44,676 nt of DNA, from positions 1-44,676 of the forward strand of contig JAMPIG010000019.1 in the NCBI GenBank assembly GCA_023662875.1. Reading direction: 5' to 3'. Made by a program: the position numbers and the translations under genes. A model generated the notes under the pieces. It worked only from the letters and a program-made list of their open reading frames with translations, was not told the origin of the DNA and searched no databases. Positions 1-44,676 of this stretch are shown in pieces (within the stretch, counting starts at the first letter, position 1; each line of letters begins with the position of its first letter). The DNA comes from Roseburia sp. (GTDB lineage: Bacteria > Bacillota > Clostridia > Lachnospirales > Lachnospiraceae).

Positions 1-56
1 TCCTTGTATTAGTGCGCCCTTTTTTAGGCTGCTAAGTCTTATTTTTCAATCTACAA

Positions 57-533
57 CTACCTCTCATGCACCCTCTTACCCGAAAGATGCTCGATCTCGA
101 TGGCGATCAGCTGTACTCTGTGAACATCCCTCCGGATTTCCTCTTCCGCCTCTTCCGCTGTGGGATAATACTTGAGGGCAAGCTTTCTTACCTTTTCCTC
201 GGTCACTTTACCGTCCTCGATCAATTTCGCCCGCCCGAACACCACGCAGCTCGACACATGGTAGGCCCAGTCACCGCTCTCCAGATAGCCGTCGTCCCAT
301 AGCGTAAAGCAAACCTGATCGCTGGCTCGAAGGGAATCGATTTTATGCCCGGCCTTTGCGCTGTGCAGATAAATCCGGTTTTCCTCCTCATCATAGTAAA
401 AATTGACCGGAACGGTATAGGGATAACCGCCGTCCCCATTGACAGAAAAAGCTCCTCTCCTGCCGGTTTTCAACAGGTTCTTTACCTCCTCCGTCGGCAG
501 CTCGTTTTTAAATCTTCTCATTTTTCGAAACAT
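57..533 (-). CDS. Pyridoxamine 5'-phosphate oxidase-family (NimA-like) flavoprotein
   Basis: 158 residues, the usual size of the small PNPOx split-barrel, FMN-binding proteins often annotated as nitroimidazole-resistance (Nim) like. The order fits that fold: an N-terminal helix (ELPTEEVKNLL), a strand with GRRGAFSVNGDGGYPYTVPVN, then FYYDEEENRIYLHSA and a later core strand SSCVVFGRAKLIE. By family knowledge these proteins bind flavin and reduce small molecules in the cytoplasm; the substrate cannot be read from sequence. The start at 533 has an AAGGAG site about 7 nt upstream and a promoter-like pair at 567-595. It is probably a single-gene transcript. Family call is good; function is inferred only. 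Confidence 0.8.
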   Translation of the reverse strand: MFRKMRRFKNELPTEEVKNLLKTGRRGAFSVNGDGGYPYTVPVNFYYDEEENRIYLHSAKAGHKIDSLRASDQVCFTLWDDGYLESGDWAYHVSSCVVFGRAKLIEDGKVTEEKVRKLALKYYPTAEEAEEEIRRDVHRVQLIAIEIEHLSGKRVHER

Positions 534-566
534 TGTAAGCTCCTTTCAAGAACCTGTCCCAAACAA

Positions 567-595
567 ATTGTAACATTCTTTGTACGCCTGGTAAA
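567..595 (-). promoter_or_regulatory. Putative sigma-A promoter of the PNPOx-family gene
   Basis: On the minus strand TTTACC (595-590) and TACAAT (572-567) are separated by 17 bp. They lie about 35 nt upstream of the start codon of the gene ending at 57. The -10 is close to consensus and the -35 matches 4 of 6. Confidence 0.5.
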
Positions 596-641
596 TCGTA
601 ATTATTTTACCGGTTGCAAGTTCGTAAACTCTGTAATAAAC

Positions 642-1283
642 CTATTCCTCTTGAGACCAGCATCCTCCCTGCCCGGCGAGCAATTCCAGCAGCTCCCCAA
701 GATCTCTGACACAGGAATCCGGCGTCTCTTCCTCGTTCGACGGGACTGCCATCCCGCCGAACCCCTGCCGTACCCAGATGGTTTTCATTCCGGCCCGCTT
801 TGCGGGAAGGATGTCATTATCCAGCCGGTCTCCGATCATGACGGCGTTTTCCGGCCGACAGCCCGCCCGTCTGAGGGCAAGCTCAAAGATTCTCAGATCC
901 GGTTTTTCAAGTCCTTCCTCCGCGGACGCAACGATGAGATCCAGATATTGGGATATCCCGTACGCTTTCATACGTTCCGCTGTTCCCGGACTTTGATTCG
1001 CTATAATCCCGATCCGATACCTTCCGTGCAGTCCGGCAAGACATTCCGCCGCCTGGGAATACAAGACCTCATCCTCGCTGTGCCAGGGAGTCAAGGGTAA
1101 TCCCAGACATTTGAGCGGGTGCGCAATGTTTTGCTTCGCCAGCTGTACCGCCTGCGCGTAAGCCTGCTCGTAGGAGATATCGGTTCCTTCGATCGCATCC
1201 AGAATTCGATGCTCGTTCGCCCTGCTCTCATCTACCAGGGTAGAACCGACGTCAAAGAACAGCCATTTGATTTGATCTGACAT
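642..1283 (-). CDS. HAD-family hydrolase with a DxGxT motif I
   Basis: 213 residues from the ATG at 1283, chosen because GGAGGG sits 6-7 nt upstream; the frame is open further upstream but without such a site. HAD motifs are visible: motif I WLFFDVGSTLVDE near residue 8, motif II around GIIANQS, motif III lysine in EKPDLRIFE, and motif IV VMIGDRLDNDI. The usual second aspartate of DxDxT is glycine (DVGST), seen in a subset of HAD-IA proteins. A cytoplasmic phosphatase or dehalogenase-like role follows from the family; the substrate is unknown. The gene lies 47 bp downstream of the frameshifted GNAT gene and may be co-transcribed with it. Confidence 0.8.
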   Translation of the reverse strand: MSDQIKWLFFDVGSTLVDESRANEHRILDAIEGTDISYEQAYAQAVQLAKQNIAHPLKCLGLPLTPWHSEDEVLYSQAAECLAGLHGRYRIGIIANQSPGTAERMKAYGISQYLDLIVASAEEGLEKPDLRIFELALRRAGCRPENAVMIGDRLDNDILPAKRAGMKTIWVRQGFGGMAVPSNEEETPDSCVRDLGELLELLAGQGGCWSQEE

Positions 1284-1330
1284 ATGTCGCCCTCCACTAA
1301 ACAATCCGGTATCCTGCTTCGCCAAAGTTT

Positions 1331-1902
1331 TCATAAATCCAAATACCATACAAATTGAATCTCGTCCCGAATTTCTTTCTCCTGATAATAAGCATACAGA
1401 TCGATTTTTGACAACAAGGCCCCCTGCTTTCGGTAGAAACGGCAGGCCGGAATATTGTTATTCTGGCATTCGATAATCATCTGGCGGTATCCGGCCTCTT
1501 TTGCGTCCGCTACGCCCCTGTCGAACAATCGCTGCCCGATTCCCTTCTGCTTATATCCTTCTGCCACGCGCAGATCCCATAAGACGCAGGCGTCATCCCT
1601 GCCGGAAAGCATATTTAAGCCCCTGGTTCTCCCCGCTACCGTCATCGCCCCAATCGGTTTTTCCCCGTCAAATCCCATATAAAAACGCCAACCGGAAATA
1701 TCAAATTCTTTTTCGTAGTCCGCAGCCCGCTCGTATACGCTTAAGTCCTTTCGATACGGAGCCACGGGAACCTCCTCAAGAATCAGGCCGCCCAGGCCGT
1801 TATCCAGCCTTTTAACCTGATATTCCGAATGGACGTCAAACTGTATGGGAACCGAATCATATAATGTAAAAACGAAGGATCCACTTCTTTTATGTAAATC
1901 AT
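1331..1902 (-). pseudogene. GNAT N-acetyltransferase, split by a frameshift
   Basis: The ATG at 1902 has GGAG 6 nt upstream and opens MIYIKEVDPSFLH, a typical start for this streptothricin-acetyltransferase-like GNAT subfamily. The frame is lost near 1858-1866 and ends at a TGA at 1783-1785. Another frame resumes at once with DSVPIQFDVHSEYQVKRLDN and runs to 1331, through the acetyl-CoA loop region (DLRVAEGYKQKGIGQRLF) to FYRKQGA. Restoring one base, for example in TTACATTATAT, would rejoin the frames as L-H-L-Y-D-S. The downstream part could still be made: a GAGGAGG lies 6 nt before a GTG at 1765, giving 144 residues lacking the N-terminus. It is a recent pseudogene or a sequencing error. 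Confidence 0.75.
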
Positions 1903-2017
1903 TTTATACTCCATATCAATACCAGACCCGCGTCAACTTTCAGGTACTTCTATCTGGCCAGCTCATTAGAGCTGTAACATCACCATACTGTTTTCCCTGA
2001 TAGCGGTCAGCTCCGTT

Positions 2018-2716
2018 TTATCCGTGTTCAGCTGTCCCTTCCTCCGGAAACAGCCCTATGTAATTCTCAATATAATAATCCGCCTGCTCCAGCTTCCGCT
2101 CCCGGTCATATCGGGAATAGGCGTCCTCCACCGCGCAAACCCGCATCCCCGCGTTCTTCCCCGCCTGGATTCCGGGAACGATATCCTCAAAGACCAGGCA
2201 CTCAGACGGACTTACCCCGAGTTCCTCCGCCACAGCCAGATAGATATCGGGGGCGGGCTTTCCCCGCTGTACGTCGCTGCCGGTCATGATACAGGAGAAG
2301 AAATCCCGGATCCCATGGACGCCGATCACGTTCTCCACCAGCTCCCGGGAATTGCTGGTAGCGATGCCCAGACGGATGCCCCGCCTGCGGCAGCCTTTCA
2401 GGAAGTCCGGGATTCCCGGCTTCAGGGGTACTTCGTTGGCGTACTTGTTCCAGGCCATCCGGTTCCACTCCGCTTTGATTTCCTCCAGCGAATCCGGAAT
2501 CGCGAACGCCTCCTTGAAGTACACCGCCGTCTCGTGAAAGCTCATGCCCTCGATCCGGGCCTGCAGATCCTCCGGAAGAGGGATGCCGAACCGCCCCAGG
2601 TATTCGATATCGATGGCCCGCCAGAGCCACATGGAGTCCACCAGGGAGCCGTCCAGGTCGAAGATTACCGCTCCGATATTCTGGAGCATTGCTTTTGTAT
2701 CTCTTTTCTCCATCAT
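2018..2716 (-). CDS. HAD-IA phosphatase, beta-phosphoglucomutase-like
   Basis: 232 residues. Motif I is AVIFDLDGSLVDS (residues 16-28) with both aspartates, the cap domain follows, motif II is in LGIATSNSRELV, the motif III lysine is in GKPAPDIYL, and motif IV is CLVFEDIVPGIQAG. This layout is typical of PGMB/Gph-type phosphatases or phosphomutases acting on small sugar phosphates in the cytoplasm; the substrate is not predictable. The start at 2716 overlaps the hsdS stop as ATGA, with AAGGAG about 9 nt upstream inside the hsdS end, so translation may be coupled to the restriction-modification operon. An alternative start lies at 2689. Base composition is GC-rich and host-like, unlike hsdS. 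Confidence 0.85.
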   Translation of the reverse strand: MMEKRDTKAMLQNIGAVIFDLDGSLVDSMWLWRAIDIEYLGRFGIPLPEDLQARIEGMSFHETAVYFKEAFAIPDSLEEIKAEWNRMAWNKYANEVPLKPGIPDFLKGCRRRGIRLGIATSNSRELVENVIGVHGIRDFFSCIMTGSDVQRGKPAPDIYLAVAEELGVSPSECLVFEDIVPGIQAGKNAGMRVCAVEDAYSRYDRERKLEQADYYIENYIGLFPEEGTAEHG

Positions 2717-4128
2717 TCCATCCGCTCCTTCAAATAGGCAATAGCCTTATCTTCGTCCTGCTCGATTGCCAGTTCTATGGCACACTTAGCCGCTTCGAGT
2801 AGATTTTTGCTGCTTTGTCGTAATCGGAATGATTCCTTGACACTACTTTTTATTTCTGCCTGTAAATCATCGCTGATGTCTGGAATAGGTATGGACATCA
2901 ATCCATCTTTACTAAAAGCAGTCAATACTGTTCCGGTACATTGCTGTTTAAGAAGCGCCTGAACAGGATCCGACTTGAACAACACGAGCATAGTCTCGCT
3001 ATTAATCTCGTCAGAATCAAGAACAAAGAATCCTGTTGAGCATAAAGCCCCATCATATTCGTCAGTAATCAGGGCGCAGCTTTGAAGAGATCCTTCAATC
3101 GAAGATATAATAATATTTCCTTTATGTACCATCCTTCTTGCTCGTGATGGAAGCTCGTAGCCTGGAGCGATTGTGCAACCGCATATTTCCCCTGCTGTTC
3201 CAATGTTAGCGAGTTCGATGTACTTATATTCGACAGTCTTCTCCGGGTTGAAGTTCTTGTCATGGATATTACACTTTGTCTTAATAGTACTTTTCCCCAA
3301 ATTCCTGATTCGTGCAAGTAATTCATCATACTTCGGTTGATAATACTCCGCATCGATTCGTCCTGCTTCTGAAATATCTTTAAAGGTACGAACAGATACG
3401 CCGCTTGCAGACAGTTTCCATTTATCAAATTCCATTCCTGCTGAGAGTTGTACACTGGCGTTCTCATATTGAACACGTGCATCATTTAACCTTGTAAAGG
3501 CCGTCTCAACAGTTGAACATATCAATTTTTGAAAGGCAGGTCCTAGGACGGGAATTTCTATATGACGAAATTTTGCGGGGCTAAAGTTCGCTTGATTTCC
3601 CACCATGGAAAGCCTCTCTATTTCGGCTCGGCCATAAACAGAGTTTAAATAAGCAACAAGCGTCGCAGAATTTATCAGTTTTTCATCTGGTCTGATTCGA
3701 TACAAATACGAAGCAAAAGCATATTCATAATCTTGAGGAACAAGAGCTGCTTTACCCACATATCTTGGATTTCCGTTCGTGCGGCAAATCAGGACGTCAT
3801 TCTTTTTTAGTTTCAAGGATTCATATGTATCAACATCAATCAGATCACAATATTTTGCCGGGGCATGAATAAAAAAGGAATCAAACTCATTTAAACGCAG
3901 AACGGGATAACCGTTACCGTCTTCGTTTAACCCTTTTGATGTTCCATATTGACTGAATACTTCCACTTCTGAGCCTTTGACACTTTTAAAGCTGGCCTTT
4001 GAGGCGTTGTAATATTCCGCCTCTATCCGGAAGTCGCTGTTATCGACTACTTCAGTTATTGAGACAATTTTTATTTTCAGCCTCTCCAACAATTTTTTAT
4101 ACGCTTCATCATTAGAGAGGCTAATCAA
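2713..4128 (-). CDS. hsdS: Restriction-modification specificity subunit (HsdS)
   Basis: 471 residues in the two-target-recognition-domain layout. Each half begins with an element like DFRIEAEYYN (about residue 31) and GRIDAEYYQPKYDELL (about 256). Each ends in a helical stretch (LNDARVQYENASVQL; LRQSSKNLLEAAKCAIELA) that forms the conserved coiled-coil spacer in type I S subunits. It directs DNA recognition for the methylase-nuclease encoded just upstream (ATGA overlap at 4125-4128). By homology each TRD reads half of a split recognition site, which is not predictable here. Composition is AT-richer than the flanks, consistent with horizontal transfer. Confidence 0.88.
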   Translation of the reverse strand: MISLSNDEAYKKLLERLKIKIVSITEVVDNSDFRIEAEYYNASKASFKSVKGSEVEVFSQYGTSKGLNEDGNGYPVLRLNEFDSFFIHAPAKYCDLIDVDTYESLKLKKNDVLICRTNGNPRYVGKAALVPQDYEYAFASYLYRIRPDEKLINSATLVAYLNSVYGRAEIERLSMVGNQANFSPAKFRHIEIPVLGPAFQKLICSTVETAFTRLNDARVQYENASVQLSAGMEFDKWKLSASGVSVRTFKDISEAGRIDAEYYQPKYDELLARIRNLGKSTIKTKCNIHDKNFNPEKTVEYKYIELANIGTAGEICGCTIAPGYELPSRARRMVHKGNIIISSIEGSLQSCALITDEYDGALCSTGFFVLDSDEINSETMLVLFKSDPVQALLKQQCTGTVLTAFSKDGLMSIPIPDISDDLQAEIKSSVKESFRLRQSSKNLLEAAKCAIELAIEQDEDKAIAYLKERME

Positions 4129-6821
4129 AAAGAAATCTCATTCTCCGGATGAAGGATGCGTTGTAATTCTTCTTCTGATGGAGCAAAGCTTAAATGTTCA
4201 TCATAGGCAAATTTTGCAAAGGCTTCTGCGATGCCGTTCCGGGCATAAATATTGTGAGGATTCCTATTTTTCAACTGCGGGTCTTGGTTGAATAGGTCAT
4301 GCTTCACAAAAATGTGACCATGAGTGTCTTTCACGCGTTCAGACCACTCTCTGACTTCTTCTGCCACAAGATAATATTTCTTCTCCTCCGCAGATAATGC
4401 ATCATACTCTTTTTTTGAAATGATCGGGTTGTTATTGTCACCAAGAATCGGAGCCTCATTATAAAGGCTCTGTTCATCAACATCGAGGGTAAGATATTCA
4501 TCGAGCGAAAGTTCTTCCCTCTTGTCTGAATTTTTCTTTTTATTCTTAAGGACGTAACGGACATTCTTCCTTATCCATTTTCTGTGGCTGTCAAGTTCGC
4601 CATTTTCATCTAAAAAGAGGTCTTTAATAAAGCTTGTGTTTCCGTCCGAATTCATGTGTTCCGTTTTCTTCACACGGCTTTCCGTCTTTATCCTGTAATC
4701 CGATTTCTTTTCTGCTGCTTCATATTCGGCTTTTGTAACTTCCTCGTTATCTGTTTTGCGAATATAAACTTCTACCGTCGTATAAGCGTAGCTTGCCCAC
4801 GACACATAATTTTCTGTAACGTAAATCTTATCACCGGAATTATCCTTGCTTGGTTCCTGCATAGTAGCAAAAAAAATCGGATAATCTATATTTCCGTTTT
4901 CGTCAAAGACAGGTTTAGGACAGATATTTGGATAGCCGCAGTTTTCATCCGTCCATTTCTGAACAAGCAGGACGCTTGTCTTAGTACCTGTGTGCGGCTT
5001 GAACACATTTCCGTGAAGTCCAACAACAGCAAGAAGCCGACATTGTTTCAGGATAAACTCACGAATGTACTTGTCGCTGGAGTTGTTGAATCGTCCTTGC
5101 GGAAGAACAATAGCCATCCTGCCGCCTGGTTTCAGAAAATTCAAATTGCGTTCAATAAACAGAATATCCCTGCCTACTTTATTTTGTTTTTTCCCCTTTG
5201 CATTGATGCTCAATTCATATTGAGACAGTTGCTCCTGGTTATCCAAATCTCCTGCAAAAGGCGGATTTGCCATTAAAACATCAAAATCGAAGAATTTATA
5301 TTGCTCGTATTTTTTTGCTCCTCGATTCCCCTTATATTCCATATTCTCAAGTTTCTTAAAACCATCATGATACTTATCGTCCCAGTTTTTATCCTTAATG
5401 TAATCCTTCTCCCAATTTCTGTAATCAAGAGAATTAAGCTCTATTACGTTTGTATGCCCGTCTCCGGCGATGATATTAAGCATTCTGCCGACACGAACGC
5501 TTTTCTCACTGAAATCAATACCGAACACATTGCTCTGGACATAGTCCGTTTCCGCCTGTGTACGTTTATTCGTTGTAAAAAGGTTAGAAGCCGTAGGGTT
5601 GAGACGTTGCCACACATGAAAGACCGTGTGCATAGGAAAACCACAACTCCCAGCGGCAGTGTCTATCATCTTCTCATCCCGCGTTGGATTGAGCATCTGG
5701 ACACACATATCAATGACATAACGGGGAGTGAAATATTGCCCCATTCCTTCTTTTTGGTTCTGGTTCACAAGATGTTCAAAAGCATCGTCGACTACTTCCA
5801 GATTGGAATTAAACATCCTGACATTCTGCAGTTCTTTCACACAGGATTTGACTGTAGCTTTCTGCATATTAAGGACAGAATCCTCAGGGAACACACCCGG
5901 CCATTTGCATTTTGCATTCTTGAACAAAAGACTGATTCTTTTATAAATATCGTCCGGCGTTTCACTGTCCTTTGCTCTAAATTCTAAAACGCGAAATTCG
6001 CTATCATCAACTTCAGATAGCTTTTTATATGCATACTTCATCTGTGCGGAAATATCATCAGCGTCCTCACTGGACATCTTCTCGTCGTAAAGCTTTGTGA
6101 AAATCAGCTTGAATATCTCTTCAAACGCCTTATCACTGGAATCATTCGCACCGAATCGTTGTTCCACCGCAAGGATTATTTCTTTCAGCGTTTCATTTTG
6201 AAGTCGATCTGACAGCATCAACTGCTTTAAGGTAAAACGGCGGTTTTCAATCCAATCCTTGATCTCCTCCCCTTGACGAGGAAATTTATCAATCGCAAGA
6301 TCATTGTCGAAATCCGGGGCAGCATAGAACTTGAGAAGATTAGCGCCGTTTGCAATTACTCCGACCGGTGCCTTTTTCAGAAGGCAATAGGATTCCATCT
6401 GCTGTCTCGGCGTGGAGGAGTCTTCTCCATAAACAGCATTTTCATCCTTGACCTCTGGTCGTTTGATCTCAATGACCACATTCAGATCTTTCTTGTCCTT
6501 TCCGGAATAAACAGCAATGTCAATCCGATTGTCCCTTATTATTTCGCGCCCGGCATATACAGCCGGAACTTCAAATTCCAGCTGTTCTTTTGCATAGCCA
6601 TACTCTTCAATCAGCCTGTGCGCATACATCTGACGAATGACTTCTTCCGGTTTAAGTTCAAAATAATCACCATCCGCTTTTTTTCCACGGACAATGCATT
6701 CAACACCAGGTTTGCCATCCTTGCGGTTTCTAATGCGTTTATTAAGCCAGTCCTGCTCCTTTGATGAAAATTGCTTTAAATCGCGCAATTCTTCCGGCTT
6801 TAAAATATCTCTAATTTCCAT
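4125..6821 (-). CDS. Fused restriction nuclease-N6-adenine methylase (HsdR_N/HsdM type)
   Basis: 898 residues, much longer than ordinary HsdM (about 500). The N-terminal part resembles the type I R-protein N-domain (HSDR_N_2). It has a PD-(D/E)xK-like core: D101 in NRIDIAVY, then E118 and K120 in VVIEIKRPEV. The N6-adenine methylase follows: GQYFTPR at 361-367, the SAM motif DTAAGSCGF at 387-395, NPPF at 519-522. About 250 further C-terminal residues are charged and of unknown role. No Walker or DEAD helicase motifs are visible and no separate hsdR is in the window. With HsdS it probably forms a self-contained methylating and cutting complex, comparable in layout to BcgI-type enzymes. A promoter-like pair lies at 6845-6872. 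Confidence 0.85.
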   Translation of the reverse strand: MEIRDILKPEELRDLKQFSSKEQDWLNKRIRNRKDGKPGVECIVRGKKADGDYFELKPEEVIRQMYAHRLIEEYGYAKEQLEFEVPAVYAGREIIRDNRIDIAVYSGKDKKDLNVVIEIKRPEVKDENAVYGEDSSTPRQQMESYCLLKKAPVGVIANGANLLKFYAAPDFDNDLAIDKFPRQGEEIKDWIENRRFTLKQLMLSDRLQNETLKEIILAVEQRFGANDSSDKAFEEIFKLIFTKLYDEKMSSEDADDISAQMKYAYKKLSEVDDSEFRVLEFRAKDSETPDDIYKRISLLFKNAKCKWPGVFPEDSVLNMQKATVKSCVKELQNVRMFNSNLEVVDDAFEHLVNQNQKEGMGQYFTPRYVIDMCVQMLNPTRDEKMIDTAAGSCGFPMHTVFHVWQRLNPTASNLFTTNKRTQAETDYVQSNVFGIDFSEKSVRVGRMLNIIAGDGHTNVIELNSLDYRNWEKDYIKDKNWDDKYHDGFKKLENMEYKGNRGAKKYEQYKFFDFDVLMANPPFAGDLDNQEQLSQYELSINAKGKKQNKVGRDILFIERNLNFLKPGGRMAIVLPQGRFNNSSDKYIREFILKQCRLLAVVGLHGNVFKPHTGTKTSVLLVQKWTDENCGYPNICPKPVFDENGNIDYPIFFATMQEPSKDNSGDKIYVTENYVSWASYAYTTVEVYIRKTDNEEVTKAEYEAAEKKSDYRIKTESRVKKTEHMNSDGNTSFIKDLFLDENGELDSHRKWIRKNVRYVLKNKKKNSDKREELSLDEYLTLDVDEQSLYNEAPILGDNNNPIISKKEYDALSAEEKKYYLVAEEVREWSERVKDTHGHIFVKHDLFNQDPQLKNRNPHNIYARNGIAEAFAKFAYDEHLSFAPSEEELQRILHPENEISF

Positions 6822-6844
6822 AGTTTTCTCCCAATCTTACAAAT

Positions 6845-6872
6845 ATCATAACTATATCAATTTTTCAATCAA
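6845..6872 (-). promoter_or_regulatory. Putative promoter of the restriction-modification operon
   Basis: On the minus strand TTGATT (6872-6867) and TATGAT (6850-6845) are 16 bp apart, about 25 nt upstream of the start at 6821, in very AT-rich DNA. It would drive the fused methylase, hsdS and possibly the overlapping HAD gene. Confidence 0.45.
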
Positions 6873-6948
6873 GTCACGCTCTCGTTATTCTGAATTTTCC
6901 TTAACTGTTCGATTCTTCCTGCATATTTGGGTAACTTCGCAGGTATCC

Positions 6949-7530
6949 CTACAACAAATTGGGATTTAGCTTATACTGATACACTATCTCATCACTATCT
7001 TCTCCAAACAAATACTTATAGCTCGCTAAATCTTGTTCGCTTTTTCCTGCAATTTCTCCGAAACTTTTTACAAATTTCGAAAAGCTACTTTCTTCTTCTC
7101 CAATTTTAACAGCGCCTAGATTTTCAAATACATGCTGACTGTGTAAATTAGCGGAAGAAATACGAATTAGAAAATATTCAATTTGCTTTTCTTCACATAC
7201 TTTTTTAGCAATTAATCGAACAGCCCTCGGTGCTATTCCTCTATTTCTTTTATTTTCAACCAAATCAATCCCTATCTCCGGTGTATTACTATCTGAATCT
7301 TGCAATTCAATACTGCCACAATAATCTCCTTTTTTTATAAATACAGAAAACATACCCTCTGAATGGTTTAGTGTCTGTTCCCACATCATGTCTTTTGATC
7401 GTGGATTCAAGTATAATGTTGTTTCTCCATTTAACTGTCTATGTAATTCTACATAATCTTTTCTATCCTCATCAGATAGCGTACATATTATCAATTCGTC
7501 GTCTGTAGCAAAGATTTCTCGTTTCGTCAC
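6949..7530 (-). CDS. GNAT-family N-acetyltransferase
   Basis: 193 residues with the RimJ/RimL-like GNAT pattern: an N-terminal strand (ELIICTLSDEDRKDYVELH), a central PEIGIDLVENKRNRGIAPRAVRL resembling the acetyl-CoA binding loop (R-x-x-G-I-A), and C-terminal SANLHSQHVFENLGAV. The last is typical of acetyltransferases that modify amines or N-termini. The substrate is unknown. This is one of the most AT-rich genes in the window and it sits between dinD and the restriction-modification operon, so it is probably cargo of the same acquired segment. A ribosome site (AAGGTG) lies about 6 nt before the ATG. Confidence 0.8.
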   Translation of the reverse strand: MTKREIFATDDELIICTLSDEDRKDYVELHRQLNGETTLYLNPRSKDMMWEQTLNHSEGMFSVFIKKGDYCGSIELQDSDSNTPEIGIDLVENKRNRGIAPRAVRLIAKKVCEEKQIEYFLIRISSANLHSQHVFENLGAVKIGEEESSFSKFVKSFGEIAGKSEQDLASYKYLFGEDSDEIVYQYKLNPNLL

Positions 7531-7614
7531 TCAAATCACCTTCTTTAGCGTAAAGCCACAAATATCACAATCATTCTTTTATGCGAAAATTTTCAAACTG
7601 TTTCCGATAACGCA

Positions 7615-8475
7615 TTATTCATCAAGCATTATTGTCCCTTTTTTTGCCTTCGCTTTCAGTCTTGCCATTTGTTCTCTCTCAATCTCTTGAATGCTTTTCT
7701 CCGGTTTTGGCAAATCCTCTGGCATGGTTCCTCCAATTTTCTCAATCGCTGTCCGCACCTCTTTGCCAACATTATAATGAATGCTTGTCGCGGCATCCGC
7801 ACCTTGTATGCTATCCTTTCGCAGTTTTTCCTCCGTCTGTGAAATGCGGAAAAGATTGGCAATAAGTTCTGTGCTTCCCATATAATCAAGAATCTTCTGC
7901 CCAATCTGAAGATTTTTTCTTGCGTGAATATCTTCCACATCCAGTCCGCCATAAAGTCCCATATATCCTGCATTTTGAAATATAGCAAATTCCTCATTGG
8001 TAATCACTCCGGCATCATGTGCTGTTTCCGCTAAAAGCTGATTCCACTGTTTGATGTCCCCACGAACAACAAGACGCCTTCTATCTTCATCTAACTGATT
8101 AAAATGTTCAGCAACTTCTTGACGATACGTCTGTATAGCAAAATAAGTCTGCCCTAAAGCAATTACTTCTTTTCTTGGATCCCCGTTTTGAACAATCAAG
8201 TAACAAGCATATCTTGATAATTCATAATCTTTTATCGGCTTGTTCGTAACGCCGGCATCTACGATTTTGCTGACCTCAGCAAAATCGTCAAGCACATCAT
8301 GTCCGCTATTTTCACAGGCAATCATGGCTTTTTCAATGACCTTGCTAAAATTTCTCCACTGCGTATATTCCAAAGCATTCGCCAGTTCTCTTGCACTCCA
8401 AAACTCCAAACCGTCTTCTCTGATATGCTTTATGTCTTCAAATTTCTTATATTCCTTTGCGTTCAGTCCTATCAT
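7615..8475 (-). CDS. dinD: DNA-damage-inducible protein D homologue (DinD)
   Basis: 286 residues, close to E. coli DinD (about 275). Recognisable segments are the BRO-N-like start DGLEFWSARELANALEYTQW (about residues 22-41), YELSRYACYLIVQNGDPRK, ALGQTYFAIQTYRQE, and a C-terminal half with NAGYMGLYGG and DAATSIHYNVGKEVR. In E. coli, DinD is an SOS gene whose product modulates RecA filaments; that role is only inferred here. The start has GGAGG 8 nt upstream. A dyad overlaps a promoter-like sequence (8502-8540). It sits beside the restriction-modification genes and is AT-rich, like the rest of the island. Confidence 0.88.
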   Translation of the reverse strand: MIGLNAKEYKKFEDIKHIREDGLEFWSARELANALEYTQWRNFSKVIEKAMIACENSGHDVLDDFAEVSKIVDAGVTNKPIKDYELSRYACYLIVQNGDPRKEVIALGQTYFAIQTYRQEVAEHFNQLDEDRRRLVVRGDIKQWNQLLAETAHDAGVITNEEFAIFQNAGYMGLYGGLDVEDIHARKNLQIGQKILDYMGSTELIANLFRISQTEEKLRKDSIQGADAATSIHYNVGKEVRTAIEKIGGTMPEDLPKPEKSIQEIEREQMARLKAKAKKGTIMLDE

Positions 8476-8501
8476 GCAATCAACCTCCGATTATTTAGAA
8501 G

Positions 8502-8540
8502 ATACTAGATTTTCAAATTGGGCAGACAACGTCTGTCCAA
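8502..8540 (-). promoter_or_regulatory. Putative dinD promoter with overlapping dyad operator
   Basis: Minus-strand TTGTCT (8529-8524) and TAGTAT (8507-8502) are 16 bp apart. A 23-bp interrupted palindrome (8518-8540, arms TTGG.CAGAC and GTCTG.CCAA around AAC) covers the -35. It does not match the Gram-positive LexA box (CGAAC-N4-GTTCG). It could be an operator or simply a hairpin. Confidence 0.4.
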
Positions 8541-8661
8541 CCCATATCACAGCAAAGCATAAGGCAATCGCATAACGCTGTCTCATCTCTTCAAACGTTT
8601 CAGAGATTTCTACCTTCTCTTTTATTATACCCGTTTTCCGCAGGAATATCAATGCAAAAAA

Positions 8662-9408
8662 CTACTCTTTTCCGTCCGCGGCGATCTCCGCTGCGATCTC
8701 CCTCCCCACCGCCTCCCGAAGCCTCCCCAGCTCTTCCTCCGTCAGCGGCCGGTATTCCCCCGGCTGCAGGGAGTCGTCCAGCGCAATCCCGCCGAAGGAT
8801 GTCCGCTTCAGCTCGTCCACGCCGTTTCCCACCGCCTGCAGCATCCGTTTTACCTGATGGAATTTTCCCTCGTGGATCGTCAGCAGGATTCTTCCGTCCT
8901 CCAGCTTGCGCGCCTTCGCCGACAGAGTGGGACGCTCCTCCCCAATCTCCACGCCCTGCTCCAGCTGACAAATCTCCTGTTCCCCGAGAGGCTGCCGGGG
9001 CGTAACGAGATAAGTTTTCTCCACATGGTTTCGAGGAGAAAGCAGTTTATGAGCTAAGCCGCCGTCGTTCGTCAGGAGTAAAAGTCCTTCCGTATCCTTG
9101 TCGAGACGTCCGGCGGGGAAAATATCCCGCCGCCTGTCCTCCGGCCGCAGCAGCTCCACTACGGTTCCCGCCGTATTGTCCCGAACCGCGGAGACAACAC
9201 CTTTTGGCTTGTTCAGCATATAGTAAACATATTTTTCCCCGGTAACCTCCCGTCCCTGTACGCAGACCCTGTCCCGGTCTTCCTCCACAGAGTAATCCGC
9301 CTTTTTTACGGGATTTCCGTTTACCGTGACCTGCCCCCGCCGGATCAGCTCCTTTACCTGGCTGCGGGTTCCCTGATTCCGTTGACACAAAAATTTATCC
9401 AGACGCAT
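8662..9408 (-). CDS. rsuA: RsuA-type 16S rRNA pseudouridine synthase
   Basis: 248 residues from the ATG at 9408 (MRLDKFLCQRN), where the S4 RNA-binding domain normally begins; AAGGG lies about 12 nt upstream. The S4 domain covers residues 1-60. The catalytic motif GRLDKDTEGLLLLTNDG contains the active aspartate. The C-terminal EGKFHQVKRMLQAVGN is characteristic of RsuA rather than RluB, suggesting modification equivalent to U516 of 16S rRNA; that target is inferred. The frame is open well upstream of 9408, but that stretch lies under the opposite-strand ylbJ-like gene and does not look like this family. Confidence 0.85.
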   Translation of the reverse strand: MRLDKFLCQRNQGTRSQVKELIRRGQVTVNGNPVKKADYSVEEDRDRVCVQGREVTGEKYVYYMLNKPKGVVSAVRDNTAGTVVELLRPEDRRRDIFPAGRLDKDTEGLLLLTNDGGLAHKLLSPRNHVEKTYLVTPRQPLGEQEICQLEQGVEIGEERPTLSAKARKLEDGRILLTIHEGKFHQVKRMLQAVGNGVDELKRTSFGGIALDDSLQPGEYRPLTEEELGRLREAVGREIAAEIAADGKE

Positions 9409-9463
9409 ATGCGAAAAAAATCCCTTCATATATTGTAAAAAGGCCTGCCCGGAGCGTTCTCCC

Positions 9464-10414
9464 ATGAAGCTGATTGCCCTTTTTCTGATCGTAATGACTT
9501 TCTGTATCCTGACCAACTCTTCCCTGAGCCTGACGTACGCGACTCTGGGGCTGGAGCTCTGGTTCCAGAAGATGATACCGGCTCTTCTGCCCTTTATGAT
9601 CCTTTCCGGGATCCTGGTGCGCCTGGGGCTGACGGAAAAGATGAGCATGGTTCTCTACCCTGTCCTGGGGCCGGTCTACCGGGTGCGGAAAAACGTGATC
9701 TACTGTATTATGCTTGGCTTTCTCTGCGGCTTCCCCATGGGCGCGAAGGTGACCGCCGACCTGTTGGAGCGGGATCTGCTGACCCGGGACGAGGGGGAAT
9801 ATCTTCTGGCCTTCTGCAACAATATCGGCCCGGTCTATTTCTGCAGCTTTGTACTGCCCCTGCTGGGCCGCAGGCTGGTGCTACCTTATCTCTTCGGCAT
9901 GTACGGGATTCCTCTGCTCTACGGGCTGCTCCTGCGCTATACCTTCTTTCGGAACCGGTTGTATACAGAGAAGGAGATAAGACGCATCTCCCGGAAACCG
10001 GAATTACTTTGCTGTGAGCGGACAGGAAGCAAAACCGTCCTTCGCTTCCTGTCCGCGGCGGACGAATCCATCCGCGCCTCCCTGGCCAGTATTCTGACCC
10101 TGGGCGGCTATATGATCCTGTTTAACTTATTTAACCTCCTGCCTCATCTCCTGCTCCGCCGGGAGCCCTTGCTGGCGGCTCCCCTGCTGGAAATTTCGGG
10201 CGGACTCTCCCTGCTGGGCGGAAGGCTCCCCCTGTACAGTCTTCTCGTCCTGTCCTTCGGCGGACTCTCCTGCGTCGCCCAGACCTACAGCTGTATCCGG
10301 AACACCGGCCTTTCCGTCGGCAGCTACCTGAAGCATAAGGTGATATTGACCCTGCTGACCGCCGCCTTTTATCTCTGCTGGTTTCTGGCGGCTCCGTCCA
10401 CGTTTCTTCTCTGA
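9464..10414 (+). CDS. YlbJ-like sporulation integral membrane protein (nucleoside-recognition domain)
   Basis: 316 residues, very hydrophobic, about eight membrane segments. Features of YlbJ and related nucleoside-recognition (Gate) proteins are visible: ALLPFMILSGILVRLG, LGFLCGFPMGAKVTADLLE, LAFCNNIGPVYFCSFVLP and GGYMILFNLFNLLPHLL. B. subtilis YlbJ is a sigma-E-dependent sporulation protein of about 400 residues; this one is shorter. It is one of only two plus-strand genes, divergent from rsuA with 55 bp between them. Its last 46 bp overlap the 3' end of the convergent amidase gene. GGAG lies 9 nt before the ATG. Confidence 0.8.
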   Translation: MKLIALFLIVMTFCILTNSSLSLTYATLGLELWFQKMIPALLPFMILSGILVRLGLTEKMSMVLYPVLGPVYRVRKNVIYCIMLGFLCGFPMGAKVTADLLERDLLTRDEGEYLLAFCNNIGPVYFCSFVLPLLGRRLVLPYLFGMYGIPLLYGLLLRYTFFRNRLYTEKEIRRISRKPELLCCERTGSKTVLRFLSAADESIRASLASILTLGGYMILFNLFNLLPHLLLRREPLLAAPLLEISGGLSLLGGRLPLYSLLVLSFGGLSCVAQTYSCIRNTGLSVGSYLKHKVILTLLTAAFYLCWFLAAPSTFLL

Positions 10415-11898
10415 CGTCTCCTCTTTCGCCGTTTCCAGTAAACAATGGTCTGGGAGATCAACAGGATGACAAAAAGGGCAGCGACAACGCCCAGACAGAT
10501 TTCCAGAAAGGTCAGGAAGCTGACCGGCTCGGACTCGTCGGCCTCCTCCGCCATCGCCGGGACGAAATCGCCGTCCCGGCCGGACGCCGTTCCAAGGCCT
10601 CCGCCGGTGCCTGTCGCGCCGTTTGCGTTTTCGTCAGAAGTGTCTCTTCGAACCGCCGTACCATTTTCGCCTTCATCGGAGAATTCACCCCCGCCCGGCG
10701 CATTTTCGGCGCGTTCGCCAGCGCCCTCATTCAAAGCTCCGCCGTCCCCGAGTTTTCCGCCTGTCTGATTTCCGTTCTCTCCTCCGGAATTCTCCCCAGC
10801 GGCGCTCGTATACCGGAAAATCTGCAGGCTGTTATAGGGACTGCTGGCCGTACAAAGGTCAAACAGGTTATAGGCCCGCAGGACGACGGACGGTGCCGTC
10901 ATCTCGGGAATCGTCAAATCTAACGTAAAGGTATCCTCATAGCTGCCGCTTAAGGCGTCGCTGCCCGGCCAGGCAATCCTTTCGCTGTAGGTCGCTCCGC
11001 CGTCCAGACTGTAATCATAATATAAAAGAGGGGAATCATAGTCCGCCGCAGAGACATTCAGCCGTAAAAGCCCCGTCCCGTAGTCCGCCGTCACAAATTC
11101 CAGCAGACAGACGTCAGGGGGCGTACCGTCCTGCAGGGTGGACGCCACCGGGTAACGGTCGTCCGCCTCCTCCAGCGGATAATCCGAGTAATCCACCTGC
11201 AGCTGGCGGCTCTTCAGGCCAAAGTATTTCGCTACCGCAGTGGCATCCTCCCTCCCGAAGCGGATCAGATCCTCCTCACTGTCACAGTAACCGCTGTCGC
11301 GCTCCTCGTCCACATGACAGTGCTCCAGAATCACCGCCGGGATGCCTAAATTTACCGTCTCCCGGATGATCCCGTAGTAATCGCCGCGGCTGCCCTGCCT
11401 TGTCTTGATCCCACGCAAAAACAATCCCTGTTCCCGCATGGCGGACAAAAATACATGGCCGAACTGATAGCCGTAGCTGTTATAAGGTGCCTCCAGGGGA
11501 ATCCAGATTTCCGCGCCGAAAAGCTCATGATACTCGGAGGCGTTATAGTGGACGCTGAACAGGAAATCCGCGTTTACGGAGGCGGCAAAGCCTGCCCGCT
11601 CCTCCATGGATAATTCGATGTCCTCCGTCCTGGTGAGGTAAACCTCTACGTCGTCGTACTTGCAAAGCTCCTCGTACATAGCCAGGGCGGTCGTCATAGT
11701 CATATATTTTTCGTCCTGATTTCCTTCTATGGTTCCCTGATTCTCGCCGCCATGCCCGGGATCGATCACGATCACCGGACGCTCCGGCAGCTCCTGCAGT
11801 CTCTCTGCGGCCTGCGCGTCCAGGGCCGGAGCGGAAAGAAGGAGAAAAAAACAGATAGCGCCGGATAAAAGCGGCGTAACGGGCAGGAATAATCGCCT
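10369..11898 (-). CDS. Membrane-anchored N-acetylmuramoyl-L-alanine amidase (Amidase_3)
   Basis: 509 residues from the ATG at 11898, preceded by AAGGG; an upstream ATG at 11934 has no such site. Residues 1-31 form a signal peptide ending near ALDAQA. The catalytic domain carries the zinc and acid residues expected of AmiC/CwlD types: VIDPGHGGENQG, SVHYNASEYHE and VILEHCHVDEE. A beta-rich middle domain (about 240-370) and a Gly/Glu/Asn-rich low-complexity linker follow. A single transmembrane helix (EICLGVVAALFVILLISQT) ends in an Arg/Lys-rich cytoplasmic tail. No LPXTG motif is seen. It should cleave the peptide from muramic acid at the cell surface. It overlaps the convergent ylbJ-like gene by 46 bp. 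Confidence 0.87.
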   Translation of the reverse strand, partial: RRLFLPVTPLLSGAICFFLLLSAPALDAQAAERLQELPERPVIVIDPGHGGENQGTIEGNQDEKYMTMTTALAMYEELCKYDDVEVYLTRTEDIELSMEERAGFAASVNADFLFSVHYNASEYHELFGAEIWIPLEAPYNSYGYQFGHVFLSAMREQGLFLRGIKTRQGSRGDYYGIIRETVNLGIPAVILEHCHVDEERDSGYCDSEEDLIRFGREDATAVAKYFGLKSRQLQVDYSDYPLEEADDRYPVASTLQDGTPPDVCLLEFVTADYGTGLLRLNVSAADYDSPLLYYDYSLDGGATYSERIAWPGSDALSGSYEDTFTLDLTIPEMTAPSVVLRAYNLFDLCTASSPYNSLQIFRYTSAAGENSGGENGNQTGGKLGDGGALNEGAGERAENAPGGGEFSDEGENGTAVRRDTSDENANGATGTGGGLGTASGRDGDFVPAMAEEADESEPVSFLTFLEICLGVVAALFVILLISQTIVYWKRRKRRRQRRNVDGAARNQQR

Positions 11899-11992
11899 CA
11901 TGAAATAATCCCTTATCCTTTCCTGATCTGTCATCTGACATCTCAGTGAATCTACATAAATACCGTTTCCGGTTCCGCGTCGCTTAAGATGG

Positions 11993-12028
11993 AAAGAACC
12001 GGCTCCCTTGCGAAAACCGGTTCTTTTG
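11993..12028 (-). terminator. Rho-independent terminator after the coiled-coil gene
   Basis: Arms AAAGAACCGG (11993-12002) and CCGGTTCTTTT (12017-12027) form a 10-bp stem, with U-rich ends readable in both directions. It lies just after the gene ending at 12052 and upstream of the amidase. Confidence 0.65.
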
Positions 12029-12051
12029 CGTCAATTCAATCGACAATAGAG

Positions 12052-12645
12052 TTACTGGATCACATCCAGCCCGCCTCCTTCGTCCATGGAAAGCTCCTCA
12101 AACTCCTCCGAAGGCTGCAGGGCCCGCCGGTTCGTCTGGATCAGCTCCTTATACTGATTCAGCGAGCCCAACAGAGTATCATAGTTTGAGGCGGCAGCGT
12201 TGATGGAGGAAAGAATGATATTTTCCATCTCCACCAGACGGTCTTCCGTATACTTGGCCGCCTGCGTCCGAAGCTCGTTGGCTTCCATCGTCGCCTTATC
12301 CAGAATCTCCTGCGCCTGCTGGGAAGCCATGGTTACCACCTCGTTGGCCTGGGCGTAAGCCTGCTGCATGATTTCATGCTCGCTGATCAGCTCGTTGGTA
12401 TGGATTGTCGCGTCGTTGATCAGCTTCTCCGCCTTTTCCCGGGCGTCGTTGAGGATAGCCTCCTTGTTGCTGATAATTTTCTGGTAACGCTTGATTTCGT
12501 CCGGGGTCTTCATGCGCAGCTCTCGGATCAGCTCGTCAATATCCTCTTTATTCACAATGATCTCGGAATTTGACATGAATTTGGGCTTACAGCTTTCAAT
12601 ATACTCTTCCAGTTCGTCTATGATCTGCTCTATTCTGCTGCTCAT
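12052..12645 (-). CDS. Coiled-coil protein of the V-ATPase subunit H-like type
   Basis: 197 residues, almost entirely predicted coiled coil. From about residue 50 it is rich in Ala, Glu, Gln and Lys (IISNKEAILNDAREKAEKLI, QQAYAQANEVVTMASQQAQE), then a short acidic tail (EEFEELSMDEGGG). There is no signal peptide or membrane segment. Similar proteins beside coaD in Clostridia are loosely annotated as ATPase or V-type ATPase subunit H-like because of the coiled coil. No ATPase motif is present, so catalysis is not supported; a scaffold or division/envelope role resembling DivIVA-type proteins is possible but unproven. It lies 15 bp downstream of coaD, in one operon. Confidence 0.7.
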   Translation of the reverse strand: MSSRIEQIIDELEEYIESCKPKFMSNSEIIVNKEDIDELIRELRMKTPDEIKRYQKIISNKEAILNDAREKAEKLINDATIHTNELISEHEIMQQAYAQANEVVTMASQQAQEILDKATMEANELRTQAAKYTEDRLVEMENIILSSINAAASNYDTLLGSLNQYKELIQTNRRALQPSEEFEELSMDEGGGLDVIQ

Positions 12646-12660
12646 GCTTTTACTCCTTTT

Positions 12661-13170
12661 TCAGGAAACGGGATCCTTTTTCCTGCTTATTTGATATTTT
12701 TCATAAATCATGTCCGCCACGAAATCCGGCACACACTGGCTGATATCGCCGCCGAAGCTGGCGATCTCCTTTACACTGGAGGAGCTTAAGTAGGCGTATT
12801 CCAGGCTTGTCGTCAGGAACATGGTATCCAGCCTCCCGTCGGAAAGCTTCCGGTTGGTTTGCGCGATCTGCAGCTCATATTCAAAATCCGTGATCGCCCG
12901 CAGCCCCCGGATCGCCACGTGCAGATTATGCTCCGCCGCGTAATTAATCAGCAGCCCGCTGAAGCTGTCTACCTTTACGTTCGGCAAATCCTTTGTCGCT
13001 TCCTCTAATATCTTAACACGTTCCTCCACAGAAAACAACGGTGTCTTCTCTTTATTATTCAAGACGCTGACAATCAGGACGTCAAACACCTCCGACGCAC
13101 GCCGGATCACGTCCAGATGGCCGTAGGTCACCGGATCAAAGCTTCCCGGGTATACTGCTCTTTTCATCAT
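12661..13170 (-). CDS. coaD: Phosphopantetheine adenylyltransferase
   Basis: 169 residues from the ATG at 13170 ([20 protein letters not shown]); 13167 is equally possible and the ribosome site is weak. It transfers AMP from ATP to 4'-phosphopantetheine, the penultimate step of coenzyme A synthesis. The nucleotidyltransferase T/HxGH motif is TYGH. Other family marks are [17 protein letters not shown] and the C-terminal [14 protein letters not shown] equivalent to ISSTxVR. Length matches the family (about 160). It follows rsmD, the usual Firmicute pairing, and precedes the coiled-coil gene. Confidence 0.95.
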
Positions 13171-13326
13171 ATCAATGACCATGCCTTTCCGCAGCCTGTG
13201 AATTTCTGACAACGAAAGCACCTCGCTTTTTGTTGTATCCTGTCACAGGTACAAATTTGCGTTTGAAAACGTTTCCGCAGCGGCCAAAATTCGGATTCCT
13301 CCGGATATTTCGCTTCGAAATGCTCC

Positions 13327-13878
13327 TTACGTCAGGCGCTTCACAAACGCATGTCGGTTTGTCTTATACCGTTTATCCTTTATCAGACAAAATCCTGACT
13401 CCTCCAGCCAGGAGAAATCCGTATCCAGGGACGCTTCGATCACGATCAGCGTATCCTCGGTAACGTATGGCATCCCCCGCAGAACCGCCAGCACACTCCG
13501 CTCCAGATCGCTGCGATAGGGAGGATCCAGAAAGATGACGTCCGCCGCCTTTTCGCGAATTCCGCTTAAAGATCCGCACACATCCTGTCTTACTACTATA
13601 GCACGATCCTGCAATTTCGTAAACAAAAGATTTTGCTGAATACAGGAGACCGCCTCCGCTGCATGGTCTATAAAATACGCTTTTTTCGCTCCCCTGCTCA
13701 GCGCCTCGATCCCGATGCCGCCGCTGCCGCTGAACAGATCCAGAAACACCGCCCCCGGGATCTCCGGCTGCAGCATATTAAAGAGCGTCTCCTTAATCCT
13801 GTCTGTGGTAGGTCTTGTATCCAATCCCTTCGGCGTCTTCAGCGGAAGACTCCGGGCCGTTCCCGCAATCACTCTCAT
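13327..13878 (-). CDS. rsmD: 16S rRNA (guanine966-N2)-methyltransferase RsmD
   Basis: 183 residues from the ATG at 13878 (MRVIAGTARSLPLKTPKG), with AAGGG 7 nt upstream; the frame is open further upstream but lacks homology-like sequence. The SAM motif is VFLDLFSGSGGIGIEALSRG and the catalytic motif DPPY is in VIFLDPPYRSDLE. TRPTTDRIKETLFNML is the family signature. It methylates G966 of 16S rRNA during 30S assembly. It lies downstream of the topoisomerase pair, separated by hairpin repeats (13931-14017), and upstream of coaD with about 155 bp between. Confidence 0.94.
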   Translation of the reverse strand: MRVIAGTARSLPLKTPKGLDTRPTTDRIKETLFNMLQPEIPGAVFLDLFSGSGGIGIEALSRGAKKAYFIDHAAEAVSCIQQNLLFTKLQDRAIVVRQDVCGSLSGIREKAADVIFLDPPYRSDLERSVLAVLRGMPYVTEDTLIVIEASLDTDFSWLEESGFCLIKDKRYKTNRHAFVKRLT

Positions 13879-13930
13879 TATCTTTCCCTTTTCTCTATAG
13901 CATGTCAACGCAGCCAACACAAATCTGGAA

Positions 13931-14017
13931 GAATGCCCGTACTTCGGGCATTCTTCTGTGTGCAACTTAGATTTTCTTAGGCAGCGTACTTTGCTGCCTT
14001 AGAAAATCTTTGCACAC
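13931..14017. repeat. Two-hairpin repeat module after parC
   Basis: A perfect 9-bp hairpin (GAATGCCCG ... CGGGCATTC, 13931-13953) is followed by a long imperfect inverted repeat (13958-14017). The outer arms are GTGTGCAA and TTGCACAC; the inner arms are AGATTTTCTTAGGCAGC and GCTGCCTTAGAAAATCT. It abuts the parC stop and probably ends or slows that transcript. A similarly built module lies at 43834-43913. Confidence 0.75.
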
Positions 14018-16261
14018 TTATACCCTAACCTTCGTCCCCTTCGTGTCCCGTTTCGCTGCCTTCAGATTATTCAGGATAATCTTCTTCTCCTTATACTCGA
14101 TAGCGGTCTCAACTCCGTTCTGCGTCAGGTAAACCCGCTCTATTTCGTCCTTTGCTCCAAGCTTCATCCCACGGACGCCTACGGCTCCCTTCTTCTTCTC
14201 CGGAATTTCCTCGATGGAAAAACGCAGGAAGAAGCCCGCCTTCGTCTGCAGGATGATATTACGCTGATCCAACAGGGACATAACGCTTACCACACGATCT
14301 CCCTCCGTCAGCTTTGTGGCGGCTACGGTGCGCTTGGATACGTCGAACTCTCCACCGTCCACCAGCTTCATCATGGACTGCGCCGTCACAAATACCACCT
14401 GCCGGAGATTCAGCTCCGTCTGGCTGGTAAGATAAACGATGGACTCCTTCTCCGAGTTGAAGTTACTGATATTGTCGATGGGAATACCCTTGTCCCGGAA
14501 CTTCCCGAAGGGCAGATCCATAACCTTGATCGTATGGAGCTGTCCGGTATCCGTAAAGAGGCAGACCTTTCCCGTATTTTTGCAGAGGAAGACAAACCGG
14601 TTTTCTGCGTCCGCCGCTTCCCGGTTCCGCTCGTAAACCGTCGTATCCACCGTCTTGGCATAGCCGAAGCGATCCATGAGGAAGACGACCTCCATCTCCT
14701 CGATCTCCTTCTCCCGGTAGACGGCGGCTTCCGCGTTTTCGATCACAGTGCGCCGCGGCCTTCCGTACTCCCTCTTACAGGTATCCAGCTCATTTATGAT
14801 GACCTGGGCCATGGAATCCCGCCGCTCCAGAATATCCTCATAGCGGTAGATGTTTGCCATGGTCTCCTCATGCTCGTTGATCAGGGCCTCGATCTCCAGA
14901 CCGATCAGCTTGTACAGGCGCATATCCAGGATGGCGTTAGCCTGCCGCTCCGTAAACATCAGCTGGGTCGCCATAATCTTCGACTCCTTGGATTTAAAGC
15001 GGATCCCCTCGATCTTTCCCTCCGTCAGGCAGGCCTTCGCCATGGCCCGATCCTTGGAGCCCCGCAGGATCTCGATAATCAGGTCAATCACGTTGCAGGC
15101 CTTGATCAGCCCCTCCTGCACCTCTCTTTTCTCCGTCTCCCGGGCGAGCAGGTTTGTATATTTCCGGGTTGCAACCTCGAACTGAAAATCCACACTCGCC
15201 TTCAGGATATCCCGCAGTCCCATGGTCTCCGGCCTGCCGTTGTAAATCGCCAGCATATTGACGCCGAAGGTATCCTCCAGCCGCGTCTTCTTATACAGGA
15301 GGTTCACGAAATTCTCCGGATCCGCGTCCTTGCGCAGCTCGATCACGATGCGGATGCCCTCCTTGGAGGACTGGTTCGAGATATCCACAATATCCTGGGT
15401 CTTTTTGGTCTCGGAGAGAGCCGCCACGTCCTGCAAAAACTTGGCGATATTCATACCGATCATGGGGTAAGGGATTTCCGTGATCACCACATTGGTCTTG
15501 CCGCCCTTTAGCTTCTCATACTCTACCTTGCCCCGGATTTTGATTTTTCCCGCGCCGGTCTCATAGATCTCCAACAGCTCGTCCTTGTTGACCACAATGC
15601 CGCCGGTAGGGAAATCCGGCCCCTTGAGATAACGCATCAGCTCCGCTGTCGTGATGTTTTCGTCCAGCATATAAGCCTTCATAGCGTCAATGACCTCCCC
15701 CAGATTGTGGGGCGGCGTGCTGGTCGTCATGCCGACGGCGATTCCCTCGGAGCCGTTTACCAGAAAATTCGGTATCTTCACCGGCAGCACAGAAGGCTCC
15801 TTCTCCGTCTCGTCAAAGTTCGGCACAAAGTCCACTACGTCCTTATCCAGATCCGCCAGAAAAGCCTCCTGGGTAATCTTCTGCAGCCGGGCCTCCGTGT
15901 ATCGCATGGCCGCGGCACCGTCTCCCTCGATGTTGCCGAAGTTGCCGTGACCGTCGACCAGCGGCATTCCCTTCTTGAAATCCTGGCTCATCACCACCAG
16001 CGCGTCATAGATCGAGCTGTCCCCGTGGGGATGGTATTTACCCATGGTGTCTCCCACAATACGGGCGCTCTTCCGGTAAGGTCTGTCATAACGGATTCCC
16101 AATTCATACATATCGTAAAGAGTACGCCGCTGCACCGGCTTTAAGCCGTCCCTCACATCCGGCAGAGCCCTGGCGATAATAACGCTCATGGCATAGTCGA
16201 TAAAGGACTTCTGCATTACCTCGGAGTATTCCGTTTTTATAATCCTGCTGTTGTCTTCCAT
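14018..16261 (-). CDS. parC: Type IIA DNA topoisomerase A subunit, ParC-like (no GyrA-box)
   Basis: 747 residues. The breakage-reunion domain shows the winged-helix core, HPHGDSSIYDALV (quinolone region with wild-type-like Ser82 and Asp86) and catalytic Tyr121 in AAAMRYTEARL. C-terminal beta-pinwheel blades follow from about 510 (EVVFLMDRFGYAKTV, KGAVGVRGMKL). The QRRGGKG GyrA-box, needed by true gyrase to wrap DNA and supercoil, is not found where the first blade should carry it (YERNREAADAENRF). This favours a topoisomerase IV/decatenase-like second type II enzyme, which is inference. It pairs with the B subunit upstream, 194 bp away. Annotation as gyrA is the alternative. Confidence 0.85.
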   Translation of the reverse strand: MEDNSRIIKTEYSEVMQKSFIDYAMSVIIARALPDVRDGLKPVQRRTLYDMYELGIRYDRPYRKSARIVGDTMGKYHPHGDSSIYDALVVMSQDFKKGMPLVDGHGNFGNIEGDGAAAMRYTEARLQKITQEAFLADLDKDVVDFVPNFDETEKEPSVLPVKIPNFLVNGSEGIAVGMTTSTPPHNLGEVIDAMKAYMLDENITTAELMRYLKGPDFPTGGIVVNKDELLEIYETGAGKIKIRGKVEYEKLKGGKTNVVITEIPYPMIGMNIAKFLQDVAALSETKKTQDIVDISNQSSKEGIRIVIELRKDADPENFVNLLYKKTRLEDTFGVNMLAIYNGRPETMGLRDILKASVDFQFEVATRKYTNLLARETEKREVQEGLIKACNVIDLIIEILRGSKDRAMAKACLTEGKIEGIRFKSKESKIMATQLMFTERQANAILDMRLYKLIGLEIEALINEHEETMANIYRYEDILERRDSMAQVIINELDTCKREYGRPRRTVIENAEAAVYREKEIEEMEVVFLMDRFGYAKTVDTTVYERNREAADAENRFVFLCKNTGKVCLFTDTGQLHTIKVMDLPFGKFRDKGIPIDNISNFNSEKESIVYLTSQTELNLRQVVFVTAQSMMKLVDGGEFDVSKRTVAATKLTEGDRVVSVMSLLDQRNIILQTKAGFFLRFSIEEIPEKKKGAVGVRGMKLGAKDEIERVYLTQNGVETAIEYKEKKIILNNLKAAKRDTKGTKVRV

Positions 16262-16280
16262 TTTCGTTTCCTTCTATTTA

Positions 16281-16318
16281 TGACAGTAATTTTTTCGCGA
16301 GACGTGAATTCCCTCTTG
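16281..16318. repeat. Degenerate copy of the CAATAGAATT hairpin repeat
   Basis: TGACAGTAATTTTTTCGCGA continuing with GACGTGAATTCCC aligns with the better copy at 44585-44620 (TGACAATAGAATTCTCGCGA, then AGCGTGAATTCTATTG). It lies in the parE-parC intergenic region, just upstream of the parC start. Confidence 0.55.
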
Positions 16319-16377
16319 AAGCATCGCGGTGCCTTTTTCATCCTCGCCGCAGCCTCGGAAGAAAGAAGTATTCTTTC

Positions 16378-16401
16378 AAGCGAGCAAGCTCGCTTTTTTA
16401 C
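16378..16401. repeat. Hairpin in the parE-parC spacer
   Basis: An 8-bp perfect stem AAGCGAGC/GCTCGCTT followed by T residues on the plus strand. The plus-strand orientation does not match the direction of parE-parC, so it is more likely a structured spacer or repeat remnant than a terminator of that operon. Confidence 0.45.
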
Positions 16402-16455
16402 TTAATAGGAAATTTCGTCGCAGCACTTTTTTTTACGAAAGCGGCTCGAAATCAT

Positions 16456-18378
16456 TCAGATATCCAGCTCCGCGTCCGTCGCGTACTTGTAAATAAAGGC
16501 CTTCCGGGGCGGCACCTCCGTTCCCATCAGCAGCTCCGTCATATCCGAGGCCATCCTGGCGTCCTCGATTTCCACCAGCTTCATCCGCCGGGTTTCGGGG
16601 TTTAAGGTCGTCTCCCAGAGCTGCTCCGCGTCCATCTCGCCCAGACCCTTATACCGCTGCAGGGTAAAGGGGCCTTTATGGCGCTTCCGGTATCGCTCCA
16701 GCGCCTTGTCGTCGTAGAGGTACTCCTCCTCCCCCTTGGAGGGCATGGCCTTATACAGGGGCGGCATGGCGATATAGACATGCCCCTCGAAGATCAGCTC
16801 CGGCATAAACCGATAGAACAAAGTCAGCAGCAGGTTGGAAATATGCGCGCCGTCCACGTCCGCATCCGCCATAATAATAATCTTGTCATACCGCAGCCTG
16901 GTGATATCAAAGTCGTTGCCGTAGCCCTCGGAGAAGCCGCAGCCGAAGGCGTTGATCATGGTCTTGATCTCGGCGTTCGCCAGTACCTTGTCGATGCTGG
17001 CCTTCTCCACGTTCAGGATCTTACCGCGGATCGGCAGAATCGCCTGATACATCCGATTCCGGGCGGTCTTGGCGCTGCCCCCGGCGGAGTCTCCCTCGAC
17101 GATAAAGATCTCGCACTTGGACGGATCCCGGGACTCGCAGTTCGCCAGCTTCCCGTTGGAATCAAAGGAAAACTTCTGCTTCGTCAGCAGATTGGTTTTT
17201 GCCCGCTCCTCGGTCTTGCGGATCTTTGCCGCCTTCTCCGCGCAGGAAATAATCCCCTTCAGGGTTTCCAGGTTCCGGTCAAAGAAACGGACGATCTCTT
17301 CCCCCGTCACCTTGCTGACCACCTTCGCCGCGTCCTGGTTATCCAGCTTGGTCTTCGTCTGACCCTCGAACCGGGGATCGGGATGCTTGATGGAGATGAC
17401 CGCCGTCATCCCGTTCCGGACATCCGCCCCGGTAAAGTTGACGTCCTTTTCCTTTAAGATTCCCAGCTCTCTCGCATAACTGTTGATCACGTTGGTAAAC
17501 TGGGTCTTAAAGCCGGTGAGATGGGTTCCGCCCTCGGAATTATAAATATTGTTGCAGAAGCCCAGCACATTCTCATGAAACTCATTGACGTACTGGAAGG
17601 CAACCTCCACCGTGATTCCCTCGCTCTCCCCGGAAAAGCAGACGACGTCATGCACCGCCTCCTGATTCTTATTCATGTCCTTGACAAAGCCTGTGATCCC
17701 CTCGGTCTCATGGTAGGTGATGACCTCCGGCTCCTCCCGGCGCAGATCCCGGAAAACGATGGTCAGATTCGGATTCAGGTAGGCCGTCTCATGAAGTCGG
17801 CTCTTTACCTCGTCCTCTTTAAATCGTGTCTTATCGAAGATCGTGTCGTCCGGCAGGAAGTTGATCGTGGTTCCGGTCTCCCGTGTCTTCCCCTTGACCG
17901 GGAGCAGACCGTTTTCCAGCGGAATAATCGGGGCACCCCGCTCATATTGATCCTCATAGATAAAGCCGCCGGTTTTGACCGTTACGGTCAACCTTGTAGA
18001 AAGGGCATTTACCACAGAGGAGCCCACGCCGTGCAGGCCGCCGCTGGTCTTATAGGCGGAATTGTCGAACTTGCCTCCCGCGTGAAGCGTCGTAAACACA
18101 AGCCGCTCCGCGCTGATTCCCTTCTCATGCATACCCACCGGGATTCCACGGCCGTTGTCCGATACGGTAGCGGAGCCGTCCGCCTCCAGGGTCACTGTAA
18201 TCGTATCGCAGTACCCGGCCAGATGCTCGTCCACCGAGTTATCGACAATCTCGTAGATCAGATGGTTCAGCCCCTTCGTGGAGACGCTGCCGATATACAT
18301 GCCGGGGCGCTTTCTGACCGCCTCCAGCCCCTCCAGCACGGTAATGCTGGATGCATCATAATTATTTGCTTTTGCCAT
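16456..18378 (-). CDS. parE: Type IIA DNA topoisomerase B subunit, GyrB/ParE family
   Basis: 640 residues. The GHKL ATPase domain shows EIVDNSVDEHLAGYCD, DNGRGIPVGMHEK and GGLHGVGSSVVNALS; the transducer lysine motif is EGQTKTKL. The TOPRIM domain has EGDSAGGSA and MADADVDGAHI, and the C-terminus TLQRYKGLGEMDAEQLW contacts the A subunit. Length is typical. It hydrolyses ATP to drive strand passage with the A subunit encoded downstream. Sequence alone does not cleanly separate GyrB from ParE; the ParE label follows from the partner lacking a GyrA-box. A strong promoter at 18576-18604 gives a leader of about 190 nt. Confidence 0.85.
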   Translation of the reverse strand: MAKANNYDASSITVLEGLEAVRKRPGMYIGSVSTKGLNHLIYEIVDNSVDEHLAGYCDTITVTLEADGSATVSDNGRGIPVGMHEKGISAERLVFTTLHAGGKFDNSAYKTSGGLHGVGSSVVNALSTRLTVTVKTGGFIYEDQYERGAPIIPLENGLLPVKGKTRETGTTINFLPDDTIFDKTRFKEDEVKSRLHETAYLNPNLTIVFRDLRREEPEVITYHETEGITGFVKDMNKNQEAVHDVVCFSGESEGITVEVAFQYVNEFHENVLGFCNNIYNSEGGTHLTGFKTQFTNVINSYARELGILKEKDVNFTGADVRNGMTAVISIKHPDPRFEGQTKTKLDNQDAAKVVSKVTGEEIVRFFDRNLETLKGIISCAEKAAKIRKTEERAKTNLLTKQKFSFDSNGKLANCESRDPSKCEIFIVEGDSAGGSAKTARNRMYQAILPIRGKILNVEKASIDKVLANAEIKTMINAFGCGFSEGYGNDFDITRLRYDKIIIMADADVDGAHISNLLLTLFYRFMPELIFEGHVYIAMPPLYKAMPSKGEEEYLYDDKALERYRKRHKGPFTLQRYKGLGEMDAEQLWETTLNPETRRMKLVEIEDARMASDMTELLMGTEVPPRKAFIYKYATDAELDI

Positions 18379-18575
18379 TGGGAAATACTCCTTGAATGTT
18401 TGCTTGTTTTACCCTGATTACTGTAAGTTCCGGGCAGAGCCCCGGAAAGCCCGCGGCTTTCCCAAGGATGCAACGCATCCTTTGTCGCTCTCGCTCGTCA
18501 AATGTCCGAAGAAGCATCTGCTCGTGCGAGCACGGCAGCTGTTTCTCCGGCCACTTGACTCTGCCCTTTGCGGAT
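18379..18575 (-). promoter_or_regulatory. Long structured 5' leader of parE
   Basis: The roughly 190 nt between the promoter and the parE start contain no gene. Several short hairpins can be seen, for example TTCCGGGCAGAGCCCCGGAA, GGATGCAACGCATCC and GCTCGTGCGAGC. No known riboswitch consensus was recognised. Confidence 0.4.
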
Positions 18576-18604
18576 ATTATACCACAAAATCTGGAATTTG
18601 TCAG
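18576..18604 (-). promoter_or_regulatory. Sigma-A promoter of parE-parC
   Basis: Minus-strand CTGACA (18604-18599) and a perfect TATAAT (18581-18576) are 17 bp apart. This is one of the best promoter matches in the window, just downstream of the degV terminator. Confidence 0.75.
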
Positions 18605-18605
18605 C

Positions 18606-18653
18606 AAAAAAAGCCGGAAATCGAAAATTTGTTCGAATCCACGATTTCCGGTT
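18606..18653 (-). terminator. Rho-independent terminator of degV
   Basis: On the minus strand a 10-bp stem CCGGAAATCG/CGATTTCCGG is followed by C and seven T. It begins about 27 nt after the degV stop and precedes the parE promoter. Confidence 0.85.
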
Positions 18654-18679
18654 CTAATCCGATATTCGCCTTATAAAAA

Positions 18680-19561
18680 TCAGGAATCAATCCATGTCTC
18701 CAGCTTTCTGGAGCAGGTGACCGCCAGGGCGCCGGGACCGATGTGGCAGGCGACGCTGAGGGACAGCGGATCCATGGGAATGTCAAATCCGGGGAACGCA
18801 GCGCGCACCTCGTCGCGGAATGCCTCTCCCGCCTCCCGGTCGCAGGTGTAGGCCATGGAGATCCAGTGCGTCTTAGGGTCGGGCGCGCCGCCGAAACGGT
18901 TTTCCATATCGTTCCGGATGGCGGTCATCATGATATTCTTGCCCTGCGCCGTCGTTCTAGCCTTGGCGAAGGCGTCCAGCTTCTCCCCCTGAATCTGCAG
19001 CACCGGCTTCAGGCGCAGCATGGTTCCGATCGCGGCCGCCGCAGGGGTAATCCGGCCGCCCTTTTTCAGATAATACAGGGTATCCAGCATAATATAGATA
19101 CTGCTGTTGAATTTATCTGTCTCCAGAATCTCTCTGATTTTACAGGCATTTTTTCCCTCCGCCGCGAGTCGCTTCGCGTCCAGGCAGGACTGACGCTGCG
19201 TCACGGAAATCCGCTGGTTGTTTACTACCTGTACCCGGCCGTCGTACTCCTCCGCCAGCATGATCGCGGACTGGCAGGAGCCGGAGAGCCCGCTGCTCAT
19301 AGGGATATGGACGACCTCGTCGTATTCCTCCAGCAGCCGTTCCCAAAGCTCCAGAACCGATTCCGGAGAGGGCTGGCTGGTGCTGATTTCCGCCCCGGTA
19401 GCAAGCTTTTCGTAAAATTCCTCCTGGGTCAGGTCGATGTCCTCAAAAAAAGTCTGCCCGTTGATCATAAAGGGCATGGGCAGTACGGATATGCCAAGCC
19501 TTTTCCCCTCCGCCTGCGTAATTCCGCTGTTGCTGTCCGTTACGATCGCTATGTTTGACAT
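18680..19561 (-). CDS. DegV-family fatty-acid-binding protein
   Basis: 293 residues, the usual DegV length. The start MSNIAIVTDSNSGI has AAGGAG 6 nt upstream. Motifs are TDSNSGI, ISTSQPSPESVLELWERL, HIPMSSGLSGSCQSA (backbone contacts to the fatty-acid carboxylate), and the C-terminal CHIGPGALAV. DegV/FakB proteins present fatty acids to the FakA kinase. FakA is encoded upstream in this window (22044-23732), so functional cooperation is plausible, but most Firmicutes carry several DegV paralogues. Single-gene unit with its own promoter and terminator. Confidence 0.9.
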   Translation of the reverse strand: MSNIAIVTDSNSGITQAEGKRLGISVLPMPFMINGQTFFEDIDLTQEEFYEKLATGAEISTSQPSPESVLELWERLLEEYDEVVHIPMSSGLSGSCQSAIMLAEEYDGRVQVVNNQRISVTQRQSCLDAKRLAAEGKNACKIREILETDKFNSSIYIMLDTLYYLKKGGRITPAAAAIGTMLRLKPVLQIQGEKLDAFAKARTTAQGKNIMMTAIRNDMENRFGGAPDPKTHWISMAYTCDREAGEAFRDEVRAAFPGFDIPMDPLSLSVACHIGPGALAVTCSRKLETWIDS

Positions 19562-19681
19562 TTTTTCTCCTTATCTCAGGAATCAAAGAGCTATCCATGA
19601 ATCCCTGCCAAATTATTCTTATCACTGTGAAACCTGCGATACCGATTCCCCGGCATCCCTTCTCTGAAATCCCATAAAAAA

Positions 19682-19710
19682 ATTGTATCCTGAAAACGAC
19701 TCAAAGTCAA
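19682..19710 (-). promoter_or_regulatory. Sigma-A promoter of degV
   Basis: Minus-strand TTGACT (19710-19705) and TACAAT (19687-19682), 17 bp apart. The start codon is about 120 nt downstream. No gene lies in the 19562-19753 gap. Confidence 0.7.
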
Positions 19711-19753
19711 CTGTTAAATCGCCTGACCGCCAGCGTTTGTCAAATTGCTGCCG

Positions 19754-21811
19754 TCAAATGGTTCGAAAGTCCACGTTTTCTTCCGAGATCTCCGCAAGAT
19801 ATCGGCGCAGCCTTTCATGCTCCGGTTTCTCCAACGCGGGATCCGTCCGCAGCAGCCATTCGACAGCCTCGGAGGCCTGGCTTAAGACGGCGGCGTCCGT
19901 ATAGATATCGCCCATGCGGAAGGAAAACTCGCCGCTCTGACGGATGCCGAACAAATCGCCCGGGCCACGGAGCTTTAAGTCCTCGGAGGCAATACGGAAC
20001 CCGTCGTTGGTTTGGTTCAGGATTTCCAGCCGCTCCTGGGTTTCCTGCTTCTCCTGGGTATTGATAAAGATACAGTAGCTCTGATGCTCGCCCCGTCCAA
20101 CGCGGCCCCGAAGCTGATGAAGCTGGGCCAGGCCGAACCGCTCCGCGTTCTCCACCATCATCACGGTCGCGTTGGGCACATTGATTCCCACCTCAATTAC
20201 GGTAGTGGAGACCAGCACGTCGATGGAATGAGCGGCAAACTCCTCCATAATCCGGTTCTTGTCCGCCGGGCGCATCCTGCCGTGCAGATAGGAGACCCGG
20301 ATCTCCGGAGGCAGGTTTCCTTTCAGCTTCTCCGCATAATCCACCACATTTTCCAGCTCCTCCATCTCTCCCTCCTCCACCTGGGGACAGATGACATAGG
20401 CCTGACGTCCCTCCTTTACCTGACGGCTGATAAACTGATAGGCCTTGGGCCGATAAGCCGTATTGACGACGCAGTTGCGAATCGGCAGCCGATCCGCCGG
20501 AAGCTCGTCCACCACCGAAATATGCAGGTCGCCGTACAGAATAATGGCGAGGGTGCGGGGGATGGGCGTTGCGCTCATGACCAGAATATGAGGACTTTCC
20601 CCTTTTCCCGCCAGCGCTTCCCGCTGGTGCACGCCGAAGCGGTGCTGCTCGTCCGTCACCACAAGGGCCAGGGAACGATAGGCAACCTTCGACTGAATCA
20701 GTGCGTGGGTGCCGATGATCAGGTTGGCCTCCCCCGACGCAATCTTTTCATAGGCTTCCTTTTTTTCCTTCGCGGTCATGGAGCCCACCAGCAGAACCGG
20801 ACGGAAGGCGACTCCGTAGCGCTCCATATAACCGGTGACCGTCTCGTAGTGCTGGACGGCGAGAACCTCCGTCGGGGCCATCAGGGCTCCCTGGTAACCG
20901 TTGGCCGCCGTCATCAGCAGCGCAAGCAGCGCCAGAATCGTCTTCCCGGAGCCAACGTCCCCTTGGATCAGACGGTTCATACAGCCGGAGCTTCCCAGAT
21001 CGTCCCGGATTTCCTGCCATACCCTTTTCTGGGCTTTCGTCAGCGGGAACGGTAGCTGCTCCAGAAAGCGCACCGTATCCGCGGTCTCAAACATGGGAAA
21101 TTTATTCTTCAATCCCTCGCTGAAGCTCCGATTCTGCCTCAACAGAAAGAGAAAGGAAAAGAACTCGTCGAACACCAGCCGTTTTCTGGCCCGGGCAAGC
21201 GTCTCCCGATCCGGCGGGAAATGGATATCCTGCAGGGCCCGGGCTCTTCCCGCCAGCCCGTAGCGGTTTAAAAGCTCCTCAGGATAATATTCCTCCTCAG
21301 GGGGACAGTTATCCAGCGCCTGCCGGACAGCCTTTTGAAAGGCCTGGTTGGTCAGACCCTTTGTCAGGGAATATTTTGGCGTCAGACGATTTGTCCGTTT
21401 CCGGTAATCCTCCAGGGAAAAAATCTTCGGCTGCTCCATCAGCCGTAAGCTTCCCCTGCCCTGAACCGTACCGCGAAACACATAATAACCGCCCTGCTTC
21501 AGGGTTTTCTTTAAGAATGGCATATTAAAGAAGGTCATCTGCAGCAGCCCCGTTCCGTCCGAAGCGTTGACGTTGAGGATGCTCAATTTGCGCACCTTTT
21601 TCTCGCTCGGAATCCCCGTCACCGCCGCATAGACGGCGCAGACCTCCCCCGGCGTCAGCTGACTGATCTTGACCGGATCCCGGTATAACTCGTAGTCCCG
21701 GGGATAGGCTCCAAGGAGCTCTCCCACCGTCCGGATCTCCAGCCGCCCGAAAAGCTTTTGCGTTTTCTCTCCCACGCCCTTTAACTCGATAATCGGCGTA
21801 TTCTTCTCCAT
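19754..21811 (-). CDS. recG: ATP-dependent DNA helicase RecG
   Basis: 685 residues from the ATG at 21811 (MEKNTPIIELKGVGEKT), preceded by GGGAG; the frame is open another 62 codons upstream but that part crosses a terminator and hairpins. The N-terminal wedge/OB domain that grips forks covers about 60-170. Helicase motifs are RLIQGDVGSGKTILAL (I), TDEQHRFGVHQRE (II), MSATPIPRTLA (III), DVLVSTTVIEVGINVPNA (V) and QLRGRVGRGEHQSYC (VI). It remodels stalled replication forks and Holliday junctions. It lies downstream of fakA after a terminator, a conserved Firmicute arrangement. Confidence 0.95.
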   Translation of the reverse strand: MEKNTPIIELKGVGEKTQKLFGRLEIRTVGELLGAYPRDYELYRDPVKISQLTPGEVCAVYAAVTGIPSEKKVRKLSILNVNASDGTGLLQMTFFNMPFLKKTLKQGGYYVFRGTVQGRGSLRLMEQPKIFSLEDYRKRTNRLTPKYSLTKGLTNQAFQKAVRQALDNCPPEEEYYPEELLNRYGLAGRARALQDIHFPPDRETLARARKRLVFDEFFSFLFLLRQNRSFSEGLKNKFPMFETADTVRFLEQLPFPLTKAQKRVWQEIRDDLGSSGCMNRLIQGDVGSGKTILALLALLMTAANGYQGALMAPTEVLAVQHYETVTGYMERYGVAFRPVLLVGSMTAKEKKEAYEKIASGEANLIIGTHALIQSKVAYRSLALVVTDEQHRFGVHQREALAGKGESPHILVMSATPIPRTLAIILYGDLHISVVDELPADRLPIRNCVVNTAYRPKAYQFISRQVKEGRQAYVICPQVEEGEMEELENVVDYAEKLKGNLPPEIRVSYLHGRMRPADKNRIMEEFAAHSIDVLVSTTVIEVGINVPNATVMMVENAERFGLAQLHQLRGRVGRGEHQSYCIFINTQEKQETQERLEILNQTNDGFRIASEDLKLRGPGDLFGIRQSGEFSFRMGDIYTDAAVLSQASEAVEWLLRTDPALEKPEHERLRRYLAEISEENVDFRTI

Positions 21812-21824
21812 GCTGCTCCCATCT

Positions 21825-21843
21825 GTCCGCCCCGGGCGGACAA
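21825..21843. repeat. Perfect palindrome before recG
   Basis: TGTCCGCC-CCG-GGCGGACA is an uninterrupted GC-rich hairpin immediately 5' of the recG ribosome site (minus-strand reading). It could influence recG translation or be an operator; no evidence decides. Confidence 0.45.
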
Positions 21844-21901
21844 ACCTGTCTATAGGAAACTTTGCCGCAGCCAGCGTAAGCGTCGCAAGGGAGCGCCTTT
21901 T

Positions 21902-21939
21902 AAAAAAGGAGACAGAAATCCTCCGTCTCCCTTTTTTTT
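21902..21939 (-). terminator. Bidirectional-looking terminator between fakA and recG
   Basis: GGGAGAC/GTCTCC arms surround an 11-nt loop, with a run of eight T on the plus strand and six on the minus strand. On the minus strand it lies downstream of the fakA stop and before recG. Confidence 0.75.
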
Positions 21940-21988
21940 CGCCATATCTCACGATATCCGCTTCTACAGCGGCAGCCCTCCTAATACT

Positions 21989-22012
21989 TCCCGTCATGCC
22001 GCCTTCGGCGTC
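21989..22012. repeat. Dispersed short hairpin repeat, copy 1
   Basis: TCCCGTCATGCCGCCTTCGG plus GCGTC closely matches TCCCGCCATGCCGCCTGCGG plus CACT at 43808-43831. It holds a GCCG..CGGC-type hairpin and is intergenic, just beyond the fakA stop. Confidence 0.45.
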
Positions 22013-22043
22013 ACAAACAACACGTGCGCAACAGCCCGATGCG

Positions 22044-23732
22044 CTACTCCACTGACATCACATAATAATAAATCGGCTGGCCCCCGTACTGCAGCTCCAC
22101 ATCGCAGGACGGATATTTTGACTCGATCTCCGACCGGAAGGACTCCGCGTCCTCCTCCTTTACGTCGCTGCCGTAATAAATACTGATCAGCTCGGAATCA
22201 TCGGTAATCATTCCGGCGATGGTCTCCCTTGCCACAGTATTCATGGCAGGGCCCGCCGCGAGGATCCCCTTATCGCCGATCCCCATAAAGTCTCCCTTTT
22301 TTATCTCCTTATCGTCGATCACCGTATCCCTGACCGCATAGGTTACCTGACCGGTCTGTACATTGGCGGTCTCCCGAAGCATATTTTCCTCATTCTCGTC
22401 CGGGGACAGCTCCGGCACAAAATTAATGACCGCCGTAATTCCCTGGGGAATGGTCTTTGTGGGAATTACAAGCAAATCCTTTTCCGTCGTCAGCTCCGCG
22501 GCCTGATTTGCCGCGAGGATGATATTCTTGTTGTTGGGAAGGATGAACACCGTCTTCGCGTTTACCTTTTCTACCGCGTCCAGAATATCCGCCGTGCTGG
22601 GATTCATAGTCTGGCCGCCCTCGATAATATGATCCACGCCGAGACTCCGGAAGATCTCGTTGAGCCCCTCTCCCGCCGACACGGCGATAAAGCCGAAATC
22701 CTTCGGGGGATCCGTCGGCTTTGCGGTCTCCGCGGGTTTTTCCTCCGCCTTTTCCTTCTCCGACATCTTAAACAGCTTTTCCTGATGCTCCAGCCGCATG
22801 TTGTCAATTTTCAGGTTCGAAAGCGCGCCGTACTTCAATGCCTTCTGGATCGCAAGACCCGGGTCATTGGTATGTACGTGCACCTTTACCACATCGTCGT
22901 CCGCAACACATACAATCGAATCGCCGATGGATTCCAGGTAGGCCTTAAAATCCATCTCCGCCTTGATATTAAAGGTTTTGCTCAGCATGATAATGAACTC
23001 GGTACAGTAGCCGTACTTAATTTCCGCCTGGGCCTGCGCCTCCAGGGAGGATGCGCGTCCGCTCTCCGCTTTACCGGCCTCGGGAGTCGGCAGACTAAAA
23101 TCGATCTCCTTGCCGAGATAGGCGTCATAAGCGCCGGTGAGAACCTCGATCAGTCCCTGTCCGCCGGAGTCAACGACTCCCGCCTGCTTCAGTACCGGCA
23201 GCATCTCCGGCGTCTGGCTCAGCACATGGGATGCCTCCTCATTCACCGCCGCGAGGAAGGATTCCAGATCCTCAGCCCCGCCGTCCGCCAACTCCCGGGC
23301 CTTTTCCGCCGCGCCCCGCGCCACCGTAAGGATCGTTCCCTCCTTGGGCTTCATAACCGCCTTGTAGGCGGTCTCCACCGCCTTTTCCAGAGACTCCGCC
23401 AGAATCGGAATCGTCAGGTATTCTTCCTCCTTGATCCGCTTGGTAAAGCCTCGAAACAGCTGGGAAAGAATCACGCCCGAGTTGCCTCTCGCGCCGCGCA
23501 GTGACCCGCTGGAAATCGCTTTACAGATCGCCGCCATATCCGCGTTATCGCCCAGCGCGGAAACCTCCTTCGCCGCGGACATAATCGTCATGGTCATATT
23601 GGTTCCCGTATCACCGTCCGGTACTGGAAAAACATTCAGCTCGTTAATCCACTCTTTTTTGTTCTCCAAATTCTTTGCGCCGGCCAAGAACATCCTGGAA
23701 AGTAGTTTAGCATCGATTTGCTGTACGCTCAC
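22044..23732 (-). CDS. fakA: Fatty acid kinase FakA (DAK2-domain protein, YloV)
   Basis: 562 residues from a GTG at 23732. This start is chosen because a perfect AAGGAGG lies 8 nt upstream; a TTG at 23753 would put that site inside the gene. The N-terminal DhaL kinase domain has NVFPVPDGDTGTNMT (metal and ATP-binding aspartates) and GSLRGARGNSGVILSQLFRG. The middle domain includes YCTEFI and VKVHVHTNDPG; the C-terminal domain resembles DegV. It phosphorylates fatty acids presented by FakB/DegV proteins for phospholipid synthesis. It follows asp23 (12-bp gap), the usual operon partner. Confidence 0.93.
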   Translation of the reverse strand: MSVQQIDAKLLSRMFLAGAKNLENKKEWINELNVFPVPDGDTGTNMTMTIMSAAKEVSALGDNADMAAICKAISSGSLRGARGNSGVILSQLFRGFTKRIKEEEYLTIPILAESLEKAVETAYKAVMKPKEGTILTVARGAAEKARELADGGAEDLESFLAAVNEEASHVLSQTPEMLPVLKQAGVVDSGGQGLIEVLTGAYDAYLGKEIDFSLPTPEAGKAESGRASSLEAQAQAEIKYGYCTEFIIMLSKTFNIKAEMDFKAYLESIGDSIVCVADDDVVKVHVHTNDPGLAIQKALKYGALSNLKIDNMRLEHQEKLFKMSEKEKAEEKPAETAKPTDPPKDFGFIAVSAGEGLNEIFRSLGVDHIIEGGQTMNPSTADILDAVEKVNAKTVFILPNNKNIILAANQAAELTTEKDLLVIPTKTIPQGITAVINFVPELSPDENEENMLRETANVQTGQVTYAVRDTVIDDKEIKKGDFMGIGDKGILAAGPAMNTVARETIAGMITDDSELISIYYGSDVKEEDAESFRSEIESKYPSCDVELQYGGQPIYYYVMSVE

Positions 23733-23745
23733 GATATAGTCCTCC

Positions 23746-24105
23746 TTAATCAATCACTCTGACACCGTCAACATAGATGTTGATCTTTTCGATTTCAATA
23801 CCGGTGAACTCTTCCACCTTGTACTTTACACTGTCGATGAGATTATCTGCAACGGCCAGTATGCTGACGCCGTAGGATACAATCACATGGAAATCCAGAA
23901 TCAGCCTGTTGTTCCTGAGCGTCACGCTGATCCCTCTCGTCAGACTGTCCTTTTTCAGAAGCTTTACAATCCCGTCTTTCATACTGACGCCGGCCATACC
24001 GACGATGCCAAAGCATTCCACCGCAACGCTTCCTGCATATTGGGCAATCACTTCATTGTCGATGACAATATTTCCCATATGGGTATTCATAGAAGAACCC
24101 TTCAT
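23746..24105 (-). CDS. Asp23/Gls24-family protein (YloU-like)
   Basis: 119 residues, the full length of the family. The conserved core runs from IVIDNEVIAQYAGSVAVECF through GIVGMAGVS to VIVSYGVSILAVADNL and the C-terminal EIEKINIYVDGVRV. Cytoplasmic; in Gram-positives members associate with the membrane through partners and are linked to alkaline or envelope stress. Its conserved place immediately before fakA suggests a link to lipid metabolism, which is inference. A GAGG site is 8 nt before the ATG. It diverges from rpmB across about 200 bp. Confidence 0.9.
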   Translation of the reverse strand: MKGSSMNTHMGNIVIDNEVIAQYAGSVAVECFGIVGMAGVSMKDGIVKLLKKDSLTRGISVTLRNNRLILDFHVIVSYGVSILAVADNLIDSVKYKVEEFTGIEIEKINIYVDGVRVID

Positions 24106-24133
24106 ATTCTATACCTCTTTCCTTTCCGAAAAT

Positions 24134-24160
24134 AGATGTCCGGTTCCCTGACCGGAACAG
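24134..24160. repeat. Hairpin in the asp23-rpmB divergent region
   Basis: TCCGGT/ACCGGA arms around a 6-nt loop lie in the asp23 5' leader. A weak TAGAAT -10-like sequence lies upstream on the minus strand. Function unknown. Confidence 0.35.
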
Positions 24161-24236
24161 ACACTTATTTTATTCTAACAGTTTTCCCGAAAAAAGGAAA
24201 TAATAAAATGAAAAAATAAAAAAGTATTTTTTTTAC

Positions 24237-24265
24237 TTGCTTTTCTGTTCTTTTTCTGGTAAGAT
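24237..24265 (+). promoter_or_regulatory. Sigma-A promoter of rpmB
   Basis: TTGCTT (24237-24242) and TAAGAT (24260-24265), spaced 17 bp, about 40 nt before rpmB. The short leader holds a CCGTT/AACGG mini-hairpin just before a strong GAGGAGG site. Confidence 0.7.
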
Positions 24266-24306
24266 ATTACCGTTGCGAACTTACTTAACGGCGAGGAGGT
24301 GTCAGT

Positions 24307-24492
24307 ATGGCTAAGTGTGATATTTGTGGAAAAGGCGTTCATTTCGGTAATAATGTAAGCCATTCTCATAGAAGAAGCAATGCAATTTGGAGCTCTAACG
24401 TAAAAAGAGTGAAATGTAAGGTAAACGGCGGCGCAAAGAGAATGCATGTCTGCACCGGCTGCCTGAAGTCCGGCAAAGTGGAAAGAGCTTAA
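24307..24492 (+). CDS. rpmB: 50S ribosomal protein L28
   Basis: 61 residues, normal length for L28. It begins MAKCDICGKGVHFGNNVSHSH and ends with a second cysteine pair (VCTGCLKSGKVERA). The two CxxC pairs mark the zinc-binding (C+) form. It is a structural protein of the large ribosomal subunit. GAGGAGG lies 7 nt upstream of the ATG. The gene has its own promoter (24237-24265) and terminator (24507-24568) and diverges from asp23, the standard Firmicute neighbourhood. Confidence 0.97.
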   Translation: MAKCDICGKGVHFGNNVSHSHRRSNAIWSSNVKRVKCKVNGGAKRMHVCTGCLKSGKVERA

Positions 24493-24506
24493 GCTTGAGC
24501 AGATTT

Positions 24507-24568
24507 AAACAGGAGGTTTCGTGATTCCTCAAGGAAGGTTTCAACGATGCCTCCTGTTTTCTCTTTTT
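24507..24568 (+). terminator. Rho-independent terminator of rpmB
   Basis: AAACAGGAGG (24507-24516) pairs with CCTCCTGTTT (24550-24559) around a 33-nt internally structured loop, followed by TCTCTTTTT. Confidence 0.75.
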
Positions 24569-24602
24569 GCGCCGCCGCTTCTGTTCCCGTAACCTTCAGG
24601 TT

Positions 24603-25127
24603 CTACAATTCTTCTTTTCTCTTAATATACTCCCGGTTGATCATCTGTACCAGCTCCTCATCCCCGAACATGTTGTCCGGGTGAAAAATCTTGATCAGAT
24701 CACGGTAACGCTTGCGCAGGGCCAGGGAATTATTGATTCCGGCAAAGAGCCGCCGCACCGCATTCTCCGAAACGGGCGCGCTTTCCTGCTGTATGGATTT
24801 TGACCTGGCCTCCGCCATGGACTTTTTCTGCCGTTCAAACTCCTGTCGATCCAGATCCAGCTGTCGGAAGCCGTCCTGGAGAATCGCCATCTTCTTGTCG
24901 AAAAAGAGAGTCTCCTCCTTCAGTCGCTTCCGCTCCTGTACCGTGCGCAGGTTCAGCTCATCCAGCTCCCGCTGAAGCTTTACCCGTTCGCTTAAGAATT
25001 TCTCACGGGCCGCGGCAAGCTCCCTGCGCTCGCTCTCCAGACGCATATTTTCCTGAAAAAGCCATATTTTCGCGGCTCTGAGCTCGTCCGGATCTTCCGT
25101 CTGGGACACCTCTTGCCAATCTATCAT
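24603..25127 (-). CDS. Coiled-coil protein with a C-terminal J-domain-like end
   Basis: 174 residues. Residues 20-115 are a long charged coiled coil (LESERRELAAAREKFLSERV, FDKKMAILQDGFRQLDLDRQ). Residues 122-174 resemble the second half of a DnaJ J-domain: LRKRYRDLIKIFHPDN with the HPD tripeptide at 149-151, then EELVQMINREYIKRKEEL. HPD is the DnaK-activating signature, so a role as a specialised Hsp70 co-chaperone or a J-like scaffold is possible; the partner is unknown. Cytoplasmic. It is the last gene of the minus-strand cluster 27142-24603 and faces the rpmB terminator. J-domain resemblance is read by eye. Confidence 0.7.
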   Translation of the reverse strand: MIDWQEVSQTEDPDELRAAKIWLFQENMRLESERRELAAAREKFLSERVKLQRELDELNLRTVQERKRLKEETLFFDKKMAILQDGFRQLDLDRQEFERQKKSMAEARSKSIQQESAPVSENAVRRLFAGINNSLALRKRYRDLIKIFHPDNMFGDEELVQMINREYIKRKEEL

Positions 25128-25141
25128 GTAAAATCAACCTC

Positions 25142-25282
25142 TCAATCACCGCAGAAGCAATGATATCCCAGAAACAGTAAAAGAGCGATGATAACCAGCC
25201 CGATCAGGCGGTTATGGGTGACCAGCATCAGCAGCATACCGATGGCGATCAGGAAAGCGGAAAATCCAATCAGCTTTTTCAT
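25142..25282 (-). CDS. Small single-pass or hairpin membrane protein (46 aa)
   Basis: ATG at 25282, stop at 25142, with GGGGA 4 nt upstream. The product opens MKKLIGFSAFLIAIGMLLML, continues VTHNRLIGLVIIALLLFLGY and ends HCFCGD. It is nearly all hydrophobic, with two short stretches separated by THNR and a terminal Cys-x-Cys. No family was recognised. It fits tightly between ytfJ and the J-domain gene in the same direction (63 bp and 14 bp gaps), which supports a real gene. Confidence 0.6.
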   Translation of the reverse strand: MKKLIGFSAFLIAIGMLLMLVTHNRLIGLVIIALLLFLGYHCFCGD

Positions 25283-25345
25283 GCTATCCCCGGGCGCGGA
25301 CAAGCTCCGACGCCCTCTCTACTTCTCGCTCTAATATATGCAGGA

Positions 25346-25762
25346 TCAACTCTCCGGATTCTTTTCTTTCTCGGGAAAAGCGATGTCCCTGACCTCATCG
25401 TCGGACATCTCCTCCTTCTCCTTCGGCTTTGTAAACTTTTCCACAACATCCGGCAGCATATCCAGAATCTTCGTCACCGCATCCTGATTTTTCACGTTTA
25501 CAAGCTTGGTATAACCGTCCTTGATCACAAGAACCGCGCTGGGCGTCATCTTTCCCCCCAGTCCGCCCGCTCCCGACGCAGAGCCCTTCTGGCTGTTGTT
25601 GCCCGCTCCTGCGCCTACGCCGAAGGACACGTCCACAAGGGGTAAAATAATCGTATCTCCCACCTGCGTCGCCTCGCCCACAACGGTTTTGGTAGACAGC
25701 ACCGTATCCATACCCTTCAGCAATGATTCCACAACGCCCTGAAAATTTTCTTTATCTGCCAT
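25346..25762 (-). CDS. ytfJ: GerW-family sporulation protein YtfJ
   Basis: 138 residues. The GerW/YtfJ core is clear: VVESLLKGMDTVLSTKTVVG, TIILPLVDVSFGVGAGAG, the Gly/Ser-rich segment with SGAGGLGGKMTPSAVLVI, and the C-terminal DMLPDVVEKF. In Bacillus it is a forespore protein affecting germination; in this window it supports a spore-forming host. GGGAGG lies 6 nt before the ATG, which overlaps the stop of the upstream DUF2953 gene by 11 bp, a classic ytfI-ytfJ-type coupling. Confidence 0.92.
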   Translation of the reverse strand: MADKENFQGVVESLLKGMDTVLSTKTVVGEATQVGDTIILPLVDVSFGVGAGAGNNSQKGSASGAGGLGGKMTPSAVLVIKDGYTKLVNVKNQDAVTKILDMLPDVVEKFTKPKEKEEMSDDEVRDIAFPEKEKNPES

Positions 25763-26825
25763 CTCGTTTCCTCCCGGCTTTCATCTTTTTCAAAAATACA
25801 TGCAGCTTCCTGTCAAGAAGCAATTTCAATCCGTTCCACGCCAGAACTCCCCCGGTAATATGTCCGGAAAGCTCCGCCTCGCCCTGTAATATCGCCCTGG
25901 TAAAATCAGGCGTCACGACGACGCTTTCTCCCAGAACCAGCGACAACATACAGTAGAGGCCGTACACATGCCCCGTCGTATCCGGAGCCGCCGCGCCGAA
26001 GAGAATATCCGCCCGGATTTTTCGGGGCCGGATGCTCTTCAGAATTTTCGCCAGCCGCAGCATTGCGTGCCGCCAAAGCTGCGCGGTATTTTCCTCCTGA
26101 CAAAGTCGTGCGTAATAGGATAGGTTTCCCCAGATTTCTTTTATTTTATCACAGTTCTTTTGAATTGTGTACTTTATCTTGCCGATTTTTTCCAAAATAC
26201 CGGCGGAGTCGTCCGAAGCGGGGGCCGCGGCTTCGGTTGAAGTCTCCTTTTCGGAGGCCTTCCTTTTTCCTGCGGGGCTTTCTGTCTCCCCGGACGCCTC
26301 TGCAGCTTCCGCATCGGCGGTTTCCCCGCCCGTTTTCGATTTCTCTTTCGAGACCTCCTCCGGTATTGCTTCCGACCTGTCCGCCGGCCTGCTCCCCTCA
26401 CGATCTGCCGAACCGTCTCCTCTATCCTTTTTCCCGGAGGCGTCCTCTCCTGCATTTTCGGGATTCTCAGGTTCTTCTGGCTTGGCCGCTTTTTTCGCTT
26501 CCCCGGGTTTTCCTGATTCTTCGGCCTTCTTTCTCTTTTGGGCCTTTTCCGGCTTCTCCTTCCTCCTTGAGGAATCGAATACCGTCATCCAGAGAACCTT
26601 GACCGTAAGCGACCCGGGTTCCGGATAGGAATAGCAGAGCCGAAGGATTCCGAAAAGCCAGCTGGCCCTCGCGGAGGCCCAAAGCTCCTCCGGCGTCTTT
26701 TTCCCCTGCAGCCGATATCCCACCGGACAGAACAGAACAAGCAGGGCCAGCAGCAGGAGCAATCCCAAAAGGAGCAGCGCGATAATTCCGATGACCGATA
26801 AAATCCTTAAGGTTACGTCCCACAT
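25752..26825 (-). CDS. DUF2953 membrane protein (YtfI-like) with a long charged insert
   Basis: 357 residues from the ATG at 26825 (AAGGAG 9 nt upstream; an ATG at 26870 lacks a site). An N-terminal transmembrane segment (IIALLLLGLLLLLALLVLF) is followed by CPVGYRL. A disordered stretch of about 125 residues rich in Lys, Glu, Pro and Ala follows (around 75-200). The DUF2953 region then includes KIRADILFGAAAPDTTGHVY and LSGHITGGVLAWNGLKLLLD. The family pairs with ytfJ in spore formers. The disordered insert is unusually long. It overlaps the upstream gene by 13 bp and ytfJ by 11 bp, so the three are translationally coupled. Confidence 0.82.
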   Translation of the reverse strand: MWDVTLRILSVIGIIALLLLGLLLLLALLVLFCPVGYRLQGKKTPEELWASARASWLFGILRLCYSYPEPGSLTVKVLWMTVFDSSRRKEKPEKAQKRKKAEESGKPGEAKKAAKPEEPENPENAGEDASGKKDRGDGSADREGSRPADRSEAIPEEVSKEKSKTGGETADAEAAEASGETESPAGKRKASEKETSTEAAAPASDDSAGILEKIGKIKYTIQKNCDKIKEIWGNLSYYARLCQEENTAQLWRHAMLRLAKILKSIRPRKIRADILFGAAAPDTTGHVYGLYCMLSLVLGESVVVTPDFTRAILQGEAELSGHITGGVLAWNGLKLLLDRKLHVFLKKMKAGRKRDGR

Positions 26826-27142
26826 AACAGATACTCCTTCAGGGCACAGTCCCCTCTTTCCTTCAGGCATTCCTGCACCAGCTTTTCAACCATCTCTACC
26901 GCCTCGTTGTAATCACCGGCGATCCCCACTACATAAGGCGGATACTTTTCGTAATAACGCTGCGCCAGCTGCTTCGCCTGATAAATCTCAAGCTGGTCGA
27001 TTGGATTTCTGGAAATCGCAATGAGGAACACCTTCGCGGACAACGGCTTTTTCTCCAGCTTTTCCTTTATTTTCTCCAGTTTTTCCTGTCGAATACTTTT
27101 CCCCAGATAAAGAGCCTGATGATATGTAAGCCTTACCGCCAT
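26813..27142 (-). CDS. Conserved small protein of unknown function upstream of DUF2953
   Basis: 109 residues from the ATG at 27142 (MAVRLTYHQALYLG), with AAGGA 8 nt upstream. It has an N-terminal helix rich in Lys/Glu (SIRQEKLEKIKEKLEKK), an alpha/beta middle (AKVFLIAISRNPIDQLEIY) and a C-terminal helix (YNEAVEMVEKLVQECLKE). There is no signal peptide or membrane segment. I do not recognise a named family. Its stop overlaps the start of the DUF2953 gene by 13 bp, so it belongs to the ytfJ operon and may be involved in sporulation; that is inference from context. Confidence 0.65.
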   Translation of the reverse strand: MAVRLTYHQALYLGKSIRQEKLEKIKEKLEKKPLSAKVFLIAISRNPIDQLEIYQAKQLAQRYYEKYPPYVVGIAGDYNEAVEMVEKLVQECLKERGDCALKEYLLCGT

Positions 27143-27286
27143 ATGCCAGTTCCTTTCCATCGAAAATAAGCGCCTTCGCCGAACGGTTCCGCCCGTGCAA
27201 AGGGAAAGCGATCGTATTGCAAGGATCGCGAGTCCTTCCCGGTCGGACGAAAAGACCTCCCCCGGAGGATTACAGCCGGGAATACG

Positions 27287-27739
27287 TTAATTGTACTTCC
27301 GGCTGCCCCATAAATTGCTCTTTTTCAGTTCCAGATATTCATTGTAGGCTTTTTCCAGAATCTGCTTCTCATTCGCAAATCGCAACAGATGATATGCTTC
27401 ATGATACTTGTAAAATCCGGAGTCTACAAAAAACTCCTCCCTTTGTGGCTTGCTGTAATAACTGTCCGCCATCATCAAATACCAATGAACCTCCTTCTCC
27501 ACCGTATCCTCCGGAACGGTAAAGGAATATTCACTCTTTCCGATGTATTTCATGATAGTGGCTTTCGCTCCCGATTCCTCCAGCACCTCGCGCAGCGCGG
27601 TATCCTTAAACTCCTCCCCCTGCTCCACGGTGCCCTTCGGCAAAACCCATCCCTCATACTTGTTTTTATAATTTTTATACAGAAGAAGGATCTTTCCACG
27701 AAATATTACCACACCACCACAGCTTGTTGCTTCAATCAT
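27287..27739 (-). CDS. NUDIX hydrolase
   Basis: 150 residues. The Nudix box GTVEQGEEFKDTALREVLEE plus SGA fits GX5EX7REUXEEXGU and binds the metal for hydrolysis of a nucleoside diphosphate-linked substrate. The N-terminus SCGGVVIFRGKILLLYKNYK is typical of MutT/Ap4A-type members. The C-terminus is EKAYNEYLELKKSNLW. Substrate unknown; diadenosine polyphosphates or oxidised nucleotides are candidates. Cytoplasmic, apparently a single gene, with an AGGAGG-type site before the ATG and a promoter-like pair at 27784-27812. Confidence 0.9.
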   Translation of the reverse strand: MIEATSCGGVVIFRGKILLLYKNYKNKYEGWVLPKGTVEQGEEFKDTALREVLEESGAKATIMKYIGKSEYSFTVPEDTVEKEVHWYLMMADSYYSKPQREEFFVDSGFYKYHEAYHLLRFANEKQILEKAYNEYLELKKSNLWGSRKYN

Positions 27740-27783
27740 TGCAATTCCTCCTGACTGGTGTGTGTCTTGTCTACCTAGTAAAC

Positions 27784-27812
27784 AGTATAGACTAATCAGG
27801 CGGGAAGCGCAA
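27784..27812 (-). promoter_or_regulatory. Putative promoter of the NUDIX gene
   Basis: Minus-strand TTGCGC (27812-27807) and TATACT (27789-27784) with 17 bp between, about 45 nt upstream of the ATG. The -35 is weak. Confidence 0.45.
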
Positions 27813-27849
27813 TGTTTTTTTCTTCGCTCGGCTGGAAATTCTTCTCACA

Positions 27850-30348
27850 TTATTCCGCGCCGCGCTTTTCATGCCCTGCAGTATGGGCAGGCAGCCGCAA
27901 TTCCTTTCCGTCCAGAAAGGCGTCCAGAATCTGCCTGACCTCATCCGCTCCTTCGACCGTAAACTGAAGCCGCAGCCTCGCCCTTTCCTTCCATCCGTCG
28001 CATTCCCGGTACAGGGACAGTGGAACACTGTTATAGATGACATTCATACAGTGCCTGCAGTCAGCCGCCACAGGAAACTCCTTGTTGTAACGGTCGATCA
28101 GTACGGCCTCTCCGCCGTCTTTTCCCGATCGTTTACATTTTCCGGAGGTGCGCAGTACACAGTTTGCCGTAACCATCATGGGAATCCGGCCGTACACGAT
28201 CTTCTCAAATGCGACTCCGGTTTCGGGCGGTCTTCCGCCGAATGCGGCTTCCGATGTTCCCACGACGAATGCGGCTTCCGCTTCCGACGGCCTCCCGACC
28301 GGTTCGTCTCCCGCTTTGAACCGTCTTCCAACTGGTTCGGCTTCCGCTTCCAGAAGTCTCCGCTGCTCCCCGGCGTTCAGCTCCAGCGGCAGACAGAAGC
28401 TGTCCACTCCCGCCTCCGCCAGCTCGGCGACCGCCTGACGATTCCAGGTATAAACGTTGGCGTCCAGATGGAACAGCAGACGTCGGTCTCTCCTGCTCCT
28501 CAGATACCCCAGCTCGTCCGCGGAACGAACCAGAAAACCCGCAAAGAACATCTTTTCTTCCGTCAACCTCCAGAGCCGATCCAGATCCTCCTGATCCGCC
28601 TCGCGGAAAATGTAGGGAAGCGCGATCAGGACAGGACAGCGCTCCGACAGCTGTTCGCACAGCTTCAAAGCATCCCCGCCCCTGTTCTCCAGCAGGTCTC
28701 CCGACACATAGACGCAGGCCGGCTTCCGCGCCGGATGCTCTCTCAGCCAATCGACAACGGTTTGTAATTGCTCTTCGGTTTCCGCCAGAATGGTGTAACC
28801 TCTCGGCGGTATACCGCGGGACGTTTCTGAACTGTCTTCTCCGCTTCTCGATGCATTCTCATGGAAGAACGCCGCGGTTTCCGTCTCTTTCTGTCCCCGC
28901 GGAAGAACTCCGGCTGTCTGCTCCCTGTCCGGCGAAGTCATCTCCTGGCTCTGTGCGGAAGCTTCAACGATCTGCCCTCCGCCCGACAGATTTTCCTCCG
29001 CCTGCACAGCTTCCGCGGCTTCATATCCCCGGCTTCGCAGAATCTCTTCCTCCAGCTCCTGTATGCCCCTCCGGCGCAGCTCGTTAATCTGCTGCAGGGG
29101 ATAAAAAGCGTCCCCGCTAAGAGTAATCTCCATCTCCCGCAGGGAAAAGGCGCTGTCCCCCAGCTTTCCCAGCTGCCTGCGGAGATTTTCCTCCGTCACA
29201 GGCTGCTTTTTCGCGGCTTCCACCCTCTCCCCGAAAACCTCCGCCCTGCAGTCTCCGCATTCCAGCGTCAGCCGGGCCTGCCCTCCTGTCCGAAATACCG
29301 CCCGTAAGATTACCGGAAGCCTCTTTCGTTCCGAGAGATATTTCCGACGGATCGCTTCCAGCAGCTGCTCGTCGCTTTTTCCGTAGGAGGGATCCTCCAG
29401 GGTTACCATATCCGCGCCGTTGCGCTTGAAATAATAACCGTCCTGAACCTGACTCCGAATATAGAGGGAGCCCAGATTTCCGCGATCCTCCCTCTCTACC
29501 CGGAATCGCTCCGACGCCTCTTTTCTTCCGAAGCGCTCGGAAAGCTCCCGGTACTGATCGAGGTATTTCCGATAGACGGCGGTCACACCGGCGGCATACT
29601 CCGGACGCTTCATCCGCCCCTCGATCTTAAAAGAATCGATTCCTGCCTCAACCAGCCTAGGCAGATGCTCCACCGTACATAAATCCTTCAGGCTCAGGTA
29701 ATAGCCCTCCCGGTCGTTTCCCTCCTTCGTCCTTACGCGGTAAGGCAGCCTGCAGGGCTGGGCGCATCGTCCCCGGTTACCGCTGCGGCCGCCCAGGATG
29801 CTGCTGAAAAGACACTGTCCCGAATAACAATAACACATAGCTCCGTGAACAAAGGTCTCCAGCTCGATCTCCGCCTGCGAACGGATTGTCCTTAATTCCT
29901 CCAGCGAAAGCTCTCGGGCCGGTACAATCCGGCTTGCCCCCATCTCCTTCAGCAGCCTGGCCCCAAACCGGCTGCATAAGGTCATCTGGGTACTGGCGTG
30001 AATTCCGACCTTGGGGAAGCATTCCCGAATCCGGCGCAGCGCCCCGAAATCCTGCACGATTACGGCGTCCAGCCCCGCCTCGCAAAAAGGCCGCAGCCAG
30101 TCCGGCAGCTCCTCCAGCTCCCGCTCCCGCAGCAGGGTATTTACCGTAAGATAAACCTTCCGCCCCAGAAGATGCCCGTAGCGGATACACTGTAAAATCT
30201 CTTCCGTCGTAAAATTTTCCGCGTAAGCCCGCGCTCCAAATCGGCTGCCGCCCAGATAGACCGCGTCCGCCCCCGCGTGGACGGCCCCGTAAAACGCCTC
30301 CGTATTTCCCGCCGGAGCAAGCAGCTCCGGAATTCTGTTTTCCCGCAT
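27850..30348 (-). CDS. U32-family protein (RlhA-like) with DUF3656 region
   Basis: 832 residues. The N-terminal U32 domain begins ELLAPAGNTEAFYGAVHAGA. It carries the signature ETFVHGAMCYCYSGQCLFSS and the clustered cysteines GRCAQPCRLPYR and CTVEHLP, ligands of an Fe-S cluster in RlhA/TrhP-type enzymes. A collagenase-like DUF3656 region follows (about 300-440). A second U32-like half contains late cysteines (TANCVLRTSGKC, DCRHCMN). E. coli RlhA, with the same layout, hydroxylates C2501 of 23S rRNA; that function is inferred. Two low-complexity insertions (about 450-520 and 680-715) are unusual. It is separated from zapA by a terminator. Confidence 0.85.
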   Translation of the reverse strand: MRENRIPELLAPAGNTEAFYGAVHAGADAVYLGGSRFGARAYAENFTTEEILQCIRYGHLLGRKVYLTVNTLLRERELEELPDWLRPFCEAGLDAVIVQDFGALRRIRECFPKVGIHASTQMTLCSRFGARLLKEMGASRIVPARELSLEELRTIRSQAEIELETFVHGAMCYCYSGQCLFSSILGGRSGNRGRCAQPCRLPYRVRTKEGNDREGYYLSLKDLCTVEHLPRLVEAGIDSFKIEGRMKRPEYAAGVTAVYRKYLDQYRELSERFGRKEASERFRVEREDRGNLGSLYIRSQVQDGYYFKRNGADMVTLEDPSYGKSDEQLLEAIRRKYLSERKRLPVILRAVFRTGGQARLTLECGDCRAEVFGERVEAAKKQPVTEENLRRQLGKLGDSAFSLREMEITLSGDAFYPLQQINELRRRGIQELEEEILRSRGYEAAEAVQAEENLSGGGQIVEASAQSQEMTSPDREQTAGVLPRGQKETETAAFFHENASRSGEDSSETSRGIPPRGYTILAETEEQLQTVVDWLREHPARKPACVYVSGDLLENRGGDALKLCEQLSERCPVLIALPYIFREADQEDLDRLWRLTEEKMFFAGFLVRSADELGYLRSRRDRRLLFHLDANVYTWNRQAVAELAEAGVDSFCLPLELNAGEQRRLLEAEAEPVGRRFKAGDEPVGRPSEAEAAFVVGTSEAAFGGRPPETGVAFEKIVYGRIPMMVTANCVLRTSGKCKRSGKDGGEAVLIDRYNKEFPVAADCRHCMNVIYNSVPLSLYRECDGWKERARLRLQFTVEGADEVRQILDAFLDGKELRLPAHTAGHEKRGAE
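28216..28360. repeat. Imperfect repeats inside the U32 gene
   Basis: Short near-identical units recur in the plus strand, for example GAATGCGGCTTCCG twice and CCGGTTCGTCTCCCGC / CTGGTTCGGCTTCCGC. They encode a Glu/Ala/Gly/Arg-rich segment containing EPVGR-type repeats, placed between the second U32 half and the final cysteine-rich end. Confidence 0.5.
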
Positions 30349-30469
30349 TTCGCACCCTCTCTCCGCCTTGCTCTATGCACCGTCCCATAAAATGTGCCGC
30401 TTACAGCACATAGAAGAACGTCCGCCTTCTTCCCTTTCTAGGGCGAAATTTCCGATTTCCGGATAGATG

Positions 30470-30496
30470 AGAAAAGGCTGTCCTTTCGGACAGCCG
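30470..30496 (-). terminator. Rho-independent terminator of zapA
   Basis: Perfect 8-bp stem GGCTGTCC/GGACAGCC with a GAAA tetraloop on the minus strand, followed by TTTTC, starting 4 nt after the zapA stop codon. Confidence 0.8.
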
Positions 30497-30499
30497 GTT

Positions 30500-30901
30500 T
30501 TACTTTTTCTTTAATTCCGTCTCCAACCTGACGATATTCTTCGCATTTTCATTTAAATCCTGCTGCAGCGTCTTTACCTGCTCCTGGGAGCTCTCCAGCT
30601 TGATCTGGGCGGAAATCAGCTCATGCTTTAGATCATACAGCTCCTTTTCCTTTGCCTGAAGCTCCTCCTCCAGAATCGAAATCTGCTTCTTTGCCTTAAA
30701 ATAATCGTCGGCAATATTCAGTTGAAGGAGCACGCCCTGCGTATCCATCGGCTGTCTGCGGAAGCTGTCAACCTTATTGTATTCGTTGATCTTGTTATTG
30801 ATATAAGAGGCCACCCTCTGCAGATAATCCTCGCTCTCGTAGCCGCTCAGGGTAAAAACCTTACCGCCGATAATTACTTCCGTATCTGTTTTTGAAGACA
30901 T
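30500..30901 (-). CDS. zapA: Cell division protein ZapA
   Basis: 133 residues. The N-terminal ZapA fold is EVIIGGKVFTLSGYESEDYLQRVASYINNK, followed by a dimerising coiled coil to the end (ILEEELQAKEKELYDLKHEL, VKTLQQDLNENAKNIVRLET). It bundles FtsZ filaments at midcell. The coiled coil is longer than in the roughly 85-residue B. subtilis ZapA, common in Clostridia. It has its own promoter (30943-30971) and terminator. Confidence 0.9.
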   Translation of the reverse strand: MSSKTDTEVIIGGKVFTLSGYESEDYLQRVASYINNKINEYNKVDSFRRQPMDTQGVLLQLNIADDYFKAKKQISILEEELQAKEKELYDLKHELISAQIKLESSQEQVKTLQQDLNENAKNIVRLETELKKK

Positions 30902-30942
30902 ATCTGCTCTCCTTTTGTAAAAAAGACCCGCCTATTTGATTT

Positions 30943-30971
30943 ATTATAGCGCATTATCCTCCCACAGGCAA
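30943..30971 (-). promoter_or_regulatory. Sigma-A promoter of zapA
   Basis: Minus-strand TTGCCT (30971-30966) and a perfect TATAAT (30948-30943), 17 bp apart, about 40 nt before the zapA ATG. Confidence 0.7.
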
Positions 30972-30991
30972 GCAAAATATTATACTTTTGG

Positions 30992-32131
30992 TCAGTTTTG
31001 GTCAGTTTTATCCATCTGCCGATCCACTATTAACTCTTTCAAGTTGGCGAGTTCTGACAAAGGAGTGAGATCGTTGACCGGGTTATGCTCCAGAGAAAGC
31101 ACATGCAAATTCGGGAGGCCCGTCAGAGGAGCCACATCGCTGATCTCGTTATTATTCAAGTCAAGATACCACAAATTCGAGAGACTGGCCAGCGGAGTCA
31201 CATCGCTGATCCGGTTTACATGCAATTCCAGCCATGTCAAATTCATAAGATCAGCCAAAGGAGCCACATCACTGATCTCGTTATAGCTCAGACGAAGGTC
31301 GTCCAAATTCGTAAGACCAGCTAAAGGGGTAACATCGCTGATTCCGTTATTCTCCAGATAAAGATCCGTCAAATTCAGGAGACCTGACAAAGGAGTGACA
31401 TCGTTGATCTCGTTTCCAGACAATGCCAGCCAGTATAAATTAGTAAGGCTGGCTAAGGGAGTCACGTCGCTGATTTGATTGCCTCTCAATTCCAGCAAGG
31501 ACAAATTGCCAAGGCCGGCTAAGGGAGTCACATCGCTGATCCGGTTGCCATCCAATTCCAGTTCTTCTAAATTCGTAAGGCCTGCTAAAGGAGAGATATC
31601 GTTGATCTCGTTATAACTCAAACGAAGGTATTCCAAATTCGTAAGACCGGCCAGAGGAGTGATATCGCTGATCTCGTTATCCAGTAAATGAATGTCCGTC
31701 AAATTCGCGAGTCCGGCCAAAGGACTTATATCGCTGATCCAGTTACCCATCGCATAAAGATCTGTCAAATTGACAAGCTCGGACAAGGGAGTGATATCGC
31801 TGATCTCATTCCAGCTTAAGGTAAGGGATGTCAAATTAATCAGCTCGCCCAAAGCGGAAATATCTTTGATCTGCTTACCGTTCAGTCTGAGCATCGTCTC
31901 ATCCCACACATCGCTGAGCATAATATCCCCCTCGGCAATCCCGGTAATCTCCCGCATGGCGGCTTCCAGATTTTTATCCCGCCAGTCCATCACATGATCC
32001 TCCGGCATAGGAAGCAACGCCTGTTCCGTCATCCTACTCGCCGGACTGTCGGAAGTGTGTCCAATGATTGCCAGCGCGGTGCCGAGAAGGACAACGGCTG
32101 CCGCACTGATGAAACGCCCCGTTTTCTTCAT
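30992..32131 (-). CDS. Secreted leucine-rich-repeat protein (internalin/SDS22-like)
   Basis: 379 residues. The signal peptide or anchor is MKKTGRFISAAAVVLLGTAL. A cap region with DKNLEAAMREITG (internalin-like N-cap) precedes 13 contiguous 22-residue LRRs at residues 88-373, pattern ISDVTPLAGLTNLDDLRLSYNE. Only six residues follow the array; there is no LPXTG, SLH or GW anchor, so it is probably exported and either released or held by the N-terminal hydrophobic segment. LRR surfaces bind proteins; the ligand is unknown. GAGG lies 7 nt before the ATG. It sits between ruvB and zapA and looks like an insertion into otherwise housekeeping genes. Confidence 0.88.
   Translation of the reverse strand: MKKTGRFISAAAVVLLGTALAIIGHTSDSPASRMTEQALLPMPEDHVMDWRDKNLEAAMREITGIAEGDIMLSDVWDETMLRLNGKQIKDISALGELINLTSLTLSWNEISDITPLSELVNLTDLYAMGNWISDISPLAGLANLTDIHLLDNEISDITPLAGLTNLEYLRLSYNEINDISPLAGLTNLEELELDGNRISDVTPLAGLGNLSLLELRGNQISDVTPLASLTNLYWLALSGNEINDVTPLSGLLNLTDLYLENNGISDVTPLAGLTNLDDLRLSYNEISDVAPLADLMNLTWLELHVNRISDVTPLASLSNLWYLDLNNNEISDVAPLTGLPNLHVLSLEHNPVNDLTPLSELANLKELIVDRQMDKTDQN
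31013..31870. repeat. 13 x 66-bp tandem coding repeats of the LRR gene
   Basis: The 858 bp encode exactly thirteen 22-residue LRR units without insertions or deletions. DNA identity between units is partial, highest in the segment encoding I-S-D-V-T-P-L. Confidence 0.9.
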
Positions 32132-32159
32132 TCGTATACCTCAATGCCCTGCCTTTGCA

Positions 32160-33167
32160 TTATCCCTCCCACAAATTCTCCAGCCCCAAATGAACGTAGG
32201 CCAGATCCGTAGCGACCCTTCCCCTGGGAGTGCGGTTGATCAGGCCGTTCTTCAAAAGGTACGGCTCATATACGTCCTCGATGGTTCCCGCGTCCTCGCC
32301 GATGGCCGCCGCAAGGGTGTCCAGCCCCACCGGCCCGCCGTTAAACTTACGGATCATGGTGAGAAGCATATTCCGGTCGATATGATCCAGACCCAGCTTA
32401 TCGACGTCCATCAGATCCAGGGCGGTACGGGCGACCTCCTCCGTAATCACGCCCTCGTATTTTACCTGGGCAAAGTCCCGCACGCGTTTTAAGATCCGGT
32501 TGGCAAGCCTGGGCGTACCCCGGCTTCTCCTCGCCATCTCCAGTGCGCCGCCCGGCTCAATCTCCACATTCAACACACCGGCGGAACGCATGATAATAAT
32601 CTGCAGCTCCTCCACCGTATAAAATTCCAGCCGTTGAATCATTCCAAACCGATCCCGCAGGGGAGCGGTCAGAAGCCCGGCCCTCGTCGTCGCCCCTACC
32701 AGAGTAAACTTCGGCAGCTCCAGCCGTACGGAGCGGGCTGTGGATCCCTTTCCGATCATGATATCGATACCGTAATCCTCCATGGCCGGATAGAGCACCT
32801 CTTCCACCTGACGGTTCAGGCGGTGGATTTCATCCACAAACAAAAGATCTCCCTCCTCCAGCCCGTTTAATATCGCCGCCATCTCCCCCGGTTTTTCGAT
32901 GGCCGGTCCGCTGGTCACCTTTAAATGTACCCCCATCTCGTTGGCAATGATGCCCGCCAGGGTCGTCTTCCCCAGTCCCGGAGGCCCGTAAAAGAGCACA
33001 TGATCCAGGGCGTCTCCCCGCTGCTTTGCCGCCTCGATATAAATCTTCAGATTTTCCTTGATCTTCGATTGACCAATATAGTCATTCAATGTCTGAGGGC
33101 GCAGCGTCCCCTCGATCCTGATATCCTCTTCCGTTATGTTTGTCTCGATCATCCTCTTTGTCGGCAT
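32160..33167 (-). CDS. ruvB: Holliday junction branch migration ATPase RuvB
   Basis: 335 residues, normal length. Landmarks are [18 protein letters not shown], Walker [16 protein letters not shown], Walker [18 protein letters not shown], sensor [20 protein letters not shown], and the C-terminal winged helix [16 protein letters not shown] and RTPRGRV. It is the hexameric motor that migrates Holliday junctions with RuvA. It follows ruvA in the usual order with a 121-bp gap. ruvC is not in the window, as in other clostridia where it may lie elsewhere. Confidence 0.97.
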
Positions 33168-33288
33168 ATTTTATCCTCGATATATCTCATCCTCGATCGC
33201 ATCCGTCAATCCGTAATATGGTGTTATTCTTTGAATTTCTTTTAAGTCTTCCCCGAAGCGATTCCATCTTCCGGCTCAGAAACAGCGC

Positions 33289-33894
33289 TCAGAAAATTTT
33301 CTTCAATGCCGCTTTTAAGACCGCTCCGGAATCCATCTCTTCGATTCCCTCGATTGAATTGACGGCCTTCATGCTCTCCGCCTGCCCGTAGCCCAGCGCT
33401 ACCAGCGCCTCTACCGCTTCCTTCTTCTGGGGAGTGTCCGCCGCTCCGCCCGCCGCCGTGGCGGCGATCTCCCGGCCGATCAGGACATCGTCGATTGTAA
33501 TCTTGTCCTTCAGATCGAGAATCACCCGCTGCGCCGTCTTCGCGCCGATCCCCGGCGCTTTCGCCAGCGCCTTCGCGTCCCCTGACATAATCGCGTATCG
33601 GAGGGAATCCGCGTCCATGACAGACAGAATCGCAAGCCCGCCCTTAGGACCGATCCCGTTCACCGTGATCAGCTTCTTAAAGATTTCCAGATCGCTGCGG
33701 GTCAGAAAACCGTACAGCCAGAAAGCGTCCTCCCGAACACAGGTGTAGGTATAAAGCTTTACCGGCTCTCCACCCCGGGGAAGCCGGGACGCCGTATCCG
33801 CGGATATTTTCACGTTTATCCCCATCCCGTTTACATCGATTACCACATTATCCTCTGCGATATCCTCCACGATCCCCTTTACAAACGCTATCAT
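33289..33894 (-). CDS. ruvA: Holliday junction DNA helicase subunit RuvA
   Basis: 201 residues. The N-terminal OB fold is MIAFVKGIVEDIAEDNVVID; the helix-hairpin-helix region is TVNGIGPKGGLAILS and APGIGAKTAQRVILDLKDK; the C-terminal RuvB-binding domain is EAVEALVALGYGQAESMKAV. It binds four-way junctions and loads RuvB. AAGGAG lies 8 nt before the ATG, immediately after a perfect 10-bp hairpin (33911-33933). Confidence 0.96.
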   Translation of the reverse strand: MIAFVKGIVEDIAEDNVVIDVNGMGINVKISADTASRLPRGGEPVKLYTYTCVREDAFWLYGFLTRSDLEIFKKLITVNGIGPKGGLAILSVMDADSLRYAIMSGDAKALAKAPGIGAKTAQRVILDLKDKITIDDVLIGREIAATAAGGAADTPQKKEAVEALVALGYGQAESMKAVNSIEGIEEMDSGAVLKAALKKIF

Positions 33895-33910
33895 ATTGTT
33901 TCTCTCCTTC

Positions 33911-33933
33911 GCGCCGGAAACCTTTTCCGGCGC
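33911..33933. repeat. Perfect hairpin between the nucleotidyltransferase gene and ruvA
   Basis: A 10-bp stem GCGCCGGAAA/TTTCCGGCGC with a 3-nt loop ends directly at the ruvA ribosome site. There is no T-run, so it is not a clear terminator; it may protect or separate transcripts. Confidence 0.55.
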
Positions 33934-33938
33934 CTGTC

Positions 33939-34235
33939 CTATCCCTTTGCTTCATAAACGACAACCTCATCTTCCCTGATCCGTTCGAGAAAATCGATAT
34001 CATTTGATGTATCTGTAATTACATCCACCTTCTTTCCAAATGTCATTTCAAGCTCGTCAATAAAAGAAGCTAACTGAAACAATGATTGTATTTTCCCTTT
34101 TGAAATAATAAAATCATAATCACTTGATTCTGTTGCTGTATTTTTTGCCCTCGATCCAAACAGCGCGACTCTGTCCGCCCCGTATTTCTGTGCAATAGGA
34201 GCGATTAATTTTGATATGCTTTTAATATCTGTCAT
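33939..34235 (-). CDS. Nucleotidyltransferase-domain (MNT-type) protein
   Basis: 98 residues from the ATG at 34235 (MTDIKSISKLIAPIAQKYG), with GGAGGAG 5 nt upstream; an in-frame ATG at 34313 also has an AAGGG site. The minimal nucleotidyltransferase motif GSRAKNTATESSDYDFII gives GS-x(n)-D-x-D, with a third acidic residue in KVDVITD. Such proteins are antitoxins in HEPN/MNT pairs, adding AMP to the HEPN toxin. No HEPN gene adjoins it, so it may be an orphan. It is AT-richer than ruvA, suggesting acquisition. Confidence 0.8.
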   Translation of the reverse strand: MTDIKSISKLIAPIAQKYGADRVALFGSRAKNTATESSDYDFIISKGKIQSLFQLASFIDELEMTFGKKVDVITDTSNDIDFLERIREDEVVVYEAKG

Positions 34236-34378
34236 CTGACTCCTCCATGGCTGGAATGCTTTGTTGTTCCCCCCGTTTCTATCATATCCCGGATACCGTT
34301 TTAAATCAATCATGAATTTCCCTTTTTGAATGTAGCATCCAATAAATCTTTCCCCCTGCAATCTTCTTTCTCAGACCC

Positions 34379-35755
34379 TTAAGACACTGAGTCTAAGGGA
34401 GTCCTCAGCAGCTTCCGATACACAATCAAAAAGCAGACCATATGCACCGCAAAGGTCAGCGCCCAGCTGATGGGATAGGAAATATAAAGACATTCCAGGG
34501 TGCGCACCTGTCGGAATACCGTATAAATCCAGACCACCCGGAACAGGCAGGCTCCCGTCAGGGATACCAGCATCGGCATGATGGAATAGCCGATGCCCCG
34601 CAGCACTCCTACCATGACGTCCATCATGCCGCAGAAGAAGTAGGGAGCGCAGACATAGGTCATGCGCAGGATGCCGTAGCGGATGACCTCGGCGTCGGGC
34701 GTATAAAGCTTCAGAAGCGTCCCCGCGAGGAGATAGGCCCCGTTTCCCATCAACAGTCCCACCGTGATAACAAGGCCCTCGCAGATCAGCATGACCCTTC
34801 CCACCCGGCGGTATTTCAACGCGCCGTAATTCTGCCCGCAGAAGCTGATGGCCGCCTGATAAAAGGAATTCATGGCCGTATAAACAAAGCCCTCGATATT
34901 GCTGCCAGCCGTGTTCCCTGCCATGACGACGGAGCCAAAGCTGTTGACGGAGGATTGGATTAGCACGTTGGAGATCGAAAACAGGGAGCCCTGAAGCCCC
35001 GCAGGAATACCGATCTGAATCATTTTCAGCAGCTTGTCCTTCCGGAGCCGGAGTCCGTTCAGCTCCAGATGGTATACGCCGTCCGTCCGGATCAGGCAGC
35101 GGAGAACCAGCGCGGCGGAGATCGCCTGGGAGACCACCGTAGCCGCCGCCACCCCGGCCACGCCCATGGAAAAGACAATCACAAAAAGCAGATTCAACAC
35201 GACGTTCACCACGCCTGCCGCCAGCAGATAATACAGCGGACGTCTGGTATCTCCCACTGCCCGCAAAACCGCCGCGCCAAAGTTATAAGCCATCATAAAG
35301 GGCATTCCGGCAAAATAGATCCGCATATAGAGGACGGACTGGCCGATGACATCCTCCGGCGTCCCCATCAGGGCCAGCGCCGGACGAGAGGCGAAAAAGC
35401 CGACGAATATCAGCAGAACGCCGCCGATGGCAGACGTAGCCACCGCCGTCTGAACCGTCTCCCGCAGCTCCTTCTCCTGCCCGGCCCCGTAAAATCTCGA
35501 CACCAGCACATTGGCTCCCACGGACAGCCCGATAAACAAATTGACCAGCAGATTGGTCAGGGAGCCGGTGGAGCCCACCGCCGCAAGGGCCTCGTTTCCC
35601 GCAAATCTCCCCACCACCACAATGTCCGCCGCGTTAAACAAAAGCTGCAAAATCCCGGAAAGCATCAGGGGAAAATAAAAGATCAGAATCTTTCCCAAAA
35701 GCGGCCCGTTGCACATATCGATCTCATACTTTCCGGTTTTTCTTTGTGCGCTCAT
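34379..35755 (-). CDS. MATE-family multidrug/Na+ efflux transporter
   Basis: 458 residues with about 12 membrane helices in two similar halves. The first helix region ILIFYFPLMLSGILQLLFNA is followed by ADIVVVGRFAGNEALAAVGS, the usual MATE start, and GLSVGANVLVSRFYGAG. The second half repeats the pattern (IPAGLQGSLFSISNVLIQSS, NTAGSNIEGFVYTAMNSF). It exports cationic compounds by Na+ or H+ antiport; substrates are unknown. GGAGGG lies 5 nt before the ATG. It lies downstream of leuD after a hairpin-rich spacer. Confidence 0.92.
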   Translation of the reverse strand: MSAQRKTGKYEIDMCNGPLLGKILIFYFPLMLSGILQLLFNAADIVVVGRFAGNEALAAVGSTGSLTNLLVNLFIGLSVGANVLVSRFYGAGQEKELRETVQTAVATSAIGGVLLIFVGFFASRPALALMGTPEDVIGQSVLYMRIYFAGMPFMMAYNFGAAVLRAVGDTRRPLYYLLAAGVVNVVLNLLFVIVFSMGVAGVAAATVVSQAISAALVLRCLIRTDGVYHLELNGLRLRKDKLLKMIQIGIPAGLQGSLFSISNVLIQSSVNSFGSVVMAGNTAGSNIEGFVYTAMNSFYQAAISFCGQNYGALKYRRVGRVMLICEGLVITVGLLMGNGAYLLAGTLLKLYTPDAEVIRYGILRMTYVCAPYFFCGMMDVMVGVLRGIGYSIMPMLVSLTGACLFRVVWIYTVFRQVRTLECLYISYPISWALTFAVHMVCFLIVYRKLLRTPLDSVS

Positions 35756-35772
35756 ATGATCCCTCCATACCC

Positions 35773-35814
35773 GCCTGCGAGTTCAAACCACTCCACGGAA
35801 CCATTCGGTTCCGC
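35773..35814. repeat. Dispersed 42-bp repeat, copy A
   Basis: It begins GCCTGCGAGTTCAAACCACT and contains a GGAACC/GGTTCC hairpin. A closely matching element lies at 40742-40785, just upstream of the histidine kinase start. Confidence 0.65.
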
Positions 35815-35820
35815 AAACAG

Positions 35821-35846
35821 GGCCTGCGGCTTCCCGCAGACCCCGT
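35821..35846 (-). terminator. Hairpin after leuD, weak terminator
   Basis: GGGTCTGCGG/CCGCAGGCCC can pair on the minus strand and is followed by TGTTTG. The short U-run makes it a weak terminator candidate for leuCD. Confidence 0.35.
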
Positions 35847-35866
35847 AACGCATATCACGCTTGTCT

Positions 35867-36355
35867 TTACTTACTGTTAATATAGTTGATCAAACCCTCG
35901 GATGCGATAATCTTCTGCATAAACTCCGGAAACGCCTGCCCCTTGAAGGTAGTTCCCCTCGTCACATTGGTAATTATCCCCGTATCAAAGTTGACCTCCA
36001 CCTCGTCGCCGGCCTCGATCCCCTTGCTGGCCTCGGGGCACTCGATGATGGGAAGGCCGATATTGATGGCGTTCCGATAAAAGATCCGGGCGAAGGTCTC
36101 CGCGATAACACAGCTGACCCCCGCCGCCTTGATGGCGATGGGCGCGTGCTCCCGGGAGGAACCGCAGCCGAAATTCTTCTCCGCAACGATAATGTCTCCC
36201 TTTTTGACTTTCCCGATAAATTCCCGGTCGATATCCTCCATGCAATGGGAGGCGAGCTCCGCAGGATCGGATGAGTTCAGATATCTGGCGGGAATGATGA
36301 CGTCCGTATCCACGTTGTCACCGTATTTAAAAACCGTTCCCCTTGCGTTTTTCAT
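35867..36355 (-). CDS. leuD: 3-isopropylmalate dehydratase small subunit
   Basis: 162 residues, the compact LeuD2/HacB type. Marks are [15 protein letters not shown], the swivel loop [20 protein letters not shown], and the C-terminal [17 protein letters not shown]. With LeuC it isomerises 2-isopropylmalate to 3-isopropylmalate in leucine synthesis. It lies 83 bp downstream of leuC in the same direction; no other leu genes are in the window. Confidence 0.94.
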
Positions 36356-36438
36356 GATGATACCTCCTGATACTTCGTTTCAATGATTTTCCCCGCCTTG
36401 ACGGGTTCTCTTCGTTTTGACCGACATCCCGGCTCCTT

Positions 36439-37704
36439 TTACTCTTCCGGCCCGGAAATGACTCCCGCGATCGCGCTGGCCGCCGCCACGGCGGGACTTG
36501 CCAGGTAAATCTCGGATGTAACGTGTCCCATCCGGCCTACAAAGTTGCGGTTCGTGGTGGAAACGCACCGCTCTCCCTCCGCCAGAATCCCCATATAGCC
36601 TCCCAGACAGGGACCGCAGGTCGGGGTGCTGACAATCGCGCCTGCCTGAAGAAAGATCTTTAAAAGCCCTTCCTCCATGGCCTGCAGATAGATCGCCTGA
36701 GTGGCGGGAATAATAATGCACCTCATCCCCTTCGCCACATGCCGCCCCTTTAAGATCTCCGCCGCCGTCCGCAGATCGTCCAGCCTGCCGTTGGTACAGG
36801 ATCCGATCACTACCTGGTCGATCCGGATGGGCTCCATCTCCCGTATCTCGTCGATGGTGTGCGTGTTCTCCGGCAGATGGGGAAACGCCACCGTAGGGCG
36901 CAGGGCGCTCAGATCGACGGTATACTCCGCGTCATAAACCGCGTCCTCATCCGCCTCATAAATCTTATAAGGTCTTTCAGAATGCTCCTTCAGGTATTGC
37001 TCCGCCAGCGCGTCCACCGGGAAAATCCCGTTCTTTCCGCCCGCCTCGATGGCCATGTTCGCGATGGTAAAACGGTCGTCCATGGTCAGGTTCGCGATTC
37101 CGTCCCCCGTAAATTCCATGGATTTATACAACGCGCCGTCCACCCCGATCATGCCGATAATGTGAAGGATGACGTCCTTGCCGCTGACGTATTTCGCCGG
37201 TTTCCCGGTGAGATGGAAACGGATCGCGGAGGGAACCTTGAACCAGGCCTTGCCCGTCGCCATCCCGGCGGCCATGTCCGTGCTGCCGACGCCGGTGGAG
37301 AAAGCGCCCAGCGCGCCGTAGGTACAGGTGTGGGAGTCCGCGCCGATGATGACGTCCCCCGCTACGGTCAGTCCCTTTTCCGGCAGAAGGGCATGTTCGA
37401 TTCCCATCTCGCCTACCTCAAAATAATTTGTGATCTCATTTTTCTTCGCAAACTCCCGCACACACTTGCAATGCTCCGCGGATTTGATATCCTTGTTCGG
37501 CACAAAGTGATCCGGCACCAGGGCGATTTTATCCTTGTCAAACACGCCCTTCGCCGTAAACTTCTCCATCTCCTTTATGGCCACGGGGCTTGTAATATCG
37601 TTGCCCAGCACCAGGTCAAGATCCGCCTCGATCAGCTGTCCGGCCTCCACATGCTCCAGCCCCGCGGCCGCGGCGAGAATCTTCTGCGTCATTGTCATTC
37701 CCAT
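36439..37704 (-). CDS. leuC: 3-isopropylmalate dehydratase large subunit
   Basis: 421 residues from the ATG at 37704 ([20 protein letters not shown]), the normal start for this LeuC2/HacA-type family; the frame extends upstream into repeat DNA. Ligands for the [4Fe-4S] cluster are visible in [10 protein letters not shown] and [29 protein letters not shown] is the substrate-region signature. It forms the isomerase with LeuD. A promoter (37986-38014) and a repeat-filled leader of about 280 nt lie upstream. Confidence 0.94.
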
Positions 37705-37770
37705 ATTCGTCACCATACCTTTCGATTTGTCCTGATGATCCGGCGGAGAAATCCTCCCCGCATGTCGCAA

Positions 37771-37926
37771 TCCCGGAATTCATGCTCTGCGAAAATTCGA
37801 TTGTCATGAGTCCCGGAATTTCGCGTTTTATGAAAATTCGACTGCCCTCTGCAACAGAATCCGCGTTTCAAGGAATTCTGCCGTCAACAATAGAATTTAC
37901 GCTCTGCGAAAATTCTATTGTCATGA
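37771..37926. repeat. Four tandem ~40-bp copies of the CAATAGAATT hairpin repeat in the leuC leader
   Basis: Units at about 37771-37810, 37811-37850, 37851-37886 and 37887-37926 are related. The last is the most regular, with ACAATAGAATTTACGCTCTG and the complementary AAAATTCTATTGTCATGA. Related single copies lie at 16281-16318 and 44586-44620. Confidence 0.7.
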
Positions 37927-37934
37927 ATCGAAGA

Positions 37935-37961
37935 ATTACCGACCACCTTGTGGCCGGTAAT
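37935..37961. repeat. Hairpin just downstream of the leuC promoter
   Basis: Twelve-base arms ATTACCGACCAC and GTGGCCGGTAAT around CTT, with one mismatch pair. It would form about 25 nt into the transcript. No T-box sequence (GGGTGG-type) was found, so leucine-dependent attenuation is not shown. Confidence 0.5.
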
Positions 37962-37985
37962 CCCCAAAATGTTTGTACAATTGAC

Positions 37986-38014
37986 ATGATAACACAATCC
38001 GGCCCATTGTTCAA
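37986..38014 (-). promoter_or_regulatory. Sigma-A promoter of leuCD
   Basis: Minus-strand TTGAAC (38014-38009) and TATCAT (37991-37986) are 17 bp apart, with a TGT extended -10. Confidence 0.6.
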
Positions 38015-38064
38015 ACATTACTTCTTGATTTTTTTTATCTTATCGGAAGCTTCGTGACGCTTTT

Positions 38065-40710
38065 TTATACCTGACCGCTTTCTCCTGCCTTCAGCCTCCA
38101 GACGGTAGTCGCCTTAAAGAGATCCCCGTCCGTCTCCAGGGTAAGCTCCCCGCCCTGCAGCTCGGTAAAGCTCTTGGCGATGGCAAGCCCCAGCCCGGAT
38201 CCTTCCGTATTCCGGGAAGCGTCGCCCCGGACAAACCGCTCCGTCAGCTCCGAGGAGTCCACGGTAAGCTCCTGGGCGGAGATATTCTTCAGGGTAATCA
38301 CCACCGTATCGTCGATTCGGAATCCGTTCACATAAACCCTGGTTCCCCGCATGGCGTACTTTGCGATATTTCCGAAGAGATTCTCATAAATCCGGTAAGT
38401 CTTCTGGCTGTCGAGGGACAAAAGCACCTTCTCCTCCGTCAGCTTCATCCTTACGTCAAGCCCTGCCTCCTGCAGCTTGTCGCCCATCTCAAAGGCCACC
38501 TGCTTTAAGAGGTTCATAATATCGACCTCCGTCAGATTCAGGGTAATATTCTGGGAGTTGGCCTTGCTGACCTCGAACAGATCCTCGATCAGAATCTTCA
38601 GCCGCAGGGATTTCGACTCCAGAATCTTCAGGTATTCCTTCCGCTGCTGCTCGGTGATCCCCTCCTCCTGCAGCAGGTTTACATAGGTAATAATCGCGGT
38701 CAGGGGCGTCTTCAGGTCATGGGAGACGTTGGTAATCAGCTCCGCCTTCATCCGCTGGCTTTTCACCTCCTCGTCCACCGCCCGCCGAAAGCCGTCCTGA
38801 ATCCGAATGAAATGAGGCTTAAAGGGCTCGAATACCCCCAGATCCTCCTCGATCGTAACGTTCAGGTGTCCCTCCGCCATCTCGTTGGTCGCCCGCAGCA
38901 GAATCCGATACTTCTTCTGCAGGTCGCTGACGTATTTTCGCAGGATCAGGTACATGATCCCGGAATAGATGATCGTCACAAAAAAGCCGCCGAACCAGAG
39001 GCTGCTGATGACGAACAGGATCACTCCGTTGACCAGAAGAAGCTTAACAATCGTCTTATGGGCGTCCTGTGTCAGATCCAGATGCTGCAAAGCCTCATAG
39101 GCTCCGATCGCCTTACGCTTCAGAAAGGGGAAAAACCGATAAATCAGGCTCCTCTCCCGGATATACTCCCTGATTCCCATCTTCCGCACCGCCCTGGCAC
39201 AGATCCCCAGATACCAGAAACAGAAAAAGAAAGCGGCCATCAAAATCAGGTTATAGCCCATTGTGATACAAAAGGCGGCTTCATCCCAAAATCCGGCATT
39301 GATCAGCGCCTCCTCCGCCTGGCCTCCCGCCACGTAGACGATCAACTCCTCCGCCAGAGAAAACGGAGCAAAGGAGCAAAGCCCCAGCACAAAGAGAATT
39401 TCAAAGGGCAGGGAACAGACCGGACTCTCCTCCCAGGGCCGAGTCTCCTTCAGCACGGGAAGAAACAGCCCCAACAGGAAAAGAACCAGGAGAAACAGAA
39501 AAAGGATTCCGTCCAGCCCCACCGCACGGTAGGCCTCCCGCGATACCGCGTCTTCGCTATAATAGAGGAACGCCGAATCGGAGGATACATACTCTGTCGT
39601 ATAACTCGACTGCGCGGTATAGGCGGACAGATAGTCCGCGGAAGCGGCGTAGATCACGGTACAGTTGGCGGGGCCGACGAAGCCGAGATACCGTCTGGCG
39701 TAATTCATATTGTTTTTTACCAGGGAAAGCAACGGCGTATCGTCGCGAATCACTTCGTTGGCGGTCTTGCGAAGGCGATCCCCGTTTTCGCTTCGCACCG
39801 CCCCGACGGTAATATTTCCGGCTCCGTCAAACTGGAAAACCAGCAGGAAAAAGCGCCGGTAATCCGCCAGATTCTCATACTCCAGAATTCCCTCCGCGTC
39901 CTCCTGAGACATGTTCGTGATATATTTCCCGGTAATATCGTCCCTGATCAGGTAATCAAAAATACTGTTCAGCCTTTTAAAATTGTTTTCCAGATTGTTA
40001 AAGCATCCGCCGAGATTATTGACCTCAATCTGAATTTGATGGAGCTCATTCAGGGCGATGGAGTCGTAGTCCGTCCATTCCGCCGAATCCCTCTCCCCCT
40101 CGCCGGACTCCCCCCACTCATTTTCTTCCAGGATATCGATCCTGCGATCGACCTCTTCCTCCTCCAGCAGCCATTCATAGCCTGACGTCGGCTTCAGATA
40201 GACGTCCCGATAGTCCAGCTGGGCCTCCTGCCGGGAATTGCAGAGATCCTTATAGAGGAGATAGCTGCTTTGAAAAAGCCAGGAGATGTTCTCCTTGCTT
40301 TCCAGAAGATTTCCTCTCCATTTTTTCGCGCTGTCCGCGAGGAAGCCGTAAAAAAAGGTCAGAAGAAGGGCCGCCCCCAGGCAGACGAGAATTCCGAAGC
40401 TGACCCAGCGGGGAGGACGGCGCTTCTTACCGGGAGATTGTTTTTCGGACTTGCGGGATGCTTTGTCCATCTCCGCGGCGGCTTTCCCAAAGGCTTTGTC
40501 CGCCTCCTTGGAAGCTTTTCCGAAAGCTTTGTCCGCCTCCTTGGAAGCTTTCCCCAAAGCTTTATCCGGCTCTCCGGATGCCCTTCCGAAAAATTTTTCC
40601 GCTTCCTCCGCCTGACTTAATTTCCCGGATGCCGTGCCTGGCTCACCCGGCGCGCCGCCGTTCGCCGCCGCATCCGCATCCCTGTTTTCCTTCCGCCTTC
40701 TCCACTCCAT
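38065..40710 (-). CDS. Large membrane sensor histidine kinase
   Basis: 881 residues from the ATG at 40710, chosen for GGAGG 5 nt upstream; the frame extends 25 codons further into a dispersed repeat. Order: a charged N-terminal cytoplasmic segment with four 11-residue repeats (41-84), TM1 (SFGILVCLGAALLLTFFYGF), an extracellular sensor of about 270 residues, then four or more membrane helices. The dimerisation domain has the phosphorylated His in LITNVSHDLKTPLTA (about residue 664). The HATPase domain has NLFGNIAKYA and GSGLGLAIAKSF. It should phosphorylate the response regulator encoded upstream (41695-42405). Stimulus unknown; the secreted protein between them is a candidate accessory factor. 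Confidence 0.9.
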   Translation of the reverse strand: MEWRRRKENRDADAAANGGAPGEPGTASGKLSQAEEAEKFFGRASGEPDKALGKASKEADKAFGKASKEADKAFGKAAAEMDKASRKSEKQSPGKKRRPPRWVSFGILVCLGAALLLTFFYGFLADSAKKWRGNLLESKENISWLFQSSYLLYKDLCNSRQEAQLDYRDVYLKPTSGYEWLLEEEEVDRRIDILEENEWGESGEGERDSAEWTDYDSIALNELHQIQIEVNNLGGCFNNLENNFKRLNSIFDYLIRDDITGKYITNMSQEDAEGILEYENLADYRRFFLLVFQFDGAGNITVGAVRSENGDRLRKTANEVIRDDTPLLSLVKNNMNYARRYLGFVGPANCTVIYAASADYLSAYTAQSSYTTEYVSSDSAFLYYSEDAVSREAYRAVGLDGILFLFLLVLFLLGLFLPVLKETRPWEESPVCSLPFEILFVLGLCSFAPFSLAEELIVYVAGGQAEEALINAGFWDEAAFCITMGYNLILMAAFFFCFWYLGICARAVRKMGIREYIRERSLIYRFFPFLKRKAIGAYEALQHLDLTQDAHKTIVKLLLVNGVILFVISSLWFGGFFVTIIYSGIMYLILRKYVSDLQKKYRILLRATNEMAEGHLNVTIEEDLGVFEPFKPHFIRIQDGFRRAVDEEVKSQRMKAELITNVSHDLKTPLTAIITYVNLLQEEGITEQQRKEYLKILESKSLRLKILIEDLFEVSKANSQNITLNLTEVDIMNLLKQVAFEMGDKLQEAGLDVRMKLTEEKVLLSLDSQKTYRIYENLFGNIAKYAMRGTRVYVNGFRIDDTVVITLKNISAQELTVDSSELTERFVRGDASRNTEGSGLGLAIAKSFTELQGGELTLETDGDLFKATTVWRLKAGESGQV
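40459..40590. repeat. Four in-frame 33-bp repeats in the histidine kinase gene
   Basis: They encode FGRASGEPDKA, LGKASKEADKA, FGKASKEADKA and FGKAAAEMDKA, a charged helical repeat before the first membrane segment. The two middle units are nearly identical at DNA level. Confidence 0.85.
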
Positions 40711-40741
40711 GCGAACCTCCGTTTCTACCTTCCGCCACGCC

Positions 40742-40785
40742 GCCTGCAGCAGCGCAAACCACCCCATGAAACCAGTCGGTTCCAC
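40742..40785. repeat. Dispersed 42-bp repeat, copy B
   Basis: It begins GCCTGCAGCAGCGCAAACCA and continues to a CGGTTCC segment, matching copy A at 35773-35814 with few differences. It overlaps the upstream open part of the kinase frame, supporting the start at 40710. Confidence 0.65.
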
Positions 40786-40786
40786 G

Positions 40787-40857
40787 GAACCTGTCGTTTT
40801 CGGGAATCTATCGTTCCCAGGGAGCTATCGTTCCCAGGAATCTATCGTTTCCGGGAA
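40787..40857. repeat. Stem-loop array upstream of the histidine kinase gene
   Basis: Consecutive units of 15-18 bp such as GGGAATCTATCGTTCCC, GGGAGCTATCGTTCCC and GGAATCTATCGTTTCC. Each can fold as a short hairpin with a TATCG-containing loop. It lies in the 230-bp spacer between the secreted-protein gene and the kinase gene. No gene was found in the spacer. Confidence 0.7.
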
Positions 40858-40940
40858 GAATACCGCGCAAGGAGGCAGCTATGTCCCTCCCTGCATTCTT
40901 CGGGGTACAAAGATCTCTTGCCAGATCGTAATCGAATGCA

Positions 40941-41630
40941 TCACGGATTCCACCCGTATTCCGACTGCCATCCGGCCGGAATATCCGTGACATCGATTTC
41001 CCGGTACAGCATCGCAGCATCATGAGAGAACGCAGCTGCAATCCATTCGTCAGCGGAATATCCCTTGCATTCATAGACTCTGTGATTTTTGTCCCCGTCC
41101 ACAATGCCGATTTGGTTTCCGCGATCGCCGTAAGCCGCCAAAGCGCCGTAAGGGACGTAGATCTTATCCTCCCATGCGATCGCCGCGTAGTCGTCGCCAA
41201 CCTCCGTCGTCATCGCTTTCAGGCCGATTCTGACCTCCACGTCGGAGGCCGTTATATAGACGACGATATCTTCCCCGGAAGCATTCTGCATGTTGCCCAC
41301 CCCGATTTTATACCAGGCGCCTCTTTCCACCTCCATTTTTACCGGCATTCCCGGCGTGATATAGGTTGGCTTATACGCGCCTTCTCCCTTTGCCTCTACC
41401 GACTGCAAGATTACTTCGCCGTCTCCCATCCCCTCCCCGGCGTACAGGGTAACCGTCTTCCCCTTGGGGCATATTTCCTCCTCGGAATAAAGAAACGCTT
41501 CCGTACTGCCCGCGGGAATGGTAATTCTGATATCATAGCTCTTTCCTCCCGTCAGAAAAAGCGCTGCGCATAGACTAACCGCTGCAAGCATGAGAAGAAG
41601 AATACCAATCGTCCATTTCTTATTTTTCAT
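40941..41630 (-). CDS. Exported protein of unknown function within the two-component operon
   Basis: 229 residues from the ATG at 41630 (MKNKKWTIGILLLMLAAVSL), with GGAGG 8 nt upstream. An N-terminal signal anchor (residues 6-26) is followed by a beta-rich domain: SYDIRITIPAGSTEAFLYSE, then two strand-rich halves and a C-terminal YSADEWIAAAFSHDAAMLY. No lipobox, catalytic motif or known domain was recognised. It is encoded between the response regulator and the histidine kinase (64 bp and 230 bp gaps), so it may modulate sensing at the cell surface; that is inference from position. Confidence 0.75.
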   Translation of the reverse strand: MKNKKWTIGILLLMLAAVSLCAALFLTGGKSYDIRITIPAGSTEAFLYSEEEICPKGKTVTLYAGEGMGDGEVILQSVEAKGEGAYKPTYITPGMPVKMEVERGAWYKIGVGNMQNASGEDIVVYITASDVEVRIGLKAMTTEVGDDYAAIAWEDKIYVPYGALAAYGDRGNQIGIVDGDKNHRVYECKGYSADEWIAAAFSHDAAMLYREIDVTDIPAGWQSEYGWNP

Positions 41631-41694
41631 CAGCAAATCCTCCAATTCAATATCGCACTCTCCGATTCCAACGCCGGATCCACAAAACACCCGG

Positions 41695-42405
41695 CTACTG
41701 CTTATCGATCTTATAGCCCACGCCCCAGACCACCTTCAGGTACTTTGGGTTCTTGGGATCGATCTCGATTTTTTCCCGGATGTTCCTGACATGCACCATG
41801 ATCGTATCGGTATTGACCGCCTTTTCGTTCCAAATCCGCTCGTAGATTTCATCCGCGGAAAACACCCTTCCGGGATTCTTGATCAGAAGCTGCACGATCT
41901 TAAACTCCATGGGCGTCAGCTTCACCGGCTCGCCGTCCACCGACACCTCCACGGTATCCTCGTTCAGCTCCAGGCCGCCGATGGTGTAAATATGCTCCTT
42001 GCCGCCCTCCTCGTTCACCGCCGCCAGATACTTGGCGTAGCGCCGCAGATGGGAATTCACCCGGGCTAAAAGCTCCAGGGGCGTAAAGGGCTTTGTCACA
42101 TAATCGTCCGCGCCCATGTTCAGCCCCATGATCTTATCGACCTCCTCCGACTTCGCGGAAAGCATGATCACCGGGAACTCGCACTCCATGGCGCGCAGCT
42201 TCATCAGCATGGTAACCCCGTCCATCACCGGCATCATAATATCGACAATGGCAAGATGCAGCTCCTCCTGCTCCACCACCTTCAGCCCCTCCGCCCCGTT
42301 GGCCGCCTGAAAGACCTCGTAGCCCTGGTTGCGCAGATAGATCTCCACGCCTTCCCGGATCTCCTTATCGTCCTCCACCACCAGTATCTTGTACTTGGAA
42401 ATCAT
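41695..42405 (-). CDS. OmpR/PhoB-family response regulator
   Basis: 236 residues from the ATG at 42405. The receiver domain has the acidic pair VVEDDKEIREG, the phosphorylated Asp55 in LAIVDIMMPVMDG, VIMLSAK and the conserved Lys in DDYVTKPFTPLELLAR. The winged-helix domain has LTPMEFKIVQLLIKNPGRVF and VHVRNIREKI, ending YLKVVWGVGYKID. It is the transcription factor partner of the kinase encoded downstream. A promoter-like pair lies at 42449-42478, and the gene leads the operon regulator, secreted protein, kinase. Confidence 0.94.
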   Translation of the reverse strand: MISKYKILVVEDDKEIREGVEIYLRNQGYEVFQAANGAEGLKVVEQEELHLAIVDIMMPVMDGVTMLMKLRAMECEFPVIMLSAKSEEVDKIMGLNMGADDYVTKPFTPLELLARVNSHLRRYAKYLAAVNEEGGKEHIYTIGGLELNEDTVEVSVDGEPVKLTPMEFKIVQLLIKNPGRVFSADEIYERIWNEKAVNTDTIMVHVRNIREKIEIDPKNPKYLKVVWGVGYKIDKQ

Positions 42406-42448
42406 CCTATTCTTCCTGCCCCTCTCTGTGGATTTAAATACTCCCTTA

Positions 42449-42478
42449 ACAATAGAAATCACGCCCCGCGAAAGTCAA
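42449..42478 (-). promoter_or_regulatory. Putative promoter of the two-component operon
   Basis: Minus-strand TTGACT (42478-42473) and TATTGT (42454-42449) with 18 bp between, about 45 nt upstream of the response-regulator ATG. Confidence 0.55.
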
Positions 42479-42488
42479 TTCACCCGAA

Positions 42489-43670
42489 TCACACCGGCCG
42501 GTACTGATAAGACGCAGCACAATTTTCCGCCATTACCCTATTATAGACTTGAACCGCTTCCCGCGCAACCGCATCTTCGCGAAATTTTAACCCGGAAAGG
42601 TAAGCGTTTTTTGCCATACTCGCACGGTCAAAATCCCTGGACAGAAAATTTTTCAGAGCGTCCGCGTACTCTTCGTTGTCCTCTTTGGTCAATAAACCAT
42701 TGACCCCACCGGTCACCAAATCCTCCACCCCTGAGGCTTTCACTGCGATGACAGGGGTGCCTCCCGCGAAGGCTTCCAGCACCACGATACCCTGGGTCTC
42801 GGTTTTGGAGGCGAAGAGAAACGCGTCCGCCGCCGCAAAATAAGCGCCCATCTCCCGGTTTGGGATTTCCCCCGTAAAAATTACTTCCTCCGCAAGTCCC
42901 CGCTCCCGGCAGAGACGTTCATACTCCGCCCTCTGGGCTCCTTCTCCCACCATCAGCATCCGAAAAGGCTTTCCGTACTTTTCCTTGAACCGGGCCAGGC
43001 TCTTAATCAGGAACGCCACGTTTTTCTCCGGCCCCATCCGGGACACCGTGAGAAACATAGGAAGCTCCTCCGCCTGATATTGCCTGCGAACAGCCTGCTT
43101 TTCCTCCTCTGTCACCCGGAAGCTTCTCTCCTCGATCCCGGTGGGAAGAATCCCCGTCCTGTCGCGCTCCACGCCGCAGGTATCCGTCAGATACCGGCGA
43201 ATCCCCTCGGTAGGGGCGAAAATATAGCTGCAGCGCCGGAAAAAGGGCTTGAGATAAAGGGGCATAAGCTTTTCCGCCCGAACCAGACCTCCGGTATAGC
43301 ATTCCACATATTTCTCATATCTGGTGTGATAAGTAAAAACAAGAGGGATCCCGTATTTTCGGGAGAGCCAGGCGGCCGTTCTCCCTACCAGCATGGGATG
43401 ATGTACATGGATCACATCGAAGCGCCTCTTCCGGAATTCCTCCTCGATCCGCAGATCAAAGGGATTCGGAATCACAATGCCGCCGACAAAACGGTGCAGC
43501 AGCGTGGCGTACCGGAAAACATCCTCCTCTTCCTCCTGCTCCCGGTAGGTGGGCGCGAAGATTACCGCCTCATGCCCCTGCGCCCGCAGGCCGACCGCCA
43601 GTCTTTCGATCGAGATGGGAACGCCGCCCATCACCGGTTTATAGTTATTTGTCATCAAGGCTATCCTCAT
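42489..43670 (-). CDS. GT4-family glycosyltransferase (GT-B fold)
   Basis: 393 residues. The N-terminal domain starts MRIALMTNNYKPVMGGVPIS, followed by IERLAVGLRAQGHEAVIFAP and the HVHHPMLVG strand. The C-terminal domain carries FLTVSRMGPEKN and the EX7E nucleotide-sugar motif in KTETQGIVVLEAFAGGTPVI. Related enzymes make glycolipids, for example diacylglycerol glucosyl- or mannosyltransferases; the acceptor is not predictable. Cytoplasmic or membrane-peripheral. GGGAG lies before the ATG. A 14-bp tandem array fills its upstream region (43690-43812). Confidence 0.92.
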   Translation of the reverse strand: MRIALMTNNYKPVMGGVPISIERLAVGLRAQGHEAVIFAPTYREQEEEEDVFRYATLLHRFVGGIVIPNPFDLRIEEEFRKRRFDVIHVHHPMLVGRTAAWLSRKYGIPLVFTYHTRYEKYVECYTGGLVRAEKLMPLYLKPFFRRCSYIFAPTEGIRRYLTDTCGVERDRTGILPTGIEERSFRVTEEEKQAVRRQYQAEELPMFLTVSRMGPEKNVAFLIKSLARFKEKYGKPFRMLMVGEGAQRAEYERLCRERGLAEEVIFTGEIPNREMGAYFAAADAFLFASKTETQGIVVLEAFAGGTPVIAVKASGVEDLVTGGVNGLLTKEDNEEYADALKNFLSRDFDRASMAKNAYLSGLKFREDAVAREAVQVYNRVMAENCAASYQYRPV

Positions 43671-43689
43671 GCTTTTTCTCCCTGCTTCT

Positions 43690-43812
43690 TCTCGGATCTT
43701 TCTTTTCCGATCTTACTTTTCTGATCTTTCTTTTTTGATTTTTTCCCGATTTTTCTTTTCCGATCTTTCTTCCTTGATCTATCTTCTCCGATTTTTCTTC
43801 TCCAATCTCCCG
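43690..43812. repeat. 14-bp tandem repeat array upstream of the glycosyltransferase
   Basis: About nine degenerate copies of CGATCTTTCTTTTC on the plus strand (GAAAAGAAAGATCG on the minus), with unit length varying between 11 and 15. It lies in the 252-bp gap between the DedA gene and the glycosyltransferase; on the minus strand it gives a purine-rich leader with many GAAAAG segments close to the ribosome site. Frames through it are open on both strands only because of the low complexity. Confidence 0.8.
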
Positions 43813-43831
43813 CCATGCCGCCTGCGGCACT
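43808..43831. repeat. Dispersed short hairpin repeat, copy 2
   Basis: TCCCGCCATGCCGCCTGCGG plus CACT, partner of 21989-22012. Confidence 0.45.
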
Positions 43832-43833
43832 TC

Positions 43834-43913
43834 TCCGGAAGGACACTGTATTTGCGTTCTTCCGGAATGATTTGGATTTCTTGGTCAGTGTATTTTGCTG
43901 ACTTGAAAAATCC
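43834..43913. repeat. Two-hairpin repeat module after the DedA gene
   Basis: Hairpin TCCGGAAG/CTTCCGGA (43834-43866) followed by GGATTTCTTGGTCAG (43874-43888) and CTGACTTGAAAAATCC (43898-43913). The architecture and the loop region (CAGTGTATTTTGCTG versus CAGCGTACTTTGCTG) match the module at 13931-14017. Both lie immediately after a stop codon on the minus strand. Confidence 0.65.
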
Positions 43914-43922
43914 TCATTCCGT

Positions 43923-44438
43923 CTACACACTTCCGAGCAGCTGGAACACCTGATCTCCCAGCACGTACCCTGCGCCCACAAACACAAAATTCCAGAGGAA
44001 GATGCCGCAGGTAGAGCTGATTACATATTTTCCCAGATTCATTTTCACCACGCCCGCGGGGATCGATACCAGCGTCCGGATCATAGGCAGAAGCTTTCCC
44101 AGGAATACTCCCATACATCCTTTCCGACGGATCCAATCCAGATTTTTTTCCAGCGCCTCCTTCTGCTTCGGGAAACGTCTTGTATAAGCGTTCAGAAAGA
44201 CCTCTCCGCCCTTCCAGCCCAGGGCGTACAGCATCAGGCTGCCCAGCAGTCCCGCCGCGACGGTGATCACCATGACCCAGAAGAAATGAATGTTTCCCCT
44301 CGCCGCCATGATACCCGACAGCGGCATGATAATCCCGGCGGGGAAGCCCGGCAGATTCAGGTATTCCAGAAAGACAATGACAAAAATAGCGATAGCGCCG
44401 TATCTCGTAAAATAATAAGTGACCGTTGACAAATCCAT
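43923..44438 (-). CDS. DedA-family (VTT-domain) membrane protein
   Basis: 171 residues from the ATG at 44438 (MDLSTVTYYFTRYGAIAIF); AAGGAG lies about 11 nt upstream, and an in-frame ATG at 44462 is an alternative. Family marks are EYLNLPGFPAGIIMPLSGIM, GSLMLYALGWKGGE, the amphipathic segment FPKQKEALEKNLDWIRRKG, and GKLLPMIRTLVSIPAGVVKM. Members are undecaprenyl-phosphate or phospholipid flippases/scramblases; which one applies here is unknown. About four or five membrane segments. It precedes the glycosyltransferase in the same direction, consistent with an envelope-lipid role. Confidence 0.9.
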   Translation of the reverse strand: MDLSTVTYYFTRYGAIAIFVIVFLEYLNLPGFPAGIIMPLSGIMAARGNIHFFWVMVITVAAGLLGSLMLYALGWKGGEVFLNAYTRRFPKQKEALEKNLDWIRRKGCMGVFLGKLLPMIRTLVSIPAGVVKMNLGKYVISSTCGIFLWNFVFVGAGYVLGDQVFQLLGSV

Positions 44439-44528
44439 TGTGATACTCACTCCTTCCTTCATTCTTAATATAAACGGGAAACCTAAATACATGCGCCAGA
44501 GAAAAGCAAAGATTTTCTAAAGAGATTT

Positions 44529-44574
44529 TAAAAAAAAGTGTACCCGGGCCGATTTTACGGCTTGGGTACACTTT
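44529..44574 (-). terminator. Strong Rho-independent terminator
   Basis: Eleven-base stem AAAGTGTACCC/GGGTACACTTT with inner CCG/CGG pairing, followed on the minus strand by a run of about nine T. It ends transcripts entering from the right, so the DedA gene probably has its own promoter in the short gap before 44438. Confidence 0.85.
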
Positions 44575-44585
44575 CCTTGTTCATG

Positions 44586-44620
44586 ACAATAGAATTCTCG
44601 CGAAGCGTGAATTCTATTGT
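44586..44620. repeat. CAATAGAATT hairpin repeat, best copy
   Basis: Perfect 11-base arms CAATAGAATTC (44587-44597) and GAATTCTATTG (44609-44619) around TCGCGAAGCGT. It directly precedes the group II intron-like sequence. Confidence 0.75.
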
Positions 44621-44626
44621 TTAAAT

Positions 44627-44676
44627 GTGTGCCCGGCGGCGCACGTTTCTAACCGGTGCAAGTCCGGAATCCGCCC
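44627..44676 (+). mobile_element. 5' end of a group II intron (domain I), truncated by the window
   Basis: From 44627 the sequence reads GTGTGCCCGGC, the GUGYG-type 5' boundary of group II introns. It is followed by a domain I-like stretch with AACCGGTGCAAGTCCGG, a common early segment of bacterial introns. Insertion 7 nt after a perfect hairpin ending in TTGTTT matches the habit of class C introns to insert behind terminator-like stems. The catalytic core and reverse transcriptase would lie beyond 44676 and cannot be seen. Confidence 0.6.

What the first reader, a model, noticed from the sequence alone, without database searches (positions are those of the whole stretch)
2713..6821. Restriction-modification system with fused nuclease-methylase and a separate S subunit, no translocase
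Seen: an 898-residue protein with a PD-(D/E)xK-like N-domain (D101, E118, K120), N6-adenine methylase motifs (GQYFTPR, DTAAGSCGF, NPPF) and about 250 extra C-terminal residues, overlapping an hsdS gene by ATGA. No helicase motifs and no hsdR are present. Known: type I enzymes need an HsdR translocase, while BcgI-type IIB enzymes fuse R and M and use a separate S subunit. Inference: a compact enzyme that cuts near its site without translocation. The N-domain being HsdR-derived and the long C-terminal extension make it unlike textbook BcgI.
Basis: partly seen in the sequence, partly recalled or inferred. Interest (0 to 1): 0.72.

Follow-up and report, generated by a model that had tools for sequence, protein, structure and literature searches.

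The report
Two-gene motorless restriction-modification enzyme
A small, apparently acquired block of genes in a bacterial chromosome encodes a DNA-cutting and DNA-marking enzyme in one protein plus a separate target-reading protein; it resembles the known enzyme BsaXI, lacks the motor of classical Type I enzymes, and carries an unusual extra arm.

Summary
In detail: an 898-residue nuclease-methylase (4125-6821, minus) is followed by a 471-residue S subunit (2713-4128), with no hsdR. The N-domain is Pfam HSDR_N_2. The four residues that BsaXI needs for cutting (E73, D90, E105, K107) have counterparts, E84, D101, E118 and K120, present in 32 of 32 aligned family rows. BsaXI, a characterised Type IIB enzyme, is the best PDB match by sequence and among the solved structures searched by fold. 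The pair lies in a low-GC ~5.9-kb island (dinD, acetyltransferase, RM, S) between two genes whose homologues adjoin in a same-genus genome, so the island looks complete and holds no hsdR. Best reading: a motorless, Type IIB-like (RM)2S enzyme. What remains new: this clade's ~165-residue insert is a different, predicted strand-and-hairpin arm at BsaXI's paddle position, with a repeated EY motif whose copy number varies, nested within a ~660-residue short-form family; there is no knob. One homologue has S fused to RM. Cleavage and recognition site are untested. Verdict: new variant of a known kind.

The parts
4125..6821 (-). RM subunit, 898 aa: N-terminal nuclease + helical connector + N6-adenine methylase + insert + C-terminal segment
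   Evidence: ORF; Pfam; PDB match RM.BsaXI
6327..6650 (-). nuclease domain, residues 58-165 (HSDR_N_2); E84, D101, E118, K120
   Evidence: 32/32 rows; [quoted passage not shown] BsaXI catalytic set
4920..5798 (-). N6-adenine methylase domain, residues 342-634 (GQYFTPR, DTAAGSCGF, NPPF)
4317..4811 (-). insert of this clade, about residues 671-835; strands alternating with short helices that carry an EY motif three times
   Evidence: absent from ~660-aa homologues; repeat motif; model pLDDT 78-91 by blocks over 671-820 but under 65 on both sides of it
2713..4128 (-). S (specificity) subunit, 471 aa, TTG start
   Evidence: Methylase_S; EcoKI HsdS and other S subunits in the PDB
3502..3933 (-). 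first target recognition half, about residues 66-209
   Evidence: of 11 relatives compared, well kept only in L007 and L008 (144/170 and 135/170 over residues 31-200)
2809..3273 (-). second target recognition half, about residues 286-440
   Evidence: PDB S-subunit matches 290-432; well kept in L007, L008, L011, L012, L014
4125..4128 (-). 4-base RM/S overlap, TTGA
   Evidence: sequence; same -4 spacing in L007 and L008
6949..7530 (-). GNAT acetyltransferase gene in the same island
   Evidence: GC 0.335
7615..8475 (-). dinD-like gene (Bro-N) in the same island
   Evidence: NCBIfam PRK11525 398.5 bits, cut-off 242; PADLOC PDC-S13
2717..8661 (.). low-GC genomic island, about 5.9 kb, between a pseudouridine synthase gene (8662-9648) and a HAD hydrolase gene (2018-2716)
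   Evidence: GC 0.34-0.41 inside, 0.57-0.58 in the two flanking genes; flanking families by Pfam; their homologues adjoin in same-genus genome G022

Best explanation
It is a self-contained, ATP-independent Type II restriction-modification enzyme of the Type IIB (BcgI/BsaXI-like) kind: two RM subunits and one S subunit. S reads a bipartite site with two target recognition domains. Each RM subunit uses SAM to methylate an adenine in its half-site; if neither strand is methylated, the N-terminal PD-(D/E)xK domains (E84, D101, E118, K120) cut the flanking DNA at a fixed short distance, most likely on both sides and with transient pairing of nuclease domains. The 165-residue arm is proposed to serve the role of BsaXI's paddle: to contact flanking DNA, S or a second enzyme. 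Shown: domains, gene order, conserved candidate catalytic residues, bounded island, fold match. Inferred: stoichiometry, methylation, cleavage, cut position, arm function.
Against: No activity data. The genome has three HsdR-type helicase genes on other contigs, and 11 of 14 searched host genomes of relatives have such genes somewhere, so borrowing in trans is not formally excluded. I identified no counterpart of BsaXI's paddle residues D816 and E823. PADLOC files the protein as a Type I methylase (658 bits). The model is moderate (mean pLDDT 75, pTM 0.58) and the blocks holding E84 and D101 average 70 and 61. L053 has no S in its 17.6-kb locus. The genes were not compared with BcgI, BaeI or CspCI.
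Confidence: 0.8

Rival explanations
1. It is a Type I-like methylase whose N-domain is auxiliary; restriction needs an HsdR supplied in trans from another locus of the genome.
For: Three HsdR-type helicases elsewhere in the genome; such genes in 11 of 14 searched host genomes of relatives; PADLOC label MTase_I.
Against: No PF18766 match in 3 of 14 host genomes (draft or metagenome assemblies, completeness not stated) nor in 13 of 13 mobile records with the gene, several of them fragments; candidate catalytic set in 32/32 rows; RM-S fusion homologue; BsaXI is described as working without a translocase.
Confidence: 0.08
2. It is a motorless RM + S enzyme but cuts on one side only, like most single-chain Type IIG enzymes, not on both sides.
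For: Cut geometry cannot be read from sequence; DrdV and BpuSI (IIG) also match the fold.
Against: Separate two-TRD S implies two RM subunits, one per half-site; the five RM + S enzymes in the table passage that I saw (BaeI, BcgI, CspCI, BsaXI, NgoAVIII) cut on both sides (PMC3874165, passages).
Confidence: 0.17
3. It is a fragment of a MADS defence system (MAD2 methylase + MAD5 specificity subunit) that needs other mad genes.
For: Best NCBIfam hits are MAD2 (277 bits) and MAD5 (97 bits); PADLOC also lists mad2 (98 bits) and mad5 (92 bits).
Against: Both far below the NCBIfam cut-offs (720, 400); no mad gene among the eight neighbouring ORFs scanned (two, six); island bounded.
Confidence: 0.04
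4. It is a decayed or regulatory methylase whose nuclease is dead, used for epigenetic marking.
For: An engineered HsdR-nuclease/HsdM fusion with S methylated but did not restrict (PMC6158711, passages).
Against: All four candidate catalytic residues intact; purifying selection on the nuclease.
Confidence: 0.06

Closest known systems
RM.BsaXI + S.BsaXI (Type IIB, PDB 8w0p, 8w2p, 8w2q)
   Same: HSDR_N_2 nuclease, helical connector, N6-adenine methylase in one chain; separate two-TRD S; same four residues; similar length (916 vs 898)
   Different: separate clade (100/100 support); about 19-23% identity in the fold alignments; no knob; different insert in the paddle position, predicted strand-rich instead of a double helix
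BcgI-type RM + S Type IIB enzymes (BcgI, BaeI, CspCI; from review passages)
   Same: RM fusion + separate S, no motor
   Different: no sequence of these was compared here; the ~165-residue insert is extra relative to the ~660-aa short forms of this family
MADS MAD2 + MAD5
   Same: same domain order; the MAD2 model aligns residues 54-695
   Different: scores below cut-off; no other mad gene found beside it; the MAD2 model has only 654 positions
Type I HsdM/HsdS (EcoKI, EcoR124I)
   Same: methylase and S relatives in the PDB
   Different: own nuclease domain; no HsdR in the island

Membership tests
Type IIB RM + S | nuclease and methylase fused, S separate | tested here: met
Type IIB RM + S | E-D-E-K PD-(D/E)xK site needed for cutting | tested here: met
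   residues present, E84, D101, E118, K120, 32/32 rows; BsaXI mutants; activity itself not tested
Type IIB RM + S | S with two target recognition domains | tested here: met
   PDB S-subunit matches to 102-224 and 290-432; halves vary independently between relatives
Type IIB RM + S | no ATP-dependent translocase | tested here: met
   no PF18766 match on C62; none found next to relatives; empty-site comparison
Type IIB RM + S | double-strand cuts on both sides of a bipartite site at fixed distance | not testable with these tools
   needs purified enzyme
Type IIB RM + S | SAM and Mg2+ but no ATP | not testable with these tools
   needs purified enzyme
BsaXI subfamily | same clade as BsaXI | tested here: not met
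   BsaXI groups with L090 and L092, 100/100, apart from the window clade
BsaXI subfamily | knob between strands 7 and 8 | tested here: not met
   only a short linker (about 20-25 residues) there; judged from alignment and one moderate model
BsaXI subfamily | double-helix paddle after strand 8 | tested here: inconclusive
   an insert is there but the model shows strands and short helices; insert not modelled alone
Type I R-M | HsdR with motor encoded with it | tested here: not met
   no hsdR on the contig or in the bounded island; HsdR-type genes lie on other contigs
MADS | MAD2 and MAD5 above curated cut-offs | tested here: not met
   277 vs 720 and 97 vs 400 bits
MADS | further mad genes in the locus | tested here: not met
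   two island ORFs and six flanking ORFs have no mad hit; the rest of the window was not scanned

The most novel reading that the evidence does not exclude
RM + S enzymes have acquired different 'arms' independently at two loops around methylase strand 8: knob and helical paddle (BsaXI), a coiled-coil-like stretch in the knob position (seen in L042), and here a strand-rich arm in the paddle position that grows by duplicating a ~30-residue EY-motif hairpin (one EY module fewer in L014, L015 and L017, three in the window, about five by eye in L011). The arm would set where the nuclease reaches or would tie two DNA-bound complexes together, so hairpin number could tune cutting.
Probability: 0.3. 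Interest if true: 0.6.

Novelty: new variant of a known kind. Interest (0 to 1): 0.42.

Why it matters
How Type IIB enzymes make two exact double-strand breaks is open; the BsaXI authors weigh three mechanisms and leave the paddle's role unsettled (PMC11997821, section read). This family offers natural comparisons: the same core without any arm (~660 aa), with a strand-rich arm of differing hairpin number, with an extra stretch in another loop (L042), and fused to S in one chain (L059). It is also a natural form of the HsdR-nuclease/HsdM fusion that was engineered without gaining restriction (PMC6158711, passages). PADLOC and NCBIfam place this protein nearest to Type I methylase and MADS methylase models, so its nuclease is easily missed.

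Tried and rejected
MADS membership: rejected, scores below cut-offs and no other mad genes among eight neighbouring ORFs. A near-MAD2 protein (L073, 654 bits) was followed up; by the look of its ORFs its neighbourhood is not a MADS operon (no family scan was run on it apart from one ORF), and an integrase-core ORF lies between it and an S-like ORF.

Element ends: no convincing direct or inverted repeats at the island borders; promoter and terminator counts within one standard deviation of shuffles. A paper search by domain names found only a GmrSD paper; searches listed BsaXI, Type I and Type II papers, none describing this family in the titles and abstract starts seen (open-access library only). 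Haloferax HVO_A0006 (PMC4389544, passages) is described as a Type IIG N-terminal fragment and does not settle the question. The rows shown by the two fold searches give no separate match for the insert; that is not evidence of a new fold.

The flanking pseudouridine synthase match in G022 (55% identity) contains three stop codons; I take these to lie upstream of the true start, since the ORF called in the window begins well before the S4 domain, but did not prove it. The G022 locus was read by eye at the junction.

Rows dropped: L020 and L043 (one genome, RM split into two ORFs) were left out of alignments; L052, L016, L079 and L102 (duplicates) were left out of the first tree, and 15 further rows out of the second, for distance or truncation. 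Other proteins over 800 aa elsewhere in the trees (L075, L083, L085, L086, L088) were not examined for their C-terminal parts, nor were L061 and L082 beyond weak family hits. The repeat motif was found by eye in the window before it was counted, so its shuffle values (12 proteins: 3 copies, p 0.001 in the window; no match to the strict pattern in L007 and L014; L017 p 0.23) describe, not test. dS is saturated, so dN/dS is only indicative; several segments gave no value.

Papers: PMC11997821, outline and sections 4, 18, 25, 29 and 31; PMC3874165, PMC6158711, PMC9159934 and PMC4389544, passages only; the rest, listings. Names of genes given only from the look of a sequence are from recall where no call is cited.

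Full report
Observation. RM is 898 aa and S 471 aa, on the minus strand. Pfam finds HSDR_N_2 (58-165), N6_Mtase (342-634) and Eco57I in RM, and Methylase_S in S. The overlap between the genes is TTGA, since S starts with TTG; the two closest relatives, L007 and L008, also overlap by 4 bases.

Nuclease site. The PDB search puts RM.BsaXI first (profile search). In that alignment BsaXI residues E73, D90, E105 and K107 fall on E84, D101, E118 and K120. Alanine at each of those four BsaXI positions inactivated cleavage (PMC11997821, section 25 read), and its authors call them absolutely conserved in the larger Type IIB family (section 31 read). In my set of the window and 31 relatives, two pairs of near-duplicates included, the four residues are present in 32 of 32 rows. 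In a wider set of 31 rows gathered with the MAD2 model (it again holds the window, a copy of L012, and one protein twice), 21 rows have the N-domain: 17 keep all four, L068 (entered twice, also as L079) and L085 lack the glutamate matching E84, and L084 has D-x-K for E-x-K; the other 10 are truncated or lack the domain. [quoted passage not shown] dN/dS over the nuclease is 0.05-0.06 against L007, L008 and L009, with dS near saturation.

No motor. The window is the whole of contig C62 (44,676 bases), so only 2.7 kb lie beyond S on that side. But the island can be bounded: in a same-genus genome (G022) homologues of the flanking pseudouridine synthase gene (55% identity) and HAD gene (77% identity) adjoin each other (families). 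In the window dinD, an acetyltransferase, RM and S sit between them, at GC 0.34-0.41 against 0.57-0.58 in the two flanking genes. The island therefore seems complete and has no hsdR. Three HsdR-type genes lie on other contigs. tblastn with pieces of these three (1007-1070 aa) finds nothing in 20 sequences (window, 14 relatives' loci, five further loci), and in 14 virus, plasmid and phage loci only one short match, which falls on the RM nuclease domain itself in L062. A search for the HsdR helicase family PF18766 in 27 genomes or records found it in 11; three genomes that carry the RM gene (G300, G301, G303; assemblies of unstated completeness) and all 13 mobile records searched had none. PF18766 is one HsdR marker; other helicase families were not searched.

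S subunit. S matches EcoKI HsdS and other S subunits in two separate stretches. Of 11 relatives compared, L007 and L008 share both recognition halves with the window; L011, L012 and L014 share mainly the second (95, 86 and 85 of 155) while the first is at 19-23%; the others share neither well (L019's S is short). This is the module exchange expected of a two-TRD S subunit. Among 31 loci, an S gene found by profile lies directly beside RM in 28 of the 29 that can show a separate next gene; L053 has none in its 17.6 kb, L018 is cut by its contig end, and L059 (plasmid pAQ6 of Picosynechococcus) has nuclease, methylase and S in one chain.

The C-terminal region. Aligned with ~660-residue homologues, the window protein has an insert of about 165 residues between DYPIFFATMQ...KIY and HGHIFVKHDLF...IAEAF. 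In BsaXI the knob is inserted between strands 7 and 8 and the paddle extends from strand 8 (section 18 read); by the profile alignment I take 'YPIFMA' as that strand. The insert here is thus at the paddle position and there is no knob. The model predicts residues 671-820 best of all (block means 78-91): long strands alternating with short helices; but the stretches joining it to the core are poor, so its placement is unsure. The helices carry a repeated motif, [VILFT][STD]xx[EQ][YF], three times in the window; L011 has further copies, and L014, L015 and L017 lack the first hairpin. In the tree of the methylase core the proteins with this insert are one clade (13 rows, 100/99) nested among short forms; BsaXI is apart with L090 and L092 (100/100), and L042, L061 and L082 are a third clade of long proteins (100/99) (first tree). 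In L042 an extra, coiled-coil-like stretch lies before 'YPIF'. The different positions suggest separate gains; this is inference.

Spread. 14 relatives came from the GTDB contig scan, by record title in Bacillota, Treponema and Bacteroidales; 10 from viral contigs; others, mostly weaker, on plasmids and phages. In 299 genomes of the window's family 6 had a match at E 1e-50 or better, the window's own included. The nearest relatives of the window are titled Selenomonas and Oscillospiraceae, which with the island points to horizontal transfer.

Interpretation. What was measured fits a Type IIB-like enzyme: a trimmed-down, fixed-cutting relative of Type I, as the review describes BcgI (PMC3874165, passages). 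I give 0.8 to a motorless RM + S restriction enzyme of this kind; two-sided cutting I hold at about 0.6 (my estimate). The remaining novelty is the arm and its clade.

Noticed in passing
G000:C68 (L068 1546-3741 and 3765-5201): The same genome has a second, divergent RM-like protein (731 aa) followed by a gene whose place matches an S family hit (L006); it keeps D and ExK but not the glutamate matching E84.
   Followed up: partly
L039 6583-7356, L051 13334-14110, L058 13590-14414, L060 11407-12198: Several short-form RM + S pairs are followed by a third gene of about 260 aa with alike N-termini (by eye). The three scanned (L051, L058, L060) have no Pfam or NCBIfam family over its cut-off (one weak PADLOC PDC-S25 hit).
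   Followed up: partly
L055 13289-14227: A short-form RM + S pair on a viral contig is followed by an AbiJ homologue (PADLOC 270 bits).
   Followed up: no
window 7615-8475; L017 14321-15202; L014 5820-6833: Bro-N-related genes recur beside these RM + S pairs: dinD-like in the window, Bro-N with Fic in L017, RhuM (with only a weak Bro-N hit) in L014.
   Followed up: no
L059 7815-11540: Plasmid pAQ6 of Picosynechococcus sp. PCC 7002 encodes the same core fused to S, annotated only as N-6 DNA methylase.
   Followed up: partly
L020 and L043: The RM gene of what appears to be one genome (equal contig length and ORFs) is split into two ORFs (93 and 848 aa); the record is titled Bacteroidales although the genome is listed in the window's own family.
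   Followed up: no
L019 9587-10327: The S gene is cut short (246 aa) next to a serine-recombinase gene.
   Followed up: partly
L073: A protein close to the MADS MAD2 model (654 bits, cut-off 720) keeps the full E-D-E-K set, so proteins named MADS methylase may also carry a nuclease.
   Followed up: partly
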